Program-made: the position numbers and the translations under genes | The notes under the pieces: model-generated | Databases searched by the model: none | What the model was told of the DNA's origin: nothing | What the model saw: the letters and a program-made list of their open reading frames with translations, nothing else | Part shown: positions 1 to 64,000 of the stretch, in pieces | Layout of the letters: each line of letters starts with the position of its first letter | How positions within the stretch are numbered: position 1 is the stretch's first letter | IMG/VR virus record: IMGVR_UViG_3300013307_000671 | Span: 1 to 64,000 of that record | DNA: 64,000 bases | Reading direction: 5' to 3' (one strand) | DNA from: a virus

Positions 1-579
1 TCTTATCTGAAAACCAATGCGGTTTCTGATTTGGTGATTTCTAAAAATCTGTCTTTTGTAAAGACCAGTGGAAACATCAAGCAGCATAAGAAAACGAAAC
101 AGAAGTTTTACCAGATTCCCTTTGGTCGTTTATTAAATCTACTTGAAGAGAAAGCGATAAAGTATGGTATTGACGTGGTGAATATAGATGAAAGCTATAC
201 ATCGAAGACAAGCAGCCTGACGGCTGATGTGAATAAAGTAAAACAAATAGCTTTGAGAAAAGAGCCGATTACGCCTGCTGAACTGAATGGTGTTCGTGGT
301 GTAAAGAAAGGGAAAATAACGAGAGGGTTGTTCCGGGACAGCGTGTTGAACACCGTGATAAATGCAGATATCAATGCGGCGGTGAATCATGTTAAGGTAG
401 CTTTTCCGGGAGTGATTTGTGGCAAAACGCTGTTAGAAAACAGGTTAAAGCTAAATAATCCTCAGAAAATAAAAAGTGCTAACGAGTTTTCTTTCATTGT
501 GAAGGGGAATAGTGCTAGCAGGAAAAAAGAGGTTGATGTTAGTTCACAACCTGCTTTATACGTTCATGATCAGGTTTGA
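1..579 (+). CDS. tnpB: TnpB-type RNA-guided nuclease, C-terminal part (5' end outside window)
   Basis: The reading frame is open to the window edge, so the N-terminal half is not seen. The visible part carries the block GIDVVNIDESYTSK and, about 70 residues later, RGLF followed by NADINAAVNHVKVAFP. These match the late RuvC region of IS200/IS605-type TnpB, with the RuvC-III Asp in NADINAA. The Cys-x2-Cys zinc finger usual in TnpB is absent, as in the known subfamily with (D/E)ESYTSK...RGLF...INADVN. TnpB nucleases cut DNA using an omega/reRNA copied from the 3' end of their own gene. A tail of about 60 residues follows RuvC-III. No TnpA is seen here. Family assignment is firm; activity cannot be judged from a partial gene. 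Confidence 0.85.
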   Translation, partial: SYLKTNAVSDLVISKNLSFVKTSGNIKQHKKTKQKFYQIPFGRLLNLLEEKAIKYGIDVVNIDESYTSKTSSLTADVNKVKQIALRKEPITPAELNGVRGVKKGKITRGLFRDSVLNTVINADINAAVNHVKVAFPGVICGKTLLENRLKLNNPQKIKSANEFSFIVKGNSASRKKEVDVSSQPALYVHDQV

Positions 580-735
580 TCATATTTAAAAGAACGGTTG
601 TCTGTAATAAACAATAACTCAACTTGTTTTGAAAAGCAGGAGGTTATCAGGACTGAACAATCAAAACATAACTTTTACACTTTAAATCAAGAACATCATA
701 ATCCTATACTGGATGAAGTACAACTTTTTTTGCGT
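440..735 (+). ncRNA. Candidate TnpB reRNA/omegaRNA scaffold end and guide
   Basis: TnpB guide RNAs are transcribed from the 3' end of tnpB across the right end of the element, so this stretch is the expected place. About 200 nt separate tnpB from the next gene and contain no ORF of note. It ends with GGATGAAGTACAAC followed by a T-run and GCGTTAATATCGG, which could be the scaffold end followed by a guide. The exact boundary is not established, and I cannot see a fold as clear as the IscB RNA. Confidence 0.4.
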
Positions 736-787
736 TAATATCGGGCAAAATGTATTCTTATAAGACTACATTAAAAGAGAAAATAAC

Positions 788-1489
788 TTGAAAATATACA
801 TTACAAAACCAAAACATACCAAATACGGAACTATCCCTATCGAGAATCCTTTTTCTACAGTTGAGGATTTGATTGAACATAGCATGGTCTGGCTTATTAA
901 ACCTTACCTGGAGAAACCTTTTATGGATATTTTCGGAGGGGGTTTTTGTTTGCGACCTTGGGGATCGCGTTATAGGTGCAGCATCCTGTTCAAATATTTT
1001 CCAGAAGGACAAGTCAAAGAAGAAATACGCAAGATAATCAGACAATCCATCAATGATGACTTCTCTGAGACGCTTCACAATCGACACCATAAATGGATTG
1101 GTGAACTTGAAGTTGATTTGACTAGGCGCGACACGCCGGGAAACTTTGACCTATATCTGACTAAGCCACCTTCTGCGTGGGACGTAAACTTCGCAGGCGT
1201 TGACCGGGCAAAGATATTTTTCAATAAGCCCTGCAAGAAGACGCTTAGATCATGGATGGATGGGGAGGACAATGAAATGGAATATTATATTGTTGGAGAG
1301 TTTTTTAGAAGACATCCTGATTTTGAGAGATTGGTGCTTGAAATGTGGGAAGACATAAAAAACACTTTCACTATCCCTCAAGAAGATTATCTTTATCTTA
1401 TGGATGAGACGCGTCATAAAGAAAATCAAGGCCCTGCTGATTTTATTAAACCGTTTTTCTTTGATTTAAAAATAAAAAAAAACCACTAA
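788..1489 (+). CDS. Hypothetical protein (233 aa)
   Basis: The frame starts with TTG eight bases after an AAGAGA-type ribosome site and encodes 233 residues. It is rich in aromatic and charged residues (LRPWGSRYRCSILFKYF; PPSAWDVNFAGVDRAKIFF) with no signal peptide or membrane segment. I do not recognise the family. It stands alone on the plus strand immediately downstream of the presumed right end of the TnpB element, so it may be either element cargo or the neighbour at the insertion site. Confidence 0.6.
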   Translation: MKIYITKPKHTKYGTIPIENPFSTVEDLIEHSMVWLIKPYLEKPFMDIFGGGFCLRPWGSRYRCSILFKYFPEGQVKEEIRKIIRQSINDDFSETLHNRHHKWIGELEVDLTRRDTPGNFDLYLTKPPSAWDVNFAGVDRAKIFFNKPCKKTLRSWMDGEDNEMEYYIVGEFFRRHPDFERLVLEMWEDIKNTFTIPQEDYLYLMDETRHKENQGPADFIKPFFFDLKIKKNH

Positions 1490-1511
1490 GGTTCTTCTTT
1501 ATTTTATATGT

Positions 1512-1598
1512 TGGTGCCTCAGACCAGACTCGAACTGGTACACCTGTGAAGGCGAGAGATTTTAAGTCTCTTGTGTCTACCGATTTCACCACTGAGGC
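1512..1598 (-). tRNA. tRNA-Leu (UAA), copy 1
   Basis: An 87-nt class II cloverleaf with acceptor GCCTCAG paired to CTGAGGC, Leu-type D-arm, anticodon loop CTTAAAA (anticodon UAA), variable arm, T-arm CCAGTTCGAGTCTGG and an encoded CCA. It closely resembles the second Leu copy of the cluster but differs in the anticodon stem and variable arm, so it is not a recent exact duplication. Confidence 0.95.
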
Positions 1599-1705
1599 AT
1601 GAAAAGGAAGTAATCAGCTTCCTTTTAATTATATATGAATAGTTTTTTAATCTTTATAGCAGTAAATATCAATGTTTAACCACATTCAAAGTGACATTTG
1701 AACGC

Positions 1706-1840
1706 TGGTGGTTTTTGCTGGACTCGAACCAGCGACCTCTGGCCTAAGATCGAATCGTTGTCATTTGACCAGCCGGAGCTGTCTACCGAAGTAGAAACGA
1801 TCTTTTGGCGCTCGCGCTCTACCAACTGAGCTAAAAAACC
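1706..1840 (-). ncRNA. tRNA-like RNA A: tRNA ends with a four-way junction in place of the anticodon arm
   Basis: The ends are a good tRNA: acceptor GGTTTTT/AAAAACC, D-arm GCTCAGTTGGTAGAGC, T-arm GCTGGTTCGAGTCCAGC and CCA. The length is 135 nt instead of 76. Between D- and T-arms no normal anticodon arm can be formed. Instead ATCGTT pairs with AACGAT and encloses three hairpins with no unpaired bases between them: TCTAC-TTCG-GTAGA, CAGC-TCCG-GCTG and GTC-AAAT-GAC. Two of the three loops are ultra-stable UNCG tetraloops. It may be an intron-bearing tRNA, a tRNA decoy or a stable RNA of T4 RNA C/D type; the structure is seen, the role is not known. Confidence 0.6.
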
Positions 1841-1847
1841 ATTTTAT

Positions 1848-1927
1848 TGGTTGGAGAGGAAGGATTCGAACCTTCAATGACTGCCGCCACTCCTCTCGGA
1901 GATGTCTACCCCTTCCATCACTCTCCA
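1848..1927 (-). ncRNA. tRNA-like RNA B: anticodon arm replaced by a GNRA-capped hairpin
   Basis: Acceptor TGGAGAG/CTCTCCA, D-arm GATG...CATC, T-arm GAAGGTTCGAATCCTTC and CCA are intact, and the length is 80 nt. The segment where the anticodon arm should be gives only CTCC-GAGA-GGAG, a 4-bp stem with a GAGA tetraloop. It leaves no 7-nt loop with U33. It is therefore either a degenerate tRNA or a deliberately anticodon-less tRNA mimic. It sits 7 nt upstream of tRNA-like RNA A in the same transcript. Confidence 0.5.
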
Positions 1928-1930
1928 ATT

Positions 1931-2153
1931 TGGTGTCCCCTGTTGGATTCGAACCAACGCGCATTGCTATTGAGATAACACCTTCTTTACTCGACCACGG
2001 AAACTTCCCGCCAAGGCTCTGTCATTGAGCTAAAGGTTTCCTACCGGAACCTTATCAGACTTTAACTGATACGCATCGATTAACGTAAATATCTTTTTAT
2101 CTCGCAACCACTGTCAACCACAGCCTTGGCTCTACCACTGAGCTAAGGGAGAC
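1931..2153 (-). ncRNA. tRNA-like RNA C: split tRNA halves around long-range stems
   Basis: The 3' end has T-arm GTTGGTTCGAATCCAAC, acceptor strand AGGGGAC, A and CCA. A compatible 5' half (GTCTCCCT, D-arm GCTCAGTGGTAGAGC) lies about 180 nt upstream. In between are a 9-bp inverted repeat (GCCAAGGCT/AGCCTTGGC at 2122-2130 and 2010-2018), a second D-arm-like sequence at 2018-2036, and a 6-bp hairpin with a 7-nt loop (TATCAG/CTGATA). Another inverted repeat, ACCGGAAC/GTTCCGGT, joins 2160-2167 to 2043-2050. Whether this is one RNA or decayed tRNAs cannot be told by eye. Confidence 0.4.
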
Positions 2154-2154
2154 A

Positions 2155-2290
2155 TTAATGTTCCGGTTACTGGCGTCCGAAAGTGATTCTCTTTAACAGG
2201 GTTCAACGCCCGAAAGCTCCACCCATTAAAGAAACCTCTATTTATTTCTGGCGCATCTTCGCAAGATGTAGCCATCGTAAATATATCACA
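2155..2290 (-). ncRNA. Structured intergenic RNA candidate with possible pseudoknot
   Basis: No reading frame is present. A strong hairpin spans 2249-2274 (TGGC...CATCTT-GCG-AAGATG...GCCA). GGCGT at 2172-2176 can pair with ACGCC at 2206-2210, while CTTTAA at 2191-2196, between them, can pair with TTAAAG at 2226-2231, which would make an H-type pseudoknot. A competing GGG-TTCAACG-CCC hairpin exists. Transcription would come from the upstream tRNA promoters. Confidence 0.3.
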
Positions 2291-2294
2291 GATT

Positions 2295-2371
2295 TGGTGG
2301 CCCGTGCTGGGCTTGAACCAGCGACCTCTCGATTATGAGTCGATTGCTCTTACCAACTGAGCTAACGGGCC
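2295..2371 (-). tRNA. tRNA-Met/Ile2 (CAU), copy 1
   Basis: A 77-nt cloverleaf with acceptor GGCCCGT/ACGGGCC, D-arm GCTCAGTTGGTAAGAGC, loop CTCATAA (anticodon CAU), T-arm GCTGGTTCAAGCCCAGC and CCA. The paired first acceptor base pair argues against an initiator. Whether C34 becomes lysidine (Ile AUA) or it reads Met AUG cannot be decided from sequence by eye. Confidence 0.93.
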
Positions 2372-2485
2372 AAATAAAGCTTACCTGTTTCACAACTGTT
2401 AAGCTTTGTACACTTTTATAAGAGAGACTGACTTTTCACTAACAACCTAAATAAGACAAGTTTAACCAGCCATACCGGAAAACTC

Positions 2486-2562
<77 letters not shown>

Positions 2563-2605
2563 ATCACTTTAAATCAACTACTTACTCCCTCACATCAAGA
2601 ACATC

Positions 2606-2634
2606 ATCATATCAAACTCTATCATGATGCACAA
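2606..2634 (-). promoter_or_regulatory. Promoter for tRNA-Arg copy 1 and downstream tRNAs
   Basis: On the minus strand TTGTGC and TATGAT are separated by exactly 17 bp and preceded by AAAAAAGAG. The same upstream element recurs at the two other tRNA-cluster promoters. Confidence 0.7.
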
Positions 2635-2663
2635 CTCTTTTTTCAACTTTTTATTGCTTTTTT

Positions 2664-2749
2664 TGGTGCCTCAGACCAGACTCGAACTGGTACAGCCATA
2701 AGCCGAGGGATTTTAAATCCCTTGTGTCTACCGATTTCACCACTGAGGC
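2664..2749 (-). tRNA. tRNA-Leu (UAA), copy 2
   Basis: An 86-nt class II tRNA with the same acceptor, D- and T-arms as the copy at 1512-1598, anticodon stem GGGA/TCCC and anticodon UAA, variable arm with CGGCTTATGGCTG, and CCA. It ends about 30 nt upstream of tRNA-Arg copy 1's promoter. Confidence 0.95.
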
Positions 2750-2834
2750 GGTTTAAAGAGCTACCGACCATAGCTCTTTAACTTACATCTTTACATCTTT
2801 AACCATAAACTAAGCAAAGGGATCGAAGCTTTGC

Positions 2835-2910
2835 TGGTGGCCCCTGTTGGACTTGAACCAACGACCAAGCGATTATGAGTCGCCTGCTCTAACCACTGAG
2901 CTAAGGGGCC
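2835..2910 (-). tRNA. tRNA-Met/Ile2 (CAU), copy 2
   Basis: A 76-nt cloverleaf with acceptor GGCCCCT/AGGGGCC, loop CTCATAA (CAU), T-arm GTTGGTTCAAGTCCAAC and CCA. It differs from the other CAU tRNA in acceptor, anticodon stem and T-arm, so the two may have different identities, for example one Met and one Ile2. Confidence 0.93.
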
Positions 2911-2915
2911 ATTAA

Positions 2916-3077
2916 CTAACAAGAATCATCACACGGAGCATGTCCGCATGTTTTACATACTACCGGAGAGTAACAGCAACCTTCAGTAGCATAACCATCA
3001 AGTGTATCCATTTCACAATCAGGACATACACCATCAGCAACTTCACCTTTTTCTAAAGACCAACCATCTGAACACAT
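2916..3077 (-). CDS. Cysteine-rich 53-residue zinc-ribbon-like protein inside the tRNA cluster
   Basis: An ATG preceded by AAGGAGTTATT opens a 53-residue frame with eight cysteines, including CPDC and CKTC pairs plus CC and CDDSC near the end. This layout suits a small zinc-binding fold. It lies between a CAU tRNA and tRNA-Arg copy 2 and shares their transcript. I know no named family for it. A tRNA-binding or RNA-processing role would fit its place but is only inference. Confidence 0.75.
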   Translation of the reverse strand: MCSDGWSLEKGEVADGVCPDCEMDTLDGYATEGCCYSPVVCKTCGHAPCDDSC

Positions 3078-3096
3078 AATAACTCCTTAGTAAAAG

Positions 3097-3173
<77 letters not shown>

Positions 3174-3181
3174 ATTGTTTT

Positions 3182-3210
3182 ATTCTACTCTATTTCACTT
3201 ATCAGTACAA
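3182..3210 (-). promoter_or_regulatory. tRNA-cluster promoter, proximal
   Basis: TTGTAC and TAGAAT are 17 bp apart on the minus strand, with AAAAAAGAG just upstream. It lies directly before tRNA-Arg copy 2. Confidence 0.7.
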
Positions 3211-3269
3211 CTCTTTTTTCATCTCAACGTTTTGATTTTTAAAAACTATCTCGCGTTTCGATGTAGAGA

Positions 3270-3298
3270 ATAATACGCTATCCGATCATCAAGTACAA
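3270..3298 (-). promoter_or_regulatory. tRNA-cluster promoter, distal
   Basis: TTGTAC and TATTAT are separated by 17 bp, again with an A-run and GAG upstream. It is the second of two tandem promoters feeding the cluster. Confidence 0.7.
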
Positions 3299-3352
3299 CT
3301 CTTTTTTTCACTATTTTAATCAACTGATCGCTTTTTGCACATATTTTATAAA

Positions 3353-3388
3353 GCCTGCCTGTTTTACCACCAAAAACAGCAAGCAGGC
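3353..3388 (-). terminator. Terminator of the nucleotidylyltransferase gene
   Basis: A long hairpin, GCCTGC...CTGTTTT/AAAACAG...GCAGGC, is followed by TTTATAAAA on the minus strand. Confidence 0.75.
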
Positions 3389-3397
3389 CATGTTTTA

Positions 3398-3946
3398 TTA
3401 CGATAATGACGCTAAGATATCACCATTACTGACACGAAATCGTTCCAGAAATGTTTTGGTAGATAACGCAACCACATCAGGAATTGCCTCACCTTTATAA
3501 AACAACTCACGGACTTTTGTGCTGCTGATAACATCCATGCCTTCAACGTTAACCTCAACGATGAAATCTTCTTTCCACTCAGGGAACAAGTTAAGATAGA
3601 AAGTGCTCTCATCACCCGACTTGCGACAGCCTGTAATAAATGTATCAGCTTCCTGCGAAACCAAACGCTTAACTTCATCAACCCACGCCTGATCGCTTTC
3701 AAAATCATTCAGAGGCAGAATATCAACAGTAATATCTCGCCCCGTTTCCTCTTTTAATCCAGCAATCACACCTTCCACCATCTCCCGACGCTCTCCAAAA
3801 GAAAACGGGTTTTTACGACTGCGCTCAGTATTCGCACTGCCGATCAGAATCAATACTTTATCACCTTTTTCTAAGGCATGTTTCATTACACTCGCGTGTC
3901 CAAAGTGTGGAATCTGAAAACGACCAATATACACATATAAGCTCAT
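3398..3946 (-). CDS. NadM/NadR-like nucleotidylyltransferase (probable NMN adenylyltransferase)
   Basis: The 182-residue protein begins YVYIGRFQIPHFGHASVMKHAL, the GxFxPxHxGH nucleotide-binding motif of cytidylyl/adenylyltransferases. Near its end it has ISSTKVRELF, the second conserved motif. The internal KNPFSFGERREMV block matches NMN adenylyltransferases of NadM/NadR type, which make NAD from NMN and ATP. No C-terminal Nudix domain is present, so it is a single-domain form. The start follows AAGGATAGAGAA; an upstream in-frame ATG lacks such a site. It neighbours a 5'-nucleotidase, which suits pyridine-nucleotide salvage, but substrate specificity is inferred. Confidence 0.8.
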   Translation of the reverse strand: MSLYVYIGRFQIPHFGHASVMKHALEKGDKVLILIGSANTERSRKNPFSFGERREMVEGVIAGLKEETGRDITVDILPLNDFESDQAWVDEVKRLVSQEADTFITGCRKSGDESTFYLNLFPEWKEDFIVEVNVEGMDVISSTKVRELFYKGEAIPDVVALSTKTFLERFRVSNGDILASLS

Positions 3947-3980
3947 TTCTCTATCCTTATCCATTCGATTTAATAACGTT

Positions 3981-4010
3981 ATTATACCTTAAATCTATGA
4001 TCAGAGACAA
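3981..4010 (-). promoter_or_regulatory. Promoter of the nucleotidylyltransferase gene
   Basis: TTGTCT and TATAAT lie 18 bp apart on the minus strand, about 35 nt before the start codon. Confidence 0.55.
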
Positions 4011-4036
4011 CATTTTAATGTTTTATAAACAAAAAA

Positions 4037-4050
4037 CCACCCGAAGGTGG
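4037..4050 (-). terminator. Terminator after the 5'-nucleotidase gene
   Basis: The hairpin CCACC-CGAA-GGTGG is followed by a T-run on the minus strand. It is the CCGAAGG-type hairpin reused throughout the window. Confidence 0.8.
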
Positions 4051-4069
4051 CTTGTCAGATTTTTACTTA

Positions 4070-5164
4070 TTAGGCTCGCGCCCGAAGCTGCTCTACTGCC
4101 CCGTTCAGAGACATATCACCGGAAGTAAAGTCATTGAAGACCAAACCTGCCAGAACATGAGATACGTTATTACGTGCGCCATCCACATGAACCAAAGAAT
4201 CCTCAAGGAACAGGTTAATATGGCTTTCATCAAGCATAGACAGCGCAATATGCTTAGGCCGACCATCAGCGAAGTCCGCACGGGTCACCTGAATGTTATG
4301 ATGCGCCATTGTCTTAACAATACGCATAGAAGCCGCACCACCGCGAGCCGTTAAAATCGTTGTCGCTAATGGGATATCATTTGCCTTGATTTCGTTTGCC
4401 AGCATCTTCTTATTGAAATATGCCACAACACGACTCAGTTTCTGAACCACAACACCTAATGGGCCAAGCTCCATAGGGGTATGACGATGTTTAATCTCAT
4501 TGAGACGGAACTCTTCCAAAGGCTCCAGGCCTTTAATCTGCTTTGCTGCCTGATAAACCATCTCTGAGGTAGGATCGACAATCACACCATCAAAGTCACA
4601 GATAAAGTTGATTTTATTATCGCGGTTGTTGAACATCTTCATGTTCTGGATTTCACTGATATTCTGAATGTGAACTGCCGCAACGCCACGCTTATGATAT
4701 TCCTTCGCTGAAGCATCAGACGAGGTAAACACAACATCAGCGCCTTGCATCTTATGAGAAGATGCCTGCTCAAGCCCACCCGTCCATGAGATATAGTCTG
4801 GAACGAAATCATTCACTTCATCTAACAGGTAATGATCAATACTGTTCATCAGGGTAATCGCACCCGCATGGTTAGTGTCAAAACGTGCGCTCATGCCAAA
4901 ACGGAACTTAGCCACATCACATGGAACCTTACGGCTATTACGCAGCTTGATCAGGGAAATATAAAAACCAAGTGCCGGGCCGGGCTTAAATACTTTACCC
5001 TCAGCATTCATCTGAGCAAAATAATCATTATATGCTGACAGACGATCTTCTTCCGAATGCGACTCAAATACTGCTTCCGCTTCCTTCATGTCAAACAGCG
5101 CACCCGCCGTAAAACCAAATGTCAGAACAGTATCGCTATCATTAATATTCATTATATTCACCAT
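4070..5164 (-). CDS. Cytosolic 5'-nucleotidase (NT5C1/cN-I type, PF06189-like)
   Basis: The 364-residue protein has ALFDMKEAEAVF near residue 15, GPALGFYISLIKLRN near 62, FGMSARFDTNHAGAITLMNSIDHY near 86 and SWTGGL, in the order seen in the cN-I 5'-nucleotidase family. A HAD-type motif FICDFDGVIVDPT follows near residue 188, with ILTARGG and FLEDSLVHV later. These enzymes remove 5' phosphate from nucleoside monophosphates in the cytoplasm. Its place next to a likely NMN adenylyltransferase suggests NMN or AMP as substrate, which is inference. Either of two nearby ATGs could be the start; no strong ribosome site distinguishes them. Confidence 0.8.
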   Translation of the reverse strand: MVNIMNINDSDTVLTFGFTAGALFDMKEAEAVFESHSEEDRLSAYNDYFAQMNAEGKVFKPGPALGFYISLIKLRNSRKVPCDVAKFRFGMSARFDTNHAGAITLMNSIDHYLLDEVNDFVPDYISWTGGLEQASSHKMQGADVVFTSSDASAKEYHKRGVAAVHIQNISEIQNMKMFNNRDNKINFICDFDGVIVDPTSEMVYQAAKQIKGLEPLEEFRLNEIKHRHTPMELGPLGVVVQKLSRVVAYFNKKMLANEIKANDIPLATTILTARGGAASMRIVKTMAHHNIQVTRADFADGRPKHIALSMLDESHINLFLEDSLVHVDGARNNVSHVLAGLVFNDFTSGDMSLNGAVEQLRARA

Positions 5165-5225
5165 TATGTTGTCAATAATCCGATTATTGCATGACCAGAC
5201 GACTAATGCAAGCTATTTTTTCTAT

Positions 5226-5251
5226 AAAAAAAGCATCCCGAAGGATGCCTT
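5226..5251 (-). terminator. Terminator after the lactonase-like gene
   Basis: GCATCC-CGAA-GGATGC is followed by seven T on the minus strand. Confidence 0.8.
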
Positions 5252-5270
5252 TCTTCCGCTCAGCGCGGGA

Positions 5271-6398
5271 TTAAAACTTAACGATTGAAATCCAGTTTGC
5301 ATCATTTACAGCGGTATCTTTACCAGCCGGAACACGAGAAGCTTCTTTCAGCCAACCATCTTTACCAATCGCATAGCTGCTGATATAACCGCTTTTCTCG
5401 CCTGTGGTAATCAGGAACTTACCTTCAGGATCAATCGCAATCCCACGAGGCTGTTTCTCAGTTTTCCACACGTTAATCAGGGTCAGCTTGCCTGTCGCCT
5501 TATCAACTTTATAACCCGCTACAGTGCTACTGGTGCGCTCTGCAACATACAGCCATTTACCATTAGGCGTAATTTTCAGATCAGATGCCCAAATACGTGG
5601 AGTGGGATCGCTATAACCAGCCGGACGCTCTTTACCATGCTCCAGTTTATAACTTTCTGCTACAGGTGAGGCAAACTCAGAAACTTTTACCAGTGAGCCA
5701 TCAGCTTTGCGCTCAAACTGCGTCACAATACCACCCATCTCACCAATATTATAGACGAAACGGTTATCAGGAGAAATCACGGAATGACGAGGGCCATTAT
5801 CTTTCGATGTCTCCGCAAAGCCATTGCCGATAGGTGAAATCTTACCATCTTTGCTCAGGTTTAGCTGCAGAACCTTATCTGCGCCAAGATTGCCCACATA
5901 CAGTGATTTGTTAGTGTTGTCCACAATAACGGAATGCGCATGAGGGCCAGTATGATAAACATCTACAGGCTTCTCTGACAGCTTCAGGCCATTAATTGCA
6001 TAGCTTTCCACCACGTCTTTATCGTATGACGCGCCCAGCAGATACTTACCAGATTTATCCAGAGCAATATAAGCATAGGAAGTATCAATCGGATTTACCG
6101 TTTTATTCGATACAGAACCTGTCTTAGCATCGATATCCCATGAAACAATACTGTAAGGCTTTTGGCGAACAGCCGCATAAAGATGCTTTTTATCAGGGCT
6201 GACTACTGTAGGCATTGCTTTTTTACCCGCGTCAATCTCATCAACCAGAGACAGCGATCCGCTTTTTTCATTCAGAGTGTAATGCGAGATATGACCTGAA
6301 TCAGAGTTTGATACATATACAGAAGTCTGAGCATGAGAGGCAAAACTCAGTGGCAGCAACAGTAGGACTGACTTGATTAACATATTCTTCGACTTCAT
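5271..6398 (-). CDS. Exported 7-bladed beta-propeller protein (6-phosphogluconolactonase/YncE-like)
   Basis: The 375-residue protein starts with a signal peptide (MKSKNML, a hydrophobic stretch, then ASHA just before QTSVYVSN), so it should be exported. The mature part is made of repeated blades such as SPDKKHLYAAVR, DKSGKYLLGA, SPDNRFVYNIGEMGG, TPNGKWLYVAERTSSTVAGY and DPEGKFLITTGEKSG. These are characteristic of the lactonase beta-propeller family (Pgl/YbhE, PF10282). Cytoplasmic Pgl hydrolyses 6-phosphogluconolactone; an exported version more likely acts on another ligand. It has its own promoter and terminator. It is probably acquired from a bacterium. Confidence 0.85.
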   Translation of the reverse strand: MKSKNMLIKSVLLLLPLSFASHAQTSVYVSNSDSGHISHYTLNEKSGSLSLVDEIDAGKKAMPTVVSPDKKHLYAAVRQKPYSIVSWDIDAKTGSVSNKTVNPIDTSYAYIALDKSGKYLLGASYDKDVVESYAINGLKLSEKPVDVYHTGPHAHSVIVDNTNKSLYVGNLGADKVLQLNLSKDGKISPIGNGFAETSKDNGPRHSVISPDNRFVYNIGEMGGIVTQFERKADGSLVKVSEFASPVAESYKLEHGKERPAGYSDPTPRIWASDLKITPNGKWLYVAERTSSTVAGYKVDKATGKLTLINVWKTEKQPRGIAIDPEGKFLITTGEKSGYISSYAIGKDGWLKEASRVPAGKDTAVNDANWISIVKF

Positions 6399-6457
6399 AA
6401 ATTTTCCTTTTTAACGATTAATAGTATGTTTATTTACACTTCCTGACAACGATGAGA

Positions 6458-6486
6458 AGTATACGTAATCCCTTAGTCTTAGACAA
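6458..6486 (-). promoter_or_regulatory. Promoter of the lactonase-like gene
   Basis: TTGTCT and TATACT are separated by 17 bp, about 60 nt before the start codon. The rest of 6487-6600 is very AT-rich and holds no gene. Confidence 0.65.
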
Positions 6487-6601
6487 AAGGTTTTTCTTGT
6501 TTCTTGGAAAAGAAGCACATTGTGACAAAATAGTATCATTTTTGCACAAATTGTGATGATATTTTATCTTTTTATCGGATTTTTCATTTATCTGGTGTTG
6601 T

Positions 6602-6629
6602 TTGACATTACTTTTTTATCTCCTATCAA
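6602..6629 (+). promoter_or_regulatory. Promoter for the gene at 6657
   Basis: A consensus TTGACA is followed after 16 bp by TATCAA on the plus strand. It lies just ahead of the AAAAGGAG ribosome site. Confidence 0.5.
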
Positions 6630-6656
6630 TAAAGAAAACATTTAAAAGGAGATTTT

Positions 6657-7391
6657 ATGAAATATTTCACACGTGAAGAAGTAGAATATCACATAAGGAA
6701 AAACTATCGAATAAAGGAAAATGATAACTTCTTGCCTTATGTTTTGGATAAAGCTGATAAAGAAGGGATTGATGAGATTTTTTTCGAAAAGAATGGTCCT
6801 TTATATGAAAAAATGGCTTTCATTCGGATTTTAAGATCCGCCTTTCCACCAAGCTATTATACTAAAGACAATGATTATTATGAACAAAAAGCCACTGTAA
6901 TCTTTTTATTAGCGATACTTTTTTTCTTTGGCGCTTTCATATATGCCTTATTTCAACAAAGCACTATTCTCTTATCAGTATGCACCTTTTCATTTTTGTG
7001 TTGCTCTGCATCTCTTTTTATTCCACTCAGATTTACGTCCCATTATGCCAGAAAGATATTTATGGCAGACTACTTCCATTTTTTGAAAGATAATATAAAA
7101 GAGCCGCTTTCCAATTCAGATTTTAAAGCATTCTTAAATAGCTATGGGCCTGAAACAACCTTAAATGCTATTCGATACGCCTTATTCTTTGGAGAAGTAA
7201 AAGGAAGCAATACAAACTGTCTTTTGCTGAGTAGTTTCATTTATTATGCTAAGTCAGAGAACAGCAGAATGGAACTTTCACGCCTTTATTGGCCCAGCAT
7301 TAAAAAACGTGTTGATCGAGAAATCACACCAATACTCGAAGCAAAAGCTAAAGCTATTTTTGATAGGGAAATCGCAGAGTTAAATAAATAA
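6657..7391 (+). CDS. Two-helix membrane protein, unknown function (244 aa)
   Basis: AAAAGGAGATTTT precedes the ATG. The protein has a charged N-terminal 75 residues, two close membrane helices (about 79-99 and 103-124) and a cytoplasmic-looking C-terminal half with conserved-looking aromatic residues. I do not recognise the family. It is one of the few plus-strand genes and has its own promoter. Confidence 0.75.
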   Translation: MKYFTREEVEYHIRKNYRIKENDNFLPYVLDKADKEGIDEIFFEKNGPLYEKMAFIRILRSAFPPSYYTKDNDYYEQKATVIFLLAILFFFGAFIYALFQQSTILLSVCTFSFLCCSASLFIPLRFTSHYARKIFMADYFHFLKDNIKEPLSNSDFKAFLNSYGPETTLNAIRYALFFGEVKGSNTNCLLLSSFIYYAKSENSRMELSRLYWPSIKKRVDREITPILEAKAKAIFDREIAELNK

Positions 7392-7452
7392 ATTTTACCT
7401 TTAATCCTCTTTTATACTATTATTACTCGAATGTTATAAACGAGGATTGTGT

Positions 7453-7851
7453 ATGAACACTATTAGTGAAAAAGTATTAGGCATTAAAGAAAAATGCGTG
7501 GTTGAAATATTCTATTTATACGATTGTCGCTATGCTGTTGTTTCTTGTAATGGTAAAATTATGCTTGTCTTAGGCGATGATGATGATCTCTTTGCTGAAC
7601 TCATTAAAAGGAAGTTTGTCAAAAAAGTCTGTAGTTTAGCTCAATGCTCTGACGAAGAGATTATTTTTACTCATGTAAACTTTGAAGCTCATGCCAAAGA
7701 TAAAGTTGGTCTCAGAGGCTATGAATCTTCGGATTACATTGATGGCGAATATGATATGCTTGTCAGTTTCTGTGAAGAACATGGCTATCCGAAAGCTGAT
7801 GACTTTAATGTATTAGCCAAAGGAATAACAGAAATAGAGAATTTTGTTTAA
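7453..7851 (+). CDS. Hypothetical acidic protein (132 aa)
   Basis: The start chosen is the ATG 7 nt after GAGG; an upstream in-frame TTG lacks a spaced site. The 132 residues form a compact protein with a DDDD acidic run near residue 45 and no membrane segment. Its hairpin terminator follows directly. Function is unknown. Confidence 0.7.
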   Translation: MNTISEKVLGIKEKCVVEIFYLYDCRYAVVSCNGKIMLVLGDDDDLFAELIKRKFVKKVCSLAQCSDEEIIFTHVNFEAHAKDKVGLRGYESSDYIDGEYDMLVSFCEEHGYPKADDFNVLAKGITEIENFV

Positions 7852-7875
7852 AAAATAAGGCGCATTTACAGCGTT

Positions 7876-7894
7876 AAGCCTACTCAGGCTTTAT
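7876..7894 (+). terminator. Terminator after the gene at 7453
   Basis: AAGCC-TACTC-AGGCTTTATT on the plus strand is a short hairpin with T-rich tail. Confidence 0.6.
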
Positions 7895-7906
7895 TCATTA
7901 AAATAA

Positions 7907-7924
7907 AAGGCCCTAACAGGCCTT
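7907..7924. terminator. Hairpin between converging genes
   Basis: AAGGCC-CTAACA-GGCCTT is symmetrical and flanked by A/T runs, so it can stop transcription from either side. Confidence 0.65.
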
Positions 7925-7931
7925 CTTAAAA

Positions 7932-8066
7932 TCAGTCGTCTTCGCTTTCTTCTTCTTTTTCGTTTAACCAATCGTAAAGACTATAACCACTACTTGACAA
8001 CGTGCCTTCTCCACCAACAAGTCCCAAATCCATCTCACTATAAACGGGCTTAAGTTTGAAAAACAT
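7932..8066 (-). CDS. Small acidic protein (44 aa)
   Basis: An ATG 5 nt after GAGGTG opens a 44-residue frame beginning MFFKLKPVYSEMDLG and ending in an acidic tail of Glu and Asp. The N-terminus resembles that of the 67-residue protein at 62066-62269 (MFKLKAIYQEKDLFG), so the two are probably related. Function is unknown. Confidence 0.65.
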   Translation of the reverse strand: MFFKLKPVYSEMDLGLVGGEGTLSSSGYSLYDWLNEKEEESEDD

Positions 8067-8146
8067 AGCTCACCTCATTTTTGAGTTTTAAAATATCAGT
8101 ATACTAAGGTTTATTCTCAAAAGTAAAAACCTTTACCAGTCTTTTA

Positions 8147-8590
8147 TTACAGATCGTAATGCTTATTAAAGTTAGCCCTTACCTCTTCGATATTTTTAGC
8201 ATTTAAAAAATACTTAGGTAAGGCAGTATCACCAACTTTTTCAAGCCACTTGTTAACGTTCGCCTCAGAAACCACAAAAGGCGGCTTAGCTTTCTTTCGT
8301 TTCTTCCACGTCTCATAATAACTTGACTCAGGCAGTGGCTTCCAGTCAAGATTATCCTCATGAACAGCTACACACACTACAGCACTACCTAGATTTCCCT
8401 CTTCCAGTTTAAAGAAAGAATAAATGGCATGATGCTTATCAAAGAAATAACCTCGTGGTGCATAATCATATAATATCACAGGTAAATCATCTTCGTTCTT
8501 AAACTTCAGCGCTCGCGGGTCTACCACCGCTATGGCTCGCATCACGATGTCACCGTAAGTATCGCTTTTCAAAATATACGTAAAGCTCAT
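8147..8590 (-). CDS. Hypothetical protein (147 aa)
   Basis: AGAGGAAAAAAG precedes the chosen ATG (MSFTYILKSD). The 147-residue product is soluble, with a WKPLPESSYYETWKKRKK basic stretch in the second half. No family is recognised. It is the last gene of a minus-strand unit facing the plus-strand pair that follows. Confidence 0.7.
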   Translation of the reverse strand: MSFTYILKSDTYGDIVMRAIAVVDPRALKFKNEDDLPVILYDYAPRGYFFDKHHAIYSFFKLEEGNLGSAVVCVAVHEDNLDWKPLPESSYYETWKKRKKAKPPFVVSEANVNKWLEKVGDTALPKYFLNAKNIEEVRANFNKHYDL

Positions 8591-8739
8591 CTTTTTTCCT
8601 CTCAATGTTTTCTCTATCATATCACATAGGCTTATCCAACTCTATCTTTTTATCGGATTAGTAAGTATAAGCCCATTAAATAAATATCGCTTTTAAGCCA
8701 GCATTATGATAGAATCGAGAGATTATAAAAGGAGATAAC

Positions 8740-9684
8740 ATGACCAGAATCAGCATGAAACAATCACAAGAGCATACTTTGATGAGGAATGATACTCAAC
8801 GCTATCTCTTATCAACACCGCACTATATCATTAAAAGTGCTGAGAAGACCTTTGACCTTTATCAAAGCACTACCGATGAGACGCTTAAGGCTCAACTCTT
8901 GGCTATCATCGAGATCAATAAGCAAGCCTATTTGGAACAGCTTGAGATTGCCCTGTTGTTTGATGAAACAGGTAAAGACGAAAGCGAAGACCCCTTAAAG
9001 CTTCGCATGCATCGTTGGCTCAGCAATGTCCATATTTTTAACCTTCACTATATGGATGTGGTAGCCCATGCCATCAAGTATACTCGCAGTATATTGCCTA
9101 AAGACTTGATTCTTAATAGTCTTCAAAATGACACCCCTGTTGATGATCTCAAAGTTTTGTTAAGCAATCTTATCGCTAACTTCAGCTTTGAACCTATCGC
9201 CTTTGTCATGGATTTTGTTAAAACAAATTACCCTGAATCTCTTGATGAGTTTAAAGCATTACTAACCACAAGAGGCCTTAATCAGCAAAACTTTCTTAAT
9301 CTAATACTTCTTCAACATCATTACAGCAATTATTCTGTTAACTATGACAGCACGCTTTCTTATATGGACATTAATCAATTTGACTTTGAACAGATTGTTC
9401 GACTTCAAACTAATCGCATTAAAAATAGTCGCTTCAAGGATACGGAAAAATCAAGCTATGAAATCGATAGATTCAATAATCGATTCGGTCGTCTTTTTGA
9501 TGCCGGACTTTTTGACAACGATCCTGTTATTACTAAGGCGCTCTCTGATATTCCACAGCCTGCTGAAAGTGAGAAGAACAGTATCGCTTATCTCTATCAT
9601 GGATTCAAAACAGAGACAGAAAAGCAGCTTTTATGGGGTATGGTAAAAGCCCGCATAGAACAACTTAAAAATAATTTGATTTAA
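8740..9684 (+). CDS. Hypothetical alpha-helical protein (314 aa)
   Basis: AAAGGAGATAAC gives a clear start. The 314 residues are largely predicted helical, with many Leu and Gln and short repeats of SLxxDTPVDDLKxLLSNLI type, and no membrane segment. It sits just upstream of the ankyrin-repeat gene on the same strand, separated by a 14-bp inverted repeat, so the two may be coupled. No known family is recognised. Confidence 0.75.
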   Translation: MTRISMKQSQEHTLMRNDTQRYLLSTPHYIIKSAEKTFDLYQSTTDETLKAQLLAIIEINKQAYLEQLEIALLFDETGKDESEDPLKLRMHRWLSNVHIFNLHYMDVVAHAIKYTRSILPKDLILNSLQNDTPVDDLKVLLSNLIANFSFEPIAFVMDFVKTNYPESLDEFKALLTTRGLNQQNFLNLILLQHHYSNYSVNYDSTLSYMDINQFDFEQIVRLQTNRIKNSRFKDTEKSSYEIDRFNNRFGRLFDAGLFDNDPVITKALSDIPQPAESEKNSIAYLYHGFKTETEKQLLWGMVKARIEQLKNNLI

Positions 9685-9691
9685 TCACTCT

Positions 9692-9741
9692 AATCCTATA
9701 TTATGAAATATCCTGACTTGAGCAGGCCATAATATAGGATT
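9692..9741 (+). promoter_or_regulatory. 14-bp perfect inverted repeat covering the ankyrin gene ribosome site
   Basis: AATCCTATATTATG at 9692-9705 is repeated inverted at 9728-9741 (CATAATATAGGATT) with a 22-nt loop. The right arm contains AGGA, the only plausible ribosome site for the gene starting at 9752. The stem would hide it. It may be a translational control element, a weak terminator or both. Confidence 0.6.
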
Positions 9742-9751
9742 CTCTATTTTC

Positions 9752-10669
9752 ATGATAAAAGCCAACAAAGCGCTTATTTTCAAAACAGTTTCAGATGCCC
9801 AAAACAACCTCGACAAACTCCACCATGTTGACGATAATGGCTTCACTGCACTTTTCTTTTGCGAAGACCCTGCTGTTATCTCATTTCTGATAAAGCAAGG
9901 CCTCGATGTTAACCATCAAAGCAAACAAGGCTTCACACCTCTCATGTTTTCCGTAAGATTCCCTTACGACAACTATGATAAAATGCGTATTCTCATCGAT
10001 AACGGTGCCGACCTCAACGCGGTTGACGAGCATGGGCAAAACGCACTGTTTGCCTGCAACTCGCTTATTTATACTGAAGCGTTAGTCGAGGCGGGAATCA
10101 ATATTAATGTCGTAGACAAATACGGTCAGAACGTCCTTTTTGACCGCATGCATTATGAGGCCTATGAAAGTTTTGATTATCTTTTGGATAAGGGGATCGA
10201 CACCTCATCTATAGACGAGCTTGGTCAAAATATACTTTTTCATCATGGTTTGTCTTTAAATGATGTTAAGCGTCTTATTGCTGCAGGCGCAAACCCACAC
10301 CAGATTGATAACGAAGGCCGCAATGTTCTGTCTTGCGCTGGCTCAGAAGAAACTATAGGTTATTATGTTTCTCTTGGTGTTGATCCTTTACAAATGGACC
10401 AAGATGGAAACAATCTCTTTTTTCAAAGAGCCTACCATTATAACGAAAGCCTTTATCCAGCCATCTCCCTGCTTGGCGTAGATATTAATGCTCGAAATAA
10501 TAAAGGCCACAATATTATTCAGCACCTCTTTATCGATATTGATGAATACCTTTATATTATGGACCGTATCCGTCCTTACTATCAAAATAAAATCGATAGC
10601 TGGATAAGTCTTGGCCTCATCATCGACACAGAGACACAGGCTCTGATAAATAACACATTGAACACATAA
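9752..10669 (+). CDS. Ankyrin-repeat protein (305 aa)
   Basis: Repeats of about 30 residues run through the protein: DNGFTALFFCEDPAVISFLIKQG, KQGFTPLMFSVRF, EHGQNALFACNS, KYGQNVLFDRM, ELGQNILFHHG, NEGRNVLSCAG and NKGHNIIQHLF. These are ankyrin-type units of a protein-binding solenoid, with the G-x-x-x/N-A/V-L-F signature instead of the classic G-x-TPLHxAA. There is no signal peptide or catalytic domain. Phage and symbiont ankyrin proteins usually bind host proteins, but no partner is evident. Translation may be controlled by the inverted repeat ahead. Confidence 0.88.
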   Translation: MIKANKALIFKTVSDAQNNLDKLHHVDDNGFTALFFCEDPAVISFLIKQGLDVNHQSKQGFTPLMFSVRFPYDNYDKMRILIDNGADLNAVDEHGQNALFACNSLIYTEALVEAGININVVDKYGQNVLFDRMHYEAYESFDYLLDKGIDTSSIDELGQNILFHHGLSLNDVKRLIAAGANPHQIDNEGRNVLSCAGSEETIGYYVSLGVDPLQMDQDGNNLFFQRAYHYNESLYPAISLLGVDINARNNKGHNIIQHLFIDIDEYLYIMDRIRPYYQNKIDSWISLGLIIDTETQALINNTLNT

Positions 10670-10670
10670 A

Positions 10671-10690
10671 AAACCGCCTCCGGGCGGTTT
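10671..10690. terminator. Bidirectional terminator
   Basis: AAACCGCC-TCCG-GGCGGTTT with flanking A and T runs lies between converging genes and serves both. Confidence 0.85.
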
Positions 10691-10695
10691 CTCTT

Positions 10696-11379
10696 TTATA
10701 CTCGCGTATTTAGTAGCTCAATTCTTTTTGCTTTCAGCTTTGCCAATCTCCCCGATTTAGCACCAATGCTTTTCATCAGATCATCAAACATCCGCTCAGC
10801 AACAGGAATAGCTTCTTTATAAGCCTTGCTGTTCTTCTTGGAACCAGACATTTCTTTGGTGATGATTTCTTTGATAATCGTAATCATGTTCTCTGACAGC
10901 TTTTCGCCACAAGCCATATTTCTCAGCATAGACTGACCGAAATTGCTTTTTGAAAGCATCCCACCTACAGCAGAAATCTCAAGTTCATTTTCAATTTCTG
11001 CTGTGAGCGCCTCAGCTTCTTTGAGAAGATTTTCAACCAGAACCTCTACCGTTTCACCGAAACGTGCAATCTCACGTTCTTTATGTTCAGCTTGCTTTGC
11101 CTCAATATGATTAAGACGCGCTTCCTGTTTAGCTTTACGCTGCTGTTCCTTGAACGCATCAATCAGGCCATTGTCTCCGCTCTTATTAAGACAATCAATG
11201 CCTACTACAGACACTTTACCATCTGAAGACTTGATGAAATGACGATTTTTTAATACAGTGCCGCAATGTTCACAGAAGAAAACACCTGCAGTATCTGCGA
11301 TTTCCTGACCAACCGGATTATGCAGGTAAAAAGGTGACTGGCCCAAGCCTGAGAGTGTGAAAACATGTGTCTGACTCAT
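10696..11379 (-). CDS. Hypothetical protein with N-terminal zinc-finger-like motif (227 aa)
   Basis: The chosen ATG (MSQTHVFTL) follows GAGG by 8 nt; the longer frame has no site. Residues 35-65 contain CEHCG and, after a short hairpin, GIDCLNKSG, a possible zinc ribbon. A long basic-acidic coiled coil follows (KEQQRKAKQEARLNHIEAKQ...). The C-terminal third is helical. It could be a nucleic-acid-associated protein; function is unknown. Confidence 0.75.
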   Translation of the reverse strand: MSQTHVFTLSGLGQSPFYLHNPVGQEIADTAGVFFCEHCGTVLKNRHFIKSSDGKVSVVGIDCLNKSGDNGLIDAFKEQQRKAKQEARLNHIEAKQAEHKEREIARFGETVEVLVENLLKEAEALTAEIENELEISAVGGMLSKSNFGQSMLRNMACGEKLSENMITIIKEIITKEMSGSKKNSKAYKEAIPVAERMFDDLMKSIGAKSGRLAKLKAKRIELLNTRV

Positions 11380-11455
11380 AGAAAATGCCTCATCGTTTCG
11401 GTATGAGGCATTATAACAACTCCAGAGCAACAAAGCCACTTATTTGTTGTCTTTA

Positions 11456-11749
11456 TTACATCATGGAAGGCAGAAGTTCAACGATAGCTTTATCATCAAT
11501 GCTAACATTTTCTGGCAAGATGCCGAAATCAACCTCATCATCGCCACCCCAGCCTTCGAAGCCTGAGATATAGCCGTCGCTATCATAATAGAAGATTGGC
11601 AGGTAGCCAATACACTTACGGGTGTCTTCAAATACAACGCCTTTAATGGCGTCTACATCGCTCTCCTTATAAAGACCTAATTCACAGGCATCCATACGGT
11701 ATTCATGCTCAAACAAAGCCTTTTCAGAAGGAATTACAATCAGTTTCAT
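11456..11749 (-). CDS. Hypothetical acidic protein (97 aa)
   Basis: AGAGGATAGAT precedes the ATG. The 97-residue product is strongly acidic with a GFEGWGGDDEVDFG segment near residue 63 and no membrane helix. It is cotranscribed with the gene at 10696. No family is recognised. Confidence 0.7.
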   Translation of the reverse strand: MKLIVIPSEKALFEHEYRMDACELGLYKESDVDAIKGVVFEDTRKCIGYLPIFYYDSDGYISGFEGWGGDDEVDFGILPENVSIDDKAIVELLPSMM

Positions 11750-11772
11750 ATCTATCCTCTTTAAAATATAAA

Positions 11773-11790
11773 AGAGCGCCGAAGCGCTCT
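11773..11790 (-). terminator. Terminator after the gene at 11794
   Basis: AGAGCGC-CGAA-GCGCTCT is followed by a T-rich stretch on the minus strand. Confidence 0.8.
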
Positions 11791-11793
11791 TGG

Positions 11794-12183
11794 TTAACGG
11801 TGAGCAAATGCATAGAAATCTTTAAAGTCAGCAGATACAGATGCGCTGCTTGAAAAGTTTCCATAATAATCTCCACCACCATCCTCAACTTTCAACTTTA
11901 AAAAACCCTTTTCTTCACGAAGCTCGCTAAACTCAGTAATGGTCATATCAGGCCAGAATGCTGTCATGATTTTAAATACACGATCTTCCAACTCTGGATC
12001 AGGATCTTCATCGCCGGGGTAAGCTTGCGTAGGATTACCATAACAATCCCCACCAGAAGAACCACCCAGGCTCCACCATTTGGATGCATAAAAATCAGAA
12101 AATCCAAAAGCCTTGGTAAAAATCTTCTCAAATTCTTTTACTGACTCAATGGTCTTAATGTGTGGAACTTTAATATCCGTCAT
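11794..12183 (-). CDS. Hypothetical protein with repeated GGDxYGN motif (129 aa)
   Basis: GGAGAAGTGCG precedes the ATG. The protein carries GGDCYGNP near residue 48 and GGGDYYGNF near 105, glycine-rich loops of the same shape. A similar CGGGDYFYNEP loop occurs in the protein at 18812-19267. The family is unknown. The repeated loop could bind a ligand or metal, which is a guess. Confidence 0.7.
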   Translation of the reverse strand: MTDIKVPHIKTIESVKEFEKIFTKAFGFSDFYASKWWSLGGSSGGDCYGNPTQAYPGDEDPDPELEDRVFKIMTAFWPDMTITEFSELREEKGFLKLKVEDGGGDYYGNFSSSASVSADFKDFYAFAHR

Positions 12184-12235
12184 CGCACTTCTCCGCCATG
12201 AATAAATTAAGTTAAGACAACATTTTAACTCATAC

Positions 12236-12466
12236 TTAGGTTTTTCTCAAGCAATATTTTTTAAAGATATGCCTGACCTTTGCCTCAAAACCCTTTTTCT
12301 CAGCTTGTTTGACTCCAGCATCATAACTGACCAACAGCATTCCAGCTATGAAGCAAAACATCGCAAGATTTTCACTATTAATCATAATACTATAGAAAGT
12401 CAGGAAAAGGTTCAGTACAATCAGACACGCTACTTTGTTGAGCTTCTCAAATATTCTTTTCATCAT
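12236..12466 (-). CDS. Small two-helix membrane protein (76 aa)
   Basis: AGAGGCTCTTA lies before two adjacent ATGs. Two hydrophobic helices (about residues 11-28 and 33-48) are followed by a basic C-terminal tail. Such small inner-membrane proteins are frequent among phage early genes. Function is unknown. Confidence 0.65.
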   Translation of the reverse strand: MMKRIFEKLNKVACLIVLNLFLTFYSIMINSENLAMFCFIAGMLLVSYDAGVKQAEKKGFEAKVRHIFKKYCLRKT

Positions 12467-12541
12467 TAAGAGCCTCTTATTTGATTAAGACAATATTATA
12501 ACGCTATTGCTAATTGATTGCTACGATTTCCTGACAATAAA

Positions 12542-12563
12542 AAAGCCCCCGGCTGGAGGCTTT
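12542..12563 (-). terminator. Terminator after the gene at 12571
   Basis: AAAGCC-TCC...GGAGGCTTT-type hairpin is followed by a T-run on the minus strand. Confidence 0.75.
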
Positions 12564-12570
12564 CTTTGGA

Positions 12571-13173
12571 TTAGGCTGCGATAGGACGAATCATCAACTC
12601 AAACTCTTTTGTATCTGCATGATACTTAACCAGACCTGTCTTATCCAGAACACGGTTAGAAATCAGGTTGCGGATAATCTGGCGGTATTTCGGCTGATTA
12701 CCTTTGTTAATTGCCATATCTTCAGCAACCAGCTCCTGAGCAACTTGCTCATTCAGCGCCTTCAGCAGATCAGAAGACTTAACACGACCATCTTCACTCA
12801 GCGCCGCCAGCTCACGCAGGCTAACCAGAGCCGGAATCACCAGATCAAGCTGAGACAGGCGAACCTTCATGCCAAACTCTTTAACCGCTTTGTCGGTAAT
12901 ATAAACTTCTTTAGTCGCCTTGTCATAAACGCCATAGCCACTCTTCGCCAGATAACCCGCATAAATCATGCTGTTAAAACTACGGTCAATCATACGATTC
13001 TTACCACCGCTATAATGACCGTCGATGATTGTCATCATAGGCTTATACTCTTCCAGAACTGCCCGGCGAACTTCTTTCAGCGCCACACCACCGTTCGTTG
13101 CACCTTTCAGCTTACGAGCAACATAACGAGCCGTTGGTTTTACCAGTTCTTTAGCAGTAGTATAAAGTTTCAT
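12571..13173 (-). CDS. Putative winged-helix protein (200 aa)
   Basis: The 200 residues contain two stretches shaped like winged-helix units. RSFNSMIYAGYLAKSGYGVY with TKEVYITDKAVKEF lies near residues 65-100, and KYRQIIRNLISNRVLDKTG with HADTKEFEL near 160-195. Both resemble the helix-turn-helix plus beta-hairpin of Mrr-N-like domains. A DNA-binding or regulatory role is therefore likely but not proven. Base composition is slightly GC-richer than neighbours. It has its own promoter and terminator, so it forms a single-gene unit. Confidence 0.7.
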   Translation of the reverse strand: MKLYTTAKELVKPTARYVARKLKGATNGGVALKEVRRAVLEEYKPMMTIIDGHYSGGKNRMIDRSFNSMIYAGYLAKSGYGVYDKATKEVYITDKAVKEFGMKVRLSQLDLVIPALVSLRELAALSEDGRVKSSDLLKALNEQVAQELVAEDMAINKGNQPKYRQIIRNLISNRVLDKTGLVKYHADTKEFELMIRPIAA

Positions 13174-13228
13174 GTTTTGTATTCCAGTTCAGTGAGTGTT
13201 TAGTTAAGTGTCTTGCTTCAATAAAGAT

Positions 13229-13257
13229 AGTATAGCTAACTCTGACTTCCTGCACAA
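13229..13257 (-). promoter_or_regulatory. Promoter of the gene at 12571
   Basis: TTGTGC and TATACT are 17 bp apart on the minus strand, preceded by AAAGC. Confidence 0.7.
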
Positions 13258-13297
13258 GCTTTATTTCAACTTTTTATTGTCTTTATTTTTATAAAAA

Positions 13298-13323
13298 TGG
13301 CCCTGTTTTCACAAATAGGGCCA
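13298..13323 (-). terminator. Terminator after the gene at 13340
   Basis: TGGCCCT...AGGGCCA hairpin is followed by TTTTTAT on the minus strand. Confidence 0.8.
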
Positions 13324-13339
13324 TCTTAATGGTTAAGTT

Positions 13340-13708
13340 TTATTGTAGACACTTGTAAATGATAAATCCTACTGGTCCACCAATCACAGCTACTGCAGCG
13401 CAAACACCAAGCGCTACTTTTCTATAGTACGTAATACGTTTATCGTTGTCGTCAGGGATCACACTTAGTTCGTCCAAAGGGATGCTAAAAACATTACCGT
13501 TAGAATCCTCCACTTCGCAATAAGGCGTAACAATCGGATCTTCATCATCATCCGAAACGCGATCAAAAATAGACAACGCCTTAAAAGCATCATGAGTATT
13601 ATAGCTCACCTTTTCTTTACGGCTTAACGGCAAAGTCCGATTAAAAATGAGGTAAACTGTATCGCCAACATCTATTACAGTATTATTAACAATTTTTTCC
13701 ACTTTCAT
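13340..13708 (-). CDS. C-tail-anchored membrane protein (122 aa)
   Basis: The first 95 residues are soluble and acidic (RVSDDDEDPIV). A single hydrophobic helix (GVCAAVAVIGGPVGFIIYKC) ends the protein, so it should be anchored by its C-terminus with the bulk in the cytoplasm. The ribosome site is weak. No family is recognised. Confidence 0.65.
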   Translation of the reverse strand: MKVEKIVNNTVIDVGDTVYLIFNRTLPLSRKEKVSYNTHDAFKALSIFDRVSDDDEDPIVTPYCEVEDSNGNVFSIPLDELSVIPDDNDKRITYYRKVALGVCAAVAVIGGPVGFIIYKCLQ

Positions 13709-13736
13709 CTACTAACAGATTGCGTTGCGGTTAAAC

Positions 13737-13808
13737 TTAAATCAATAAAGACAATATAAACACCCATAAAACCAACGTAATGCTTATAACTTTAGCGATA
13801 TCCTTCAT
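13737..13808 (-). CDS. Possible 23-residue membrane peptide
   Basis: An ATG opens MKDIAKVISITLVLWVFILS, then LLI and a stop: a short basic start followed by one hydrophobic helix. The ribosome site (AAAGAAAAT) is poor. It fits the series of tiny membrane peptides in this window but may not be translated. Confidence 0.35.
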   Translation of the reverse strand: MKDIAKVISITLVLWVFILSLLI

Positions 13809-13860
13809 ATTTTCTTTAAGCCATTATACCAACGTTACTTCTCTTGCACAAGCAATAAAA

Positions 13861-13878
13861 AAAGCCATCGCTGGCTTT
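13861..13878 (-). terminator. Terminator after the gene at 13893
   Basis: AAAGCCA-TCGC-TGGCTTT is followed by a long T-run on the minus strand. Confidence 0.75.
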
Positions 13879-13892
13879 TTTCTTTCTTCAAA

Positions 13893-14270
13893 TCAACCGT
13901 GAAGATGCTGATTTAGCTGATATTTAACACGCTTAAGGTTCTTCTGAACCTTAGCAACAAAAGCCCGGTATTCTTTTTTCTGGTTTGGAATCTCTTTTAG
14001 TTCTTCTGCGGTGAAGTTTTCCAGCAGATAACCAATCTTTTTGAGATTACCTTCCAGATTCTGCGATAGATATTTTACTACGCCGTCAATCTCGCTTACC
14101 GCCTCAGCATATTTCTTCAGGCTTTTTACTGATTTTTTATCTTCAGCAGAAACACCGTGAATCAGAACTGCTTTTAATGCGCGGTTATGCTGAAAGAGCA
14201 TAGCCTGAACATCACGAGTGAAAGGAGAAAAAAGCATAGTGCAACGCTGTTCCAGAGAAAGTTCTAACAT
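13893..14270 (-). CDS. Hypothetical helical basic protein (125 aa)
   Basis: AAAAAGGATTACC precedes the chosen ATG (MLELSLEQ). Most of the 125 residues are predicted helical and the C-terminal half is Lys-rich (EYRAFVAKVQKNLKRVKYQL). It may form a helical bundle. It is a single-gene unit with promoter and terminator. Function is unknown. Confidence 0.7.
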   Translation of the reverse strand: MLELSLEQRCTMLFSPFTRDVQAMLFQHNRALKAVLIHGVSAEDKKSVKSLKKYAEAVSEIDGVVKYLSQNLEGNLKKIGYLLENFTAEELKEIPNQKKEYRAFVAKVQKNLKRVKYQLNQHLHG

Positions 14271-14315
14271 GGTAATCCTTTTTAAATAAGGTGAGAAGTA
14301 TTTCTTGATGAGGTA

Positions 14316-14344
14316 ATGATAGCAAAGCCTGCGCTTATGCACAA
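14316..14344 (-). promoter_or_regulatory. Promoter of the gene at 13893
   Basis: TTGTGC and TATCAT are separated by 17 bp, preceded by AAAGC as at several other operons. Confidence 0.7.
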
Positions 14345-14361
14345 GCTTTATTTTGACAATA

Positions 14362-14595
14362 TTAGGCTTGTTCTACATGAATGTTTTCAGCACCATGAAT
14401 ACGTGCTTTCTCAAGGACATAGTTAGCCAGATCAATCGCCGTGAAGTTTTCACTCTCACAGCAAGAAGCGTGAGGCAGCAGAGCATCATCCTCTACACCA
14501 TCTACCTTGATCTCAAAACCATAAGCCGAGTTCCAGCAATCATATTCGCAACCATCATGCTCATCCTCTACCGCTTTAACCTGAATACACACCAT
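14362..14595 (-). CDS. Hypothetical acidic Cys-containing protein (77 aa)
   Basis: AGAGGATATTTCC precedes the ATG. The product is acidic with CEYDCW and CCES in its middle, which could bind a metal. It lies 15 nt after the gene at 14611 and is cotranscribed. Family unknown. Confidence 0.65.
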   Translation of the reverse strand: MVCIQVKAVEDEHDGCEYDCWNSAYGFEIKVDGVEDDALLPHASCCESENFTAIDLANYVLEKARIHGAENIHVEQA

Positions 14596-14610
14596 TGGAA
14601 ATATCCTCTA

Positions 14611-15048
14611 TTAAAAAACAACGGGACCCGGACCGAGATTAGAAGAAGCCGATTCGCTCATGTTCACATCAAAGCGGTTTCCAAGCTCATCAAAATAATC
14701 AATCAGAATAACATTATAACCATTGAATGTCATAAGCTTCTCGTTTTCCTGAGTATGACGCTCAAATACCACTTTCTGACCTAAAATATGAACAGTCAGA
14801 TCGTCTTTTGTAGTGCTAATACTACTGATATTCAGACTAGCCACGCTTCCTTTTAGAATATCGTTAATCTTTGATGTGATACAAATATCCGCCTCACACC
14901 ATTCTTTGATTTTCTTATTCAGCTCAGAGAAAGTCTTCCAGAAGCTCTCAAACTCCGAATCAGACAAATCCACATGCAAAGGCGAATACATGGCGAAATT
15001 AATCTCAAAACCCGGCTTCTTACCTTTACTCACTAAAGTCTTTTTCAT
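14611..15048 (-). CDS. Hypothetical protein (145 aa)
   Basis: The 145 residues begin MKKTLVSKGKKPGFE and contain a central amphipathic region and an acidic C-terminal half ending ASSNLGPGPVVF. No membrane segment or known motif is visible. It lies in an operon with the gene at 14362. Confidence 0.65.
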   Translation of the reverse strand: MKKTLVSKGKKPGFEINFAMYSPLHVDLSDSEFESFWKTFSELNKKIKEWCEADICITSKINDILKGSVASLNISSISTTKDDLTVHILGQKVVFERHTQENEKLMTFNGYNVILIDYFDELGNRFDVNMSESASSNLGPGPVVF

Positions 15049-15063
15049 ATAACCTCACAAAAG

Positions 15064-15095
15064 AAAAGAGAACTCCTCTTTGGAACCCTCTCTTA
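15064..15095 (-). terminator. Weak terminator after the gene at 15102
   Basis: AAGAGA and TCTCTT can pair across a purine-rich loop and are followed by TTCTTTTG on the minus strand. Confidence 0.4.
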
Positions 15096-15101
15096 AAAAA
15101 G

Positions 15102-15470
15102 TTAAGCAACAAGTTTAGATTTGGTTACTACGCGGTCAATGTTCGAGCGAAGATGCTTCATTTCGCGAATTTTATCAGAAGCGAGCAGATATACGGCATG
15201 GATAATGCCTTTTTTAAGACTCGAACTCAGTTCCAAAACACTCATGTCTTCAATCGACTGCTTGAATGAAACAAACTCAGTCATTACGTTTTTACGCACA
15301 ACATCCGTCTCAGAAATCGCCAGACAGTTAACGTCATCATACAGCTTTTCAGCTTCAATTTTAGCAAGCTGCAGGTTCTCAAAACCATGATCTGCCATCT
15401 CAATACGACAAACAGTTTCGTTACAAAGACGTGTCAGACGGTTGTTGCCAAGGATCTCTACATTCAGCAT
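15102..15470 (-). CDS. Hypothetical helical protein (122 aa)
   Basis: The product is soluble and mostly helical, with SVLELSSSLKKGIIHAVYLL centrally and a basic C-terminus. A promoter lies directly upstream. No family is recognised. Confidence 0.65.
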   Translation of the reverse strand: MLNVEILGNNRLTRLCNETVCRIEMADHGFENLQLAKIEAEKLYDDVNCLAISETDVVRKNVMTEFVSFKQSIEDMSVLELSSSLKKGIIHAVYLLASDKIREMKHLRSNIDRVVTKSKLVA

Positions 15471-15503
15471 TTTGATTTACTCTTCAGTGATTTCGTTAAA
15501 AAC

Positions 15504-15532
15504 AGTATAGCAAAACACATTGTTAATGACAA
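15504..15532 (-). promoter_or_regulatory. Promoter of the gene at 15102
   Basis: TTGTCA and TATACT are separated by 17 bp. It overlaps the 3' end of the gene at 15523. Confidence 0.6.
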
Positions 15533-15759
15533 CATGTTTTTTGTTGTTCGAGAATATTTTTTATCTCTACTTTTAATCCCATACTGACATAGGAGCGCAT
15601 CAATCCTTTAGCAAAACCTATCGCTGAGTCGTAGTCTTTATAGGGATGCTCATGTTTTTCATCATCATACCAATCTTCACGATCAGCATCATTATTGAAA
15701 AGGCTAACCAGCCATTCATTTTTAGGATTTAACGTAATGGTAATCAGAATACTTTTCAT
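15523..15759 (-). CDS. Hypothetical acidic protein (78 aa)
   Basis: The chosen ATG (MKSILITITL) follows TTGGATTCCC. The protein is acidic with a DADREDWYDDEKHEH run. Its 3' end overlaps the next gene's promoter. Function is unknown. Confidence 0.6.
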   Translation of the reverse strand: MKSILITITLNPKNEWLVSLFNNDADREDWYDDEKHEHPYKDYDSAIGFAKGLMRSYVSMGLKVEIKNILEQQKTCCH

Positions 15760-15772
15760 GGGAATCCAATAG

Positions 15773-15798
15773 AAAAGGGCCACCTGAGCAGCCCTTTA
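15773..15798 (-). terminator. Terminator after the gene at 15813
   Basis: AAAGGGC...GCCCTTTT hairpin lies directly after the stop codon on the minus strand. Confidence 0.6.
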
Positions 15799-15812
15799 TG
15801 ATTATGAAGACG

Positions 15813-16115
15813 TTATGCCTCTACGGTCGAAGCCTGAACCAGAGCAACCAGCTCAAACAGTTCGCCCATATTATCTGCTACTTCATAGTAGCCCGCAGAA
15901 TGCCCCGCTTCCCACGCCATGCTAAACACTTTATCTTTTACCGCCTGTGGCGCGTCAGCATAGCCGAAATGTGCGGAGACTTTTTCTTTAAAATCTTCTT
16001 TAATCGCTTCATTCGCCCGATTTCGGTCCGACCAGCTTTTAGGAAATTCGTGATAGTTAGCGTTTTGACGGTCTGAACAGCTATTACAAAAAGTCATCAG
16101 ATCAAGTTTGCTCAT
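15813..16115 (-). CDS. Hypothetical protein (100 aa)
   Basis: GAAAGGAAATAAAA precedes the ATG. The product starts MSKLDLMTFCNSCSD and is otherwise helical with FSMAWEAGHSAGYYEVADNM, a pattern I have seen in small conserved phage proteins without known role. It forms a single-gene unit. Confidence 0.65.
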   Translation of the reverse strand: MSKLDLMTFCNSCSDRQNANYHEFPKSWSDRNRANEAIKEDFKEKVSAHFGYADAPQAVKDKVFSMAWEAGHSAGYYEVADNMGELFELVALVQASTVEA

Positions 16116-16150
16116 TTTTATTTCCTTTCATCTCTCGTTTCGATGTAGAC

Positions 16151-16179
16151 ACTATATCGCACTTCACCATCATGCACAA
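16151..16179 (-). promoter_or_regulatory. Promoter of the gene at 15813
   Basis: TTGTGC and TATAGT lie 17 bp apart, with AAAAAGC just upstream. Confidence 0.7.
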
Positions 16180-16233
16180 GCTTTTTATGACAACATTTAA
16201 TGTTTTTTAGAGATTTTTTTACTGGATAATAAA

Positions 16234-16257
16234 AAAGGCCTCCTAAGAGACCTTTTT
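16234..16257 (-). terminator. Terminator after the gene at 16260
   Basis: AAAGG...CCTTT hairpin is followed by TTTTTTATT on the minus strand. Confidence 0.65.
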
Positions 16258-16259
16258 CA

Positions 16260-16592
16260 TTACCAGGATACATTGATAATATACTCACCTTTTGGAAGGA
16301 CTCCTTCATACATCAGGAAATCAATAATATCATCAGTGTTCACATGCCAGATGCCTTTCTTGAGTTTCTCAAGGAAATCAACTTTATCTTTTTCCGTAAA
16401 ATAAAGTGTATTAGAGCCTAACTCATGAGAGCTGTCATTGTGGGCCTCTACGCTTGCTACAAACTCATATTTCTCAATATCAGGACATTCAGCAAGCTTA
16501 GGCAGCTCAGTTTTAACCAAACGATTAAAATCAAAATAATCCATTGAATAAACCGCTTTGGATGTAATCTCGTATTCGTTAAAGTTAATCAT
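16260..16592 (-). CDS. Hypothetical protein (110 aa)
   Basis: The product is acidic and soluble, with SSHELGSNTLYFTEKDKVDF in the middle and a C-terminal hydrophobic patch. It is followed at once by its terminator and preceded by the gene at 16620. No family is recognised. Confidence 0.65.
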   Translation of the reverse strand: MINFNEYEITSKAVYSMDYFDFNRLVKTELPKLAECPDIEKYEFVASVEAHNDSSHELGSNTLYFTEKDKVDFLEKLKKGIWHVNTDDIIDFLMYEGVLPKGEYIINVSW

Positions 16593-16619
16593 TTATGCCT
16601 CTTAGGTGATAGTTTAAAA

Positions 16620-16832
16620 TCAAGAAATATGAGCAGAAAAATCGATCTTAACAACTTTAAGACCTTCGTAGTTCTCTGAAATCTCAGATAATACACGCTC
16701 AGCCTCTTCTTTTCCTGAACAAACTTGATTGATTGAGGATAAATTTAGACCGCATTGATAACCAAAGGCATCATAAAAATAATGACCATCAGTAACCGCA
16801 TATTTCACATCAAGATCGATAATCTTAGACAT
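16620..16832 (-). CDS. Hypothetical protein (70 aa)
   Basis: The 70-residue product starts MSKIIDLDVKYAVTDGHYF and looks like a small alpha/beta protein. It is first in its operon. No family is recognised. Confidence 0.6.
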   Translation of the reverse strand: MSKIIDLDVKYAVTDGHYFYDAFGYQCGLNLSSINQVCSGKEEAERVLSEISENYEGLKVVKIDFSAHIS

Positions 16833-16870
16833 TTTAACCTTCCGCTTAATGTATTTTTTAAAGTGTTGAC

Positions 16871-16899
16871 ATTATAGCGTAATACCAACACTCAAACAA
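16871..16899 (-). promoter_or_regulatory. Promoter of the 16620-16260 operon
   Basis: TTGTTT and TATAAT are 17 bp apart. The flanks (AAAAAGC before, GTCAAC after) are nearly identical to those of the promoter at 17167, indicating promoter duplication. Confidence 0.75.
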
Positions 16900-16928
16900 G
16901 CTTTTTCTTCAACAAAACAGCTTCTTGA

Positions 16929-17135
16929 TTAATCTTTGAAAGACACTTCACTCAACTTTTCAAAACCATAATGCGAAATCATGTCTTCCATCACCTGCTT
17001 AGAAGTAGTAGGTAGGACAACCCACATTTCATCTTCTTTACAATAGTTGTTAACCGCAAAACCTGCAGCTAAAGCACGGTCGAAATCGCCTTCGCCTTTT
17101 TTGACCAGGCAGTGAACATAAGATGTCGCAGACAT
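16929..17135 (-). CDS. Hypothetical protein (68 aa)
   Basis: The ATG (MSATSYVHCL) follows GAGGATTTAAAA. The small product contains KKGEGDFDRALAAGF and YGFEKLSEVSF, with no membrane segment. It is a single-gene unit. No family is recognised. Confidence 0.65.
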   Translation of the reverse strand: MSATSYVHCLVKKGEGDFDRALAAGFAVNNYCKEDEMWVVLPTTSKQVMEDMISHYGFEKLSEVSFKD

Positions 17136-17166
17136 TTTTAAATCCTCATTTGTTTTTAATGTTGAC

Positions 17167-17195
17167 ATTATAGCGCAACATCAACTCTCAAACAA
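17167..17195 (-). promoter_or_regulatory. Promoter of the gene at 16929
   Basis: TTGTTT and TATAAT are separated by 17 bp, in a context nearly identical to the promoter at 16871. Confidence 0.75.
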
Positions 17196-17207
17196 GCTTT
17201 TTCTGAT

Positions 17208-17236
17208 TTGAGATAGTTCGATTTTTATGCTATTTT
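17208..17236 (+). promoter_or_regulatory. Promoter of the metallophosphoesterase gene
   Basis: TTGAGA and TATTTT are separated by 17 bp on the plus strand, about 20 nt before the AAAAAGGAG ribosome site. Confidence 0.6.
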
Positions 17237-17257
17237 TGATTTTAAAAAGGAGACCTT

Positions 17258-18376
17258 ATGTTTTTTGTTTATACCAGGATACTTTTCTCTTATTTGTTAA
17301 TCACTATCATTCTACCACTACCACTGCCTGTTTATCTTAAAGCGTGCTTAGGCCTGCTGTTGCTTGCCGGAACTCAGCTACACTACGTTTCACGGAAAAT
17401 CAGCGGCATGATGGTAGCCAACTATCCAAAACCTTTGCTTTACGCATGGGAATACCTTTTTGCTTTTGCTGTCATTCTTTTCCTCATATCCTTGCCTGTT
17501 AACCTTACAAAAGCGTTTACATGGTTGTTCTCTTTAAACACAACCTTTCACGCGGTAAACTCAGCATCAGCTCAATATGGACTCATAGGCATATCCGTCC
17601 TGCTGTCTCTTTACAGCTTTTATCAGGGCAATAAAGCACCATCGGTAAAGCGTAAGACGATTATACTTAAACACTGGCCTGATGCTCTGAATGGTTTCAC
17701 CATTGCTCAACTCAGTGATCTGCACGTGAGCAATCTGCTTACTCAAAAATGGCTATCATCCGTAGTGAATCAAACAAATGCCTTAAATCCTGACCTTATC
17801 GTCATTACAGGCGATTTTACCGATGGATTCCCGTCTATGTATGCCGAGAATATAAAACCGCTTAAAACGCTTTCTGCGCGTCATGGTGTGTATGGCTGCT
17901 TAGGTAATCATGATTACTATTATGACTATGATGGATGGACAAAAGAGTATAGGAAAAATGGCGTCCATCTTTTGATTAATGAACACGTAGAGATATCAAG
18001 ACAAGGCCACTCATTTATTTTAGCTGGCGTAGCCGATCCCGCAGCAAAAGCACACCATCAGGCTTCACCTGATATCAAAAAGGCTATCGGATGTGCTGAA
18101 TCAAAAGCTATTATTCTACTTGATCATCGTCCAGATAGCATCTATGAGAACGCAAAAGCTGGTGTCGATCTGCAGTTATCTGGTCATACACATGGAGGTA
18201 TGATGCCTTTACTTGCTCAAATCGTTAAAAAGGCCAATAGGGGATTTAACTCAGGTCATTACTTTGTGGATAGCGCTCAGCTTTACTTAAGCAATGGAAC
18301 AGGTATCTGGAATGGTTTCCCACTGCGCTTAGGCTATCCGGCAGAAATCACATTGCTTACCATTAAAAATAAATAA
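17258..18376 (+). CDS. Membrane-anchored metallophosphoesterase (YkuE/YaeI-like)
   Basis: The 372-residue protein has about four N-terminal membrane helices (7-27, 29-44, 65-83, 106-122). A calcineurin-like phosphoesterase domain follows, with all metal motifs in order: SDLH (D154, H156), GD at 185-186, GNHD at 216-219, H290 and GHTHGG at 309-314. Bacterial relatives act on phospholipids or UDP-lipid intermediates at the inner membrane; the substrate here is unknown. The start follows AAAAAGGAGACCTT. It is a stand-alone plus-strand gene with promoter and terminator. Confidence 0.9.
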   Translation: MFFVYTRILFSYLLITIILPLPLPVYLKACLGLLLLAGTQLHYVSRKISGMMVANYPKPLLYAWEYLFAFAVILFLISLPVNLTKAFTWLFSLNTTFHAVNSASAQYGLIGISVLLSLYSFYQGNKAPSVKRKTIILKHWPDALNGFTIAQLSDLHVSNLLTQKWLSSVVNQTNALNPDLIVITGDFTDGFPSMYAENIKPLKTLSARHGVYGCLGNHDYYYDYDGWTKEYRKNGVHLLINEHVEISRQGHSFILAGVADPAAKAHHQASPDIKKAIGCAESKAIILLDHRPDSIYENAKAGVDLQLSGHTHGGMMPLLAQIVKKANRGFNSGHYFVDSAQLYLSNGTGIWNGFPLRLGYPAEITLLTIKNK

Positions 18377-18393
18377 GGCCGCTTAGCGGCCTT
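18375..18393. terminator. Bidirectional terminator
   Basis: AAGGCCGC-TTA-GCGGCCTT overlaps the stop codon of the phosphoesterase gene and faces the minus-strand gene beyond. Confidence 0.8.
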
Positions 18394-18398
18394 TATAC

Positions 18399-18755
18399 TT
18401 AGAAGTCTGGCAGGTTTTTATTTTCCAACTTCATTACAAACGCATAAAATTTCCGGCTCGGAGGAACGCCCATGCTAATATAGTGTTTATATCCTTCAGG
18501 CCACGACCAATCATCCAATGTAAACTCAATGCTACCATTAGGCTTATTGGTTAGCCTGTGCATTGACCAGCCACGATAATGCTGCCTGTCAGCTTTATTT
18601 TCGAGAAGCTGAAGTGCTTCCATAAATGCGGTCCGGTCATAACCTTCCACATTTTCAATCACCGGAAAAGGCAAGCCAGTCTCATCTTTTTCTTCTGTTC
18701 TGCGCCAATAACCTTCAACACCTTCAGGAAAAGCACACGCTTTGTTATCTATCAT
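18399..18755 (-). CDS. Hypothetical protein (118 aa)
   Basis: The ATG (MIDNKACAFP) is preceded by GAGG; an upstream GTG is an alternative. The product is Trp-rich in its second half (RGWSMHRL, LDDWSWPEGYKHY) and has no membrane segment. No family is recognised. Confidence 0.65.
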   Translation of the reverse strand: MIDNKACAFPEGVEGYWRRTEEKDETGLPFPVIENVEGYDRTAFMEALQLLENKADRQHYRGWSMHRLTNKPNGSIEFTLDDWSWPEGYKHYISMGVPPSRKFYAFVMKLENKNLPDF

Positions 18756-18778
18756 TATTTTGTTCACCTCAAAGAAAA

Positions 18779-18800
18779 AGGCCGCACGCGGCAGCCTGTT
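18779..18800 (-). terminator. Hairpin between 18812 and 18399 genes
   Basis: GGCCGC-ACGC-GGC type stem is followed by CTTTTTC on the minus strand; the fold is imperfect. Confidence 0.45.
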
Positions 18801-18811
18801 TGTTGTTTGTA

Positions 18812-19267
18812 TTACTGAATTGCCTCAATCGCTTCCTGAACGCTTCGAAATGAATGGTTATCAACTTTAGCGCTTTTATCTGACATGATCTTAACGGTAT
18901 AACCATTAAAAATAAAATCAGTAACGAAGTCTGGCGCATTATATTCAGCCTCTGTCATCAGGGACTGAACACTAGGTTCATTATAAAAATAATCACCACC
19001 GCCACAACTTGAGCGAGACTGGCTAACTTCTAAATAGAACACCTCACCATCAACTGTAATTTTCATTACAGCATCTTCCACATTTTGGTATCGACCTTCG
19101 TCAGTCCATTCACCTTCGGACACTTCTTCGCATTCAATACTGTAGCCCTTTTTCTCCAGATCACTACAAGCAGCATCGACATGAAATTCATAATAACGAT
19201 GATAAGAGCCGCTATTTTTGAAACTTTCCGCCAGCGCGGACTGAAGAATGCTTTTAATCGTTGACAT
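18812..19267 (-). CDS. Hypothetical protein with CGGGDYFYN motif (151 aa)
   Basis: The 151-residue product begins with a helical segment, then CSDLEKKGYSIECEEVSEGEW and the loop SSCGGGDYFYNEP near residue 83. The loop resembles the GGGDYYGN loops of the protein at 11794, so the two may share a fold. No catalytic motif is recognised. Confidence 0.7.
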   Translation of the reverse strand: MSTIKSILQSALAESFKNSGSYHRYYEFHVDAACSDLEKKGYSIECEEVSEGEWTDEGRYQNVEDAVMKITVDGEVFYLEVSQSRSSCGGGDYFYNEPSVQSLMTEAEYNAPDFVTDFIFNGYTVKIMSDKSAKVDNHSFRSVQEAIEAIQ

Positions 19268-19289
19268 ATTTATTCCTTTTCACGTTTGA

Positions 19290-19895
19290 TTAATGACTTT
19301 TCTTTTGAGTTTTCTTAACAACCTCAGAAAGAACATAAGACGGCGACGGTTTAAACTTCTTAATATCCTGATTCAGAGTAATCAGTGCTCGATGAAGCGC
19401 ATCAACATCTAAACCATAAGCAATCGCTTCTTTAAACAGATAAACCTTATAGTTAGTAAAGTTTATTTCATTTTTTTCAAACTTCTTATAAGCTTCATTA
19501 TAAATACGCTTTACTTCCTCTTCTGTCATGACAGAAAATACATTACTGGTCAGCTTATTAGGGATATCCTGAAGACGCTCAAAAAGCTCCTCAAGTTCAG
19601 TTTTAGGGCGATCCACTTTAAAGATAAGATGGTCTTCTTCCTTCGCTGCTTTTTCAATCCAGAACCCATTGCGACCGCTGTTTAATACAGAGTCAATCGT
19701 TAATGCGCGATCAGCGATTTTAGCATAGCCAAAAGAAAACTTATCACCTTTAGGGCCAACACCCTTAACAACATACTCTTTGCTCTTAGGGTGAGTCGCA
19801 ACCAGATCATGAGAAACCTTAAAGCCCTTCTTCTCTACCAAAGGCGATCTATTCAAAATAGCTTCAATATCTTCTTTAGAAAAACGTAAGCTCAT
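19290..19895 (-). CDS. Hypothetical protein (201 aa)
   Basis: GTGAGGAAAGAAG precedes the ATG. The product has an N-terminal alpha/beta part (to about residue 95) and a helical C-terminal part with SVMTEEEVKRIYNEAYKKFE, ending in a basic tail. The following 240 bases up to 20134 hold only a perfect ribosome site with a six-codon frame (20072-20092) and a terminator. Function is unknown. Confidence 0.65.
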   Translation of the reverse strand: MSLRFSKEDIEAILNRSPLVEKKGFKVSHDLVATHPKSKEYVVKGVGPKGDKFSFGYAKIADRALTIDSVLNSGRNGFWIEKAAKEEDHLIFKVDRPKTELEELFERLQDIPNKLTSNVFSVMTEEEVKRIYNEAYKKFEKNEINFTNYKVYLFKEAIAYGLDVDALHRALITLNQDIKKFKPSPSYVLSEVVKKTQKKSH

Positions 19896-20110
19896 CTTCT
19901 TTCCTCACTGTTTTTGATAAGGAATTATACCAAAAAACAGTGTGATTTTAAAGCTTTTTCTTTGCCTTTCTATAACTTTAAAGCTTTCAAAATCATAGTC
20001 TTAATTGATGATTATATCAAGTGATTTTCCTTTACACAAAGAAAGACTCATCGGAAGACTATTATCTTCACTCAACAATCTTTTTTAAGCATAACTACTC
20101 CTTATAAAAA

Positions 20111-20130
20111 AAGCCTCCGAAGAGGCTCTT
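20111..20130 (-). terminator. Terminator after the gene at 20135
   Basis: AAGAGCCTC-TTCG-GAGGCTT is followed by seven T on the minus strand. Confidence 0.8.
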
Positions 20131-20134
20131 TATT

Positions 20135-20782
20135 TTATTTAAGGTTGTCAATTTCTTTATACACGTCCGCCCATTTATCCTCTACATGGATACAACCTAT
20201 AAAGTTATTATTAATCGGGCTTACGCTATTAATCTGCTCGTAAAGCCAATGCTGTGGCTTTGAACAAAGCTGCATCTCACCCACATAAACCAGCTTCACA
20301 CTACCGTTATCATTTTCAAGAGAGAAGCCCAATTTCCCCATAACCTCGCGAACGCCTTTGCGTTGGTTTTTGTTCAGTGATCCCGTATTGATTTTTACCC
20401 GAATTTGATCGGAACCACCTGTGATTTTCGACACCTCATCTTTAGTCGTCTCTATCAGATTCTGCCGTTTTTCGATAAAATCTTGCTTTATCTTATGACG
20501 CATCTTCTGATTGTTTTCAATATGTAAACTAATATTGTTGAGATGTGTCAATGCTTTCTCAAACTCGTCCTGTAGAACCGGATCAACCTGAACACCCGAA
20601 AGCCCCCTGATAACTTCAGTGAGTTTAAACGTATCATAGACACCCAAACCTAACACATCGGTATCAATATCTAATGGATACATCTCAAGCTGATTTTTCT
20701 CATCAAGCTTAAGTCCTTTAATTCCTGCTTTTGCTGCTTCAACAATATCGTTAACTGCTTCATTTTCAGTGGTATTTGTCAT
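20135..20782 (-). CDS. Hypothetical protein (215 aa)
   Basis: The 215-residue product has a central coiled coil (LNNISLHIENNQKMRHKIKQ) and a C-terminal domain with NTGSLNKNQRKGVREVMGK and LYEQINSVSPINNNFIG. There is no membrane segment. It is the only gene between its promoter and terminator. No family is recognised. Confidence 0.7.
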   Translation of the reverse strand: MTNTTENEAVNDIVEAAKAGIKGLKLDEKNQLEMYPLDIDTDVLGLGVYDTFKLTEVIRGLSGVQVDPVLQDEFEKALTHLNNISLHIENNQKMRHKIKQDFIEKRQNLIETTKDEVSKITGGSDQIRVKINTGSLNKNQRKGVREVMGKLGFSLENDNGSVKLVYVGEMQLCSKPQHWLYEQINSVSPINNNFIGCIHVEDKWADVYKEIDNLK

Positions 20783-20810
20783 AATAACTTTATCCTATTT
20801 TATCATGCCA

Positions 20811-20839
20811 AGTATACTTTATTTGATTATTAAGTACAA
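20811..20839 (-). promoter_or_regulatory. Promoter of the gene at 20135
   Basis: TTGTAC and TATACT are separated by 17 bp. Confidence 0.7.
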
Positions 20840-20852
20840 CACTTAAAACAAA

Positions 20853-20873
20853 AAAGCCACCCGAAGGCAGCTT
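20853..20873 (-). terminator. Terminator after the SprT-like gene
   Basis: AAGCTGCC-TTCG-GGTGGCTT, with one mismatch, is followed by six T on the minus strand. Confidence 0.8.
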
Positions 20874-20879
20874 TACTTT

Positions 20880-21521
20880 TTAACGAATCTGAACTTTACC
20901 ATAGAAATCCCGGCTTGCTACCACTCGTTGTTTTTTCGTTTTACTGTTGGTAAAAGTCAGGCAACGTTTTTTCTGCAGCAGATCATGTTGTGCTTTCGTT
21001 AAAAGAACCTCTTCACCCTCTACTGAGAGATACTTAAAGCGGTAAATAGCGCGAGGCTTTCTGGCAGGTGCCATTGTTTTAAATCTTCTTGTAGATGCGG
21101 ATAGTTCTCCACCCAGCATTGCACAAATAGCTTTAAACTCTCTGCCATGAGGTTTTATTTTTCGCCCCTTAACGTTGAAGTTAATAAAACATACCAGATG
21201 CGCCACCTCATGAGGGACTACTTTATCCAGCACATACTCTACATCTTCAGAGATGGCGCGGATGTCAAACTCAAGACCCAACTTATAGCCCATTACTGCG
21301 CTAGCATCTCTCTTAAATGTTGCCAGCGCTACCGCACGGCTTCCCTGACGAAAAGATAATGAGACACCTGAATGACTGATCTTACCAGGCAAATCTAACA
21401 CATCAGCCTGAGCAATCACTTCCTTTACACGCTTTTCAAGACGCGTAATGATATCACGTAATACTTCTTCAGACGGCGCACCGGATAACGTGGTTTTGTT
21501 TAGCAAGGAGGATTTGATCAT
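20880..21521 (-). CDS. SprT-like zinc metalloprotease (213 aa)
   Basis: The zinc-protease motif HEVAH lies at 104-108 (H104, E105, H108) and a third ligand is likely in KPHGREFKAICAMLG (H125), the order typical of SprT/Spartan-like proteins. A basic C-terminal domain with KKRCLTFTNSKTKKQRVV may bind DNA. Family members cut DNA-crosslinked proteins or have chaperone-like roles. An inverted repeat, ACCGACTTATC/GATAAGTCGGT, lies 40-80 nt upstream. Catalytic residues look complete. Confidence 0.8.
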   Translation of the reverse strand: MIKSSLLNKTTLSGAPSEEVLRDIITRLEKRVKEVIAQADVLDLPGKISHSGVSLSFRQGSRAVALATFKRDASAVMGYKLGLEFDIRAISEDVEYVLDKVVPHEVAHLVCFINFNVKGRKIKPHGREFKAICAMLGGELSASTRRFKTMAPARKPRAIYRFKYLSVEGEEVLLTKAQHDLLQKKRCLTFTNSKTKKQRVVASRDFYGKVQIR

Positions 21522-21551
21522 GGCTTTTCTCTCATTAGTGTCTATGAGAAA

Positions 21552-21598
21552 TAGTATAACCGACTTATCCCTTTATGACAACAAGATAAGTCGGTTTT
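21552..21598. promoter_or_regulatory. 11-bp inverted repeat upstream of the SprT-like gene
   Basis: ACCGACTTATC and GATAAGTCGGT are arranged head-to-head around a short loop containing TTGTTGTCA, with a T-run on the plus-strand side. It could terminate the gene at 21609, and it also overlaps the promoter region of the SprT-like gene. Confidence 0.5.
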
Positions 21599-21608
21599 TT
21601 GCTATTTT

Positions 21609-21851
21609 TTACTTTCTCATGCAGAGCGACTTTAATCGCTTAATGTTGAAGGCAATGCCAGCAGAAAGCATAAACAAGCAGTTTACAACGGGAACCGCTG
21701 AGAACACCACATGCATCACTTTAAGATATTTAATGCGTTTAACATTTTCCGCTTTTACATCATCCAGCATGATTGTGTGGATCATGTAAACCGTCATAGC
21801 GGTAGTGAGATACACCACGCCCACCACCATTGAAAGGAAACTTACATGCAT
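21609..21851 (-). CDS. Small two-helix membrane protein (80 aa)
   Basis: AAGGAGCTAAAA precedes the ATG. Two hydrophobic helices (about 5-28 and 46-66) flank a charged loop DDVKAENVKRIKYLK. Function is unknown. It follows the gene at 21867 by 15 nt in one operon. Confidence 0.7.
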   Translation of the reverse strand: MHVSFLSMVVGVVYLTTAMTVYMIHTIMLDDVKAENVKRIKYLKVMHVVFSAVPVVNCLFMLSAGIAFNIKRLKSLCMRK

Positions 21852-21866
21852 TTTTAGCTCCTTGAG

Positions 21867-22520
21867 TTAAAAGCGATCTTCTTCACAATAAGTGTATTGT
21901 TCGACCAGAATAGCTTTTGCCTTAATCAGCGTTTCAGCCAAATCATCATTCCAGTCAACCAGAACCACGCTATGAAAACGTGTAGCACTCCCTACAGCAT
22001 ATTTACCGTCTTTTTCGATCAAATGAAGACCACCTTCAAAGCTGTCATAGTCGAAAGTATCATTCAACAGGATTTCAAAGAAACGATAACCTGAAATCTT
22101 TTCATCATTAAAGTTAACTTCTTTTTGAATCGGTTTAATGATTTTCAGAGGTTGCTTAATCAGATATGCCGACATCGCCCGAATTTCTTCGTCAGTTTTA
22201 TCTGATAAACGCATCTGCAGAGCCACCTGATTATTTTCACCATACAGACCATCGCTTTGCAGGCCATGCTCCCAAAAATACTTATGATGGAAGTTGTAAA
22301 TTCCATCATGATGGCCCGTCTGAGAATAATCCATTAAAAACGCAACATCTTCATCAGAGCCAGAGAAATTCTCAAGAAATACATCGAGCATGTGCTGACG
22401 GGCAGCCAGCCTGCGATCCTGAATCTCTTTACGCTGACGCGCAAGCTCTTTCAGTGTCTCTTCCGTGCTCTCTACTTCGCTTTTGTATGCCGCCTGAGCT
22501 GCTAAGAATGCGCTATTCAT
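21867..22520 (-). CDS. Hypothetical protein with N-terminal coiled coil (217 aa)
   Basis: The first 45 residues are a coiled coil (YKSEVESTEETLKELARQRK). The rest is acidic alpha/beta with QTGHHDGIYNFHHKYFWEHG and YDSFEGGLHLIEKDGKY. The His-rich part could bind metal. No known family is recognised. Confidence 0.7.
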   Translation of the reverse strand: MNSAFLAAQAAYKSEVESTEETLKELARQRKEIQDRRLAARQHMLDVFLENFSGSDEDVAFLMDYSQTGHHDGIYNFHHKYFWEHGLQSDGLYGENNQVALQMRLSDKTDEEIRAMSAYLIKQPLKIIKPIQKEVNFNDEKISGYRFFEILLNDTFDYDSFEGGLHLIEKDGKYAVGSATRFHSVVLVDWNDDLAETLIKAKAILVEQYTYCEEDRF

Positions 22521-22548
22521 GTCTTACCTCATTTTTGTTTAGGTTGTC

Positions 22549-22577
22549 ATTATAACCATAACGAGCATCAACCACAA
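22549..22577 (-). promoter_or_regulatory. Promoter of the 21867-21609 operon
   Basis: TTGTGG and TATAAT are 17 bp apart on the minus strand, with GACAAC following the -10. Confidence 0.65.
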
Positions 22578-22592
22578 TCATTATTTAACAAA

Positions 22593-22612
22593 AAAGCCAC
22601 CGAAGTGGCTTT
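22593..22612 (-). terminator. Terminator after the gene at 22619
   Basis: AAAGCCAC-TTCG-GTGGCTTT is followed by a T-run on the minus strand. Confidence 0.85.
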
Positions 22613-22618
22613 GTATTA

Positions 22619-23071
22619 TTAGTGAGCATGTAGAGCATTGTTATATCTAGCAAAAGCTTCGGCAAGTTTGCGCAAATCTTTATCGATATTGCGAATAACT
22701 TCTTCCAGATATTTATCTTCAACACTTACGCTCGAAAGAGGAGTAAACGCTTGAGAGCGAATATTGCTGATTTTGTTATTTTCAAGAGAAACAATCATAG
22801 CCATCAAAGAAAAATCTTCGTTATCTATGACAGGTTTTTGACATGATTCATCAAACTGACTCGTGAATAAACCTTCCATTTTTCTTATAAGGTTATTTAC
22901 ACGTTCTTCAATTTTAAGACTGTTTTCAGTATAGCCCTTTACCGCCCCAGCAGGCAGATATGGCATAACCATCCAGTGCTCACCTTTCAGTTTCTCTATA
23001 TAGCTTTTAGCAGCAAATTTCAAAACTCTCAGATCGTCAGAAGTAAATACTTCTTTTTCAGTTGTCATCAC
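22619..23071 (-). CDS. Hypothetical protein (150 aa)
   Basis: The product is soluble and helical: VLKFAAKSYIEKLKGEHW at the N-terminus and LEEVIRNIDKDLRKLAEAFARYN at the C-terminus. Either of two adjacent ATGs may start it. No family is recognised. Confidence 0.65.
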   Translation of the reverse strand: MMTTEKEVFTSDDLRVLKFAAKSYIEKLKGEHWMVMPYLPAGAVKGYTENSLKIEERVNNLIRKMEGLFTSQFDESCQKPVIDNEDFSLMAMIVSLENNKISNIRSQAFTPLSSVSVEDKYLEEVIRNIDKDLRKLAEAFARYNNALHAH

Positions 23072-23092
23072 TGTTGCCCTTTATGATTAAGA

Positions 23093-23620
23093 TTATGCTA
23101 TTTTACAATATTTTGTTGTCTTGCACAAGGATTTTATTGAATCATGCCATTTATCAGACAGACACTCAATTTCCATCCAAAAAGACACCTCATCATGATA
23201 AAAAGGATAGCTTATTTCAGAACCTTTCATCACAGGCGGCCCAGCATGTCGCTCAATATCAAAAAGAATCCATTCCTTATCACGCCATGTGTATTTATGC
23301 ATTTTTACGCAAAGATGATGAAAGGTCATTTCAGAAACATGTTTACAGTCAAGCGTCGTGCCTAAGAAAGAGCGCAGCCTGAACGGATCAGGCCGAGGAA
23401 TATTTACTCCCATAATACGAGAAAGCTCAGACACCTCCTCATCTGTAAAGGCTTTATGCCTAAATGATGGATTGTTAAGAGAAAAATGATAATCAATATC
23501 ATCCTTATGAGCATATTGCTCTGCAGCCTTTTTTGCTTCTAAAGCGTCTTTATTGCGCTTCTCTACATAAAAAAACAGTGCCACAGCACACAGAATGAAA
23601 ACAGCCTGCCAGAATGACAT
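23093..23620 (-). CDS. N-terminally membrane-anchored protein (175 aa)
   Basis: A single hydrophobic helix (residues 3-20) is followed by a basic-acidic linker and a soluble domain of about 130 residues with DEEVSELSRIMGVNIPRPD and MHKYTWRDKEWILFDIERH. Topology suggests the C-terminal domain is either cytoplasmic or periplasmic; the KR-rich flank after the helix favours cytoplasmic. The family is not recognised. Its 3' end overlaps the next promoter. Confidence 0.7.
   Translation of the reverse strand: MSFWQAVFILCAVALFFYVEKRNKDALEAKKAAEQYAHKDDIDYHFSLNNPSFRHKAFTDEEVSELSRIMGVNIPRPDPFRLRSFLGTTLDCKHVSEMTFHHLCVKMHKYTWRDKEWILFDIERHAGPPVMKGSEISYPFYHDEVSFWMEIECLSDKWHDSIKSLCKTTKYCKIA
23100..23128 (-). 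promoter_or_regulatory. Promoter of the gene at 22619
   Basis: TTGTGC and TAAAAT are 17 bp apart. It is nested in the end of the upstream gene. Confidence 0.65.
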
Positions 23621-23632
23621 ATTCGCCTCATT

Positions 23633-23650
23633 AAGCCCCGAAGGGCTTTT
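23633..23650 (-). terminator. Terminator after the gene at 23650
   Basis: AAGCCC-TTCG-GGGCTTA lies directly after the stop codon on the minus strand. Confidence 0.65.
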
Positions 23651-24150
23651 TATGCCTGAATGAACTTGAGATGCGCTTCACTGATCTCAAGCAGTAGCTT
23701 GTTTAACTGAACACACATCGCTCGCGCCGCTTCAATATCTTCCATCTGGAAACTCAAAGGAATCCCATGCGTAAATGTTTCCTCCGCCATGTCAGAATGA
23801 GGATGAACAAATCGCGGATGATAAAGCATCTTCTCATGCTCAAAATCCGCAGCGCCGTATTCGCGCACAAAACAATCTTTAATGTTGGCCTTACAGTAAG
23901 CAGAAAGGCTTTCGACTGGATCAACACCTTGTTCCTCTAACTGCTCCAGCAAAGACGCAACCGCTTCCTGAATAAAACGCTCGCACTCCTTCAGATTCTC
24001 ATTAGCCTCATCAGCATAGAAAACTGAAGAAAAACACGCAATTCCTTCAGGAAAATCCGTTTTGCTCATATCAAAGAAATCGGGCGAAATTACCACATTA
24101 AAAAAATGCGGCTTCACTTCTTTCAGCTTAAACCAGTTTGCCTGCTTCAT
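23650..24150 (-). CDS. Hypothetical protein (166 aa)
   Basis: The acidic, mostly helical product contains EANENLKECERFIQEAVASLLEQLEEQ and a His-rich stretch YHPRFVHPHSDMAEETFTHG. There is no membrane segment. It follows the gene at 24161 by 10 nt. No family is recognised. Confidence 0.65.
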   Translation of the reverse strand: MKQANWFKLKEVKPHFFNVVISPDFFDMSKTDFPEGIACFSSVFYADEANENLKECERFIQEAVASLLEQLEEQGVDPVESLSAYCKANIKDCFVREYGAADFEHEKMLYHPRFVHPHSDMAEETFTHGIPLSFQMEDIEAARAMCVQLNKLLLEISEAHLKFIQA

Positions 24151-24160
24151 TTTTCACCTT

Positions 24161-24466
24161 TTAATCAAAATAGCTTTCGTATTCTGACGCAGGAACGCGC
24201 TCTGCGACAATCTCAATCTTTAAAGAAGGATTATCCAAATCAGTCGGATCCCATTCTTCCTTTCCGGTCTCCACCACGCAATCAAGCGCTTTCAAATAAT
24301 CTTCTGTGCGGAAGTTTCCATAGCAGATACCGCCTGAACACACGCGCCATACAATTTTTTTCTCTTCACGCCGCTTAGCATCCAGCATTTTCCCTGCTTT
24401 TTCATAACAGCACTTTAACTGCGCTTCACTCAAACCATTTAAATAATCTGGAATACTGGTCATCAT
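24161..24466 (-). CDS. Hypothetical Cys-containing protein (101 aa)
   Basis: GAGGTGAAATG overlaps the start. The product begins MTSIPDYLNGLSEAQLKCCYEKAG and has WRVCSGGICYGNF in the middle; the two cysteine pairs could bind metal. It is first in the operon with 23650. No family is recognised. Confidence 0.65.
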   Translation of the reverse strand: MMTSIPDYLNGLSEAQLKCCYEKAGKMLDAKRREEKKIVWRVCSGGICYGNFRTEDYLKALDCVVETGKEEWDPTDLDNPSLKIEIVAERVPASEYESYFD

Positions 24467-24489
24467 TTCACCTCTTTTAAAAAAGAAAA

Positions 24490-24505
24490 GCCACCCGAAG
24501 GTGGC
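24490..24505 (-). terminator. Terminator after the gene at 24512
   Basis: GCCACC-TTCG-GGTGGC is followed by TTTTCTTTT on the minus strand. Confidence 0.85.
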
Positions 24506-24511
24506 ATAGTA

Positions 24512-24793
24512 TTACGCTGACTTTAAGGCAACCAAATCAGCATCATGCTCATAGCCAAAACCAGAGCCTTTGATTACACAGTTCAGATCGCCTGTCGCTT
24601 GACAAAGCGCATCCAGCTTGTCCATATTGCCTTTTGTTGAACTGAGGAAAGCCTCATGCGTTTCCAGCACTTCATCGTTAACCACAATCGCTACTTTCAG
24701 GTTATTACGGTTAGCAGGAACGGGATTGCCCGGATGAATCACAAAACGTCCCAGCACTTCACCACTTTTAGATACTACAGCCAGATCAGTCAT
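24512..24793 (-). CDS. Hypothetical protein (93 aa)
   Basis: The product starts MTDLAVVSKSGEVLGRFVIHPGNPVPANRN, looks like a small beta-rich domain, and ends with an acidic helix. It is a single-gene unit with promoter and terminator. No family is recognised. Confidence 0.65.
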   Translation of the reverse strand: MTDLAVVSKSGEVLGRFVIHPGNPVPANRNNLKVAIVVNDEVLETHEAFLSSTKGNMDKLDALCQATGDLNCVIKGSGFGYEHDADLVALKSA

Positions 24794-24837
24794 TTTAACC
24801 TCAGATTAGTCAGTCAGTGTTTTGCTTTGTTGTTGAC

Positions 24838-24866
24838 ATTATAACCTCAACAACTACTCAAATCAA
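24838..24866 (-). promoter_or_regulatory. Promoter of the gene at 24512
   Basis: TTGATT and TATAAT are 17 bp apart, followed by GTCAAC. Confidence 0.65.
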
Positions 24867-25135
24867 GCCTTTTCTATCTCAAGATTGAGCACCATAAAGA
24901 AGCGTTTCTGCAGCTCCGTCGCATGAGCATAAATGATACCATCAAACATATCAGGATCATTACAGCGAATCTTTAAGCACCATGCCGCTTTCAGCGCATC
25001 TTCTTTTTGTTCAAGCGTAGTAGAAGCCGATTCCATTACTTCACGCTGCGCACGCATCTCATCAGAAAAATCTTTACGCGTCCAGCCAATACAAGGCCCG
25101 AAACCTACAGCTAAATCAAAGTCTAACGTTTTCAT
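24863..25135 (-). CDS. Hypothetical protein (90 aa)
   Basis: The product MKTLDFDLAVGFGPCIGWTRKDFSD... is helical after residue 25 (EQKEDALKAAWCLKIRC). It is a single-gene unit whose 3' end overlaps the next promoter. No family is recognised. Confidence 0.65.
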   Translation of the reverse strand: MKTLDFDLAVGFGPCIGWTRKDFSDEMRAQREVMESASTTLEQKEDALKAAWCLKIRCNDPDMFDGIIYAHATELQKRFFMVLNLEIEKA

Positions 25136-25168
25136 TTTTCACCTTTAAGAAGCCGCCTCAATGTTGCC

Positions 25169-25197
25169 ATTATAGCTTATCCGTGAATAACTAACAA
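25169..25197 (-). promoter_or_regulatory. Promoter of the gene at 24863
   Basis: TTGTTA and TATAAT are separated by 17 bp. Confidence 0.65.
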
Positions 25198-25202
25198 CAA
25201 AA

Positions 25203-25220
25203 AGCCACCCGAAGGTGGCT
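25203..25220 (-). terminator. Terminator after the MarC-like gene
   Basis: AGCCACC-TTCG-GGTGGCT is followed by TTTTTG on the minus strand. Confidence 0.85.
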
Positions 25221-25227
25221 CTTATTT

Positions 25228-25893
25228 TTATACATGCATCAGATTTAATCCGGGAAGTAGCAACCTCACACCATCAGCAATCAGCTCTATTGCCAACGCC
25301 ATCAGAAGTAAGCTCAACACCTTTGTCAGGATATTCATTCCGGTAATGCCTATCATGCGTTTAATTTTATCCGCGCTCTTAAAGATGTAATAGATAATCA
25401 CGGAGATAAGCGCTGCTGATACAATAATATAGAAATATCCCAAGAAGCTATGATATTTACTCGCTGTCACTATGGCAAGACTCATTGTTCCCGGACCTGT
25501 AAGCATAGGAATCGTCAAAGGCACTACCGCAATACCAACACCTTTCCCAGCGCTATCAGCCTTTTCCTCTGGCGTCTGTGTGCGTTGCTCATCTTTTGCC
25601 ATCATCATATTGTATGAGATAGTGCTTAGTAAAATACCGCCGCCGACCTGGAAGGCAGGAATACTAATACCGAATATTTTCAGTATAATCTCTCCGGCAA
25701 CTGCTGAGATAAATAACACACAAAATGTGCTGATAGCGCTTATTTTCACCACACGATTTTTTGTCGGCAAATCCATACCGCCTGTTAGAGAAAGATAAAC
25801 CGGGATGATAGCAAGAGGATTGATAATAACAAAAAGTGCGATAAATGTCTTTAAAAGCTCTGTAGCGTATTCCATGATTGAGGATTGTTCCAT
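25228..25893 (-). CDS. MarC/UPF0056-family inner-membrane protein (221 aa)
   Basis: The protein has about six membrane helices. It carries the family's typical N-terminal ALFVIINPLAIIPVYLSLTGG, a central VGGGILLSTISYNMM and MLTGPGTMSLAIV in the fourth segment. This matches the MarC/YhcE (UPF0056) family of integral inner-membrane proteins, for which transport functions are proposed but unproven. The length equals that of bacterial members. Such a gene is unusual in a phage and is probably host-derived. The ribosome site is weak. Confidence 0.85.
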   Translation of the reverse strand: MEQSSIMEYATELLKTFIALFVIINPLAIIPVYLSLTGGMDLPTKNRVVKISAISTFCVLFISAVAGEIILKIFGISIPAFQVGGGILLSTISYNMMMAKDEQRTQTPEEKADSAGKGVGIAVVPLTIPMLTGPGTMSLAIVTASKYHSFLGYFYIIVSAALISVIIYYIFKSADKIKRMIGITGMNILTKVLSLLLMALAIELIADGVRLLLPGLNLMHV

Positions 25894-25966
25894 ATATAAA
25901 AGGTTAAGATGCGATGCGTATTAAACAATAATTTCTTTGCGTTATCAATAGCACCTTCAAAGATAA

Positions 25967-25991
25967 AAAAAGCCACCTACTGGCAGCTTTT
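25967..25991 (-). terminator. Hairpin after the gene at 26009
   Basis: AAAAGCTGCC-AGTA-GGTGGCTTTTTTT on the minus strand is a typical terminator with one mismatch. Confidence 0.75.
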
Positions 25992-26008
25992 CATTACACA
26001 TTTTGTGA

Positions 26009-26734
26009 TCACCATCCCGTTCCATGTCTGTAAGTCTCATAACGAAAAACCGTTTGGGATTCTTCATTACGAGTGATATTTACTTTCATGCGATCTAACA
26101 TCTCAGCCATTCCAGTAAACAGATTATTGGTATGCTGACTCAACAGATAATGAACTAAACCTTTTTTCTTTGCCTCATCTTTTCCCTTCACAGACCAAAG
26201 CGCCTGATTGGAAAACTCAGACACGTAAAAATGTCCGGTGAGTTCCTCTTTAGCAGACTCCAGATAGTCAGCGTAATAACGCTTGCAATGCTCCAGAACA
26301 GCCTCTGCTGAATCATACACACCACAAGCATCATAATACTTGCCTTCATGCTTATAAAGCACATGGCTATATCCTGCTTTCACGCCAATCAGATCCATTT
26401 TCTCATAAGCACTTTCTGTGATAATCTCATCAGGAGAAGACTCATGACTTTTATTACCAATCGTCATGATAGCGAAGCCACTATTTTCATTGCCAAAGAG
26501 TAAATCAAGAAATCCAGCGAAATGACCACAACCGCCTTTCATAAAAGCCTGCGTTTGCCTGATTTCCGCCTTTGAGAAGTAGCTTACAAAAGCTTCCAAG
26601 CCCATCTCTTTAGCCAGAACAGAGAAACGCCAATAAGTTGACTCCAGCTCCTCAAGCTCTTTTTTATAAACATTATAACCGCGCTTGCGCTGAACAAACC
26701 GAAAGTATTTCTTGATTTCTTCGTAAGGCAACAT
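26009..26734 (-). CDS. Hypothetical protein (241 aa)
   Basis: The soluble product begins MLPYEEIKKYFRFVQRKRGYN. It contains MKGGCGHFAGFLDLLFGNENSGFA with DEIITESAYEKMDLIGVKAGYSHVLYKHEGKYYDACGVYDS. The CGHF and later HVL plus DACG segments are reminiscent of a cysteine-histidine-aspartate arrangement, which could indicate a papain-like peptidase. This is only a hint. It has a terminator; function is unknown. Confidence 0.65.
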   Translation of the reverse strand: MLPYEEIKKYFRFVQRKRGYNVYKKELEELESTYWRFSVLAKEMGLEAFVSYFSKAEIRQTQAFMKGGCGHFAGFLDLLFGNENSGFAIMTIGNKSHESSPDEIITESAYEKMDLIGVKAGYSHVLYKHEGKYYDACGVYDSAEAVLEHCKRYYADYLESAKEELTGHFYVSEFSNQALWSVKGKDEAKKKGLVHYLLSQHTNNLFTGMAEMLDRMKVNITRNEESQTVFRYETYRHGTGW

Positions 26735-26813
26735 TATGCGTTCTTCCCATGTGATTTTCTAAACTCATTATATGACAACACCAGATCTTACGCAAACCTT
26801 TTCAAACAAAAAA

Positions 26814-26827
26814 CCACCCGAAGGTGG
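26814..26827 (-). terminator. Terminator after the lipoprotein gene
   Basis: CCACC-TTCG-GGTGG is followed by six T on the minus strand. Confidence 0.8.
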
Positions 26828-26828
26828 C

Positions 26829-27185
26829 TTAGTATTTTACGTAAGAAACGCCATTTTTTACGCGATAGCAAATGTCTTTGTAGTTCTCGACAACGCTATA
26901 GCGTGAGCCATCTGCTTTTTCATAAGTGGCAAGCTCGAATCCCCATACGCTGCCTACCGGGATATCTCGCCAGCTATTACAGTGTTTCGAAACATAAAGC
27001 CTTTGCCACACATAGCCTGTTTTGACATCCTTGATGGTAATATAAACATGCTTTGGTGGATCAAGCTCCATCAACTCATACTGACGATACTCACGCCCTA
27101 CCAGTTTATCTGGAGGGCTTCCCGCATCACAACCAGACAGCAAACACACAAAAGCAAAAATCCATACTGAAATAAGCTTCTTCAT
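26829..27185 (-). CDS. Small lipoprotein (118 aa)
   Basis: A basic start, hydrophobic stretch and lipobox LLSG-C (Cys19) mark a lipoprotein. Asp follows the lipidated Cys, which by the +2 rule points to inner-membrane retention. The mature domain of about 100 residues (PPDKLVGREYRQYELMEL...) is beta-rich with two further cysteines. It could modify the host surface or exclude superinfection, which is inference. It lies 10 nt after the membrane-protein gene at 27195. Confidence 0.8.
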   Translation of the reverse strand: MKKLISVWIFAFVCLLSGCDAGSPPDKLVGREYRQYELMELDPPKHVYITIKDVKTGYVWQRLYVSKHCNSWRDIPVGSVWGFELATYEKADGSRYSVVENYKDICYRVKNGVSYVKY

Positions 27186-27194
27186 ATCGTTCCC

Positions 27195-27449
27195 TTAGCG
27201 CCAGCGAATGCCATCATCACAGGTATATTTATTCTCTTCCGTTAAGACCGGATAAGAACCTATGATTTGACCTTTATCCCCATACATATACTGAATATAG
27301 TAGCTTTCGCGTGTCTCGCCAGTTTTCTGACAGTGCTGCTCTTTCATCGTGTTAGAATCAAAAATAAGCAACGCAGCAATCGGGCTTATGACAGCCAAAC
27401 CTATCGATAGGCCTATCACAGCAGCTTTTACGTTATCTTTCATGTTCAT
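27195..27449 (-). CDS. Single-pass membrane protein with periplasmic Cys domain (84 aa)
   Basis: A hydrophobic helix (residues 10-30) is followed by about 50 residues with CQKTGETRESYYIQYMYG and KYTCDDG; the two cysteines could form a disulfide outside the cytoplasm. It is cotranscribed with the lipoprotein, so they may act together at the envelope. No family is recognised. Confidence 0.7.
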   Translation of the reverse strand: MNMKDNVKAAVIGLSIGLAVISPIAALLIFDSNTMKEQHCQKTGETRESYYIQYMYGDKGQIIGSYPVLTEENKYTCDDGIRWR

Positions 27450-27533
27450 TCATCACCTCGGCTTAACATGGTTGTCATTATAGCAAAACCCGCAGTCAAA
27501 TACTATGATTATTCAATCTATTCTAAGTTTGCC

Positions 27534-27629
27534 TTAATAAATACCTTCAAAAGCTATAAAATATGATAAGACGAGACCAAATAAGACAGGAACTCCATTG
27601 TAAGCCAATGATTTTACGATGTAAGCCAT
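27534..27629 (-). CDS. 31-residue membrane peptide
   Basis: GAGGCGGAAAA precedes an ATG opening MAYIVKSLAYNGVPVLFGLV, continuing as a hydrophobic helix and ending EGIY. Ribosome site, start and hydrophobicity all fit a real small membrane protein. Function is unknown. Confidence 0.6.
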   Translation of the reverse strand: MAYIVKSLAYNGVPVLFGLVLSYFIAFEGIY

Positions 27630-27717
27630 TTTTCCGCCTCATGTTTTTAAATTTGAGTTGTCATTATATAGAGACAACATCTTAAAATCAACATAAAATT
27701 TGAACAGTATTCAAGCA

Positions 27718-28059
27718 CTAAATACTGAACGATGAGCCACATCCACAGGTTGTCTTCGCATTCGGATTCGCAACGATAAACCTTGAGCCATCCAATCCTT
27801 CTGTAAAATCTATCGTGCTTCCTACCAGATACTGCAGACTCATGGGATCAACTACAACAGCAACATCGCCTTTGTCAATCACAATGTCGCCTTCAGTCAT
27901 CGAGCTATCAAACGTGAAACCATACTGAAAGCCGCTACAGCCACCACCAGTGATATATACTCTCAGTTTAACGTCTTTATCCGTCTCATCTTTCAGCAGC
28001 ACCGCTAAACGTTTAAACGCCGCATCGGTAACTTTCACTAAGTCAAACAATGTATTCAT
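27718..28059 (-). CDS. erpA: ErpA-like A-type Fe-S cluster carrier
   Basis: The 113-residue protein has [19 protein letters not shown] at 34-51 and ends [16 protein letters not shown]. The three cysteine ligands are C41, C105 and C107, as in IscA/ErpA carriers. From memory its core is very close to enterobacterial ErpA ([25 protein letters not shown]). ErpA delivers Fe-S clusters to IspG/H and respiratory enzymes. The ribosome site AGGAGATAGCT is strong. A phage copy may keep Fe-S supply going or redirect it. It looks recently acquired from an enterobacterial host. Confidence 0.92.
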
Positions 28060-28135
28060 AGCTATCTCCTATTGATTTATGCTTTTATATAGTTTTATTT
28101 ATACATTTTTAACCAATGCGAGTCAAAAATAAAAA

Positions 28136-28156
28136 AGACCGCCAGAGCAGTCTTTT
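28136..28156 (-). terminator. Hairpin upstream of erpA / downstream of the gene at 28181
   Basis: AAAGACTGCTCTGGCGGTCTTTT on the minus strand is an imperfect hairpin with a T-run. Confidence 0.6.
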
Positions 28157-28180
28157 CCTTTTATTTTTTAGCCTGACTAA

Positions 28181-28438
28181 TCATTTTTTTTTCAGGTAGG
28201 CCTCAAACTCTTTTTGGGCCTTCTCACTTAAAACCTCCAAGCCGACTTGTTTAAACATGAAGTCTTCCGCCACACTTCCAGTTTTATACAGAGGGAAAAG
28301 CCATTTCTTATGCTTTTCAACTACATTTGCTTTTATGGGCTTTTTCAGCCAGTAATGGATTTTAAACTCAAGAACCAACAGAGAGACAAAGGTTTTTTCA
28401 ATAAATGTTAACCAGTATTTTTTCATTTTATTAGCCAT
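28181..28438 (-). CDS. Hypothetical protein with amphipathic or membrane-associated N-terminus (85 aa)
   Basis: The product has a hydrophobic segment, WLTFIEKTFVSLLVLEFKIHYW (given in parts: WLTFIEK, FVSLLVLEF), flanked by Lys residues, and a basic-acidic tail ending YLKKK. Its own ribosome site is poor. A ten-codon frame with AAGGAAAGCTGTT ahead ends within ATGGCTAA, overlapping this start. Translation is therefore probably coupled. Function is unknown. Confidence 0.55.
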   Translation of the reverse strand: MANKMKKYWLTFIEKTFVSLLVLEFKIHYWLKKPIKANVVEKHKKWLFPLYKTGSVAEDFMFKQVGLEVLSEKAQKEFEAYLKKK

Positions 28439-28494
28439 GCTTGTGTGTCAGGAACGTCATCATAACAGCTTTCCTTATCCTGACCAACAAAAAA

Positions 28495-28513
28495 GCCACC
28501 CGGAGGCAGCTTT
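28495..28513 (-). terminator. Terminator after the ATPase gene
   Basis: AGCTGCC-TCCG-GGTGGCT is followed by six T on the minus strand. Confidence 0.8.
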
Positions 28514-28528
28514 TAAGATTAACTTTAC

Positions 28529-29224
28529 TTATTTATTCGCATGGATGTATTTGTTTACCGCATTATGACCATTTCGGCCTTTGTCGCGTAAACTCATCAG
28601 TTCCTCGATACTCTTTTCTTCGTCGTCCTTATACCAGTCGTCAAGCGTAAAGGCCTCGCCAGCAGAGATGACTGTAGGCTCAACACCTTCTTTCTGGATC
28701 TGCCTCATCATATCTTTTGAATGGGTAACAACAACCAAACCTACGAAGTGCTCCTCATCCTTAAGCGCGTTATATTGCTCAACCAGATATTTTCCCATCG
28801 CCTTCTCATAACCTAAAGACAGACCAATGGTTGGCTCATCAAGAACAAGCAGCATTGATGTAGGCGACTGTTTATCTGTGGCATAGGCCTTGATATTATG
28901 AAAAGCCCCAGCAATCGCATGAAGTGTAGTAACACCTGTAGAGTGATCGCGCTCATCCTGATACACGAACATCTTTTCCATAGAATCACCAGCAGTGCGC
29001 CGAGCCATGCTGATATTATATCCCTTAATACCATGCCAGCCTTTTCCCGCCACCAGCAGTGTATTGGTGATAAGGCTTTTACCTGTCGCATTGCTGCCAA
29101 TCACTACCAGAAACTTACTGGCAGCTTCTTTGGTAAGAAAAGACGGCAACGGAAAACTCTCATCACCTATCATTCCCTCATTATGCGCCTCTTTGAATAA
29201 CTCTAAAGCATTAATAACTGACAT
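28529..29224 (-). CDS. ABC/SMC-type ATPase (231 aa)
   Basis: Walker A is VIGSNATGKSLI at 41-52, Walker B is MLLVLDEPTIGLSLGYEKAM near 122-141, and a VVVTHSKDMM switch follows, as in AAA/ABC ATPases of the AAA_15/21 or RecF-like type. No membrane domain accompanies it, so it is not a transporter ATPase. Stand-alone ATPases of this shape occur in overcoming-lysogenisation-type and other phage-bacteria conflict systems. The ribosome site is GGAGAGGTC. The next gene upstream is a small membrane protein. Confidence 0.8.
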   Translation of the reverse strand: MSVINALELFKEAHNEGMIGDESFPLPSFLTKEAASKFLVVIGSNATGKSLITNTLLVAGKGWHGIKGYNISMARRTAGDSMEKMFVYQDERDHSTGVTTLHAIAGAFHNIKAYATDKQSPTSMLLVLDEPTIGLSLGYEKAMGKYLVEQYNALKDEEHFVGLVVVTHSKDMMRQIQKEGVEPTVISAGEAFTLDDWYKDDEEKSIEELMSLRDKGRNGHNAVNKYIHANK

Positions 29225-29233
29225 GACCTCTCC

Positions 29234-29518
29234 TTAGTCGAGACGAATAGCTGGATTTAGAAACATCGGATTACATACAGTGCCTGATACCACTTTACTC
29301 CCAGGATCTTTCGCTGTAAAATTTGTAGCCCTTTCATCTTCCTCACAGGCAAACAGACTTCCCATAGAAACAGAAACCTCTGTGTAGCCTTGCTCTTCAA
29401 GGAAAGACTTAGCCTTTGAAGAGCCAGAAAAACAATGATAATAAACAGAAACTGTAATAATTACTACAGCCGCTACCACCATTCCAACACGACTTAGCTC
29501 CGCATTACGTTTAGCCAT
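29234..29518 (-). CDS. Single-pass membrane protein (94 aa)
   Basis: A hydrophobic helix (residues 12-29) near the N-terminus is followed by a domain with ACEEDERATNF and GTVCNPMF, whose two cysteines could pair outside the cytoplasm. It lies 10 nt before the ATPase gene in the same operon. Function is unknown. Confidence 0.65.
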   Translation of the reverse strand: MAKRNAELSRVGMVVAAVVIITVSVYYHCFSGSSKAKSFLEEQGYTEVSVSMGSLFACEEDERATNFTAKDPGSKVVSGTVCNPMFLNPAIRLD

Positions 29519-29521
29519 TTC

Positions 29522-29656
29522 TTATACCTCCATCGCTTTAAGTGTCATTTTGTTAGTCAGGCTGCGAGTATACGCCTTCCATTTTTTCATATAGATAACA
29601 GCCAGACCAGTGTTAACAACAGCAATAACAGCCAGAATACAGTAAACAGCGTTCAT
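29522..29656 (-). CDS. 44-residue membrane peptide
   Basis: AAAGGAAATCACT precedes the ATG. The first 22 residues (MNAVYCILAVIAVVNTGLAV) are one hydrophobic helix; the tail is basic. It is the first gene of the operon leading to the ATPase. Confidence 0.65.
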   Translation of the reverse strand: MNAVYCILAVIAVVNTGLAVIYMKKWKAYTRSLTNKMTLKAMEV

Positions 29657-29704
29657 AGTGATTTCCTTTAAGGAGTAAAGTGAGTATCGCGTTTCAATAA
29701 GGTA

Positions 29705-29733
29705 AGTATAGCAACACATGTTGTCTTAATCAA
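29705..29733 (-). promoter_or_regulatory. Promoter of the 29522-28529 operon
   Basis: TTGATT and TATACT are separated by 17 bp on the minus strand. Confidence 0.65.
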
Positions 29734-29740
29734 CATAAAA

Positions 29741-29760
29741 AAAGCCACTGATGTGGCTTT
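29741..29760 (-). terminator. Terminator after the gene at 29771
   Basis: AAAGCCAC-ATCA-GTGGCTTT is followed by four more T on the minus strand. Confidence 0.8.
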
Positions 29761-29770
29761 AGGAATATCT

Positions 29771-29956
29771 TTATTGCTTGACCAGCTTCAGCTTACCAAG
29801 CACCGTATGAGCCTTATCAACAGCGTTCATTTTATCAACAAAAGTCGGCTCAGCTTCACCTGACGCGGGAGCCAGACATCGTAAGGCCAGTCGCAGAGCA
29901 TCCTCCATTTCTTCTAATAACTTATCTTTATAGCTCGCTTCTTCTTTATGACTCAT
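29771..29956 (-). CDS. Hypothetical helical protein (61 aa)
   Basis: AAGGAAAAGCG precedes the ATG. The product is mainly one amphipathic helix (YKDKLLEEMEDALRLALRCL) and a basic C-terminus. It is last in the operon of the paralogous triplet. Function is unknown. Confidence 0.6.
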   Translation of the reverse strand: MSHKEEASYKDKLLEEMEDALRLALRCLAPASGEAEPTFVDKMNAVDKAHTVLGKLKLVKQ

Positions 29957-29965
29957 CGCTTTTCC

Positions 29966-30691
29966 TTAACACCAGTTAGTTATAATAGCAGGCTCTACAG
30001 CCTGAATAAATGACAGGTAATCAATCCCATCCAGAAGCAGCCCCGCTTCAAACGCCATCAGGTAAGGCAGAGGACTCACATAAGGATGAAAGCTTTTCAC
30101 GCCACCTTCAGGATAGACTGACTGCTCCATTTCCTTTTTACTTACCATTGCCAGATTTAAAAAGTCATTTTCTGACATGATTTTACCCGGCTCGATATTC
30201 CTTACACTCACAAGTTCTGCGTCATCAATGTAGCCATCAATAGCTTTCGACCACTCAGGCTTACGCACACACACATAATGGCTTTCAGGTGATATCGGTG
30301 CTCTCAGGAACTGCTCACGATACTCAACATCATAACAGCCTTCATAGTAGTCCATCAGATCGTCATAGCGTGATTTTTTATTCAGATCAGGCGTTGAGAA
30401 CAGTATACCTTTCACATCATCACCATCAAAAATCGTCTTGATTATCTCGTTTAACTTGATTTCCTCGCTTTGCTTCGCCCACTGTTTTAGCTGCAGGTTA
30501 AATAACAGGTAGTCGTTTTTTAAATGAGGATGTTCTGATTTCCATGAATCCCATAATGCCTGTATTCTCTCAACACTCACACTAAAAGAATACAGATCAT
30601 CACAAAGCTTTTCATGATTATCATTAAGCAAACTACTTATTTTTTCTTCCGGTAAATAATAACCGATATTTTTATGAACATGAATTCCCAT
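29966..30691 (-). CDS. Paralogue triplet, member 3 (241 aa)
   Basis: It shares with the next two genes an N-terminal G-IHVHKNIGYYLPEEKI, a central KGILFSTPDLNKKSRYDDLMDYYE and a C-terminal SFHPYVSPLPYLMAFE...FIQAVEPAIIT. No membrane segment or known catalytic motif is visible. The three are adjacent with gaps of 1-9 nt, so they arose by tandem duplication and are cotranscribed. Divergence is large, which suggests distinct targets rather than dosage. Confidence 0.75.
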   Translation of the reverse strand: MGIHVHKNIGYYLPEEKISSLLNDNHEKLCDDLYSFSVSVERIQALWDSWKSEHPHLKNDYLLFNLQLKQWAKQSEEIKLNEIIKTIFDGDDVKGILFSTPDLNKKSRYDDLMDYYEGCYDVEYREQFLRAPISPESHYVCVRKPEWSKAIDGYIDDAELVSVRNIEPGKIMSENDFLNLAMVSKKEMEQSVYPEGGVKSFHPYVSPLPYLMAFEAGLLLDGIDYLSFIQAVEPAIITNWC

Positions 30692-30692
30692 T

Positions 30693-31400
30693 TCAGCTCC
30701 AGTAAGTTATCATAGCAGGTTCAAGCACCTGAATAAAATCAGTATAAGAAACGCCTTCTTTTAATACGCCCAACTCATACGCCACAATATAAATCAATGG
30801 ATCAACAAAAGGATGAAAATACTTATCATCCTCGCTTTCAGGATATATCCAGCCTTTCGGTTCTGATTTTACTATGCCCTTTATCTCAAGCCAGCCTATT
30901 TTATCTGACGTTAAGGCATTACCAGCATCTAAGTTTTTAAAATCCCCTGTATCATCACCCGTTAGCTCTGGCTTTTTTATACAAACGTAGCTGAAGTTTG
31001 GATAAATACTTGAGCGAAGATTTTTCACTTTAAATGTAGGATCTTTGATTTCCTCATAATAATCTATCGTGTCATTATGACGAGATTTATTTGCCAGGTC
31101 CGGCGTTGCGAATAATACGCCTTCATGATTATAGCCATTTACAATATCCTGAATAACCCGATAGCTATTAAAAGTATCAAGACCATCTACAAACCATGAA
31201 TAAAATGAAAATCGACTATTTAAATGATAACCTTTTTCGTTCGGAAAGCTGCCTGAGTGCTTCTCTAAAGCACTTTCAAACCATAGTCTATCTAATACCT
31301 CATTTTCATCGATTTTATCCTCATAACCCTCAGAAAGAATACATTCTATCTTTTCTTTTGGCAGGAAATACCCGATAGCTTTATTTATTCTAATGCCCAT
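30693..31400 (-). CDS. Paralogue triplet, member 2 (235 aa)
   Basis: MGIRINKAIGYFLPKEKIE at the start, GVLFATPDLANKSRHNDTIDYYE in the middle and FHPFVDPLIYIVAYELG...EPAMITYW at the end give the same three conserved blocks as its neighbours. The stop codon is 1 nt from the start region of member 3. Function is unknown; a protein-binding role is conceivable. Confidence 0.75.
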   Translation of the reverse strand: MGIRINKAIGYFLPKEKIECILSEGYEDKIDENEVLDRLWFESALEKHSGSFPNEKGYHLNSRFSFYSWFVDGLDTFNSYRVIQDIVNGYNHEGVLFATPDLANKSRHNDTIDYYEEIKDPTFKVKNLRSSIYPNFSYVCIKKPELTGDDTGDFKNLDAGNALTSDKIGWLEIKGIVKSEPKGWIYPESEDDKYFHPFVDPLIYIVAYELGVLKEGVSYTDFIQVLEPAMITYWS

Positions 31401-31409
31401 TTATTATCC

Positions 31410-32102
31410 TTATTTCCAATATGTGATGATAGCTGGCTCAAGTGCCGTAATAAACTCAACATACGTCATCTCTTTAATGATTTTTATTTCACGCATAATA
31501 TGATAAATCAGCGGATTAACATAAGGATGAATATATTTAGGCTCATCATTTTTAGGCGCAGACCACTCTTTATATTTTAGACCACAACACGCACTAATCG
31601 TATCACGACCAATAGCATCGCCTACCTGAATCGTCTTCCTGTCAGGATAGAAATGAGGGTAAAATTGACTGAGTTTCTCATTTTGATCAAGGGGCTTTAC
31701 AAACACATAAGAGCTATCTGGATACAGCGGCACACCCAACATCTTTATTTTAAAATCATGATGATTTTCGTAATAATCAATATAATCATCGCCCCGACCT
31801 TTATTCTTAAAATAAGGTGTTGTAAACATTATTCCTTTTAGTTCATCAAAATGATAAACAGGATAAATAAAATCAGACAGCAAAACAGATTCGGAACTTA
31901 ATAACGTTCTTGCCTCATATTCTACAAATAAATAGCCGTTCCTGTTTTTATTTTTATCATTGTGAATAGCGTTATAGACATTCTCCAGCACTTCTTTCGT
32001 CAATATATTTTGAGAAATTATCTGATCATAACCATCCACTAAAACCTCATGGAAGTCTCTCATTAAAAAATAACCAATATCTTTGTGTATTCTGTTGCTC
32101 AT
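31410..32102 (-). CDS. Paralogue triplet, member 1 (230 aa)
   Basis: It is the promoter-proximal copy, with MSNRIHKDIGYFLM, GIMFTTPYFKNKGRGDDYIDYYE and IHPYVNPLIYHIMRE...EPAIITYWK. It is the most divergent of the three in the N-terminal third. No family outside this window is known to me. Confidence 0.75.
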   Translation of the reverse strand: MSNRIHKDIGYFLMRDFHEVLVDGYDQIISQNILTKEVLENVYNAIHNDKNKNRNGYLFVEYEARTLLSSESVLLSDFIYPVYHFDELKGIMFTTPYFKNKGRGDDYIDYYENHHDFKIKMLGVPLYPDSSYVFVKPLDQNEKLSQFYPHFYPDRKTIQVGDAIGRDTISACCGLKYKEWSAPKNDEPKYIHPYVNPLIYHIMREIKIIKEMTYVEFITALEPAIITYWK

Positions 32103-32120
32103 GGCTCACCTTTTTTAGTG

Positions 32121-32149
32121 ATTATAATATATTCTTATCCACAACGCAA
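32121..32149 (-). promoter_or_regulatory. Promoter of the triplet operon
   Basis: TTGCGT and TATAAT are separated by 17 bp on the minus strand, overlapping the preceding terminator. Confidence 0.55.
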
Positions 32150-32150
32150 A

Positions 32151-32170
32151 AAAGCCGCTCGTGCGGCTTT
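32151..32170 (-). terminator. Terminator after the gene at 32177
   Basis: AAAGCCGC-ACGA-GCGGCTTT is followed by TTTGCG on the minus strand. Confidence 0.75.
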
Positions 32171-32176
32171 TCATGA

Positions 32177-32785
32177 TTATGCTATTTCCTTTACTTGCCG
32201 TTTGAAATGCTGATACTTGAAATCATTTTCCATTATCGCTTCAATATCTGCTAGCCTGATTTTCCCTTCACCTTTCACTTTTAGATGGTAAAGCTCAGCC
32301 TCACTCAAGATTCCCATATGCTCAATAATCTTTTTCAGAAGTGGCGATATCTCCCGCCGACCTGCTTTTTCATAAAAGAGTTGACCCGCAACATATCTTA
32401 ATGAGGATTTCTTTTTGAAATTCTTCATTACGTTGTGCTTGATCCATTTATCACGTAGCCCATACAAACCATTATCGATCAGATGAAGAGCGAAACAGAG
32501 AAATGAAACAGACAGCGCCACCATAAAAGAATATTTCCAGAAACTCTCGAAAAGCACGGAAATATTATTGCCCACCATAATAAGGACACCTATAAATGCC
32601 AACATAATAAAATGTGGCAGCATATCCGTTGGTCCAGCCACATCAAGCGTTTTAGTGGTCATACCTTCTTTGTCATAAATCTCTTTCTGACGCTCAATAA
32701 TATTTTCAGGCGTGCATAATGCATTGGCAACCTCTTGTGTTTCTTCTTTAGCCAGAATAAAAATAAGCTTACGTTCTTCGCTCAT
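32177..32785 (-). CDS. Two-helix membrane protein with long cytoplasmic tail (202 aa)
   Basis: Two close membrane helices (about 55-74 and 84-104) split a helical N-terminal part (EETQEVANALCTPENIIERQ) from a basic, helical C-terminal part of about 95 residues. The overall plan resembles the membrane protein at 6657. Function is unknown. It is a single-gene unit. Confidence 0.7.
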   Translation of the reverse strand: MSEERKLIFILAKEETQEVANALCTPENIIERQKEIYDKEGMTTKTLDVAGPTDMLPHFIMLAFIGVLIMVGNNISVLFESFWKYSFMVALSVSFLCFALHLIDNGLYGLRDKWIKHNVMKNFKKKSSLRYVAGQLFYEKAGRREISPLLKKIIEHMGILSEAELYHLKVKGEGKIRLADIEAIMENDFKYQHFKRQVKEIA

Positions 32786-32805
32786 ATCCTTTCCTCATAA
32801 AAAAA

Positions 32806-32819
32806 AGCCCCGAAGGGCT
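32806..32819 (-). terminator. Terminator after the DUF262-type gene
   Basis: AGCCC-TTCG-GGGCT is followed by eight T on the minus strand. Confidence 0.8.
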
Positions 32820-32825
32820 TGATTA

Positions 32826-33347
32826 TTAACAGGCCGTTTCGCCCAGCATGGTCAGCACTTTCTTGTGATGCTCTTCACTCTGAGGAACACCAGTGAAGTT
32901 AATGCTCAGGAAAAACTTCAGCTTATCCGCAGTCGTTGCATTGCGCAGTTCGATTTTAGGCAGTGCTACAGAACTAAAGGAGTTTTGCTCGGCACTGTTG
33001 AAATCTTTGTAGTAAACATCCTGCTGATTCAGCCGAACTGCGATCTCATTGTTCAGGAACTTTTTCAGAGTGGTCAGACGCTGCTTGCCGTCTACAATTT
33101 CCAGAATGAAGTTTCCGCGTTCATTGTGAGTTTTTACTACAGAGATGGCACTCAGCGGCGCACCACGAACAACGCTCAGCAAAAACATATTTTGCTCAGT
33201 ATAGCCCCAAACATAATCACGCTGATAAGCGGCATCCAGATTAAGGCGGTCACATTCAATAAAAGAAATCCAGCTATCAATCGTCAGATCAGCTGAGTGA
33301 GTGTCAAAACAACGAGCAGCTTTTACGCGGTTTTCCATTAGATTCAT
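32826..33347 (-). CDS. DUF262/ParB-like nuclease-fold protein (173 aa)
   Basis: AAYQRDYVWGYTEQNMFLLSVVRG at 39-62 and LEIVDGKQRLTTLKKFLN at 82-99 are the two hallmark blocks of the DUF262 (GmrS N-terminal) domain, a ParB/Srx-like fold. The chain ends after about 170 residues, so the C-terminal DUF1524 HNH domain of GmrSD restriction enzymes is missing. In phages such short forms could be anti-restriction decoys or regulators. A tRNA-Arg lies 18 nt upstream on the same transcript. Two in-frame ATGs are possible starts. Confidence 0.8.
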   Translation of the reverse strand: MNLMENRVKAARCFDTHSADLTIDSWISFIECDRLNLDAAYQRDYVWGYTEQNMFLLSVVRGAPLSAISVVKTHNERGNFILEIVDGKQRLTTLKKFLNNEIAVRLNQQDVYYKDFNSAEQNSFSSVALPKIELRNATTADKLKFFLSINFTGVPQSEEHHKKVLTMLGETAC

Positions 33348-33365
33348 CTCTGTATAGTGAGTTAG

Positions 33366-33442
<77 letters not shown>

Positions 33443-33456
33443 ATTTGATAAAAGGG

Positions 33457-33485
33457 ATTATACATTGCCTTGTTGTCATGTACAA
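33457..33485 (-). promoter_or_regulatory. Promoter of tRNA-Arg copy 3 and the DUF262-type gene
   Basis: TTGTAC and TATAAT are 17 bp apart, with AAAGGC just upstream. Confidence 0.75.
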
Positions 33486-33514
33486 GCCTTTATTCGCATA
33501 AAGGCTATCTTCTT

Positions 33515-34006
33515 TTACTCTTTAGTCGAAAAATCAAACTCACCTAACGACAGGTTTCTTAAAACACTGGTGGTTCTCATGACCGTGCAGTCAAACTCAA
33601 TCAGGCCATCATCAAAAAACATGTTGACCTCATGACATTCCTTATCCTGCAGTTCGGCTTTGCTTTGCTCGATTTTTTCAGTCAAAGCAGCAAGTGAGCT
33701 ATTTACTTTCTCTTTTACCGTATCATCATCACAGACAATAACCGTATTTAACACAACTTTTTTAATATGATCATAAACATCAACATCAGAGCTTACCTTC
33801 TCATTGATATCTACAGCCTTATTATCAATCATATGCGCTTTCTTGTGATCAATGTTCAAATAAAGCACTAAATCGAAGCGAGAAGTTGCTTGCTTATGAC
33901 CTACCTGAGAATCCTGAAGCGATTTCAACAGGGCCTTAGCGCTTTCATTTTCAGGAGCCAACCGACATAAATCGATGAGTTCCTGAACGTTATATCTTGC
34001 TTTCAT
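33515..34006 (-). CDS. Hypothetical acidic protein (163 aa)
   Basis: The product starts MKARYNVQELIDLCRLAPENESAKALL, with an acidic middle and a helical region SSLAALTEKIEQSKAELQDK, and no membrane segment. It is the last of four closely packed genes (35449 down to 33515), so they are likely cotranscribed. No family is recognised. Confidence 0.65.
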   Translation of the reverse strand: MKARYNVQELIDLCRLAPENESAKALLKSLQDSQVGHKQATSRFDLVLYLNIDHKKAHMIDNKAVDINEKVSSDVDVYDHIKKVVLNTVIVCDDDTVKEKVNSSLAALTEKIEQSKAELQDKECHEVNMFFDDGLIEFDCTVMRTTSVLRNLSLGEFDFSTKE

Positions 34007-34012
34007 GCTTCC

Positions 34013-34423
34013 TCACTTTTTAAACTGAACAATATTGGTGGATAAGTTATTTTCTTTTTCTTGCTGAGCCATTAAAAACCGTGCAGTCTCAAAAATGTCA
34101 TCGCTGATTTCCAAAACGCCATACTTATGCTCAATGCCATCTACTTTAAAAATGTAATGACTAAAACCATTTACATGATAATCACCAGAAGCCAAAACCT
34201 GAGCCACTTTATATTTAAAAACCTCTGTCTTCCGGCGGCTGATTTCAAAATAATAATCAGACTTCTCCAAAAACAGTGCGATTTTCTTTTTAAATAAAAA
34301 TGGAAAATAGCGGTAGACGAAAGAGTATTTTAACATATTCTCGTAATAAAACTCTTTCGCCTCAATAAAGGCACGCTCTTGCTCTACGGTTAGCATGACA
34401 GGTTTAGGCAGAGTTAAAATCAT
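34013..34423 (-). CDS. Hypothetical protein (136 aa)
   Basis: The product contains AKEFYYENMLKYSFVYRYFPFLFKKK near residue 25, which is aromatic and basic and could touch a membrane, then ISRRKTEVFKYKVAQVLASGDYHVNG. It lies in the four-gene operon. No family is recognised. Confidence 0.65.
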   Translation of the reverse strand: MILTLPKPVMLTVEQERAFIEAKEFYYENMLKYSFVYRYFPFLFKKKIALFLEKSDYYFEISRRKTEVFKYKVAQVLASGDYHVNGFSHYIFKVDGIEHKYGVLEISDDIFETARFLMAQQEKENNLSTNIVQFKK

Positions 34424-34430
34424 TTCTCAA

Positions 34431-34769
34431 TTATCCTTTAAGGTCTTCGATCAATGCTGAAATCCAATTCTGGCATTTTATGACTTTATCCTGGATGGTA
34501 TTCCGGGATTGTTCAAAACGACTGTGATATCCCACATTATTTTTCTGTGATAGGGCCACTTCGGTCAATGCCTTCAACAGATCATCTTTATTGGCGATTT
34601 CAACTGAATCATGAGAAAGCGCTTTAAGCACATCATTCAGTTTTTGAAAGTTTTCCGCAGCCACATCAGAAATATTATATGCGTCGTTTTTCATAGAATA
34701 CATAGGCTCAGAAACTCCGCCCAATCCTTCTTTAACTTCATTTAATACCATATTATTTACTTTGCTCAT
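34431..34769 (-). CDS. Hypothetical helical protein (112 aa)
   Basis: GCGGAGGAAAT precedes the ATG (MSKVNNMVLNEV); an upstream start lacks a site. The product is helical and acidic with SEPMYSMKNDAYNISDVAAENFQKL. It overlaps the end of the upstream gene's region by translational proximity. No family is recognised. Confidence 0.65.
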   Translation of the reverse strand: MSKVNNMVLNEVKEGLGGVSEPMYSMKNDAYNISDVAAENFQKLNDVLKALSHDSVEIANKDDLLKALTEVALSQKNNVGYHSRFEQSRNTIQDKVIKCQNWISALIEDLKG

Positions 34770-34780
34770 ATTTCCTCCGC

Positions 34781-35449
34781 TCAATAGTTTAGCATTGCGA
34801 TGTGTTTGCCTTCAATGAAGCCTGGTAGCTCACACTCATCAGAAAAATCCTTGATACTACACCATGCCTCATAGTCGTCCTGACGCGTGATAAACGCCAG
34901 ATCAGCATGGATTTGATAACTTCTTGGATAGTTGGCTCTGAAGTTATATCGATCAATACGACACGCCGTGTTTTCCCATTCCTCAAACGCAAAGGTAATC
35001 ACTTCAACTTCAACTTCTGTCCTTACATAATCAGGCGTATATACGATGTCTTGACCTTCAAATGACAACGCATTCCATTTATCAAAAACATCCATTTGAA
35101 GTGAACTTAGATCAAATGATTTTCTATTATACCCGAAAGCCGCAGGTTTTGCCCAAAGCGCATCACCCACATAAACATACTCATCAAAATCTTTAGCGTC
35201 GATTTGCGTCATCAGGTCTTCCTGACACGACCACAGAGGCATAACCACTTTGCGTGAACCATAACGCTCTTTCAGAGCATCAAAGCTCCAGATAGAGTTA
35301 TACAGGTTTACATTGCTCTGACCTTCCGCATAATCCTCCATTAACTCAATAAAGGGATTGTCGTAAAAAGTCAGCACTTTTTTCTTTGTAAACGGCACTA
35401 CACTATCATCTCTGATATAAAGCTTAGTCTCTCCGTTATAACTCATCAT
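34781..35449 (-). CDS. Hypothetical protein (222 aa)
   Basis: The product is rich in Tyr, Trp and Asp (NSIWSFDALKERYGSRKVVMPLWS; EAWCSIKDFSDECE) and has no membrane segment or recognised motif. It is the first gene of the operon that continues to 33515. Confidence 0.7.
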   Translation of the reverse strand: MMSYNGETKLYIRDDSVVPFTKKKVLTFYDNPFIELMEDYAEGQSNVNLYNSIWSFDALKERYGSRKVVMPLWSCQEDLMTQIDAKDFDEYVYVGDALWAKPAAFGYNRKSFDLSSLQMDVFDKWNALSFEGQDIVYTPDYVRTEVEVEVITFAFEEWENTACRIDRYNFRANYPRSYQIHADLAFITRQDDYEAWCSIKDFSDECELPGFIEGKHIAMLNY

Positions 35450-35477
35450 CGCCTCTCTAACTATTATTTATTGCGAC

Positions 35478-35506
35478 AATATACCATAATCATGTATTAC
35501 AAACAA
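35478..35506 (-). promoter_or_regulatory. Promoter of the 34781-33515 operon
   Basis: TTGTTT and TATATT are separated by 17 bp. Confidence 0.6.
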
Positions 35507-35510
35507 CAAA

Positions 35511-35530
35511 AAAGCAGCCGAAGCTGCTTT
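35511..35530 (-). terminator. Terminator after the ATPase gene at 35534
   Basis: AAAGCAGC-TTCG-GCTGCTTT is followed by more T on the minus strand. Confidence 0.85.
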
Positions 35531-35533
35531 CTT

Positions 35534-36307
35534 TTATTTTCCTAACATCGTTGATAGTAAATACATCACGCTAGCCTTAGCCGAAACCACGTACTCTGGC
35601 TCAAGCTCAATAAAATTCGCATCACATCCCAAAGCAAACACCGAGTGTGTTGCTACGATTATCTGCAGGTCGTGCTCTTTAGCCGCTTTATCGAGCATAG
35701 CAAAAAGACGCTGCTGGACAGGCACTGCCAAACCTGATTCAGGCTCATCCAGTAAAATCGACTTCTGGCCTACTGGAATACGCGCCTCTAATAGTTTCGC
35801 CCTGTCTTCTTCGAGATACTGACGACTTATATTTTTGAACTTTACCTCATCAGCAATCTTATCATTGCCCGTTAAAATATTGACGATCTTACCCATCCGA
35901 TAAAGCGTCGTTTTACCCGTTGACTCGCTCAGCCGCAACTCCGCAATACCTTCTGACATGAAATCATCATCAAATGCCGCTGATCCACCAATCAAGCCAA
36001 CAGCCTCACGAGGATTACAATACATTGCTGGCTGTCCATCATGAAATACCTCAATCCCGTCAAGGTTCTCAAAACCAAACATGCTATTCCATTTATTCGT
36101 AACAACAGATTCGCCTGACTGCTTACAGGCCATAGACAAAGCCATCATCGACAAAATCGTTGATTTCCCCGTGCCGTTCGGAGCATAAATAATATTCAGG
36201 CCGGGTTTAAACTCGATTTTCTTGTTTTTCTTAAAGAAATCAAGTTTCGCAGCATAGCCAAACTCTTTGTTTTTATTCAGGCCTTTAAAAGCAATCTTAG
36301 AAAACAT
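35534..36307 (-). CDS. AAA/ABC ATPase, OLD/RecF-like (257 aa)
   Basis: Walker A YAPNGTGKSTILSMM lies at 41-55, Walker B QKSILLDEPESGLAVPVQ near 177-194, and a D-loop/His switch IIVATHSVFAL near 217. The N-terminus (KIAFKGLNKNKEFGYAAKLDFFKK) is the beta-rich start typical of AAA_21/23 ATPases. No TOPRIM or coiled-coil hinge is present, so it is a minimal form. Stand-alone ATPases like this are common in phage-host conflict loci, often with an effector next door. The gene at 36372 has a separate frame just upstream. Confidence 0.85.
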   Translation of the reverse strand: MFSKIAFKGLNKNKEFGYAAKLDFFKKNKKIEFKPGLNIIYAPNGTGKSTILSMMALSMACKQSGESVVTNKWNSMFGFENLDGIEVFHDGQPAMYCNPREAVGLIGGSAAFDDDFMSEGIAELRLSESTGKTTLYRMGKIVNILTGNDKIADEVKFKNISRQYLEEDRAKLLEARIPVGQKSILLDEPESGLAVPVQQRLFAMLDKAAKEHDLQIIVATHSVFALGCDANFIELEPEYVVSAKASVMYLLSTMLGK

Positions 36308-36337
36308 AACGAATCTCTCAGTTAATCAGTCAGCTTT

Positions 36338-36366
36338 ACTATACCAGCATCCCCTATTAAAGACAA
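36338..36366 (-). promoter_or_regulatory. Promoter of the ATPase gene at 35534
   Basis: TTGTCT and TATAGT are separated by 17 bp. Confidence 0.6.
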
Positions 36367-36371
36367 CATGA

Positions 36372-37160
36372 TTATACTAATGATTCACGATAGTCTGGAA
36401 CGATTAAATCGAGATTAAACTCATTAACAAACCTATCATCGTTATCATTCCAGAACTGGTAATAACCGCCTTCAAATATGCATCTGATCCAGAAACCATC
36501 CTCTGTTCCTTTTTTCTTCACCATGAAGAGGTATTCATTATTGGGTTTATTAGCGATTTCTATACTTACTTCATTTTCCTGAACTCCCTTCTCTTCTAAA
36601 AGCAATAACAAAAACTCATGTGCTAATGCTGAGATAATTTTCCGGTATCCTTCACTTTCATTATAATAATAATCCAGTATTTCCTTTTGAGAATATCTGC
36701 TGTCTTTCAAAAGCTTTGGATCAATCTTTTCTTGAGCAAAGCTTTTAAAAACTAGAGCACCAAAGATATTCATTGGATTAACAACAACTTTGCCAGAAGC
36801 TCTATGATTTTCCATATAGGTATAATCTAGAGAAAGCTCGACAAACCTCCTCTCCAGCTCTGAAAGCTCCAGAGACGCAATCTCAGCCCTTTTTATATTC
36901 TCAACATCTACTTGTAGCACCGCATAAAAGAATGCTGCCTTAGACTTGTCTGAGTGCGTATAAACCAGTAATACTTCTCTATCTTCTGGCTTAACACTTC
37001 GCGGATAGCTTTCTTCGTATTTCTTGTTATATTGCTCAACAAGAGAACCTAAATAACTGTCAATGGTTTTATCATAGCCATTATCAATCTCTTTTTGATA
37101 TCCCGCTATTATTTCTGCGAATATTTTATTCTTATTAACAGCATTACCTGTATTTTCCAT
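36372..37160 (-). CDS. Hypothetical protein (262 aa)
   Basis: The acidic, largely helical product includes YDKTIDSYLGSLVEQYNKKYEESYPR and SALAHEFLLLLLEEKGVQENEV. No membrane segment or catalytic signature is recognised. It may share a transcript with the ATPase gene just downstream although that gene also has its own promoter, so a two-component module is possible but unproven. Confidence 0.7.
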   Translation of the reverse strand: MENTGNAVNKNKIFAEIIAGYQKEIDNGYDKTIDSYLGSLVEQYNKKYEESYPRSVKPEDREVLLVYTHSDKSKAAFFYAVLQVDVENIKRAEIASLELSELERRFVELSLDYTYMENHRASGKVVVNPMNIFGALVFKSFAQEKIDPKLLKDSRYSQKEILDYYYNESEGYRKIISALAHEFLLLLLEEKGVQENEVSIEIANKPNNEYLFMVKKKGTEDGFWIRCIFEGGYYQFWNDNDDRFVNEFNLDLIVPDYRESLV

Positions 37161-37218
37161 AAATCCTCTCTTTTCTTTTTATTATGCCATTTCCTTATCC
37201 GCATTATCAAAAAAAAGC

Positions 37219-37247
37219 TTGATTGCCTTTCTCATTTACTCTATAAT
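37219..37247 (+). promoter_or_regulatory. Promoter of the gene at 37277
   Basis: TTGATT and TATAAT are separated by 17 bp on the plus strand. Confidence 0.65.
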
Positions 37248-37276
37248 GACAACTCCAAATCAGAGAGGTTTATATC

Positions 37277-37558
37277 ATGTCTCATAAGTTTACTGAATCA
37301 GAAATGAGCGCTTTAAGCCAGCTTTCTCAGCAGCGATCTATTCTTATCTCTCAGATTCCTGACAAAAACATCAATGACCATCTTGATGGCCTGACAGCAG
37401 GTATGACAACCTATAAAAAGCTGATTAAGAAAGGTCTATGCCTTATTACTGAAGAAGATCCTGTTTTGTTTGATGGTGATGATGAAGAGTTTTATTTCAC
37501 ACCTTCCATTGAACTTACTGAAGAAGGTGAAAGCCTGATTAAAACACTTTCTTTTTAA
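37277..37558 (+). CDS. Hypothetical protein (93 aa)
   Basis: AGAGAGGTTTATATC precedes the ATG. The product starts MSHKFTESEMSALSQLSQQRS and has an acidic LFDGDDEEFYFTPSIELTEEGESL end that resembles the wing of a winged-helix protein. It is a lone plus-strand gene among minus-strand operons, with its own promoter and terminator, which would suit a regulator. Confidence 0.65.
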   Translation: MSHKFTESEMSALSQLSQQRSILISQIPDKNINDHLDGLTAGMTTYKKLIKKGLCLITEEDPVLFDGDDEEFYFTPSIELTEEGESLIKTLSF

Positions 37559-37580
37559 GCATTTATCTCTTTAACTTCTT

Positions 37581-37606
37581 AAAGGTGGCTCTGCACCTTT
37601 TCTTTT
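37581..37606 (+). terminator. Terminator after the gene at 37277
   Basis: AAAGGTG-GCTCTG-CACCTTTTCTTTTT is a clean plus-strand terminator. Confidence 0.8.
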
Positions 37607-37633
37607 TGCAGGACTTTACGACCGACAATAAAA

Positions 37634-37652
37634 AAGGCGGACTCGCCGCCTT
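37634..37652 (-). terminator. Terminator after the mobile-domain gene
   Basis: AAGGCGG-CGAGT-CCGCCTT is followed by six T on the minus strand. Confidence 0.85.
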
Positions 37653-37671
37653 TCTTGCTTATTTTCTCAGG

Positions 37672-39048
37672 TTATTCCGCTCTATTAAAACGTTTATGCC
37701 CGTAATTTCCTTTGATAGTTTTTGTCTCAAAGTCTATCTCAGCATTTTCATAATCACGCAGTTTCTGGATAGCATCTTTCATGATGAGCACCGGGAACAT
37801 ATCTTCACGACCAACAATCACCAGGTGAGATACCGGACCGCCGCGCTCAGTGATTACGACACCTGCTTTTTTCGCCAGCGCCTCATATTTCAGGTTAGCA
37901 TTCGGCAGCACTAAAATATCTTTGTCTGTGATATTCTCACTGTTTTCAAACACAACACGCCCGGAGAACTTCGTCATTTTCGCATCATTCAGCACTGAGA
38001 AATCGCCCGCATCTTGATAGAAAAACCGCATACTATCAATCATATCATAGAAACGGCTTGTCTCTGGATTATCATAGTTATACTCTTCACCATTCAGGCC
38101 ATTTCCCATTGCCAGCCATAAATCTGAGTGGAAGCTGGAGTCGCCTTCCATTTTCAGACCACTTTCACAAACTGGCTTCCAGATACTTGAATCACGGGTG
38201 ATATAAGCCATAACCAGTTCAACAGGAACTTCCTGAGTGATTTCCTCACCGTTATGCTTGAACTGAACTTCTTTCCATGAAACATTTCGCTCATTACACG
38301 CAGCCAATACCTTTCCACGCATTGTATCCGCCATGATATCTACGCTTGGGTAGCTATATTGCTGAGCGATACTTTCAAGATACGCCATACGCGCATTTTT
38401 AAAATACGCATTTGACCGCTCACGCTTTTGTTCTTCTTTGACCGGATCGGGCTGTGGCTCTGGCTTAGGCGCTTCTTTTTTAACCTCAATACCATTCATG
38501 ATGTTATAACACTCCATCGCTGAACGAGCGAAGTCAGACTTTTTTAGCCACATTGGTGATGTGTTAGGATCTTTTTTCTCTGCAACCATAAACCACGTTG
38601 AGCCAAAACGGAAAAGACGTTCTGTATTTTTATTGCTCATATATTTTACAGCCGCATCAAACATTTTATCGTGATCAAAATGGGAGCCATGCTGTAAACC
38701 ATAATTCTCCATCATGCGCTCAAAGTCTTTTGGCTCAATCATATGGGAATATTGGAAAAACTCACCATTGCTATAGAAACAGTCTTCTGCGTAAACCTCA
38801 CGAACTGTCTGCTTGTAGTCCTCAGAGTCATTATCTTCGACAACTTGAATATCATCATTTGCGCCTGTCAGCGTTTTATCGCCACGCAGAATCGCCATAG
38901 ATAGCTCCATAGGGAAATCTTCAAAATATTCGTTAAAATACGCCCATGCTTTAGCCCATTCTCCACTTAAAACCATATCACGCGCAGTTTCAACAATAGC
39001 AGAACCATGAACAGTAAAACGTGCCATAGAGATAGAAGATATGGTCAT
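37672..39048 (-). CDS. Protein with C-terminal PEP-utilising 'mobile' (phosphohistidine) domain (458 aa)
   Basis: Residues about 375-450 carry DILVLPNANLKYEALAKKAG, then VITERGGPVSHLVIVGRE and FPVLIMKDAIQKLRDYENAEIDF. This is the swivelling phosphohistidine domain of PEP synthase, PPDK, enzyme I and rifampicin phosphotransferase; H408 in GGPVSH is the expected phosphorylated residue. The other 370 residues have no PEP-binding barrel or ATP-grasp motif that I recognise. They include RFGSTWFMVAEKKDPNTSPMWL and a proline linker. It may be a phosphotransfer partner or an inhibitor of a host enzyme. AAGGGCATCAC precedes the start. Confidence 0.8.
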   Translation of the reverse strand: MTISSISMARFTVHGSAIVETARDMVLSGEWAKAWAYFNEYFEDFPMELSMAILRGDKTLTGANDDIQVVEDNDSEDYKQTVREVYAEDCFYSNGEFFQYSHMIEPKDFERMMENYGLQHGSHFDHDKMFDAAVKYMSNKNTERLFRFGSTWFMVAEKKDPNTSPMWLKKSDFARSAMECYNIMNGIEVKKEAPKPEPQPDPVKEEQKRERSNAYFKNARMAYLESIAQQYSYPSVDIMADTMRGKVLAACNERNVSWKEVQFKHNGEEITQEVPVELVMAYITRDSSIWKPVCESGLKMEGDSSFHSDLWLAMGNGLNGEEYNYDNPETSRFYDMIDSMRFFYQDAGDFSVLNDAKMTKFSGRVVFENSENITDKDILVLPNANLKYEALAKKAGVVITERGGPVSHLVIVGREDMFPVLIMKDAIQKLRDYENAEIDFETKTIKGNYGHKRFNRAE

Positions 39049-39089
39049 GTGATGCCCTTAGAAAGTTAGTTAGTCTTCGTATTAGGTTC

Positions 39090-39118
39090 ATTATAACAAC
39101 AAGCACCAACATGCACAA
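39090..39118 (-). promoter_or_regulatory. Promoter of the mobile-domain gene
   Basis: TTGTGC and TATAAT are 17 bp apart, preceded by AAAGCC. Confidence 0.75.
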
Positions 39119-39185
39119 GGCTTTATTGTCATTATTTATCTTATAAAGAGGCCTAGATGGATTGCGATGCTCTTATAAAGAAAAA

Positions 39186-39203
39186 AGAGCCAGTGATGGC
39201 TCT
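39186..39203 (-). terminator. Terminator after the gene at 39216
   Basis: AGAGCCA-TCAC-TGGCTCT is followed by six T on the minus strand. Confidence 0.8.
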
Positions 39204-39215
39204 TTAATCGTTGTG

Positions 39216-39401
39216 TCATGCGTAATGGATATGGGAGTAAAGCATAATACCGCCCATTATTGCTATCATCATGTAGATCTTGGCAGCATTCTTAAACTCG
39301 CTGGACTTAACGGGATTTGACTCACAAACCATCCGAAATTGTCTGACGTTTAATACCGTCATCAGCAAACCGAATACAATAAATACAAAATATTGAATCA
39401 T
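39216..39401 (-). CDS. Two-helix membrane peptide (61 aa), paralogue of 39662
   Basis: Two hydrophobic helices (2-18 and 40-57) enclose CESNPVKSSEFKNAAK. The protein encoded at 39662 has the same plan and loop (DSHPVTSKDLRKEAS), so the two are duplicates flanking the gene at 39421. Function is unknown. Confidence 0.7.
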   Translation of the reverse strand: MIQYFVFIVFGLLMTVLNVRQFRMVCESNPVKSSEFKNAAKIYMMIAIMGGIMLYSHIHYA

Positions 39402-39420
39402 GCCTCACCTTTATCCAGCA

Positions 39421-39657
39421 TTACAGGCTTACACCATCAATACTGATTTCCAGATCAAACTCATCACTCAGAGCCTTGAGTGTTTCAGAAGCTGAGAGGT
39501 CAGAGCGATAAATATCATCAGGATCACCACCAAATGTGACTAACACCTCCTTACCATCGATTTCGCCTTGATAAGTGAAGCTATATTTGTAGTAGTTGCT
39601 GAAGAAAACTTCCGCATCGCAATGCTGCTCAATAAAAGCTGATTTACTCATTGACAT
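39421..39657 (-). CDS. Hypothetical acidic protein (78 aa)
   Basis: GGAGATGTC precedes the start. The product contains HCDAEVFFSNYYKYSFTYQG and FGGDPDDIYRSD and is acidic and soluble. It lies between two paralogous membrane peptides in one operon. No family is recognised. Confidence 0.65.
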   Translation of the reverse strand: MSMSKSAFIEQHCDAEVFFSNYYKYSFTYQGEIDGKEVLVTFGGDPDDIYRSDLSASETLKALSDEFDLEISIDGVSL

Positions 39658-39661
39658 CTCC

Positions 39662-39862
39662 TCATTTAGTTAATGATACAACACCGATTATAAAAATAAA
39701 ACAGATTACAGCAAATACTGAAAATTGGGAAGCTTCTTTTCTCAGATCCTTCGATGTTACAGGATGACTGTCTTTAAACATTTTTGACTGTTTAAATGCT
39801 AACAGCGCCATAAAAATACACACCAAAAGCACTACGCCCAACATCACTGTAAGAATATTCAT
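39662..39862 (-). CDS. Two-helix membrane peptide (66 aa), paralogue of 39216
   Basis: Helices at about 4-23 and 46-64 flank a hydrophilic loop with SHPVTSKDLRKEA. Topology and loop match the peptide at 39216. It follows the gene at 39873 by 10 nt. Confidence 0.7.
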   Translation of the reverse strand: MNILTVMLGVVLLVCIFMALLAFKQSKMFKDSHPVTSKDLRKEASQFSVFAVICFIFIIGVVSLTK

Positions 39863-39872
39863 ATAGAACGCC

Positions 39873-40097
39873 TTATTTGATTAAATCAACGTAGTCGCCA
39901 AACTCACGGTCAAATGTTTCGATAGCATTTTGATAATTGCCAGACATCATTTCTTTACGCAAAGCATCAGCTTTCCCTGCAGAAAAACCAAGCTGCTTAC
40001 CAAGCTTACGAGCATGTCCCATCAAAGCAAATACATTACCATCCGGCCCATGAAGGTCAATCGTTGGTTTTTCATTAGTGCGGGATTTGATAGCCAT
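39873..40097 (-). CDS. Hypothetical protein (74 aa)
   Basis: CTGGAGAATACA precedes the ATG (MAIKSRTNEKPTIDLHGPDG). The middle, NVFALMGHARKLGKQLGFSA, is helical, and an acidic C-terminus follows. From memory, a similar small protein with DLxGPxGNVFxLMGxA is found in various large phages with unknown role. It is first in the operon to 39216. Confidence 0.7.
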   Translation of the reverse strand: MAIKSRTNEKPTIDLHGPDGNVFALMGHARKLGKQLGFSAGKADALRKEMMSGNYQNAIETFDREFGDYVDLIK

Positions 40098-40133
40098 TGT
40101 ATTCTCCAGTAATTGTCTCAGTTCAGTCAAAAG

Positions 40134-40162
40134 AGTATAGCAAGTTATGACAACAAATACAA
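40134..40162 (-). promoter_or_regulatory. Promoter of the 39873-39216 operon
   Basis: TTGTAT and TATACT are separated by 17 bp, with AAAAAGC just upstream. Confidence 0.65.
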
Positions 40163-40168
40163 GCTTTT

Positions 40169-40390
40169 TTAATGCCCGTAGTTACATCCAATCATATACT
40201 CAACACCACCAATTATCAGCTTTTGATTGAATGATCCACAGCAACCATTTTCAATAGCGAGGTTAAAGGCAAACTCTTCATCTTCATTACCAACACGAGC
40301 AAAACGGAAGTTGTCCGCACACTCAAGATCTTCTCGCTCTATTGCCTCATTTAGCGCCTCACGGCAGGCACTCAACTCTTGCTCAGTCAT
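40169..40390 (-). CDS. Hypothetical protein (73 aa)
   Basis: AAAGGAGTGTCT precedes the ATG (MTEQELSACREAL). The product has an acidic helix, then FAFNLAIENGCCGSFNQKLIIGGVEYMIG. The CC pair and Gly-rich end are notable. Function is unknown. Confidence 0.65.
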   Translation of the reverse strand: MTEQELSACREALNEAIEREDLECADNFRFARVGNEDEEFAFNLAIENGCCGSFNQKLIIGGVEYMIGCNYGH

Positions 40391-40450
40391 AGACACTCCT
40401 TTTAAGTAAGGGTTTATTTTATCAAAATGTCAGATCAAAGACAACAAAAA

Positions 40451-40464
40451 AGAGCCGAAGCTCT
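40451..40464 (-). terminator. Terminator after the gene at 40472
   Basis: AGAGC-TTCG-GCTCT is followed by six T on the minus strand. Confidence 0.75.
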
Positions 40465-40471
40465 TTTTATT

Positions 40472-42316
40472 TTAGTGAGGCCTTGGGCCAGATGATTTTA
40501 GCCTCAGTGCGTTTTTAGCCGCTTTATTAACACACGCAACATTGAACTCACTCTTGTATTGGTATGTTCTTTTTTCGAAATCAACATGCCTTAAGGCATT
40601 GTCGTCAATCAAAGCAAACACATCCTTTACGCCTAAAGTATGTAAAGAAGCTGATTCATAGTTCATTGCTGAACGAGGATAGTTATGCTCATTTTTCAAT
40701 GCGCTATCAACCAACATTCTTTTTATCTTATCAGTATCTGCTGCTATCTCATCAGTACTGATAGCCTTTAGCATATTAGGATCATAAGCTTGACCTTTTT
40801 CATTGTCAAAGCCATAGATATTCATCTCCGGGAAGTTAGAAGCATCAAAGCCGACCATTGAGTTAAACTTTCGACTTAACGCATCGGTATGACCATTAGG
40901 AATATAGTCAAAATCAAACTTCATGCTCACCAAAACGTGATCATTTCCCAAGGCTTTAAGTTTATCTAGGGTAGCATTCAGCTCATTATTTCCTCTCTCC
41001 TTCATATCACTGATATTTACCATATATGCTTCGCCTAATACTACATCGCCCTGAGCATTCTCAGTTAATACGTGTGCTTCATTCTTTATCGCGTAATAGG
41101 GATGCTTAATCTCTTCTGAGCGAGTAAATCCCATACCTGCCCGAACTCCACAAAGAATCTCGTTAAGCTCATGCTTCATTAAAGAACGTTGTTGAATCAA
41201 ATTGCCTTCTTTATTTCTCATGCTCAACTGAATATCACAGTAGCGATCATCTCGCTCAAGCTGAACAATGTTTACCACTGCGCTATCCACATCATTGATT
41301 AAGCCATATTTCTCTCTCACAGGCTCACTAAGCTCTTTAACAATCAAACTGTATTCATCACCTGCCTGCGCTGTTATCTTGAAACCATAAACTTTTGACA
41401 CAACATTATGGATGTCAGCAATAGAAGTAAAAGCATATTCATTATTATGAACATTACCAATAAGACGGGCGCGGTTATAAATATTATCGTCATTTAACAA
41501 AAGCTCCATACTTTTAGGCTCAAGCACCATGTAGGAATTGCTAAACACTTTACTTTCTTCGATTCTACTCCAATCAGTTTCAATCGCGTGATTTAAGCGA
41601 CTCGCCATAACAGATTCAGCAATCAACGGCCTTCTCTCTTCAGCCGTTTTACACGCAACAATATTGCTATCAACACCTTCAAAAAAGAATGTGCCATACT
41701 CATCTGTCGCAAATAACTCAAGACTTGGGCTGTAATAAGGATCAAGGAAATATTTTTGATTTTTCACATTATTCGGTGAAAAGTTTTTGAGAGAACTCAT
41801 TTTTCTATCATCAGGATAACGCATAACCATGAGAATATGTTTAATGCCATACTCTTTCATTAGTTCTGCGTTCTTAAGGTAATCAGGATGCGCATTCTGA
41901 GACAGATTTAACAGGTAATCTTTTAAGGGAATACGATACACATCCCCATCCTTCATAGCAAAAAACCCCATCACTGCAGGCGAGCTAACGTCTCTTTTTG
42001 GGGCCTGCTCTCCTTTTGCTCTCACAACGCCTTCAACATTACTGATCAGATACAGCATATCTCTTTCATTAAACTTTAAGCCAGTACCATCAATAGGTTT
42101 ACCACTTTCGTTTAAAACGGTAGAAACTGGCTCAATAAAGTCGTTTTTCCTGTTGTATTTTTCGCCTTGTTTAAAATCAATACGCACTGTTTTAGCTTCA
42201 GGCACAGCATCAATTTCATCAATCCAGCCTTGATTCTCCGCAGCTTTCATCAGATCCCTCAGCTTAGCAATCCCGAATGAAAAACTATCGTTTGGACCTA
42301 TCATTTCTTTAGTCAT
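40472..42316 (-). CDS. Large tandem paralogue, member 2 (614 aa)
   Basis: It aligns along its length with the next gene. MTKEMIGPNDSFSF matches MSKLIIGPNDVFVV, DGDVYRIPLKDYLLNLSQ matches DGDVFHIPYNDFIEAMRR, and YGIKHILMVMRYPDDRKM matches YGVEHILFSFHYHDGRKN. VSMKFDFDYIPNGHTDALSRKFNS matches VAIKKDLPYKLNGRTDILTHKYNK, and ASLHTLGVKDVFALI matches ASIYSLGANDIFTLL. No membrane segment or known catalytic motif is visible. Size and conservation point to a structured, multi-domain protein, possibly virion-associated or injected. I do not recognise the family. Confidence 0.8.
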   Translation of the reverse strand: MTKEMIGPNDSFSFGIAKLRDLMKAAENQGWIDEIDAVPEAKTVRIDFKQGEKYNRKNDFIEPVSTVLNESGKPIDGTGLKFNERDMLYLISNVEGVVRAKGEQAPKRDVSSPAVMGFFAMKDGDVYRIPLKDYLLNLSQNAHPDYLKNAELMKEYGIKHILMVMRYPDDRKMSSLKNFSPNNVKNQKYFLDPYYSPSLELFATDEYGTFFFEGVDSNIVACKTAEERRPLIAESVMASRLNHAIETDWSRIEESKVFSNSYMVLEPKSMELLLNDDNIYNRARLIGNVHNNEYAFTSIADIHNVVSKVYGFKITAQAGDEYSLIVKELSEPVREKYGLINDVDSAVVNIVQLERDDRYCDIQLSMRNKEGNLIQQRSLMKHELNEILCGVRAGMGFTRSEEIKHPYYAIKNEAHVLTENAQGDVVLGEAYMVNISDMKERGNNELNATLDKLKALGNDHVLVSMKFDFDYIPNGHTDALSRKFNSMVGFDASNFPEMNIYGFDNEKGQAYDPNMLKAISTDEIAADTDKIKRMLVDSALKNEHNYPRSAMNYESASLHTLGVKDVFALIDDNALRHVDFEKRTYQYKSEFNVACVNKAAKNALRLKSSGPRPH

Positions 42317-42381
42317 TTTGCTTCCTTAATGTATTCTTTGATTTTAACATTATAACTGATTAGCTTAATCCTGTATACAAA

Positions 42382-42405
42382 AAAGCCACTGGTTAAAGTG
42401 GCTTT
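42382..42405 (-). terminator. Terminator after the gene at 42413
   Basis: AAAGCCAC-TTTAACCA-GTGGCTTT is followed by TTTGTATAC on the minus strand. Confidence 0.75.
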
Positions 42406-42412
42406 TTCTTTC

Positions 42413-44242
42413 TTAACGCATTCTTGGCCTAGAAGAAACCTCTTGATTTTCATTTAAATCTTGAGACAGTTCCTTTACACGTTCTTTACCGATGGCGCTT
42501 ACCATGTAAAGGTTAAACTCTGTCTTTTCACTGAAAAAACCAGTCCTGAAGCTTGATTTCATAAGCGGAGACTTATCTTTTAACAGCGTGAAGATATCAT
42601 TAGCGCCTAATGAATAAATACTGGCACTTTTCAGGCTTCTGTCATTAGTCGGGAAAACACTATCATCAGATTTTTCAGTCAGCGCCTGATTAGCCGCATC
42701 CTGATCTTTTAAAATAGATTCAACTGTCATAGATTTAAGAACAGCAGGATCATAGCCTTTACCTGTCTGATTATTAAACACATAAACATCCAGCTCAGGG
42801 AACTGCTCAAGGTTGAAATCCACTTCTTTGTTATACTTATGCGTTAAAATATCTGTCCTTCCATTAAGCTTGTAAGGCAAATCTTTTTTGATAGCCACTA
42901 ATACTTCGGTATTACCTAACGCTTTCACTTTTTCAAGCTGCTTATTGAGTCCAGCATTATTTAAAGCCTCAAGATCTGCCACATTGATTAAGTAGGGCTT
43001 GTCAAGGCTCACACCTGGAATCTGAGCGGAGAGTTTTTTATCCTGATTTTCTCTTCTTGAGATTAATATCTCAGGATTTTTCCTGTTGATTAAAACCTGA
43101 CCTTGACTTTGATCAGAAGAAGAAAGGATTTCATCAAATTCTCGAACCAGTAATGACGGCCCTTTCACTGATTTAACTCCACTCACAAAGCTCGTCTCAA
43201 TATTAAGGTATTTTGACTCTACACTATTAGCTTTTACGTCAACCAAAAGAATATTTACAGTATCATCAATATCGTATTTTTTCTTTATCTCATTACTCAG
43301 GCTAGATGCTAGAATATGATAACTATCCCCATCCTGAACAGTATATTTTCTACCTACAACTTTATTCACTAATGGGATAATTTCAGATGGGGAAGCATAG
43401 GCTCTTTCATCATTACTTACATTACCGACATGACTTAGATTACGTGCTAAATCATAATCATTAAAGAAACGGTCTATATTTAAATGACCCATACGAGAAT
43501 GGTTAAAACTAATGTCTTTATTATCCATTGCTTCAATATAATCACGATTCATTGTTTTAAGGCTATTAATGGTCTCAAACTCTCTTTGGCTTTCATCTTT
43601 AATTTTACTGTAGCCTTCATAAAAATAGCGACCCTGAGCACCTACTGCCCAAATATCAAACTCCATTGTGTAATACGGATTAATTTGGGACACCTTTTCT
43701 TCTTCAAATAAACCATATAACTTATTACCTGCATTCTTACGCCCATCATGGTAATGAAAGCTAAATAAGATATGCTCAACACCATATTCTTTCATACGTT
43801 CATATTTGGGAAGATAATGCTCATGTGAAATTCTTCTCATCGCCTCAATAAAATCATTATAAGGAATATGAAAAACATCTCCATCATGGAAAACGTCATA
43901 ATCTGTTTTCACAGCAGAATTTCTTGTTCTAAGCTTTTCACCATTATTAGGCAAGCCTTTAATATGCTCAACATTATTGAATTTGCCAATAAAACTGAGC
44001 ATATCATCAGGGCTGAGAGGCATCTCAGCATTTTCAATCTTGTTTTTATTTTGATCGAGAAACTCGTGACGCGGCTCGATAAAGCCTTTCTCAGTTTCTT
44101 CAAAGATAAGCTTAACGAACGTTGAGCCAGTCTCATCCAGCATTTCTACAGCGCGAGTAACTCCATTCTTCTCAGCCATTTCTCTGATTTCTGCAGTTTC
44201 AACCACAAACACATCATTAGGCCCAATAATCAACTTAGACAT
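42413..44242 (-). CDS. Large tandem paralogue, member 1 (609 aa)
   Basis: It is the upstream partner of the gene at 40472 and shares its ordered blocks (IGPNDVF at the start, DGDVFHIPYNDF near 120, YGVEHILFSFHY near 150, VGNVSNDERAYASPSEI near 280, LGNTEVLVAIKKDLPY near 455, YSLGANDIFTLL near 555). Each copy has its own terminator, so dosage may be set separately. It ends in a basic SSRPRMR tail. Function is unknown. Confidence 0.8.
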   Translation of the reverse strand: MSKLIIGPNDVFVVETAEIREMAEKNGVTRAVEMLDETGSTFVKLIFEETEKGFIEPRHEFLDQNKNKIENAEMPLSPDDMLSFIGKFNNVEHIKGLPNNGEKLRTRNSAVKTDYDVFHDGDVFHIPYNDFIEAMRRISHEHYLPKYERMKEYGVEHILFSFHYHDGRKNAGNKLYGLFEEEKVSQINPYYTMEFDIWAVGAQGRYFYEGYSKIKDESQREFETINSLKTMNRDYIEAMDNKDISFNHSRMGHLNIDRFFNDYDLARNLSHVGNVSNDERAYASPSEIIPLVNKVVGRKYTVQDGDSYHILASSLSNEIKKKYDIDDTVNILLVDVKANSVESKYLNIETSFVSGVKSVKGPSLLVREFDEILSSSDQSQGQVLINRKNPEILISRRENQDKKLSAQIPGVSLDKPYLINVADLEALNNAGLNKQLEKVKALGNTEVLVAIKKDLPYKLNGRTDILTHKYNKEVDFNLEQFPELDVYVFNNQTGKGYDPAVLKSMTVESILKDQDAANQALTEKSDDSVFPTNDRSLKSASIYSLGANDIFTLLKDKSPLMKSSFRTGFFSEKTEFNLYMVSAIGKERVKELSQDLNENQEVSSRPRMR

Positions 44243-44306
44243 TCCATCCCCTTAAAAGCATTTAGTATTTTCTTAGTATAGACGATTCTCCAAACATTGT
44301 ATACAA

Positions 44307-44328
44307 AAAGCTACCTTAAGGTAACTTT
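44307..44328 (-). terminator. Hairpin upstream of the 42413 gene
   Basis: AAAGTTACC-TTAA-GGTAGCTTT with flanking T-run lies after the gene at 44415 on the minus strand, about 85 nt downstream of its stop. Confidence 0.65.
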
Positions 44329-44414
44329 TTTGTCATCGCAACTATCTAATAACGTTTTTCTTTTCTCAATATAAACAATCCTTACCAATACAACATTTAT
44401 CTTTAACTGTATAT

Positions 44415-45620
44415 TTAAAGATCTTCTTTATCTATACCTTCAAGTATTATCCTGAAACTAGTTTCATTTAAAATTATTGAGCAATACGCATATCTTCTAT
44501 TATAACCATTTTTTAAATCGCATATTTTCAACTTAACATGCCTATATTCTTTACTTAATATCGAATTACCATTCGAATACAAATTTAAATTATACGATAA
44601 CTCGTCATTAAATATTCTATTAAATAACAGGTAAGCATCAGTATAACCTTTATCGCTGATGCTTATACTCATAGCTTCCTGATTTATTTTGCCATACGTT
44701 ATCTTTTTATCAAAAAAAACAATATCTTTGATTGTATTTTCAAACATCCATAAAGCTATCTTTTTTAAAACAGTATAAAACTCCCGCTCATTTACACTCA
44801 ATGTAAAATTATCCAGATTTATTTTATTAGCTTCCTTGATAACATCTATCAGGATGCTGTTATTAATATTATCGTTATTAGACAATAGCTTATTATGAAC
44901 ACTCCATCCTTTTAAACCAGCGCATTTTGAAATCTCATTCAGAATAGCATTATGCTTTAATGTTGGATTTTTTTCTTTTATTTTAAAACTTAACTCTTTA
45001 ATGCTATCTTTATTAATAAATAAATCATCGTTAAAATCATGTAATGATTTTATTTGCTTATGTAATATGAAAAACTCTGACAAATATTGAGGATGTTTTT
45101 TATTATCCGAATAACATTGCATTATATTAAAATAGATAGAGTAAATATTTTTATTAATGGTTATACTGAAAGAATAACGAATAAGATCGGTAAGGCATTT
45201 ATCTTGCTTTAAGTTATTAATACCTGTCATTCTTTCAGCATGAAATCCCACAGCAGAGAGGCTTATCGCAGCATGATTGTTCTTTACATTTACCGCTCTA
45301 CCTCTGGATATCATTATTAGTTCTTTGGGCTTGCTCTCATAGTCGCAGATTCCGTTCACTTCCATCTTATCCATTTCCATTATCAAAGAAACAAGAGAAA
45401 TGTAATCACACTTAGAGAGGAATTTGTTATATTTTAAGCATAATGAATCATTCTTCTTATGCGATATTTTTTGCATAAGCTCATTAAAATCAGAATAGCC
45501 TTTTATTTGTGAAACAATATTTTTTATATGATAGGAATCGACACCTGTTTTGATGGCAATATTTTCAGCAAAAGTTGAAATATCTTGAGGGATGTTCTTT
45601 AGTGTTTTATTTAATAGCAT
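44415..45620 (-). CDS. Hypothetical protein with GYxxxNEL-type repeats (401 aa)
   Basis: The protein carries IVSQIKGYSDFNELMQKISH near residue 35 and ISKCAGLKGWSVHNKLLSNN near 228. Both resemble the short 'A-x3-GYxxWxxL' helix motif of glyoxalase-superfamily-related plasmid and phage proteins. It is AT-richer and more Asn/Lys/Ile-rich than its neighbours, which suggests separate origin. The rest is alpha/beta without a recognisable active site. A perfect TTGACA promoter and a hairpin in the 5' leader precede it. Confidence 0.7.
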   Translation of the reverse strand: MLLNKTLKNIPQDISTFAENIAIKTGVDSYHIKNIVSQIKGYSDFNELMQKISHKKNDSLCLKYNKFLSKCDYISLVSLIMEMDKMEVNGICDYESKPKELIMISRGRAVNVKNNHAAISLSAVGFHAERMTGINNLKQDKCLTDLIRYSFSITINKNIYSIYFNIMQCYSDNKKHPQYLSEFFILHKQIKSLHDFNDDLFINKDSIKELSFKIKEKNPTLKHNAILNEISKCAGLKGWSVHNKLLSNNDNINNSILIDVIKEANKINLDNFTLSVNEREFYTVLKKIALWMFENTIKDIVFFDKKITYGKINQEAMSISISDKGYTDAYLLFNRIFNDELSYNLNLYSNGNSILSKEYRHVKLKICDLKNGYNRRYAYCSIILNETSFRIILEGIDKEDL

Positions 45621-45724
45621 AGCTTATCCTTATTATATTTATAATGAGTCCTCTCGTTGTCAAAAATACAATATGAATATTAAGTTTATGAAAGACGCTT
45701 AATCGCTATTAACCATAAATGAGA

Positions 45725-45747
45725 AGGGAAGGTTGCGAACCTTTCCA
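45725..45747 (-). promoter_or_regulatory. Leader hairpin before the gene at 44415
   Basis: GGAAAGGTT-CGC-AACCTTCCC lies just after the -10 box, so the transcript would begin with or near a stable stem, about 100 nt ahead of the start codon. It may protect the mRNA 5' end or attenuate. Confidence 0.5.
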
Positions 45748-45776
45748 AATATAATCGACATATTTTATTTTGTCAA
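45748..45776 (-). promoter_or_regulatory. Promoter of the gene at 44415
   Basis: TTGACA and TATATT are separated by 17 bp; this is one of the few exact consensus -35 boxes here. Confidence 0.75.
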
Positions 45777-45797
45777 AAATAACTGATGCTGCCATAT

Positions 45798-46100
45798 TTA
45801 CTCACTAGGAAGAGAGCCATGCTCAGCGAAGTGTTCAAGCAGAGGCAACAGCTTCTTCACCATTGATTGAGAGAGCATCATACGTGTATTTGACGCAATT
45901 TCCCCATCGCCTAACAGCTTTTTCAGATCAATATCTTTCCAACCTTCCTCGCCCAAATGCTTAATGCTAACATCATCACAGCCAAGCCAAATCAGCCCAC
46001 CATTATCCATAATGCTGCTTTCTTGAATGCTGCATTTCTCTCCCATCTTATCTTTAAACTCACTCAGTCGAAATCCTCTTTGCGATACTTTGCGTTTCAT
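45798..46100 (-). CDS. Conserved phage protein of CSIQESS/IWLGCD type (100 aa)
   Basis: GFRLSEFKDKMGEKCSIQESSIMDNGGLIWLGCDD and TRMMLSQSMVKKLLPLLEHFAEHGSLP match a small protein I recall from many phages and plasmids (pattern CSIQESSLA...IWLGCD...RMHLS...LLPLLQ). No function is known for that family. It is soluble and of normal family length. The start is the first ATG, with a basic MKRKVSQRGF. Confidence 0.8.
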   Translation of the reverse strand: MKRKVSQRGFRLSEFKDKMGEKCSIQESSIMDNGGLIWLGCDDVSIKHLGEEGWKDIDLKKLLGDGEIASNTRMMLSQSMVKKLLPLLEHFAEHGSLPSE

Positions 46101-46146
46101 ATTTTACCTTTTTTATTATTTAATAAAATCTCTCTTAAAAAAGAAA

Positions 46147-46167
46147 AGCTCCACCGAAGTGAGGCTC
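46147..46167 (-). terminator. Hairpin after the gene at 46173
   Basis: AGCCTCAC-TTCG-GTGGAGCT on the minus strand pairs with one bulge and is followed by TTTCTTTTTT. Confidence 0.7.
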
Positions 46168-46172
46168 TTATA

Positions 46173-46661
46173 TTACGATGCCAGAGGCATGAATGCGATT
46201 TTTGAAATAACCGCAATCTCATCGTCAGTCAAAACAAATGGCTCTTTATAAGCATCCACATGTTCAACAAGAACGCCTTTAAGACTTTCTACCACATTCG
46301 CCGGAGTCAAACGATTGTTTCGAACATGGTTATTACCTGAAACAATACGCTCATCTGCAACGAAAGTCACTACCGTACAGGTTCCGCGCAGACCCGGCTC
46401 GTTAAACTTCGCAGAAGGCAGATGCTTAATCATATCCAGTTCAGCAAACAGTTTTTCCATAGCCTCATCATTGCCGCCCTGAAGAACAACTTCTGTTTCA
46501 GCTTTGAATGCCCAATTATCAAAAAGCTCATTCGCCTGCTGGCAAAATTCCTTACTGACAAACTTTTTCCACAGATTACTCCCGCCATGATTAGACTGTG
46601 GGATCTGACTGCTACCGCGAATGTAAAAGTTTAATACTGTATAACGCTTAGAAGATTGCAT
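46173..46661 (-). CDS. Hypothetical protein (162 aa)
   Basis: ACAGGAGCAAATTT precedes the ATG (MQSSKRYTVLNFYIRGSS). The product contains FDNWAFKAETEVVLQGGNDEAMEKLF and RGTCTVVTFVADERIVSGNNHVRNNR, and ends with a helix and MPLAS. It is soluble. No family is recognised. It is a single-gene unit. Confidence 0.7.
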   Translation of the reverse strand: MQSSKRYTVLNFYIRGSSQIPQSNHGGSNLWKKFVSKEFCQQANELFDNWAFKAETEVVLQGGNDEAMEKLFAELDMIKHLPSAKFNEPGLRGTCTVVTFVADERIVSGNNHVRNNRLTPANVVESLKGVLVEHVDAYKEPFVLTDDEIAVISKIAFMPLAS

Positions 46662-46691
46662 AAATTTGCTCCTGTTTTTTCGATTTAAAAG

Positions 46692-46721
46692 ATTATACAG
46701 CAACTTACTGATAAAAGACAA
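46692..46721 (-). promoter_or_regulatory. Promoter of the gene at 46173
   Basis: TTGTCT and TATAAT are separated by 18 bp on the minus strand. Confidence 0.6.
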
Positions 46722-46748
46722 CAACTATTTTTAGGCATATCTTTATTT

Positions 46749-46777
46749 TTGACATATCCGTCATCTCAACGTAAAAT
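46749..46777 (+). promoter_or_regulatory. Promoter of the gene at 46801
   Basis: TTGACA and TAAAAT are 17 bp apart on the plus strand, just before the AGAGGG ribosome site. Confidence 0.7.
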
Positions 46778-46800
46778 ATCCTAAACAACAAGAGGGAAAA

Positions 46801-47211
46801 ATGAGTATTAACACAGACTATTATCGTATGATTGGCGTTTATATTTCTGGCGAAACATCTGACCTCTTCAAATTCTTATCTAAAAGAGGCATCACCTTTA
46901 CTGAAGAAGAAATGTATGAGATTGAAGACGGCTCTTTACACGAGGTTGTATCAAACAAACTTAGTCTTCATGATGACGTTTCGCTTGTAGATGTCGATGA
47001 CTACGCTGACTTTGTTATTGGTATCATTATCGAAGAGCGTTATATCTCCCGTGACGAGTTTGACGAAGATGGTTCTTTGTCTATATATTCTCAGACGATC
47101 ACATATTTTGATGAAGGTGAATATCTGGAAGAAAAAGCCAACATGGAAAAGTTATTTCCTAACGATCCAATAAATCACATAGAGTTCGTTTGCAATAGCG
47201 ACTTCTTTTAA
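46801..47211 (+). CDS. Hypothetical acidic protein (136 aa)
   Basis: AAGAGGGAAAA precedes the ATG. The product is very acidic (EEEMYEIEDGSLHEVV; VDVDDYADFV; DEFDEDGSL) with no membrane segment. Strongly acidic small phage proteins are often DNA mimics or inhibitors, which is only a possibility here. It has its own promoter and shares a terminator with the facing gene. Confidence 0.7.
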   Translation: MSINTDYYRMIGVYISGETSDLFKFLSKRGITFTEEEMYEIEDGSLHEVVSNKLSLHDDVSLVDVDDYADFVIGIIIEERYISRDEFDEDGSLSIYSQTITYFDEGEYLEEKANMEKLFPNDPINHIEFVCNSDFF

Positions 47212-47215
47212 ACAA

Positions 47216-47241
47216 AAAGCATAGCTTTGAGGCTATGCTTT
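47216..47241. terminator. Bidirectional terminator
   Basis: AAAGCATAGC-TTTGAG-GCTATGCTTT lies between converging genes. Confidence 0.85.
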
Positions 47242-47246
47242 ATCTT

Positions 47247-47477
47247 TTATGATCGTATAACACCTGATATCAGTGAAATAACTTTGGTTAACAAATAAAT
47301 CACTAACCAAAAAACCATCATGCCACTTGTTATGAAGAGAAACGCACCTGATACAAAACCAAATACGCCTGAGTGAACATAGTCGTTCAATCCAACGCCA
47401 AGCTTATAAATCAATATTACTATCAGCAAGTCTATAAACAATGCTATCTGAACGTATCTTTTGAAGTATTTTCTCAT
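47247..47477 (-). CDS. Small membrane protein (76 aa)
   Basis: AAAAGGAGGCGCG precedes the chosen ATG (MRKYFKRYVQIALFID). Hydrophobic helices span about 10-26 and 38-65. The N-terminus is basic, so it should face the cytoplasm. Function is unknown. Confidence 0.65.
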   Translation of the reverse strand: MRKYFKRYVQIALFIDLLIVILIYKLGVGLNDYVHSGVFGFVSGAFLFITSGMMVFWLVIYLLTKVISLISGVIRS

Positions 47478-47528
47478 CGCGCCTCCTTTTGTATTAAACA
47501 TACCAAGAGAAGGCGCATTGATCAAGTT

Positions 47529-47738
47529 TTATTTCCCCTGCTCTTCATATTTTAACTTTTTGGCATAACGCTCAGTCTTAATCTTTACACGCACCAGAGC
47601 ATTAAGGTTGGCCTGCGCTTCAATTACTGAGATATCGTAATCAGAAAACTCTTTCTTTACAGAATCCAGTTCTTTTTTGGCCTTGCGGACTTCTTTTTTT
47701 AACCATACCACTACGTCCATTACGCCTTCAGATTTCAT
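47529..47738 (-). CDS. Hypothetical coiled-coil protein (69 aa)
   Basis: AAAGAGGCTATAGCA precedes the ATG. The product is almost one long charged helix (WLKKEVRKAKKELDSVKKEF), likely a coiled coil. Its promoter is embedded in a 36-bp palindrome, so it may be specially controlled. Confidence 0.65.
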   Translation of the reverse strand: MKSEGVMDVVVWLKKEVRKAKKELDSVKKEFSDYDISVIEAQANLNALVRVKIKTERYAKKLKYEEQGK

Positions 47739-47754
47739 TGCTATAGCCTCTTTG

Positions 47755-47790
47755 TTAAAGTAGGCCTATTATATAATAGGCCTACTTTAA
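47755..47790. promoter_or_regulatory. 36-bp perfect palindrome over the promoter of the 47529 gene
   Basis: TTAAAGTAGGCCTATTAT and its exact reverse complement meet without a spacer. On the minus strand it contains TATAAT (47768-47773), with TTGTCA 18 bp further upstream at 47792-47797. It could be an operator for a dimeric repressor or a hairpin terminator for the gene at 47801. A palindrome this long without any mismatch is rare. Confidence 0.75.
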
Positions 47791-47800
47791 ATGACAACAT

Positions 47801-48250
47801 TTATTTAATTTCTTCGTAGGAGTCAACCTGAAGATGTTCGCTGTAATCATGCTCCAGATAGCAACTATATGTGATCTCAAACAGCCGCCCATCGGTATCA
47901 CGAAACACCACTTTACGCACTTCTTCAACTTCCATGTCATAGCGTGTGCCTAACTCATAGATTTCATCAGTGAGTCGGGTTTCCAAATCTTCTTCAGAAA
48001 AACCAGCAAAAGCAAAATCTACATTTCTGACATCGCTCTCGATACGCAGTTTTTTAGCCTCAATCATGACGCTATTTACTACATTAGCTATTTCCACGCA
48101 GCTATCCAGATCTTTCGGGAATCCTTCTTTGAAATCTACCGTCCATTCACCGCCAGGCTTGCCTGAAGCTACAACAAATTCTTTTCCAAGAGCAATACCT
48201 TTCACCTGGATTTCTTGACCTTCTTTTTCTACGTTAACATAATAAGACAT
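47801..48250 (-). CDS. Hypothetical protein (149 aa)
   Basis: The product starts MSYYVNVEKEGQEIQVKGIALG and looks beta-rich at first, then helical, with FRDTDGRLFEITYSCYLEHDYSEHL near its end. It is soluble. It is cotranscribed with the ART-like gene at 48268, 18 nt upstream, which makes it a candidate partner. No family is recognised. Confidence 0.65.
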   Translation of the reverse strand: MSYYVNVEKEGQEIQVKGIALGKEFVVASGKPGGEWTVDFKEGFPKDLDSCVEIANVVNSVMIEAKKLRIESDVRNVDFAFAGFSEEDLETRLTDEIYELGTRYDMEVEEVRKVVFRDTDGRLFEITYSCYLEHDYSEHLQVDSYEEIK

Positions 48251-48267
48251 TTATTTTTCCTCTTTGC

Positions 48268-48966
48268 TTAAATAAAACCTAAGAACATAGGATGTTCCAT
48301 CATTTTCTTATGATCGGCACTCAACTCAGACTCATCCATAATACTTTCCTTAGAAATATTAATGAAGAAGCCCTTCGCTTTAGAAACTGGCAGGTTCTTG
48401 CCATGAGGATTACAAAAATCACGCATGAAGTTGGTTTTATCCATTTCTGCTTCAACCTCAGCTAAACTCAGACGCGCAGCATCTTTCTGATCAAGTGTCT
48501 TTTCTTTTGAATAGATAATATTTTCCAGTGAATCAAGCTCTTTCTCCAGCTCAGCATAACGCTGCTCATAGCTGTTTTTAGAGTTAACCACACCACCACT
48601 TAACACGAAATCTTCTTTCTCGCGCTTATGGCTAAATGAGTTTCTCATACTAAAGCCCCAGCAGTAAGGCTTAACCTTAAATTGCTTCTGGATTTCGACT
48701 TTTTCAAATACAAACAGAATATCACCAAAACCACGAGAAACAGTCAGATCACGACTCATTGACCAGCCATACATCCACTTAGAATCTTCATAGGCAGCAT
48801 CGTTGTCTTTACGACGAATGCCATCAGCCCAAAAACGATGAGACGTGTGTGGCTCAAAATATCCCTGCTTAAGAATATCCAGAACGTGATGACCATTAAC
48901 ACCATGCCATAACACACCCTGACTATTCAGTTTCAGCAACTCAGCAGCAGAAATCTTTTTCATCAT
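48268..48966 (-). CDS. ART-like protein, paralogue 1 (232 aa)
   Basis: The order LLWHG-type motif (VLWHGVNGHHVLDILKQGYFEPH), then YGWSMSRDLTVSRGFGDILFVFE, then KREKEDFVLSGGVV resembles the three catalytic strands of ADP-ribosyltransferases. These are a basic/His residue, a Ser-x-Ser turn, and a Glu on the last strand. A helical extension with coiled coil follows (YAELEKELDSLENIIYSKEK). The gene at 60877 encodes a close paralogue. If correct, it modifies host proteins or nucleic acid after infection. Assignment rests on motif pattern only. Confidence 0.6.
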   Translation of the reverse strand: MMKKISAAELLKLNSQGVLWHGVNGHHVLDILKQGYFEPHTSHRFWADGIRRKDNDAAYEDSKWMYGWSMSRDLTVSRGFGDILFVFEKVEIQKQFKVKPYCWGFSMRNSFSHKREKEDFVLSGGVVNSKNSYEQRYAELEKELDSLENIIYSKEKTLDQKDAARLSLAEVEAEMDKTNFMRDFCNPHGKNLPVSKAKGFFINISKESIMDESELSADHKKMMEHPMFLGFI

Positions 48967-48993
48967 CTTTACTCTCATCGTTTAAGTGTTGTC

Positions 48994-49022
48994 ATTATAT
49001 CAAAACGAGGAGTCATACACAA
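48994..49022 (-). promoter_or_regulatory. Promoter of the ART-like gene at 48268
   Basis: TTGTGT and TATAAT are 17 bp apart on the minus strand, followed by GACAAC. Confidence 0.7.
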
Positions 49023-49028
49023 CAAAAA

Positions 49029-49046
49029 AGACGCCTAAGCATCTCT
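49029..49046 (-). terminator. Terminator after the gene at 49049
   Basis: AGAGATGC-TTAG-GCGTCT, with one mismatch, is followed by six T on the minus strand. Confidence 0.7.
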
Positions 49047-49048
49047 TT

Positions 49049-49321
49049 TTATTCATCAAGAAGAGCAACTCGCTCCTCCACTGTGAGTTTCATCCAAGGC
49101 TCAACGCCTATCAATGCCCAGCCCAAAAAACTAAAATGCTTATTTGCTCTTGATAAAGACGTAGAGTAGGTTTCATCAAGTTTTAAATACCTTTTACTTA
49201 GTCCAAAAAAAGGAGCACGAATAGTTTTATTTGTGCGTGGGAACTCTTGATCTTGAACAAGAAAGTATTTTCTACGAAACTTTAACATAAGCAACTCTCT
49301 TTGAAAAGGAATAACTATCAT
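49049..49321 (-). CDS. Hypothetical protein (about 90 aa)
   Basis: The start is uncertain: MIVIPFQREL follows TGGAATG, while longer in-frame starts exist. The product is basic, with FRRKYFLVQDQEFPRTNKTIRAPFFGLSKRYLKL and SLSRANKHFSFLGWALIGVEPW. No family is recognised. Confidence 0.55.
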   Translation of the reverse strand: MIVIPFQRELLMLKFRRKYFLVQDQEFPRTNKTIRAPFFGLSKRYLKLDETYSTSLSRANKHFSFLGWALIGVEPWMKLTVEERVALLDE

Positions 49322-49351
49322 ATCAGACATTCCATTTAAAGACAATAAAAA

Positions 49352-49367
49352 AGACGCCGCAGCGTCT
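49352..49367 (-). terminator. Terminator after the gene at 49391
   Basis: AGACGCTGCGGCGTCT is a compact hairpin followed by six T on the minus strand. Confidence 0.75.
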
Positions 49368-49390
49368 CTTTATGTTTGTTTTTCTTTTGA

Positions 49391-49735
49391 TCAGAACAAA
49401 AACTCAACCGTCAACACGGTTGCAGTCAGGCTCAGTTGATTTGCTGCCTGAAGCTCACGCATCACACGCATAGCTTCTTTATTATCATCAAACATCGCAA
49501 CACTTATATCTTCAGTTGCGCCACTTTTAAAACACGCATAGTGCTCTTTTAGTGTTTTAGAAGCAACGGTACCGCCCTCAGCTACAGCCTCAATAAAAGC
49601 CGGGTTCCACGCATCACGACACAACACACCTTCTTTCGCTTTAATCATCGCCGTCATTTGACTATCCCCATCCACTCGTTTCAACATGTTTATCATATCA
49701 CTTTGAGCTTTCTGGATACAACCAAAATTGCTCAT
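49391..49735 (-). CDS. Hypothetical protein (114 aa)
   Basis: The soluble, mostly helical product starts MSNFGCIQKAQSDMINMLKRVD and contains KTLKEHYACFKSGATEDISV. It is a single-gene unit. No family is recognised. Confidence 0.65.
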   Translation of the reverse strand: MSNFGCIQKAQSDMINMLKRVDGDSQMTAMIKAKEGVLCRDAWNPAFIEAVAEGGTVASKTLKEHYACFKSGATEDISVAMFDDNKEAMRVMRELQAANQLSLTATVLTVEFLF

Positions 49736-49790
49736 TAGTAGATTTTTTCCTAAAGCGACCCGGCAAATATTTTTTCTTATAATGTTAAAG

Positions 49791-49807
49791 AAGGCGCTTA
49801 GCGCCTT
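49791..49807 (-). terminator. Terminator after the gene at 49818
   Basis: AAGGCGC-TAA-GCGCCTT is followed by CTTTAAC on the minus strand; T-runs lie on the plus-strand side, so it may act on either strand. Confidence 0.7.
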
Positions 49808-49817
49808 CTTTTTTAAC

Positions 49818-50285
49818 TTATATACGTGGTCTTTTCGGAGCCGGAGCCTCTACATCAAAATCTTCAGCTAACTGCAGATGCCTTTCTCTTGCCAGATCTT
49901 CCGTTACAAAACCTTCCATGCTCTCCACACCATCTTTTTTGATTTTGATGACAAAACCAGCATCTGTTGTTTCTATATTCCCTGAAATCATTCTTTCCAT
50001 GAGATCTATTTCACGCATCTTGTATAAAACAGCTTTATCACCTGAATGAGATTCCACATTTTCAAGCTCATCAAGCACTACAAGGTCCTTTAAAATATTA
50101 TCTTTATGCTCAAATGGCAGATCTTTCCAGACTTTATCCATTCTTACTTCACCGCTTCCATCTTTTACCACATCATTCCATAAATAGAGATAAGTGGATT
50201 TCTCAAGAGTGTCAGAAGTCTCAGCAACACCATCCGCCGTGCGACCAATTAATAGCTCTTCAAATACATTACGCTCTTCTTTCAT
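49818..50285 (-). CDS. Hypothetical acidic protein (155 aa)
   Basis: AAAAGGATTGATT precedes the ATG (MKEERNVFEELLIG). The product has an acidic helical core (KDLPFEHKDNILKDLVVLDELENV) and ends with a short APAPKRPRI tail. It is soluble. No family is recognised. Confidence 0.65.
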   Translation of the reverse strand: MKEERNVFEELLIGRTADGVAETSDTLEKSTYLYLWNDVVKDGSGEVRMDKVWKDLPFEHKDNILKDLVVLDELENVESHSGDKAVLYKMREIDLMERMISGNIETTDAGFVIKIKKDGVESMEGFVTEDLARERHLQLAEDFDVEAPAPKRPRI

Positions 50286-50345
50286 AATCAATCCTTTTGT
50301 TAAGTTTATTTAATTATATCAAATGCTTACTTTTGTGCAATAAAA

Positions 50346-50363
50346 AACCACCCGAAGGTGGTT
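50346..50363 (-). terminator. Hairpin between the 50470 and 49818 genes
   Basis: AACCACC-TTCG-GGTGGTT is followed by TTTATTGC on the minus strand, about 110 nt after the KorA-like gene's stop. Confidence 0.75.
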
Positions 50364-50469
50364 ATTTAAATATTAATCCATTTTTCAACACAGAGCAAGC
50401 TTTTATAAAAAATAAACTTAAATGAATATCTCTCAAAAATTTCAACTTCCATGCTTCGTGATTTGAGTA

Positions 50470-50715
50470 TTAGGCTTGTTCTGCTTTTTTCAGCTCATCA
50501 CGAACCGCATTGAAGCGAGAAACCGTTTTATAGATATACTGGCGAGAAACGTCGTATTTCTTAGCAGTTTCCACTACGTTACGTTGCTTCAGTAAAATGT
50601 CTTCCAGAATGTCATGCGTTCGAACAGCCCAACCCTCAAGCTTTGCGGTTACTTTCGCAAACTCTTCAGTGGTGATATTCGCAATGCTATTTGTGTCTTT
50701 TACAGGTTTTGCCAT
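50470..50715 (-). CDS. KorA/TrfB-like helix-turn-helix protein (81 aa)
   Basis: ITTEEFAKVTAKLEGWAVRTHDILEDILLKQRNVVETAKKYDVSRQYIYKTVSRF has the plan of the TrfB/KorA DNA-binding domain of IncP plasmids: an N-terminal (T/E)xxxF helix, then a helix-turn-helix at about 46-67. Family members are dimeric repressors that bind palindromic operators. It sits just after ssb in the same direction. The 36-bp palindrome 3 kb away is a conceivable target; this link is inference. Confidence 0.7.
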   Translation of the reverse strand: MAKPVKDTNSIANITTEEFAKVTAKLEGWAVRTHDILEDILLKQRNVVETAKKYDVSRQYIYKTVSRFNAVRDELKKAEQA

Positions 50716-50794
50716 GATATTTACTCCAAGTCTTGTTATTAATGATTTAGTTTAACCAAAGGCCAGCACATGCTGACCTAATAGTGTTCAGTTA

Positions 50795-51304
50795 TCAGAA
50801 TGGGATATCGTCGTCGAAATCCATCGGTGCATTTGCGGTTGACTGCGCCTGTTGAGGCTGACCAGAGAACTGCTGTTGCTGTTGCGGCGCTTGCTGCTGT
50901 TGATCCTGACGATTTTGATTTTGGTTGCGTTGTGGCTGACCGCTTTGCTGATTGCCTGAAGCATTACCCAGCATCTGCATAGTGCCTTTATTGCCAGACA
51001 CGACCACTTCAGTAGTATAACGATCATTACCTTTATCGTCTTTCCACTTCTGAGTGCGCAGAGCACCTTCAATATAAACTTTCGAACCTTTACGCAGGTA
51101 TTCAGCGGCTACTTCAGCGACTTTACCCCACAGCACCACGCGATGCCATTCAGTCAGCTCTTTGTTTTCACCAGTCTGCTTATCACGCCATGTTTCACTT
51201 GTCGCCAGAGACAGTTGGCATACAGCCGTACCATTAGGGATATAACGGATTTCAGGATCTTGACCCAGATTACCAACCAGAATAACCTTATTAATACCGC
51301 TCAT
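50795..51304 (-). CDS. ssb: Single-stranded DNA-binding protein
   Basis: The OB-fold of bacterial SSB is clear: [34 protein letters not shown], then [31 protein letters not shown] Gln/Asn-rich linker and the acidic tip DFDDDIPF follow. Length is 169 residues, close to E. coli SSB. Such tips recruit host repair and replication proteins. The ATG with GAGGTG at 6 nt is chosen over an ATG three codons earlier. Phages with bacterial-type SSB are common among very large genomes. Confidence 0.95.
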
Positions 51305-51442
51305 ACACATCACCTCAAAGTTTAAGTTTACGTTTCAGGTCTCTATCAACCTATGAAGCTATTCTACGCGCTCATCAGGTTAAAGTCAACAAAATATTTA
51401 CTCTAACCATGATTTTTTACAGCAAAGAAGCTAGGCTTCTTA

Positions 51443-51652
51443 TTAAAAACTTACTTTTTTCCATTCACAGGCATTGCAATAATCAAAAACCCAAAACTCA
51501 CCTTTAAGATTGACCACTGCGCCTTCATTTATAGCAAATACTTGTCCTGAGATTGTTTTGCCTTCTTCACGTAAAGTTACTGAACCTAACGTGGACTCAA
51601 TCAGGGATTGCTCAATTTTCACATCAGGTGTAGCCAGGATAATCAGGGACAT
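51443..51652 (-). CDS. Hypothetical protein (69 aa)
   Basis: The product MSLIILATPDVKIEQSLIES... is beta-rich and contains ends WVFDYCNACEWKKVSF, where the CNAC pair could bind metal. It is a single-gene unit. No family is recognised. Confidence 0.6.
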   Translation of the reverse strand: MSLIILATPDVKIEQSLIESTLGSVTLREEGKTISGQVFAINEGAVVNLKGEFWVFDYCNACEWKKVSF

Positions 51653-51744
51653 TTTTAGCCTCGTTTGGTTTGTTAAAACTTATTATGACATCATACCAAA
51701 AACATCAATCCAAATCATTAAAAATATGATGAGAAAAACAAAAA

Positions 51745-51762
51745 AGCCGCCCGGAGGCGACT
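51745..51762 (-). terminator. Terminator after the gene at 51766
   Basis: AAGTCGCC-TCCG-GGCGGCTT, with one mismatch, is followed by six T on the minus strand. Confidence 0.8.
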
Positions 51763-51765
51763 TAA

Positions 51766-52335
51766 TTAGGTGCGTTTTTTAGCTGAAGGCACAGAAAAAC
51801 TGACATACGCAAGCTCTTCTGGTGTAAGCTTGCCTTTAATAACTTCCATCATTTTCAGCAAATCTTTTTGTTCCTGTTCTCGCTTTAGCGCTTCTTCCTG
51901 ACTTTTGCGCAGCTTTTCATCTTCCTCTCTTTTCAGAGAAGCGTGAATATCTTCGAGATCCTTTTTGATTTTCTCTTCCGCATCGCACCATAACACTTCA
52001 ACCGGAAGTCCTTCTCTGAAATACATTTCGAGAAGAGGCGGCTCTGGCAAATACTCATCCTCACTATAGGTAGCACCCACCACCTTAATGACCTTCTTGT
52101 ATTCTTCATAATCAAAATGACCATTACTCTCGCTTTCGCTATCACCATTACCATAGTCAAACCAAGAAATCTCAGCATCTGACATCTGCGCAGCTAAGGA
52201 TAAAAAATAAAACAGTCGATTATCTATTTCCTCTTTAAAATAATTAAACTCATGCAGCGTCATCTCACCTGAAAACAGACGCTTTAGTCTACTCTTATCC
52301 AGCGGCTCGACTACTTCAATGATTTTTTTTGTCAT
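51766..52335 (-). CDS. Hypothetical acidic protein with C-terminal coiled coil (189 aa)
   Basis: The first half is acidic (SWFDYGNGDSESESNGHFDY). The second is a long charged helix of Lys, Glu and Gln (DIHASLKREEDEKLRKSQEE), ending SFSVPSAKKRT. The basic tail and coiled coil would suit an oligomeric scaffold. No family is recognised. Confidence 0.65.
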   Translation of the reverse strand: MTKKIIEVVEPLDKSRLKRLFSGEMTLHEFNYFKEEIDNRLFYFLSLAAQMSDAEISWFDYGNGDSESESNGHFDYEEYKKVIKVVGATYSEDEYLPEPPLLEMYFREGLPVEVLWCDAEEKIKKDLEDIHASLKREEDEKLRKSQEEALKREQEQKDLLKMMEVIKGKLTPEELAYVSFSVPSAKKRT

Positions 52336-52378
52336 ATTATCCTCTGTATTCGTTAATATTTTTCTTTTTTATATGCAA

Positions 52379-52402
52379 AAGAGCCTTGCTGAGCAAGACT
52401 CT
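52379..52402 (-). terminator. Terminator after the gene at 52415
   Basis: AGAGTCTTGCTC-AGCAAGGCTCT-type hairpin is followed by TTTTGC on the minus strand. Confidence 0.75.
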
Positions 52403-52414
52403 TTTATTGTTTAG

Positions 52415-52876
52415 TTATCGTTTCTGCACTTTTCTAAAAAGCAAGATTAAGTCTTTTTCGATTGTCTCTGCTTCTTTTTCATTTTCTTCAAGCCATTCAC
52501 TTCTGATATTTAAACCTTTTGCACTACCCTTGCTCACACGATTGATAGCATAATCTCTCAATAAGCGTTTAAATTCAGCATCAGCAGTTTCAATATCGCA
52601 CAGAGAAATATCTTGCCAGTTATTTACAGTGATTGGAGTGTTCCATGCCTCATCATAATCCCAAATACATTTACTTGGGTCTACGCCTTGTGGTACGGAC
52701 ATTACTTTACCATAAACAGAAAAGCTCTTAGATCCAACCAGCTTTGTCCAAACACCATCTTTGAAGAAAGGGCGTTTATCAAAAGATTTGACTGTGCCGT
52801 CAGCATCCATAACCACATAAAACACACCGCCATCATGTTCACGGCAACGGAGTCCAAAAACAGTAACTCTTTTCAT
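52415..52876 (-). CDS. Hypothetical protein (153 aa)
   Basis: AGGAGTAATC precedes the ATG. The product begins beta-rich (MKRVTVFGLRCREHDGGVFYVVMDADG) and ends helical. It is cotranscribed with the gene at 52886. No family is recognised. Confidence 0.65.
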   Translation of the reverse strand: MKRVTVFGLRCREHDGGVFYVVMDADGTVKSFDKRPFFKDGVWTKLVGSKSFSVYGKVMSVPQGVDPSKCIWDYDEAWNTPITVNNWQDISLCDIETADAEFKRLLRDYAINRVSKGSAKGLNIRSEWLEENEKEAETIEKDLILLFRKVQKR

Positions 52877-52885
52877 GATTACTCC

Positions 52886-53176
52886 TTATTTACCATCAAT
52901 GATGAGGTAGATACGTTCAACAAGAGACTGATGCATAGCAAAACCTTTATCATCAAGAGTTGTTTTATAACAACCGCTATGCCAGTCAGAATGAACACGC
53001 AGAGGCTTCTCTCCGTTCTCAAGCTGTCCAGCGGCTGACGCCATCATAGCAGAATCGGGGCCGTTGAAACGGTCTTCCTCATCATCCCATTCAGGATCAA
53101 AATCAGCACGAATCTTCGCATATTTCTCAATAAATGTCTTGATTTCTTTCGCCAGCTGCAGCTTTTCAGTTTTCAT
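52886..53176 (-). CDS. Hypothetical protein (96 aa)
   Basis: GAAAGAGATTTTGTG precedes the chosen ATG (MKTEKLQLAKEIKTFIEKYAKIR). The product has an acidic DFDPEWDDEEDRF loop. It is first in a two-gene operon. No family is recognised. Confidence 0.65.
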   Translation of the reverse strand: MKTEKLQLAKEIKTFIEKYAKIRADFDPEWDDEEDRFNGPDSAMMASAAGQLENGEKPLRVHSDWHSGCYKTTLDDKGFAMHQSLVERIYLIIDGK

Positions 53177-53207
53177 CACAAAATCTCTTTCTCGTTAAGT
53201 TGAAATC

Positions 53208-53236
53208 AGTATAGCTTTTCGTGTTGTCTTAATCAA
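53208..53236 (-). promoter_or_regulatory. Promoter of the 52886-52415 operon
   Basis: TTGATT and TATACT are separated by 17 bp. Confidence 0.65.
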
Positions 53237-53246
53237 GCTTTATTTA

Positions 53247-53567
53247 CTACCACATGATTTTTATCACCTGCCGGGCCAGTGGCTCATTGAAGCACACTAT
53301 ACTCTCATGAAGAATATAAAGAAGGTCATCAATCGCTTCCTGCTTTTGTTCAGGCAACAACTTTTCGGACATAGAGGCAATATAGTTTTGATACACTGTC
53401 TTTTCATTTTCAGTGAACATGCTTAAATCGCAGCCACTAAAGATTTCCGATATATCCTCCTGAACTGAATCATGATTACCATTCTCGTTTTCGGCACGAA
53501 GGTTATCAATGATTTCACATGCTTCAGTTATCCAAACCATATCATGATCACTAACAGAAGTTTTCAT
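53247..53567 (-). CDS. Hypothetical acidic helical protein (106 aa)
   Basis: The product is acidic and helical (ACEIIDNLRAENENGNHDSVQEDISEIFSG) with a C-terminal EPLARQVIKIMW. It is a single-gene unit. No family is recognised. Confidence 0.65.
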   Translation of the reverse strand: MKTSVSDHDMVWITEACEIIDNLRAENENGNHDSVQEDISEIFSGCDLSMFTENEKTVYQNYIASMSEKLLPEQKQEAIDDLLYILHESIVCFNEPLARQVIKIMW

Positions 53568-53628
53568 ACATTACCTCAGTATATTTAATAACGCATTATC
53601 TTTCTTGTTGTCATAAATGCAACAAAAA

Positions 53629-53644
53629 AGACGCCTGAGCGTCT
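53629..53644 (-). terminator. Terminator after the gene at 53679
   Basis: AGACGC-TCAG-GCGTCT is followed by six T on the minus strand. Confidence 0.75.
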
Positions 53645-53678
53645 CTTTTAAATCTTATGCTATACACAAAACTTAGAT

Positions 53679-54260
53679 TTACAGCGTTGGTTCGTTTTTA
53701 ATGATATGATTACACAATGTGTAATCTTCATCAACAATCTGATCACGCAGGAAATCGATAAAGCTTTTGTTTTCCTCAAGCACCTCATGAACAAACTCTC
53801 TTGAATAAACAACATCAATAAACTGCTGAAAACGCGCTTTAACCAAATCAGAATCGGGATCGGTGTATTTTCCCATCATGTCTTTGAGGATATTTGCAAC
53901 CTTATAGGTTTCCTCATAACTTACATTTCGGTAATTTAGATTATACAAAACATTTAATATCTCACCCGCATCAAGGATAGCATCTTCATTATATTCCATG
54001 CCATCATCCACTACAGGCTTAACTTTTACATCAAACGCAGCAATAGCCTTGCCCAGCGCTTCAAAAGGCGTAGAACCTTCCCACACAGATTCTCCATTTA
54101 GTGCGCTGAATGGAGGCTCAGTTTTACGCACAACCCATTGCGCTGCTTCACGCGCCTTTTTAGTCATAAAGCTTGGGCCAGAGTTATACGATAAAGACCA
54201 GCCAAAAAACATAGAAGCTACGATTTTATCTAACGCTTTATCATTCAGCCTATCAATCAT
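53679..54260 (-). CDS. Hypothetical protein (193 aa)
   Basis: GAGAGATAAGATT precedes the chosen ATG (MIDRLNDKALDKIVA). LDKIVASMFFGWSLSYNSGPSFMTKKAREAAQWV and SVWEGSTPFEALGKAIAAF resemble the small phage protein family that senses 'x-YS...AWxVVE...TPxEAIxRA' (DUF2591-like). The C-terminal half is acidic and helical. Assignment is tentative. Confidence 0.65.
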   Translation of the reverse strand: MIDRLNDKALDKIVASMFFGWSLSYNSGPSFMTKKAREAAQWVVRKTEPPFSALNGESVWEGSTPFEALGKAIAAFDVKVKPVVDDGMEYNEDAILDAGEILNVLYNLNYRNVSYEETYKVANILKDMMGKYTDPDSDLVKARFQQFIDVVYSREFVHEVLEENKSFIDFLRDQIVDEDYTLCNHIIKNEPTL

Positions 54261-54372
54261 AATCTTATCTCTCACTTAGTTAATTTACATTATTATACCT
54301 ACTTATGTTGTCGCATTCAATCTAAATTTATTTTATTTATTAAAAAATAGTTTATATAAAGACATTAAAAAG

Positions 54373-54401
54373 TTGACTTTAACCCGTTCTTTAGCTATAA
54401 T
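54373..54401 (+). promoter_or_regulatory. Promoter of the gene at 54429
   Basis: TTGACT and TATAAT are separated by 17 bp on the plus strand. Confidence 0.8.
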
Positions 54402-54428
54402 GGTTTCAACTTAACAGGAGATACGACG

Positions 54429-55274
54429 ATGAAATATGATTTTTTCCTAAGTGGCCTGGATGAGCCTTTCAAGCAAAAAACCATTGAGGCTATTAAGGTT
54501 ATTGAAGATGCCAGCGCTTCGGGATCTATTCGCAATGTGGTATACAACGATGCTAAAGATACTCTAAATCGCGCCTGTTATCGTGCTGATAAAAAACTCA
54601 AGCCAGATTATAACTACGAAGAATGCTCTTACGACCTGCGTGCTTTTATTGACAATACTGGCTACATTGACAGTCTCCATAACATTATCTCTCTTCGCAA
54701 GAAAGTTGAAAAAACGAAAGAGCGTGCGCCTCTGGTTGTCTATTATGATCGTATCTCTGCAGAGCTTTTCGATTTAGCTCTCACAATGAAAGACTTAAAA
54801 TCTAAAGTCGTAAAAGGCCGTGATCCTAACAAAAAACCCGCGCCTCCGGCAAACCCTAATAAAATCGTGAAAACTTGCGGGTGCTGCCTGCGTCAGATTG
54901 CCATTAGCAAAGATAAAAAAATGGTTCATCACGGCTTTGAACGTCCCGGCGATGGATATCAGACAGATTCTTGCGCAGGCATCAACTTTAAATACCTGGA
55001 AATCTCTGATGATGGCCCTCGCCATATGGTTAAAACTATCAGTGAGATGATTGAAAAAGAAAAGCAGAATCTGGAAAACTTCAAAGCTGCTAAAACGTTT
55101 AGCTTTCTGAACTACAATAAGAAATGGACCACAATCAATGAAGGCGATAATGGCTTTAATTCTTATAAAGAGAATATGATTTCTCGCCAAACCTATCACA
55201 TCAAAGCTCTTGAGCGTGATCTTGAAACGTTTAACAAGATTGTCAAAGAATGGAAGCCTACAGAAAACGAATAA
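54429..55274 (+). CDS. Putative zinc-binding protein (281 aa)
   Basis: ACAGGAGATACGACG precedes the ATG. The centre (about 147-183) has KTCGCCLRQIAISKDKKMVHHGFERPGDGYQTDSC, a CxxC...HH...C arrangement likely to hold zinc. I recall the same motif in plasmid-encoded proteins of unknown role. The ends are helical and basic (FKQKTIEAIKVIEDA; MIEKEKQNLENFKAAK). It is a lone plus-strand gene with promoter and terminator. Confidence 0.75.
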   Translation: MKYDFFLSGLDEPFKQKTIEAIKVIEDASASGSIRNVVYNDAKDTLNRACYRADKKLKPDYNYEECSYDLRAFIDNTGYIDSLHNIISLRKKVEKTKERAPLVVYYDRISAELFDLALTMKDLKSKVVKGRDPNKKPAPPANPNKIVKTCGCCLRQIAISKDKKMVHHGFERPGDGYQTDSCAGINFKYLEISDDGPRHMVKTISEMIEKEKQNLENFKAAKTFSFLNYNKKWTTINEGDNGFNSYKENMISRQTYHIKALERDLETFNKIVKEWKPTENE

Positions 55275-55277
55275 AGG

Positions 55278-55299
55278 AAAGCCACCATGAGGTGGCTTT
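55278..55299 (+). terminator. Terminator after the gene at 54429
   Basis: AAAGCCACC-ATGA-GGTGGCTTT is followed by TTATTTTA on the plus strand. Confidence 0.85.
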
Positions 55300-55363
55300 T
55301 TATTTTACTCTCGTTCAGGCTGATATTTTCAGATAAAACAAAAGCTCCAGAGGGCTTTCAATT

Positions 55364-55600
55364 TTAAGTCTCATCATCACCTTTTAAAACAAGTTTCCGC
55401 GTGGCGGCTTTTGCGTTAGCACGAATACGTGTTCTTACAAACTTCTTCGCTCCACGTTTAGACTTCGCAATCATGCGGCTGTTTCCATCGCAGTCGATAG
55501 AGGCGTGGGCCACAACCGATTCTCCACCTACGCTTACTTTTGTCAAATATCCCTGACGCCATTTCTTACGGATTTTGTCATCACGGGCATTCTGCTTATT
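55364..55600 (-). CDS. Small basic protein sharing a C-terminal RGAKKFVRTRIRAN block (78 aa)
   Basis: AAAAAGGTGTTGAAA precedes the ATG (MNKQNARDDKIRKKW), which overlaps the stop of the upstream gene (ATGAATAA). KSKRGAKKFVRTRIRANAKAATRKL near the end is almost identical to the end of the upstream protein, so the two are paralogues. Its high charge suggests nucleic-acid binding. A weak hairpin follows. Confidence 0.7.
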   Translation of the reverse strand, partial: NKQNARDDKIRKKWRQGYLTKVSVGGESVVAHASIDCDGNSRMIAKSKRGAKKFVRTRIRANAKAATRKLVLKGDDET

Positions 55601-55976
55601 CATTTTCAACACCTTTTTTAGCAAGACGTTGAGTTGCTGCATTCGCATTTGCACGAATACGCGTTCTTACGAACTTCTTGGCTCCACGCACAGACTTTGC
55701 CATACCGCGATGACCATTACAGTAATCATTACCAATCCATGCTCTAGCAGTGATGATTTCATCACCTACTTTCGCACGATCTCCCCAGCCATGCATAGAT
55801 TTATCAAGCTGATCCGTATTACCCACCCGCTGAATATTACCTCGCACTGGCTTATTCGCATCTTCACGACCGCGCTGTTCAGGCTCGTCAGGCCAACAAC
55901 CAAATCCGTTATTATATCGCACGTGACGCTGGTTTTTAGGCGCTTTATTCTTACGCCTGTGATTAATGTCAGTCAT
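55596..55976 (-). CDS. Basic protein with RGAKKFVRTRIRAN block (126 aa)
   Basis: GCGAGGATAGTA precedes the ATG. The 126-residue product is polar and basic at the N-terminus (HRRKNKAPKNQRHVRYNNG), Gly/Asp-rich in the middle, and ends SVRGAKKFVRTRIRANANAATQRL. It overlaps its paralogue by a few bases, indicating translational coupling. It follows a broken frame and the IscB gene. Function is unknown; nucleic-acid binding is plausible. Confidence 0.7.
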   Translation of the reverse strand: MTDINHRRKNKAPKNQRHVRYNNGFGCWPDEPEQRGREDANKPVRGNIQRVGNTDQLDKSMHGWGDRAKVGDEIITARAWIGNDYCNGHRGMAKSVRGAKKFVRTRIRANANAATQRLAKKGVENE

Positions 55977-55978
55977 TA

Positions 55979-56134
55979 CTATCCTCGCTTTAAAACGCTT
56001 TTCCGGCGCTTCTGTTTGATTTTAGATTTCGGCTTACTGCGACCCGCTTCAACATCAGAAAGCTTTTTAGGCTGACCAATTTTCTTCGCAAAAGCCTTAC
56101 CGAAATATCGAAGCCTCGCTCCTTGGAGCAGTGT
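55979..56134 (-). pseudogene. C-terminal remnant of a basic protein, truncated beside iscB
   Basis: A 51-codon open frame without a start codon runs from just after iscB to a TAG overlapping the next gene's leader. It encodes a lysine/arginine-rich tail (FGKAFAKKIGQPKKLSDV, then KIKQKRRKSVLKRG). It looks like the 3' end of a gene whose 5' part was lost when the IscB element arrived. No matching 5' part is seen upstream of the element. Confidence 0.5.
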
Positions 56135-56143
56135 CTATACATC

Positions 56144-57442
56144 TTAATCATACGCATAACTATATCCGTCAAAACGATACAGCATTACGCAGTTCTTCCA
56201 GCCTATTCCTTCCACTCTCCCCTGTTTTACTTTTATATTGAAGATTCCTCTCGATCTTACCGATACCTTTCCTTTATATACTCCTTTTTTCTTCCCTTTC
56301 AATACTACTGCCTTAACCATGTCTCCCGTTTTAAATCCTCTCACTATCTTAGGGCCTTTCGCTTTTCCTCGCGGAAAACCATATTTATCAACTAAACACA
56401 TTTGCCTGCTATTTCTTCTTTCCTTCTTAATCAGCAATGGCCTTAACTTAGATGAAATATATACCTTCGCTCCCGTTGTGCCTGCGCATAATGCATCGAC
56501 ATAATGCTCCTTAGCGTAGCCCTGAGACACCCGGTTATACTTAGTCTCTGCGCCCGTTCCCGTCAGAACAGGCACCTTTAAACCTGACAGCTCTTTGATG
56601 ATTTGTTTGCGACTTATATTGACCGCTGCAGCATCTTTTAACGGAGTCTTTAACTGTGCCTTTATCTTTTTTAATAAAGGCTGGTTATCCTTCAGAAACT
56701 CCTCAATGGACATATTATCTTTCTTCTCATTACACACCCTGCAGGATAACACCAGATTGCTTATTCTGTTGCTTCCGCCTCTGCTACGTGGGATAACATG
56801 CTCTTTTTCAAATGGCACATTCTTGGCCTCACAATAGACGCAGCTATAGTGATATTTCTCAAGCAAATATGCTTTCACTTCGTAATCAAACAGCGTGCCA
56901 CGCTGATACTCAATTCCTTCAACTGCAGCGCTTTCCATCTTCTGCATATCAAACTTAACCGATTCTACCGTGATAAAACCCACAGGAGCCAGTCTAATGA
57001 AACGCTTAGACCATTCAGTTATGTTATCTACACGACTTTGAACGGATGGCGCTAACCATCCTTTATGCTTACTTCTTACGCGGTTAAGAAAACGTGGTGA
57101 TCTGTAGCGGGTTTTACGGTTTCTCCTCGACCTTCTCACCATACGACGACTATCTAAGTTGCCTTTTATTTCCTGCCCACGGTGAGTTAACACTGCCCCG
57201 AATATCGCAGACAGCCTGTTTTTACCATGTAAAACTAATCCTATTCCTGTTTGCTTTGAACCCGGATCAAACTTGAGTTCAACAGGCTGTTTGTATCCAT
57301 CTGAACGCTGAGTTAACTGTATAGTAAAAGGGTAGAAGCGTTTAACGACAGCTTTTTTGCTATGCAATAGCTGTCTTGCCCTTGCCGGATGGCAGGGCAT
57401 CAACGTCTTACCTGTTTGACTTAATACAAAAACTCTATTCAA
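56144..57442 (-). CDS. iscB: IscB: omegaRNA-guided HNH/RuvC nuclease (432 aa)
   Basis: All IscB domains are present in order. A PLMP-like N-terminus (GKTLMPCHPARARQLL, about 11-26) is followed by RuvC-I ELKFDPGSKQTGIGLVL with D59 and an Arg-rich bridge helix (RRMVRRSRRNRKTRYRSPRF, 99-118). RuvC-II GFITVES follows with E160, then an HNH domain with CVYC (201-204), EHVIPRSRGG (H215), N229 and CRVC (234-237), and RuvC-III KEHYVDALCAGT with H313 and D316. IscB, the ancestor of Cas9, cuts DNA matched by a guide in an omegaRNA encoded just upstream. The start is TTG after AAAGGA. All catalytic residues look intact. No TnpA transposase is seen nearby. Confidence 0.95.
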   Translation of the reverse strand: MNRVFVLSQTGKTLMPCHPARARQLLHSKKAVVKRFYPFTIQLTQRSDGYKQPVELKFDPGSKQTGIGLVLHGKNRLSAIFGAVLTHRGQEIKGNLDSRRMVRRSRRNRKTRYRSPRFLNRVRSKHKGWLAPSVQSRVDNITEWSKRFIRLAPVGFITVESVKFDMQKMESAAVEGIEYQRGTLFDYEVKAYLLEKYHYSCVYCEAKNVPFEKEHVIPRSRGGSNRISNLVLSCRVCNEKKDNMSIEEFLKDNQPLLKKIKAQLKTPLKDAAAVNISRKQIIKELSGLKVPVLTGTGAETKYNRVSQGYAKEHYVDALCAGTTGAKVYISSKLRPLLIKKERRNSRQMCLVDKYGFPRGKAKGPKIVRGFKTGDMVKAVVLKGKKKGVYKGKVSVRSRGIFNIKVKQGRVEGIGWKNCVMLYRFDGYSYAYD

Positions 57443-57832
57443 TTGTACTGTTCCTTTATTACTTCATTATTATTTATAAATAAGTTACCTTATTATCTTT
57501 TATGAAAAACGATGTTTTTCATAAAGTAAGCTCTCCTCGCCAAAGTTAAAAAACATTTCATGTAATACACACTGTTTTCTCCCCGTGAAAACTGTTTAAT
57601 GTATTACGACAGTAATGAAAATGGGTTTATCATTTTCGATGCGTAGAACTGGAGAAGCATCCTACGGTGTCATCTGTTTTTTAACGTAGCCTGTAAAACC
57701 AAAGTTCTACAGGCTGAGGCTGGTCAGTTAATCCAAGTCGGAGACTTGCTCAGAAAAACCAGATGGTTTTTCTGTTTCGAAAACGATGAATCCGTTTTCA
57801 TTAACAAGCCTCGCCCGACAGGGCGGGGTTAC
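57443..57832 (-). ncRNA. Probable IscB omegaRNA (about 390 nt, many hairpins)
   Basis: The 386 bases between iscB and the upstream gene have no ORF but many perfect stems, read on the minus strand. They include CCCGCCC/GGGCGAGG, GAAAACG/CGTTTTC, AGAAAAACC/GGTTTTTCT, CAAGTC/GACTTG, AGCCTGTA/TACAGGCT, GAAAATG/CATTTTC, GTAATACA/TGTATTAC and TATGAAAAAC/GTTTTTCATA. IscB omegaRNAs are encoded exactly here, with the guide at the 5' end. That puts the guide in the last codons of the gene ending at 57829, right before TAACCCCGCCC. Confidence 0.85.
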
Positions 57833-58173
57833 TGACGGTAAGGAGCATCAATAACGTCAATGCCATGTGCTTTAAAATTTTCTTTATGACGTTCAAGCGT
57901 CCGAGCTACCACTTTATCATCACTGGAGTGAAGATAAATCTTTTTCAGGTTTTTGAACTTATCAAGACGATAGTTAATCCGACCCATAATGTGCTCACCT
58001 GTAATCGAAGGATGCCCTAAGAAGTTATCCAGGTAAATAATCTCAACGGTATCCTCGTTCTCAATAACCAGCTTACGCGCAAGACGCGCATCAGACTCAC
58101 TCACCACACCATCGACATTATCCAGATAATGCTCAGCTTTACGCATATCATCAATCCAAAGACGCTTAATCAT
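57829..58173 (-). CDS. Receiver-like (cREC-type) protein, paralogue 1 (114 aa)
   Basis: RLWIDDMRK at the start, IIYLDNFLGHPSITGEHIMGRINYRL in the middle and KIYLHSSDDKVVARTLERHKE after it give the D-D...D...S order of a receiver-type Rossmann fold. It resembles the 'cyclic-phosphate processing receiver' (cREC) group with LWxDD and LDxxLG motifs. The stop codon abuts the IscB omegaRNA, and the last codons form the presumed guide. A paralogue is encoded next door. Confidence 0.65.
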   Translation of the reverse strand: MIKRLWIDDMRKAEHYLDNVDGVVSESDARLARKLVIENEDTVEIIYLDNFLGHPSITGEHIMGRINYRLDKFKNLKKIYLHSSDDKVVARTLERHKENFKAHGIDVIDAPYRQ

Positions 58174-58230
58174 TTTCTATCCTTTCTTCAAAATAGTGAA
58201 AGCCCTACAGTGATATAGGGCTGCAGTAGC

Positions 58231-58596
58231 TTACAGACAACGTGAGCGGTAAGGCGCTACATCCAATCCCACATTTCGCTTATCAAAATGAGATTTGTAG
58301 CTCAACATACGTTCAATTGCCACATCATCACTTGAGTGCAGATATACCTGCTTCAGATTCGGATAACGCTCAAGACGAAACGCAACAAAGCTCAGCAAAT
58401 CCTCGCCTGATACATCAGCATCACCTAAATTATTATCCAGATACAAAACCTCCAGCGTAGGCGCAGCATCGCGGAAAAGATAGTTCCGTGCCTCCCATGC
58501 TTCTTTTTTCCAGACTACCTTATCAGAGAAATCAGGCAGGATTTTAGACGGATCACGTAAATCATCAATCCAAAGCTCAGTAGCAACTTGTTCCAT
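58231..58596 (-). CDS. Receiver-like (cREC-type) protein, paralogue 2 (121 aa)
   Basis: ELWIDDLRDPSKI, VLYLDNNLGDADVSGEDLLSFVAFRLERYPNLKQVYLHSSDD and DVAPYRSRC parallel the neighbour's blocks. The two genes are tandem duplicates. Its 3' end (GCGCCTTACCGCTCA) resembles the presumed IscB guide region of the neighbour (GCTCCTTACCGTCAG). Enzymatic role is unknown. Confidence 0.65.
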   Translation of the reverse strand: MEQVATELWIDDLRDPSKILPDFSDKVVWKKEAWEARNYLFRDAAPTLEVLYLDNNLGDADVSGEDLLSFVAFRLERYPNLKQVYLHSSDDVAIERMLSYKSHFDKRNVGLDVAPYRSRCL

Positions 58597-58631
58597 TTTC
58601 TTTTATCTCGACTGTATATTAGATTACGATG

Positions 58632-58660
58632 ATTATACGACAACATTAAATCAAACACAA
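58632..58660 (-). promoter_or_regulatory. Promoter of the receiver-like pair
   Basis: TTGTGT and TATAAT are separated by 17 bp. IscB and its RNA may be read from it as well, since no terminator lies between. Confidence 0.7.
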
Positions 58661-58667
58661 TAAAAAA

Positions 58668-58684
58668 GAGAGGAAGCCTCTCTT
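58668..58684 (-). terminator. Terminator after the gene at 58692
   Basis: AGAGAGG-CTT-CCTCTCT is followed by TTTTTATTG on the minus strand. Confidence 0.75.
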
Positions 58685-58691
58685 TAGTTTA

Positions 58692-58892
58692 TTATTCGAT
58701 AGTTTGCTTTTTCCACCAGCCACGGAAGTAAAAATCTTCTCCGTCATCTCCTTCAAACTCGCTGATCAGTTCGCCTTGATTACAGCCATTTTCAATATCT
58801 GACTGGATTTTACTCATCACATCTGCCATCACGATATCTTTATATTGCTCTGGCACATCATCATTGATTCGAATATTGATATTTACTTCCAT
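58692..58892 (-). CDS. Hypothetical acidic protein (66 aa)
   Basis: AAGAGGCACGTA precedes the ATG. The product MEVNINIRINDDVPEQYKDI... is acidic and ends DGEDFYFRGWWKKQTIE. It follows the 55-residue gene at 58904 in one operon. No family is recognised. Confidence 0.65.
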   Translation of the reverse strand: MEVNINIRINDDVPEQYKDIVMADVMSKIQSDIENGCNQGELISEFEGDDGEDFYFRGWWKKQTIE

Positions 58893-58903
58893 TACGTGCC
58901 TCT

Positions 58904-59071
58904 TTATTTAGCGTGTTCCAGTAAGCCCAGAACGAAAGCTTTGATTTCATGCAGATCTTCTTCATCAATACCCATTGTATAAGCACAGCTCTCACCTAAG
59001 TCTTCTGAAGAAGTCATCTCAGACATCAACTCACGAACCGCTTCAATCTTTTCTTTTAATGTTAAGCTCAT
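58904..59071 (-). CDS. Small acidic helical protein (55 aa)
   Basis: CGAGGAGATAAT precedes an ATG opening MSLTLKEKIEAVREL, continuing with an acidic helix and ending FVLGLLEHAK. The ribosome site is excellent and the frame has normal composition, so it is very likely a gene. Function is unknown. Confidence 0.7.
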   Translation of the reverse strand: MSLTLKEKIEAVRELMSEMTSSEDLGESCAYTMGIDEEDLHEIKAFVLGLLEHAK

Positions 59072-59185
59072 ATTATCTCCTCGTTTAAGCGCTTATTATA
59101 CCTTAAAACAACAACTAAATACAACAAAAATCCTTTCTGAAATGCTCTCTCAAAAGACAAAAAGAGCCTTTCGACCCTTTCTGAT

Positions 59186-59515
59186 TTATTCATCCATATC
59201 GGTTTTATACAGATCGTAATGTGTAATCAGTGATTCTGTATTCGCTTTGAGCCAAGCCTTCACCTCTTCAAGCGTTGTAGCGCGATACTGCAGGAGAACA
59301 TTTTCAAACGGACAGGCATATCCAGGTGTTGGCTCGCGCTTAACTGCCAGATAAACTGAAAACTCACGTTTTTCATCTCGCGCTTTTGGCGGCTGAATCC
59401 AGCCAACTTTCTTGCCTTCATGTTTGATGTAGGTTTGTGGAATATGATTACCAACAGCCATCAAACCTGTCAGCTTTTTACCATTCTTAAACGTGAAAGC
59501 CTTCACCTTAGCCAT
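59186..59515 (-). CDS. Hypothetical protein (109 aa)
   Basis: TGAGAGGCA precedes the ATG. The product MAKVKAFTFKNGKKLTGLMAVG... contains IPQTYIKHEGKKVGWIQPP and a C-terminal helix. It is the second gene after the winged-helix regulator. No family is recognised. Confidence 0.65.
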   Translation of the reverse strand: MAKVKAFTFKNGKKLTGLMAVGNHIPQTYIKHEGKKVGWIQPPKARDEKREFSVYLAVKREPTPGYACPFENVLLQYRATTLEEVKAWLKANTESLITHYDLYKTDMDE

Positions 59516-59532
59516 TTCATTGCCTCTCAGGA

Positions 59533-59739
59533 TTATTTAAAAAGATTGCCTGTGTAAACGTTCTGAAGATAGTTCCCACCAATATACGGAGAACGCGCCC
59601 GCTTCACATTGACATAACCACGCTTTTCCAGCTTGCTCACCAGAGAAGCTACGCGCTGACGACTCATACCGAGCTTTTCGCCCATATCACGCAAAGACAT
59701 CTCTTTTTTCGTCAGCAGGTTATACAAGTTAGCTTTCAT
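59533..59739 (-). CDS. Winged-helix DNA-binding protein (68 aa)
   Basis: The chosen ATG (MKANLYNLLTKKEMSL) follows GAGG by 8 nt. RDMGEKLGMSRQRVASLVSKLEKRGYVNVKRARSPYIG is a MarR/LexA-type winged helix: recognition helix SRQRVASLVSKLEK and wing VNVKR. It is probably a regulator of its operon. No ligand or dimerisation domain is present. Confidence 0.75.
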   Translation of the reverse strand: MKANLYNLLTKKEMSLRDMGEKLGMSRQRVASLVSKLEKRGYVNVKRARSPYIGGNYLQNVYTGNLFK

Positions 59740-59804
59740 CAGAACATCCTCATTGCTGTTTATGTTGTCATAATACATCAACCTACAGTCTTTAGCAACA
59801 AAAA

Positions 59805-59900
59805 CTATTTCTTTTGCGTAGATTTTCTCTTTAAATAATACGAGACCGCTTTAAATCCAATGAAAATGCCTAATGCATAAAATAAAATAGGCCAAAACAC
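59805..59900 (-). CDS. 31-residue membrane peptide
   Basis: TAGGAGATTCATCAA precedes a GTG opening a frame that reads VFWPILFYALGIFIGFKAVS and then a basic tail KRKSTQKK. One membrane helix with positive C-terminus is predicted. It follows a terminator directly and has a strong ribosome site. Confidence 0.5.
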   Translation of the reverse strand: MFWPILFYALGIFIGFKAVSYYLKRKSTQKK

Positions 59901-59923
59901 TTGATGAATCTCCTATGAAAAAA

Positions 59924-59938
59924 CCGCCCGAAGGCGGC
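59924..59938 (-). terminator. Terminator after the gene at 59942
   Basis: CCGCC-TTCG-GGCGG is followed by TTTTTTCATAGG on the minus strand; the T-run runs directly into the next ribosome site. Confidence 0.75.
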
Positions 59939-59941
59939 ATA

Positions 59942-60166
59942 TTATTTAGCAAAATACTTCAAGTATAAATCAGCAAGCCAAAAGAAGAGGATTGCGCCAC
60001 CAGCCAAACCAAAAAAGATGATAGCAACCCAGCCATTAGAAGCGCCTCCACCACTATAACCACCATGATAGTTATAGCCACGATTATAACCGCGAGAAGA
60101 ACGGTAGCCGCGATTACGCTTAGTCACCCATTTTCCAGTCTTTCGATTATAATACATGTTGCTCAT
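59942..60166 (-). CDS. Gly/Tyr/Arg-rich protein with C-terminal membrane helix (74 aa)
   Basis: The first 45 residues are RG/YN-rich (NRGYRSSRGYNRGYNYHGGYSGGG), a low-complexity tract of the kind that binds RNA or phase-separates. A single membrane helix (about 46-68) ends the chain. The combination of an RGG-like tract and a tail anchor is unusual for so small a phage protein. Function is unknown. Confidence 0.7.
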   Translation of the reverse strand: MSNMYYNRKTGKWVTKRNRGYRSSRGYNRGYNYHGGYSGGGASNGWVAIIFFGLAGGAILFFWLADLYLKYFAK

Positions 60167-60199
60167 CTTTATCGCCTCTCAGCCTGTTTCGATAAAAAG

Positions 60200-60228
60200 A
60201 GTATAGCAATAAACCCGCTCAGTAACAA
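60200..60228 (-). promoter_or_regulatory. Promoter of the gene at 59942
   Basis: TTGTTA and TATACT are separated by 17 bp, preceded by AAAAGAG. Confidence 0.65.
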
Positions 60229-60253
60229 CTCTTTTGTTGTCATTTACATGGCT

Positions 60254-60343
60254 TTACTTAAAAACGCCCATGCAGTGTCCCAAGCTCAACAAAATAGCCA
60301 GCTCTACAGCGTGAACTGCTATAATTTTAATATACATACTCAT
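60254..60343 (-). CDS. 29-residue hydrophobic peptide
   Basis: TGAGGACGTATC precedes an ATG opening MSMYIKIIAVHAVELAILLS and ending HCMGVFK. A membrane helix is likely. The ribosome site is good; translation is probable but untested. Confidence 0.5.
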   Translation of the reverse strand: MSMYIKIIAVHAVELAILLSLGHCMGVFK

Positions 60344-60363
60344 GATACGTCCTCAAAAAAAAT

Positions 60364-60380
60364 ACCGCCCGAAGGCGGCA
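60364..60380 (-). terminator. Terminator after the gene at 60386
   Basis: TGCCGCC-TTCG-GGCGGTA is followed by TTTTTTTTGAGG on the minus strand, running into the next ribosome site. Confidence 0.75.
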
Positions 60381-60385
60381 TTAGG

Positions 60386-60805
60386 TTAAGCCTCTGATTC
60401 AGCAACCATCAGATCTTCTAACAGTTTAGCTCGCTCAAGGAAGACACCAAAAGCCAAGCTTTCTTCGTTTTCATTGCCTTCGGTAATAGCCAGATCATAA
60501 CCTTTTTTCGCCATCAGGCTTGCAAAGAAATACTGCGTATTCTGGCGATAAGCGCGCTTCGACGGCTTACAAGTTCCAGTATAAACTTCTTCACCAGAGG
60601 AATGATTCACCAGCTTACCGTCAAAGTTATACGTTACCGCGTGAATCTGACCTGCTTTCGCATACACATGCACGGTATTACGATCACAGTCATAACCGTA
60701 TACCAGCGTGCCTTCATAACCTGCAGGCAGCTCAGAAACACTCACAGTTACGGAGTTGTTCACTTCAGTTTTCAGCAGCGCCAGTTCATCTTTAGTCATG
60801 TTCAT
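60386..60805 (-). CDS. Hypothetical protein (139 aa)
   Basis: CTTGAGGAAATGAAC gives two neighbouring starts. The product MNMTKDELALLKTEVNNSV... has a beta-rich first half (GTLVYGYDCDRNTVHVYAKAGQIHAVTYNFDG) and a helical acidic C-terminus. It is a single-gene unit. No family is recognised. Confidence 0.65.
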   Translation of the reverse strand: MNMTKDELALLKTEVNNSVTVSVSELPAGYEGTLVYGYDCDRNTVHVYAKAGQIHAVTYNFDGKLVNHSSGEEVYTGTCKPSKRAYRQNTQYFFASLMAKKGYDLAITEGNENEESLAFGVFLERAKLLEDLMVAESEA

Positions 60806-60840
60806 TTCCTCAAGGATTAATGTGTCGTTTCAATAAAAGA

Positions 60841-60869
60841 AGTATACGTTTTACTGACAACAATAGCAA
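60841..60869 (-). promoter_or_regulatory. Promoter of the gene at 60386
   Basis: TTGCTA and TATACT are separated by 17 bp. Confidence 0.6.
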
Positions 60870-60876
60870 GTCTTTT

Positions 60877-61554
60877 TTACAGATAACCTAAAAATAATGG
60901 ATGCTTCTCAAGTTCGGCGCAAACATCATCATTTGGACGTTTCTCAGTGATAAAGAAGCCAAAAGCATTTGCTAAAGACATATTCCTGCCATGTGGTTGA
61001 TAGAAATGATGATTGAATGTGCTTACCTTAGCCAGAGCCTCAAGTTCAGCTACGCGCTTTTTCTTCTCAGCCAGGCTTATCTCTTTTACTTTGCGTTGAG
61101 CATTGACCTGCGCTATCTGAGCTTGTATCTCATCTGATCTCGCCTGATAAAAGGCTTCTGACTCACAGATCCCGCCACTTAACACATACTCTTCACGTTC
61201 GCTTTTGCGCGTCTGTGCTGTTGAGCGAGGAATAGCGCCTGCCCATGAGTAAGGAACGACCTTAAATGTCTCTTTGATGGCTTGCGCATCAAACGCGAAC
61301 AATACACCACGAGCCGCAAACTTTTCAGCAACAAGCTTATCCCGGCTCATGCACCAGCCATTTGCCCAATAGGATGAATCATACTCAGGCTGATCGTCAC
61401 TGTAAAACATCCCATCAGACCAAAAACGCTGCACCGAGTGAGGCTTAATAAAGCCGTTTTTAAGCGCCTCTAACGCTCTCTCAGAAGATAAACCATGCCA
61501 AAGCACACCAGCACGGTTTAATCCATAAATCGCCTTATATGTCTTCAGGTTCAT
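60877..61554 (-). CDS. ART-like protein, paralogue 2 (225 aa)
   Basis: VLWHGLSSERALEALKNGFIKPHSVQRFWSDGMF, then ANGWCMSRDKLVAEKFAARGVLFAFDA, then RKSEREEYVLSGGI match, block by block, the protein at 48268. The C-terminal part is a coiled coil followed by HFYQPHGRNMSLANAFGFFI, again conserved. The motif order suggests an ADP-ribosyltransferase-like fold with a Glu on the last catalytic strand. Two diverged copies 12 kb apart imply separate targets. Confidence in paralogy is high, in enzyme class moderate. Confidence 0.65.
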   Translation of the reverse strand: MNLKTYKAIYGLNRAGVLWHGLSSERALEALKNGFIKPHSVQRFWSDGMFYSDDQPEYDSSYWANGWCMSRDKLVAEKFAARGVLFAFDAQAIKETFKVVPYSWAGAIPRSTAQTRKSEREEYVLSGGICESEAFYQARSDEIQAQIAQVNAQRKVKEISLAEKKKRVAELEALAKVSTFNHHFYQPHGRNMSLANAFGFFITEKRPNDDVCAELEKHPLFLGYL

Positions 61555-61583
61555 TTTAAAGCCCTAATGGTTTCTATAGTGTC

Positions 61584-61612
61584 ATTATAGCAAAACTCTA
61601 TCATAATGACAA
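61584..61612 (-). promoter_or_regulatory. Promoter of the ART-like gene at 60877
   Basis: TTGTCA and TATAAT are separated by 17 bp. Confidence 0.7.
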
Positions 61613-61614
61613 CA

Positions 61615-61986
61615 TTAAGGCTTCCAATCTTTTAGCGTAAATGCGAACATCATTAGTCCTTGAAGCATTATCAGTGCCGGGAGAACCTGATTATGTGTTG
61701 CCTCTCTCAGGCTTGCGCTCAATATAAACAACAAAAACGGGAATACACTTGCTGTCAGAATGAACTCTTTTAAACTCAAGACATAATCTTTCTTCTCAAC
61801 AAATACTCGATACAGCAAAGCGCCATACTTAATGATGCCAAATACGACACACGCCCATGCCGCCGCAACGCTAAAACCCATTACCAGCTCACTTTGAAAA
61901 AGTGAAGCCAGCAGGAAAAACGCCAGTGACGCATAGAGGTAAACTTTAAAGTTAAACGTCTGATCAGCTGAAATATTTTTAGACAT
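61615..61986 (-). CDS. Four-helix membrane protein (123 aa)
   Basis: Hydrophobic helices lie at about 14-31, 35-53, 74-92 and 100-117, with a basic loop between helices 2 and 3. There is no signal of a known transporter family. It is followed by the ART-like promoter. Function is unknown. Confidence 0.7.
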   Translation of the reverse strand: MSKNISADQTFNFKVYLYASLAFFLLASLFQSELVMGFSVAAAWACVVFGIIKYGALLYRVFVEKKDYVLSLKEFILTASVFPFLLFILSASLREATHNQVLPALIMLQGLMMFAFTLKDWKP

Positions 61987-62046
61987 AACGCCTCCTGTTT
62001 ATGAATGATGATTATATCAGTTTTACACTTAATGCACAACAAAAAA

Positions 62047-62060
62047 CCGCCCAGAGGCGG
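62047..62060 (-). terminator. Terminator after the gene at 62066
   Basis: CCGCC-TCTG-GGCGG is followed by six T on the minus strand. Confidence 0.8.
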
Positions 62061-62065
62061 CTTTG

Positions 62066-62269
62066 TTATTCCAGTGTTGATACAATCATACCAGCGGCAA
62101 TCGCAGCAACAATCACATCACTATTATTGTCAGGCTCACTCTTTGAGTCTTTTTTTCGCTTACTCTTTTTCCGCTTTTCATCTGAATCACTGGAAAAGCT
62201 GTCGCCAGAGTAGCCGCAAATAGCGCCAAATAAGTCTTTTTCCTGATAAATCGCCTTTAGTTTAAACAT
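62066..62269 (-). CDS. Small protein with Ser/Lys-rich middle and hydrophobic tail (67 aa)
   Basis: AGAGGCGTT precedes the chosen ATG (MFKLKAIYQEKDLFG). A Ser/Asp/Lys-rich tract (DSFSSDSDEKRKKSKRKKDS) is followed by a short hydrophobic end (VIVAAIAAGMIVSTL). Its N-terminus resembles the 44-residue protein at 7932. Function is unknown. Confidence 0.65.
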   Translation of the reverse strand: MFKLKAIYQEKDLFGAICGYSGDSFSSDSDEKRKKSKRKKDSKSEPDNNSDVIVAAIAAGMIVSTLE

Positions 62270-62292
62270 AACGCCTCTCTTTTTATTCAACC

Positions 62293-62919
62293 TTAGCAGT
62301 ATGCTACCATAAAATGCTTATAGGCTTCACCTGATTTTGCCATTTCGCTCACCTTGCGACTTGGAATCTCAATGTCTTTGGCGCAGGCATTAACGCTATC
62401 ATAATACGCATAGAAACGGCCTTTTTGCAGCACTTTAACCGCCTTCTTAACAGCCACTGTGCCAATACCTTTTTTCTCAACAATAAGATTTTCTAAAGCG
62501 CACATGTTTTTAGATTTCTTAGCGTTTTTAAAAGAAATCTCAAAAGCCCCAATAGGTGCGCCTTCTAAAAGAAAATGTTCTGCCATGATATCGGCAAGCG
62601 ATACGCTTGATTGAAGATCTCCCTTCTTCCCATGAAGAACCACATATTTACATTCAGCTTTATCCCATTTGATCAAGCCTGGAGCGGTTTTAATCTTATC
62701 TTCTTTTAAAATTTCACCGCCAGCCGTCAGCCAAAAACGTGTCATTTTACCGTTAAGAAAAAGACGACGCATATCAACCTTAGCGTTCTTAAGCCAAGCA
62801 GATGACTCACGCGTGAAAGCTATGTCATATTCATGCTCAACATGAGACAAGACGTTTACAACATCAATAGCATTCAGGTTGTTATCATTAAGACTCGCTG
62901 TATAAAACATGGTTTTCAC
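62293..62919 (-). CDS. Hypothetical protein (208 aa)
   Basis: The product begins beta-rich (MKTMFYTASLNDNNLNAIDVVNVLSH) and has an alternating basic pattern (KKSKNMCALENLIVEKKGIGTVAVKKAVKVLQKGRF). No membrane segment or known motif is recognised. A promoter and a ribosome site lie directly upstream. Confidence 0.7.
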   Translation of the reverse strand: MKTMFYTASLNDNNLNAIDVVNVLSHVEHEYDIAFTRESSAWLKNAKVDMRRLFLNGKMTRFWLTAGGEILKEDKIKTAPGLIKWDKAECKYVVLHGKKGDLQSSVSLADIMAEHFLLEGAPIGAFEISFKNAKKSKNMCALENLIVEKKGIGTVAVKKAVKVLQKGRFYAYYDSVNACAKDIEIPSRKVSEMAKSGEAYKHFMVAYC

Positions 62920-62951
62920 CTTAAAAAGATATGCGTCGATTTGATAAAGCG

Positions 62952-62980
62952 AGTATACGCCTTAATGACAATATTGGCAA
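62952..62980 (-). promoter_or_regulatory. Promoter of the 62293-62066 operon
   Basis: TTGCCA and TATACT are separated by 17 bp. Confidence 0.65.
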
Positions 62981-62998
62981 GATTTTTATGTAAAAAAA

Positions 62999-63012
62999 CC
63001 GCCCGGAGGCGG
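62999..63012 (-). terminator. Terminator after the gene at 63023
   Basis: CCGCC-TCCG-GGCGG is followed by seven T on the minus strand. Confidence 0.85.
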
Positions 63013-63022
63013 CCTTTTCATT

Positions 63023-63409
63023 TTACATACAGTAAGAATCTTCTGCAGGCATATACTCTTCCGGGAAATCTTCTGGCTTCACCTCAAGAAATACAGATTT
63101 CGATTCGTCATTACTTTCTGTAATCACTTCAAAAACAACTTTATCGGCTTTCTGGATTATCGCTTTAAGTGTCAGATCACGAGACTTATATGCCTCCAGA
63201 TCTTCATTAGAGACAGGCACGGTGTAGTAATGATAGGTGCTCACAGCAGCAACCTCATCAACGTCCTTATCACACCATGACTCGATGACTTTCTGACCAT
63301 CCTCTTTCTGATAAACGCCTAACAGCAGTGCGCCATCATAACGGAAGAGGTCTTCAACTAATTTTAATGGAGTCTCCTCCACTTTTACTGCGTTTTTAAT
63401 CTCAACCAC
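63023..63409 (-). CDS. Hypothetical acidic protein (128 aa)
   Basis: GTGAGGCCAAT precedes the start. The product is acidic, with LLGVYQKEDGQKVIESWCDKDVDEV and an EDFPEEYMPAEDSYCM tail. It is translated just downstream of the GNAT-like gene (7 nt). No family is recognised. Confidence 0.65.
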   Translation of the reverse strand: MVEIKNAVKVEETPLKLVEDLFRYDGALLLGVYQKEDGQKVIESWCDKDVDEVAAVSTYHYYTVPVSNEDLEAYKSRDLTLKAIIQKADKVVFEVITESNDESKSVFLEVKPEDFPEEYMPAEDSYCM

Positions 63410-63416
63410 ATTGGCC

Positions 63417-63758
63417 TCACTTAAGTTTTTTGATCATAAAATAGCTTTTCCCAATCTGGTCAAAGCCATACTTTTCATACCATTCTTTTAACGTGAAGCC
63501 CCGCGCCTGACGCTCAGAAACGTCATAGCACAATACAATCGCATCAGCCCCCATCATACGGCATTTTGCGATAAAAGCTTCCAGAGCACGATTACCATCG
63601 CCATTACCACGACGAGTTGCACCTACATAACGCAGACATGCGACGTTCTCTAACCCTGTTTTGTCAAAGCCATACACATCAAAGCTTTTATCATTAACGT
63701 CAGCAATATAGCCCGTTGCCTCTGCGAAAGGAAAGATTACGTCGATTTTCTTTTTCAT
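63417..63758 (-). CDS. GNAT-like acetyltransferase (113 aa)
   Basis: LRYVGATRRGNGDGNRALEAFIAKCRMMGADAIVLCYD contains the R-x-x-G-x-G/A acetyl-CoA loop of GNAT enzymes at about 47-60. FTLKEWYEKYGFDQIGKSYFMIKKL near the end is the family's typical last helix and strand. The chain is shorter than most GNATs by about 30 residues, missing the first strands. Activity and substrate are uncertain. A basic start (MKKKIDVIF) follows GAGAAGCTGTA. Confidence 0.7.
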   Translation of the reverse strand: MKKKIDVIFPFAEATGYIADVNDKSFDVYGFDKTGLENVACLRYVGATRRGNGDGNRALEAFIAKCRMMGADAIVLCYDVSERQARGFTLKEWYEKYGFDQIGKSYFMIKKLK

Positions 63759-63825
63759 TACAGCTTCTCTGTGGTTTGCATGTTGTCATGATAACATAAT
63801 CAGCCGAAAAAGCAAAGATGATTTA

Positions 63826-64000
63826 TTACAAAACACTATACATCTTATAATTATCCTTTAAAACACTGTTAATATAATCCACCAAACCTTCTCGCTCAGC
63901 ATTATACTGTGATTGCTTAAAATCGGAATGAAAGCTATCAATAGCGTCTTCATCGAATGAAACACGAATGATGACATGCTTTTCATCTTTTTCTTTAAGC
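63826..64000 (-). CDS. Hypothetical protein, C-terminal part (5' end outside window)
   Basis: An open frame enters from the window edge and ends with TAA. The visible 57 residues include KHVIIRVSFDEDAIDSFHSDF and EGLVDYINSVLKDNYKMYSVL. It may be a small alpha/beta protein. No terminator hairpin follows at once. No family can be named from this part. Confidence 0.6.
   Translation of the reverse strand, partial: LKEKDEKHVIIRVSFDEDAIDSFHSDFKQSQYNAEREGLVDYINSVLKDNYKMYSVL

Follow-up and report, generated by a model that had tools for sequence, protein, structure and literature searches.

A conserved structured module in place of the anticodon arm of a tRNA-like phage RNA

In the engineered tRNA scaffold, a laboratory construct, the acceptor, D and T arms of a tRNA are kept and a foreign structured RNA of choice takes the position of the anticodon arm (PMC3753655). 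Among natural RNAs, the nearest analogues are the species 1 and 2 RNAs of phage T4 (rnaC and rnaD; bands C and D), small stable RNAs of 119-139 nt encoded beside the tRNA cluster, of which rnaC has a T arm. The upper half of a tRNA is also present in tmRNA, whose anticodon is replaced by other RNA, and the Racrs are likewise small phage RNAs (PMC10651486). The gene described here lies in a stretch of 64,000 nucleotides (the window) taken from a virus record of 134,908 bases. It shares the architecture of the engineered scaffold, but it apparently evolved and carries one conserved cargo. Unlike tmRNA, it has no tag reading frame and no pseudoknots, its discriminator is not conserved, its acceptor is not that of alanyl-tRNA, and neither ARAGORN nor Rfam made a tmRNA call. 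One of its hairpins (H1) resembles the handle stem of Cas12a; unlike the Racrs, however, the RNA is not a solitary repeat but possesses a tRNA body and two further hairpins. The two T4 RNAs lack the module, and a search of L210 and of the whole T4 record with R2, our covariance model, matched ordinary tRNAs only. The first-pass annotation had compared the RNA with T4 species C and D. As to its kind, a stable tRNA-like RNA by a tRNA cluster, this comparison holds, while from the sequences the RNAs do not appear to be homologous.

Structure of the RNA encoded in the window

The gene is located on the minus strand (1840..1706), comprises 135 nt including CCA and has a complete tRNA body. Its elements are as follows (all on the minus strand):

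1706-1840: whole tRNA-scaffolded RNA gene; 47.2 bits with the Rfam tRNA model, 149.9 bits with R2 (by construction)
1834-1840: acceptor 5' strand GGUUUUU, partner 1710-1716; all acceptor pairs change on both sides in homologues
1816-1831: D arm GCUC-AGUUGGUA-GAGC (sequence; alignment with RNAalifold)
1803-1814: 5' linker CGAGCGCCAAAA, replacing the anticodon stem (alignment A2, RNAalifold)
1798-1802: outer stem 5' strand GAUCG, partner 1748-1752; five standard types of the outer pair in 13 sequences
1796-1797: invariant junction UU (alignment)
1782-1795: hairpin H1, UCUAC-UUCG-GUAGA; the stem is the same in all 13 sequences, whereas the loop varies
1770-1781: hairpin H2, CAGC-UCCG-GCUG; covaries, three pairs changed on both sides
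1760-1769: hairpin H3, GUC-AAAU-GAC; covaries, one pair changed on both sides
1753-1759: near-invariant AACGAYY, in which AA could pair with UU and CGAYY could bulge out; alternative partner for the 5' AUCG
1748-1752: outer stem 3' strand CGAUC; covariation of the outer pair
1739-1747: 3' linker UUAGGCCAG (alignment A2)
1717-1733: T arm GCUGG-UUCGAGU-CCAGC (Rfam); T-stem pairs covary
1706-1716: acceptor 3' strand AAAAACC, discriminator A and encoded CCA (sequence)

The three tRNA arms (GGUUUUU/AAAAACC, GCUC/GAGC and GCUGG/CCAGC) and, at the position of the anticodon, the 48-nt unit AUCGUU...AACGAU with its UUCG, UCCG and AAAU hairpins were thus found as the first-pass annotation had described them. 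With Rfam, the RNA was recognized as a tRNA with a lower score than the ordinary neighbouring tRNAs (57 to 73 bits), and a stretch of 74 nt at the position of the anticodon arm was left unmodelled. ARAGORN made no call for the RNA at 1840..1706. The flanks of the module do not form a normal anticodon stem: according to alignment A2 and RNAalifold, the linkers have conserved A and G residues, both being found in the 5' linker, whose GC forms a short pairing with the GC of the 3' linker. Compared to shuffled sequences, the fold of the window RNA was only modestly better (z -2.5). It is conservation, more than the folding of a single sequence, that is decisive for the predicted structure.

Conservation and covariation of the family

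There is hardly any doubt that an RNA family with a conserved tRNA-scaffolded module exists. We detected 13 distinct homologues belonging to at least seven lineages of phages or phage-plasmids. Escherichia phage Jgk1 and Pseudomonas phage Littlefix were shown by BLAST to have the insert as well. More members came from pattern scans of 2.9 million viral contigs and, when plasmids and E. coli genomes were searched with BLAST, from phage-plasmids whose hosts are E. coli, E. albertii and Salmonella. The copies on the phage-plasmids were annotated at NCBI as tRNA-OTHER, or the gene was left out; to annotation pipelines, the RNA is hidden under this label or missed altogether. A tRNA-OTHER of Sinorhizobium phage Phosso was rejected as a member, being a tRNA of ordinary size. 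With R2, one full copy was found in each of 14 carrier records, always together with the tRNA body. While the R2 scores of members are high by construction, the next best matches were ordinary tRNAs with no more than 54 bits. Patterns devoid of H1, of the outer stem plus closing motif, or of the tRNA did not retrieve any true member lacking these elements, and the first two added no divergent members. Hence, the tRNA and the elements of the module always travel together. A looser pattern gave repeated look-alikes and no members among the matches listed.

The RNA is rare. It was found in six of 5,426 E. coli genomes, 11 of 72,556 plasmids and three of 50,697 phage records. On bacterial and archaeal chromosomes (one genome for each of 84,980 species), the 50 matches to a single fixed pattern were due to chance, none of them proving on inspection to be a true member, and a covariance search of one Pseudomonas genome did not result in a match. 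In the window and its relative L026, the module is identical, the surrounding region being 92% identical. When three members were scanned against Rfam 15, only the tRNA model reached its gathering score. A literature search did not reveal any description of such an RNA, though absence from the literature and from Rfam is no proof that it is undescribed. The family appears to be previously unlisted, present in Rfam 15 only as a poor tRNA (three members scanned).

The alignment A2 contains the 13 distinct sequences, that of the window virus included. RNAalifold predicted 36 pairs, of which 19 had changed on both sides. Within the module (outer stem with the second CGAU, UU/AA, H1, H2 and H3), 19 pairs were kept in 100% of 242 cells, five of them having changed on both sides, and three of its helices covary. 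The covariation score of the module (0.237) was reached in none of 500 shuffles (mean 0.057), with the reservation that related sequences may exceed such shuffles even without structure. Sliding of the partners by 1 to 3 columns reduced the pairing of the module to 25-55%. Since the H1 stem (UCUAC/GUAGA) is wholly invariant, like AUCGUU and CAACGA, covariation is uninformative on H1 itself. Of the four stems for which covariation analysis had been suggested, the outer stem, H2 and H3 gave a positive result. The proposal that this is not a decayed tRNA thereby withstood the check set for it in the first-pass annotation.

The closing stem of the module needs a closer look, as the 5' AUCG has two possible CGAU partners. 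A four-way junction enclosed seamlessly by a 6-bp stem had been proposed from the window sequence. The junction as such is retained in our model, but the 6-bp register (AUCGUU/AACGAU) is without variation, apart from a single disruption in phage Jgk1. By contrast, pairing of AUCG with the second CGAU is supported by the outermost pair, which occurs as G-C, C-G, U-A, A-U and G-U among the 13 sequences. We therefore favour the second CGAU as the predicted partner, in which case the junction could nevertheless be seamless if closed by UU/AA, with the five nucleotides CGAYY bulged out. As the two registers differ little in computed energy, the RNA may switch between them.

Carriers, allelic exchange and genomic setting

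Besides the virus record of the window, the carriers comprise a relative 259 kb in size, three phages resembling Schitoviridae, IncFIB and IncY phage-plasmids of Escherichia and Salmonella, for which names such as SSU5-like or P1-like would rest on replicon type, a lambdoid prophage of 48 kb that is related to phages of Yersinia, a temperate phage of 39 kb whose repressor is cI-like, and another two contigs. As a rule, these unrelated phages have the RNA gene inside or close to a cluster of tRNA genes, or in the early region. A translation-related role is conceivable because, in most lytic carriers, the RNA lies amid true tRNA genes. The comparison of the proteins of ten carriers revealed groups with little in common; no protein was shared by all of them, the most widespread ones being found in four of the ten. 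These nearest candidates for a protein partner encoded by the phages look like generic phage proteins and were discarded.

The IncFIB phage-plasmids offer a direct comparison with an ordinary tRNA. In the slot following tRNA-Asn, one sister plasmid contains a tRNA-Thr(UGU) gene while others contain the module RNA. A query with this locus matched 541 E. coli genomes, six of which harbour the module. The acceptor stem of the tRNA-Thr is identical and its T arm nearly identical to that of the module RNA but, in contrast to the latter, it has an ordinary anticodon arm. Given the same slot and the same neighbours, module and anticodon arm behave as interchangeable alleles on one tRNA body, and the sister phage-plasmids with a normal tRNA-Thr at this site are natural controls. 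If this is true, a natural RNA family exists which is a tRNA with interchangeable cargo, to our knowledge so far a laboratory trick only.

In all 13 members, the 5-bp anticodon stem and the 7-nt anticodon loop are replaced, while acceptor, D and T arms are present with covarying pairs (Rfam RF00005, 47.2 bits in the window). The acceptor sequences differ between members, with compensatory changes. Since the discriminator may be A, G, U or C and CCA is encoded only sometimes, the function shared by the members is unlikely to lie in aminoacylation. The variability of acceptor, discriminator and CCA fits better to a scaffold than to an aminoacylated adaptor, as far as can be judged from the sequences. 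Likewise, the varying discriminator and acceptor sequences argue against a decoy for synthetases, which the first-pass annotation had considered along with nucleases and modification enzymes as possible targets of a decoy.

In two temperate carriers, the position of the gene suggests early expression. In the Yersinia-type lambdoid prophage, the cI side is followed by rexA, rexB, a terminator, a promoter-like site, a boxA/boxB-like hairpin, the RNA and N. The RNA gene is thus placed between a pL/nutL-like leader and the N antiterminator gene, directly before the latter. The promoter is a consensus match only, and the boxA-like sequence is our own reading, while the boxB-like hairpin is strong. 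In the 39-kb phage, the repressor lies upstream of the RNA gene, and genes of the recombination type lie downstream of it. There (L243, 5570-5900), the RNA also has two flanking elements, a long hairpin (UUUUGUUUAGUGGU...ACCACUAAACAAAA) and a degenerate tRNA-like sequence (GCCCCGU...ACGGGGUGCCA). Some 150 nt of further structured sequence, closed by GUUGUGGUG/CACCACAAC, occur just downstream of the RNA in the phage-plasmids L083, L084 and L085.

Possible functions and neighbouring features

The RNA probably serves the phages as a tool directed at some component of the host and not as a functional tRNA. Compensatory changes preserve its tRNA body, in which the anticodon arm has given way to a conserved module. 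Cleavage by RNase P and by the 3' processing pathway of tRNAs would release the RNA as a stable species, and the invariant H1 stem together with AACGAYY would form a fixed surface for a host protein or RNA. A partner of the host is assumed since the carriers have no phage protein in common, and an action in trans because the gene next to the RNA differs between lineages. The RNA would then act early in infection as a decoy or inhibitor, counter-defence or host takeover being the most likely purposes. That a structured phage RNA on a tRNA chassis shows its module to a host factor and, working in trans, serves as decoy or inhibitor is, as a whole, a good possibility, albeit slightly short of an even one; the function taken alone, a decoy for or an inhibitor of a host factor in use early during infection, is proposed tentatively. 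More doubtful, yet still possible, is the broader assumption that phages of Gammaproteobacteria evolved a natural tRNA scaffold, with one module on many bodies, as an early trans inhibitor recognized via H1 and AACGAYY by a host protein of defence or control. The RNA provides a testable example of phage tRNA genes outside translation and bears on the question of why phages carry tRNA clusters. Mimicry of, or antisense pairing with, E. coli 16S, 23S and 5S rRNA was also considered and discarded: no sense 9-mer was common to them and only one antisense 9-mer was found, which is nothing above chance as 114 of 200 shuffled modules have a 9-mer match.

Other readings start from the tRNA body. Phage tRNAs are known to counter defences that cut tRNAs (PMC11555353; PMC12409363), and with its conserved body the RNA might be a bait or sponge for enzymes attacking tRNAs, such as anticodon nucleases or CCA-modifying toxins, while the module blocks use as a tRNA or traps the enzyme. 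However, the anticodon loop cut by such nucleases is absent and the constant part is the module, whereas acceptor and discriminator of the bodies differ widely, which renders this reading unlikely. A tRNA that regains its function by removal of a small intron, as contemplated in the first-pass annotation, is very improbable. The insertion is indeed located at the usual site of tRNA introns, the outer stem could hold the splice sites and a loop of 7 nt could result in several members (AAAAUUA in the window), but the arms left over in the 13 members agree neither in their stem nor in the length of the loop nor in the anticodon, L009 would keep a loop of 2 nt, and the flanks, which do not form an anticodon arm after excision, differ from the arm of the isogenic tRNA-Thr allele. 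Decay of a tRNA gene, or a fold by chance, can practically be dismissed, in agreement with the original interpretation: even though the cluster contains other odd tRNA-like sequences and the z score of the single sequence is modest, the structure is conserved and covarying in the 13 members from unrelated phages, with all pair cells kept.

Starting from the genomic context, the RNA of the Yersinia-type prophage, lying between the promoter/nut-like leader and N, might act in cis as a processing or antitermination signal, for example by cutting nutL from the N mRNA. A cis-acting leader element is nevertheless distinctly unlikely, since in other lineages the RNA lies inside tRNA clusters next to different genes and excision as a tRNA would part it from the downstream transcript. 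The invariant junction nucleotides and the two AUCG registers look like a switch or pocket, as in an aptamer-like RNA soaking up a small molecule, e.g. a signal nucleotide of a defence system; yet a fully invariant 5-bp stem such as H1 is more typical of protein recognition, and we regard this possibility as decidedly improbable. Cas12a repeats have an invariant stem with a variable loop, as does H1, and H1 with the preceding UU (UUUCUAC-N4-GUAGA) corresponds to the conserved part of the Cas12a crRNA handle. V-A Racrs, which are RNA anti-CRISPRs, are known from phage genomes (PMC10651486). Yet, compared to this handle, the pseudoknot positions are changed (upstream A to G, terminal U to C/G) or used in the junction, and H2, H3 and the tRNA body would be left unexplained. 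The Rfam scan of three members gave no CRISPR match. The hosts identified for the carriers are not known to possess Cas12a. A Racr-like function is thus highly unlikely, and the similarity of H1 to the handle is treated as a resemblance only.

Several other features of the window deserve mention. At 1930-2157 (minus strand), a tRNA-like RNA of 228 nt has an outer acceptor (GUCUCCC/GGGGAC) and a T arm, while its inner block is permuted in the order T arm, 3' acceptor AAGGUUCC, 5' acceptor GGAAACCUU and D arm. Its counterpart in L026 has canonical T and D loops in the inner block, where one acceptor pair is C-G instead of U-A. This RNA may be a nested, permuted tRNA. The odd tRNA at 1848-1927 (minus strand), called Pro(AGG) by ARAGORN and scoring 31.8 bits with Rfam, is 86% identical to a tRNA-Ser or tRNA-Undet of the Ackermannviridae Ag3, MK-13 and EspM4VN. 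Beside the tRNA cluster, a protein with a nucleotidyltransferase fold (3398-5164, minus strand) adjoins a 5'-nucleotidase; the two could serve NAD metabolism against NAD-depleting defences. A HEARO (OMEGA) RNA (57526-57836, minus strand; 106 bits) lies beside the gene of an IscB-like protein with RRXRR and HNH domains (56144-57442, minus strand), and the C-terminal part of a TnpB/Cas12f-like protein (31-579, plus strand) is truncated by the start of the window. A seven-bladed, lactonase-type beta-propeller protein with a signal-like start is encoded at 5271-6398 (minus strand), which is unusual for a phage.

What the first reader, a model, noticed from the sequence alone, without database searches (positions are those of the whole stretch)
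56144..57832. Complete phage-borne IscB with upstream omegaRNA, no transposase
All catalytic motifs of an IscB (RuvC-I D59, E160, HNH H215, RuvC-III H313/D316, two CxxC pairs, bridge helix, PLMP) are intact. The non-coding region directly upstream is densely structured. IscB loci are usually tied to IS200/605-type elements; here it sits in what looks like a large phage accessory region without TnpA. It may act as an RNA-guided homing endonuclease or in inter-phage competition.
Basis: partly seen in the sequence, partly recalled or inferred. Interest (0 to 1): 0.9.

Follow-up and report, generated by a model that had tools for sequence, protein, structure and literature searches.

The report
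Phage IscB element with flank-derived guide
The phage carries a complete small mobile element that encodes an RNA-guided DNA-cutting enzyme (IscB, a relative of the ancestor of Cas9) and its guide RNA, and the guide spells out the spot where the element sits, so the enzyme probably cuts sister phages lacking it; this is a well-preserved new member of a known kind.

Summary
56144-57442(-) encodes a full-length IscB with all five catalytic residues, and 57526-57836(-) is a HEARO/omegaRNA. No Y1 transposase was found in the 135-kb record or in a 259-kb sister contig.

The unit is a discrete mobile element, 56101-57836(-), 1736 bp. The omegaRNA scaffold starts at its left end, so the guide is the adjacent flank, the 3' end of an upstream cREC gene. 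The sister contig lacks the element here and carries the same protospacer (23/24 bases) followed by GCGA, an NNRR-type TAM. It carries a 92% identical IscB elsewhere. The window lacks 117 bp of the sister's sequence at the site, including a neighbour's start codon.

E. coli integrative elements carry the same element (82-84% DNA identity). Filled/empty comparisons show insertion 5' of GTGA at three sites, without target duplication. IscB is under purifying selection (dN/dS about 0.1).

Best reading: a non-autonomous IS200/605-like (OMEGA/ISC) element whose IscB recognises empty alleles and promotes its own retention. Cleavage and homing are inferred. New member of a known kind.

The parts
56101..57836 (-). 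Whole IscB/omegaRNA mobile element (1736 bp); ends uncertain by up to 2 nt because element and target share GT
   Evidence: Same ends in E. coli MIN11 and KMi029 and, at the right end, in sister phage contig L002; flanks unrelated
57837..57856 (-). Predicted guide segment of the omegaRNA (CGTTATTGATGCTCCTTACC), drawn from the flank, the 3' end of the cREC coding sequence
   Evidence: Lies directly 5' of the scaffold start; the OgeuIscB guide lies directly 5' of its scaffold (PMC9640706); same protospacer + GCGA in the sister phage
57526..57836 (-). omegaRNA scaffold, HEARO RF02033
   Evidence: cmscan 106.1 bits, gathering 83; fold z -7.4
57809..57828 (-). Left-end hairpin CCCCGCCC-TGTC-GGGCGAGG, also part of the omegaRNA
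   Evidence: Sequence; DNA fold
56144..57442 (-). IscB, 432 aa, TTG start (ATG in E. coli relatives)
   Evidence: NF040563 405 bits; Pfam RRXRR, HNH; catalytic residues; dN/dS about 0.1
56118..56129 (-). Right-end hairpin GCTC-CAAG-GAGC; one two-sided base-pair change against GCCC-CAAG-GGGC of the E. coli copies
   Evidence: Sequence comparison; DNA fold: stem present, but the stretch is not more stable than shuffles
56097..56100 (-). Right flank GTAA, TAM-like target motif (GTGA at other insertions)
   Evidence: NNRR TAM of OgeuIscB
57829..58173 (-). Upstream cREC-domain gene; its last codons and stop (CGT CAG TAA) are partly supplied by the element (PYREHD* in sister, PYRQ* here)
   Evidence: Pfam PF20274 28.2 bits; L005 comparison
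55979..56100 (-). Remnant of the downstream 72-aa basic protein gene, N-terminus and start codon missing
   Evidence: Intact as MKKINYTVPGDFMPS... at L005 5358; the window frame has a stop just upstream and no standard start

Best explanation
This is a non-autonomous IS200/605-like (ISC/OMEGA) mobile element made only of IscB and its omegaRNA. Shown here: fixed ends; insertion in relatives without target duplication directly 5' of GTGA; the omegaRNA scaffold beginning at the left end, so that the flank becomes the guide; the same protospacer with an NNRR-type TAM in a sister phage lacking the element at this site; purifying selection on IscB. Inferred: the RNA is read from the upstream cREC operon and processed; IscB cuts empty alleles in sister genomes or after excision; repair from a filled copy restores or spreads the element. 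The filled locus escapes because the guide sequence is followed there by GTCA, which is not NNRR. Moves to new sites probably need a Y1 transposase supplied in trans.
For: IscB and HEARO identity. Sister contig lacks the element at the same place and has a 92% identical IscB elsewhere. Three E. coli insertion sites with filled/empty comparison: AGTATG^GTGAAA, AATAATG^GTGAGA, GAAA^GTGAGT, the third a remnant that keeps only the left junction. Site A is uninterrupted in 30 E. coli genomes, and 32 hold most of the stretch across site B, against two genomes with a full element. Protospacer 23/24 + GCGA in the sister; the other 20 viral contigs with the 15-nt core match at most 19/24, close to the 17 expected. 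dN/dS 0.10-0.11 to relatives. TnpB of IS200/605 elements acts this way as a plasmid gene drive (PMC11870625).
Against: No transcript, cleavage or homing was measured. The TAM preference of this IscB is unknown: insertions favour GTRA, whereas the sister allele has GCGA. The phage insertion is not clean: 117 bp of the sister sequence are missing. The source of a transposase is unknown.
Confidence: 0.72

Rival explanations
1. IscB has been taken over by the phage as a weapon against competing phages or plasmids, with the element immobile.
For: Guide matches a sister phage exactly over the seed; purifying selection; the phage carries another homing-type HNH gene.
Against: The guide is simply the local flank, as expected from insertion alone; relatives sit at different sites with different guides; the ends are preserved, which a domesticated gene would not need.
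Confidence: 0.13
2. A recently inserted but inactive passenger, spread by transposition in trans or by ordinary recombination, with no role for cleavage.
For: Imprecise junction with a 117-bp loss; TTG start instead of ATG; no promoter-like signal above chance.
Against: All catalytic residues intact; dN/dS about 0.1; structured RNA retained.
Confidence: 0.12
3. A protein-only HNH homing endonuclease; the RNA is irrelevant.
For: HNH homing endonucleases are common in phages, and one is present in this record.
Against: RuvC, RRXRR and HNH together with a HEARO RNA directly upstream define IscB.
Confidence: 0.03

Closest known systems
IscB element of E. coli integrative elements (MIN11 WP_208207773, KMi029 WP_044347479)
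   Same: Same ends, HEARO RNA and IscB (82-84% DNA over the element, 87% protein); inserted 5' of GTGA; no transposase among the annotated neighbours in the stretches viewed
   Different: Lies in a MobQ/type 4 pilus mobile region, with other flanks and guides; insertions there are clean
IscB of uncultured 484-kb phage LR756508
   Same: IscB (51%) with HEARO RNA on a large phage genome
   Different: Only half identical; ends not compared in detail
OgeuIscB (PDB 7xht, 8csz, 8ctl)
   Same: Catalytic residues; omegaRNA with guide 5' of the scaffold; NNRR TAM in line with GTRA
   Different: Distant sequence; gut metagenome; TAM of the window protein untested
TnpB/TnpA of IS200/605 elements
   Same: Guide records the insertion flank; target motif of insertion and TAM coincide
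   Different: Different nuclease (Cas12-like), guide on the 3' side, usually with TnpA

Membership tests
IscB (OMEGA RNA-guided nuclease) | RuvC split by bridge helix and HNH, with catalytic D/E/H/H/D | tested here: met
IscB (OMEGA RNA-guided nuclease) | HEARO/omegaRNA directly upstream | tested here: met
   RF02033 106.1 bits
IscB (OMEGA RNA-guided nuclease) | RNA-guided cleavage next to a TAM | not testable with these tools
   Needs biochemistry; a matching protospacer + NNRR motif exists in the sister phage
IS200/605-like (ISC) element | Insertion without target-site duplication next to a fixed short motif | tested here: met
   Sites A and B in E. coli, both junctions; site C left junction only. 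In the phage the right flank fits (GTAA) but the comparison is disturbed by a 117-bp loss
IS200/605-like (ISC) element | Hairpins near both ends | tested here: inconclusive
   Left hairpin significant in the window (z -4.3) but not in L016; right hairpin present in the copies folded, one compensated pair, not more stable than shuffles
IS200/605-like (ISC) element | Own Y1 transposase (TnpA/IscA) | tested here: not met
   PF01797 absent from G000 and G001; so it can at most be a non-autonomous, IS200/605-like element, not an autonomous member

The most novel reading that the evidence does not exclude
The element spreads between co-infecting large phages by RNA-guided homing alone, without a transposase, acting as a gene drive; the 117-bp loss at the site, bounded by GCGA and GTGA in the sister sequence, is the scar of a guided cut and one-sided repair.
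Probability: 0.15. Interest if true: 0.65.

Novelty: new member of a known kind. Interest (0 to 1): 0.42.

Why it matters
The natural role of IscB outside TnpA-bearing transposons is still open. This locus gives an unusually clean test: a phage with the element, a sister phage with the matching target, and E. coli regions with filled and empty alleles at three sites. It also shows one IscB element family shared between a large phage and bacterial integrative elements, which points to movement between kinds of mobile DNA.

Tried and rejected
AlphaFold2 with a four-row alignment gave mean pLDDT 40 and was not used; no fold search was run. Named phage records hold no DNA match to the locus and plasmids none, so the phage could not be named; one neighbour protein is 34% identical to Serratia phage proteins. 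Tests for terminase PF03237, tail sheath PF04984 and Gp23 PF07068 found nothing in either contig (the last had no ringing control). An exact scan of viral contigs for the left end found nothing. The 20 other viral contigs with the guide core were judged chance. No solo ends of the element elsewhere in G000. A serine recombinase in G001 is not near the IscB and was not taken for an IS607 transposase.

Full report
The protein. The ORF at 56144-57442 on the minus strand is an IscB beyond reasonable doubt: NCBIfam IscB equivalog 405 bits against a cutoff of 175, Pfam RRXRR and HNH, and matches to solved IscB chains including OgeuIscB. Reading the phmmer alignment against the residues named for OgeuIscB (PMC9640706), D59, E160, H215, H313 and D316 are present. 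The two CxxC pairs C201/C204 and C234/C237 are invariant in the six sequences aligned. dN/dS is 0.105 to the sister phage copy and 0.10-0.11 to the E. coli copies.

The RNA. Rfam HEARO (RF02033) matches 57526-57836 minus over all 211 model positions, 106.1 bits; HEARO is the omegaRNA of IscB (PMC9755519). The stretch folds far better than shuffles (z -7.4). The scaffold begins with GUCA at 57836, and in OgeuIscB the guide lies directly 5' of the scaffold, so the guide here is the flank ending ...TTATTGATGCTCCTTACC.

The element. A sister contig of 259 kb has both neighbouring genes at 89-95% protein identity and lacks the element between them; it carries a 92% identical IscB elsewhere, cut off by the contig end. 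Two E. coli chromosomes carry the element over nearly its whole length, and eight others hold remnants. They lie in a region with MobQ relaxase and type 4 pilus genes. Comparing E. coli loci with each other gives AGTAGTATG^GTGAAAT (filled in L017, empty in L016), ATAATAATG^GTGAGAA (filled in L016, empty in L018) and GAAA^GTGAGTT (remnant in L018, of which only the left junction remains; empty in L016 and L017). At the first two sites both junctions are clean, with no target duplication. Megablast finds 30 E. coli genomes with the site A stretch uninterrupted and 32 with most of the site B stretch. The element in the window is thus 56101-57836, with up to 2 nt of ambiguity from the shared GT.

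The site in the phage. The left flank is the 3' end of a cREC-domain gene; the element supplies part of its last codons and the stop, turning PYREHD* into PYRQ*. The right flank is GTAAGGC, matching GTGAGGC in the sister. Between them the sister has 117 bp that the window lacks, starting at GCGA and including the start of a 72-aa basic protein gene, which in the window has no standard start codon. Whether the loss came with insertion or later, or whether the sister gained this stretch, cannot be told from two phages.

The target. The guide matches the sister phage at 23 of 24 positions, followed by GCGA, which fits NNRR. Within the window the same sequence is followed by GTCA, the start of the element, which does not fit. 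So the filled allele should be spared and the empty allele cut; this is inference from the OgeuIscB TAM. Of 21 viral contigs with the 15-nt core, only the sister extends beyond chance.

Transposase. Y1_Tnp (PF01797) is absent from both phage contigs. Both records may be incomplete, so a transposase in the unseen part is not excluded. A hairpin near each end and the GTRA flank (TYAC on the other strand; compare TTAC of IS608, from general knowledge) suggest mobilisation by a Y1 transposase in trans; this is inference. No promoter-like signal above chance lies in the region, so transcription through from the cREC operon is assumed.

Known or new. PMC9755519 reports over 16% of IscB/HEARO fragments as viral or prophage and only a few with TnpA. 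IscB genes occur in named phages, with HEARO confirmed in the 484-kb record LR756508. The retention or gene-drive role is described for TnpB (PMC11870625). The finding is therefore a well-documented new member of a known kind, with filled and empty alleles that make its function testable.

Noticed in passing
L008:7680-8708 (G000 91680-92708, minus): 342-aa homing-type HNH endonuclease (phrog_559, 244 bits), a second nuclease of mobile type in this phage record.
   Followed up: no
window 57829-58173 and 58231-58596: Two tandem genes with a cyclic-phosphate processing receiver (cREC) domain, PF20274, on a phage record.
   Followed up: no
window 4070-6398: A 7-bladed lactonase-type protein (5271-6398, PF10282, 199 bits) and a 5'-nucleotidase (4070-5164, PF06189) next to a cluster of seven tRNA genes at 1512-3173.
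   Followed up: no
L018:4001-4183: E. coli 0H strains hold a 183-bp remnant with the element's left end fused to a piece of the end of iscB, an internal deletion derivative.
   Followed up: partly
L003 1410-1625 and 4748-4963: A 105-kb viral contig and a 101-kb one each carry two HEARO RNAs 3.3 kb apart, the second just upstream of an IscB.
   Followed up: no
G000, 134908 bases: Of 20 proteins scanned against PHROGs none matched a structural family, and terminase and sheath profiles found nothing in G000 or the 259-kb sister; 220 of 247 called ORFs lie on one strand.
   Followed up: partly
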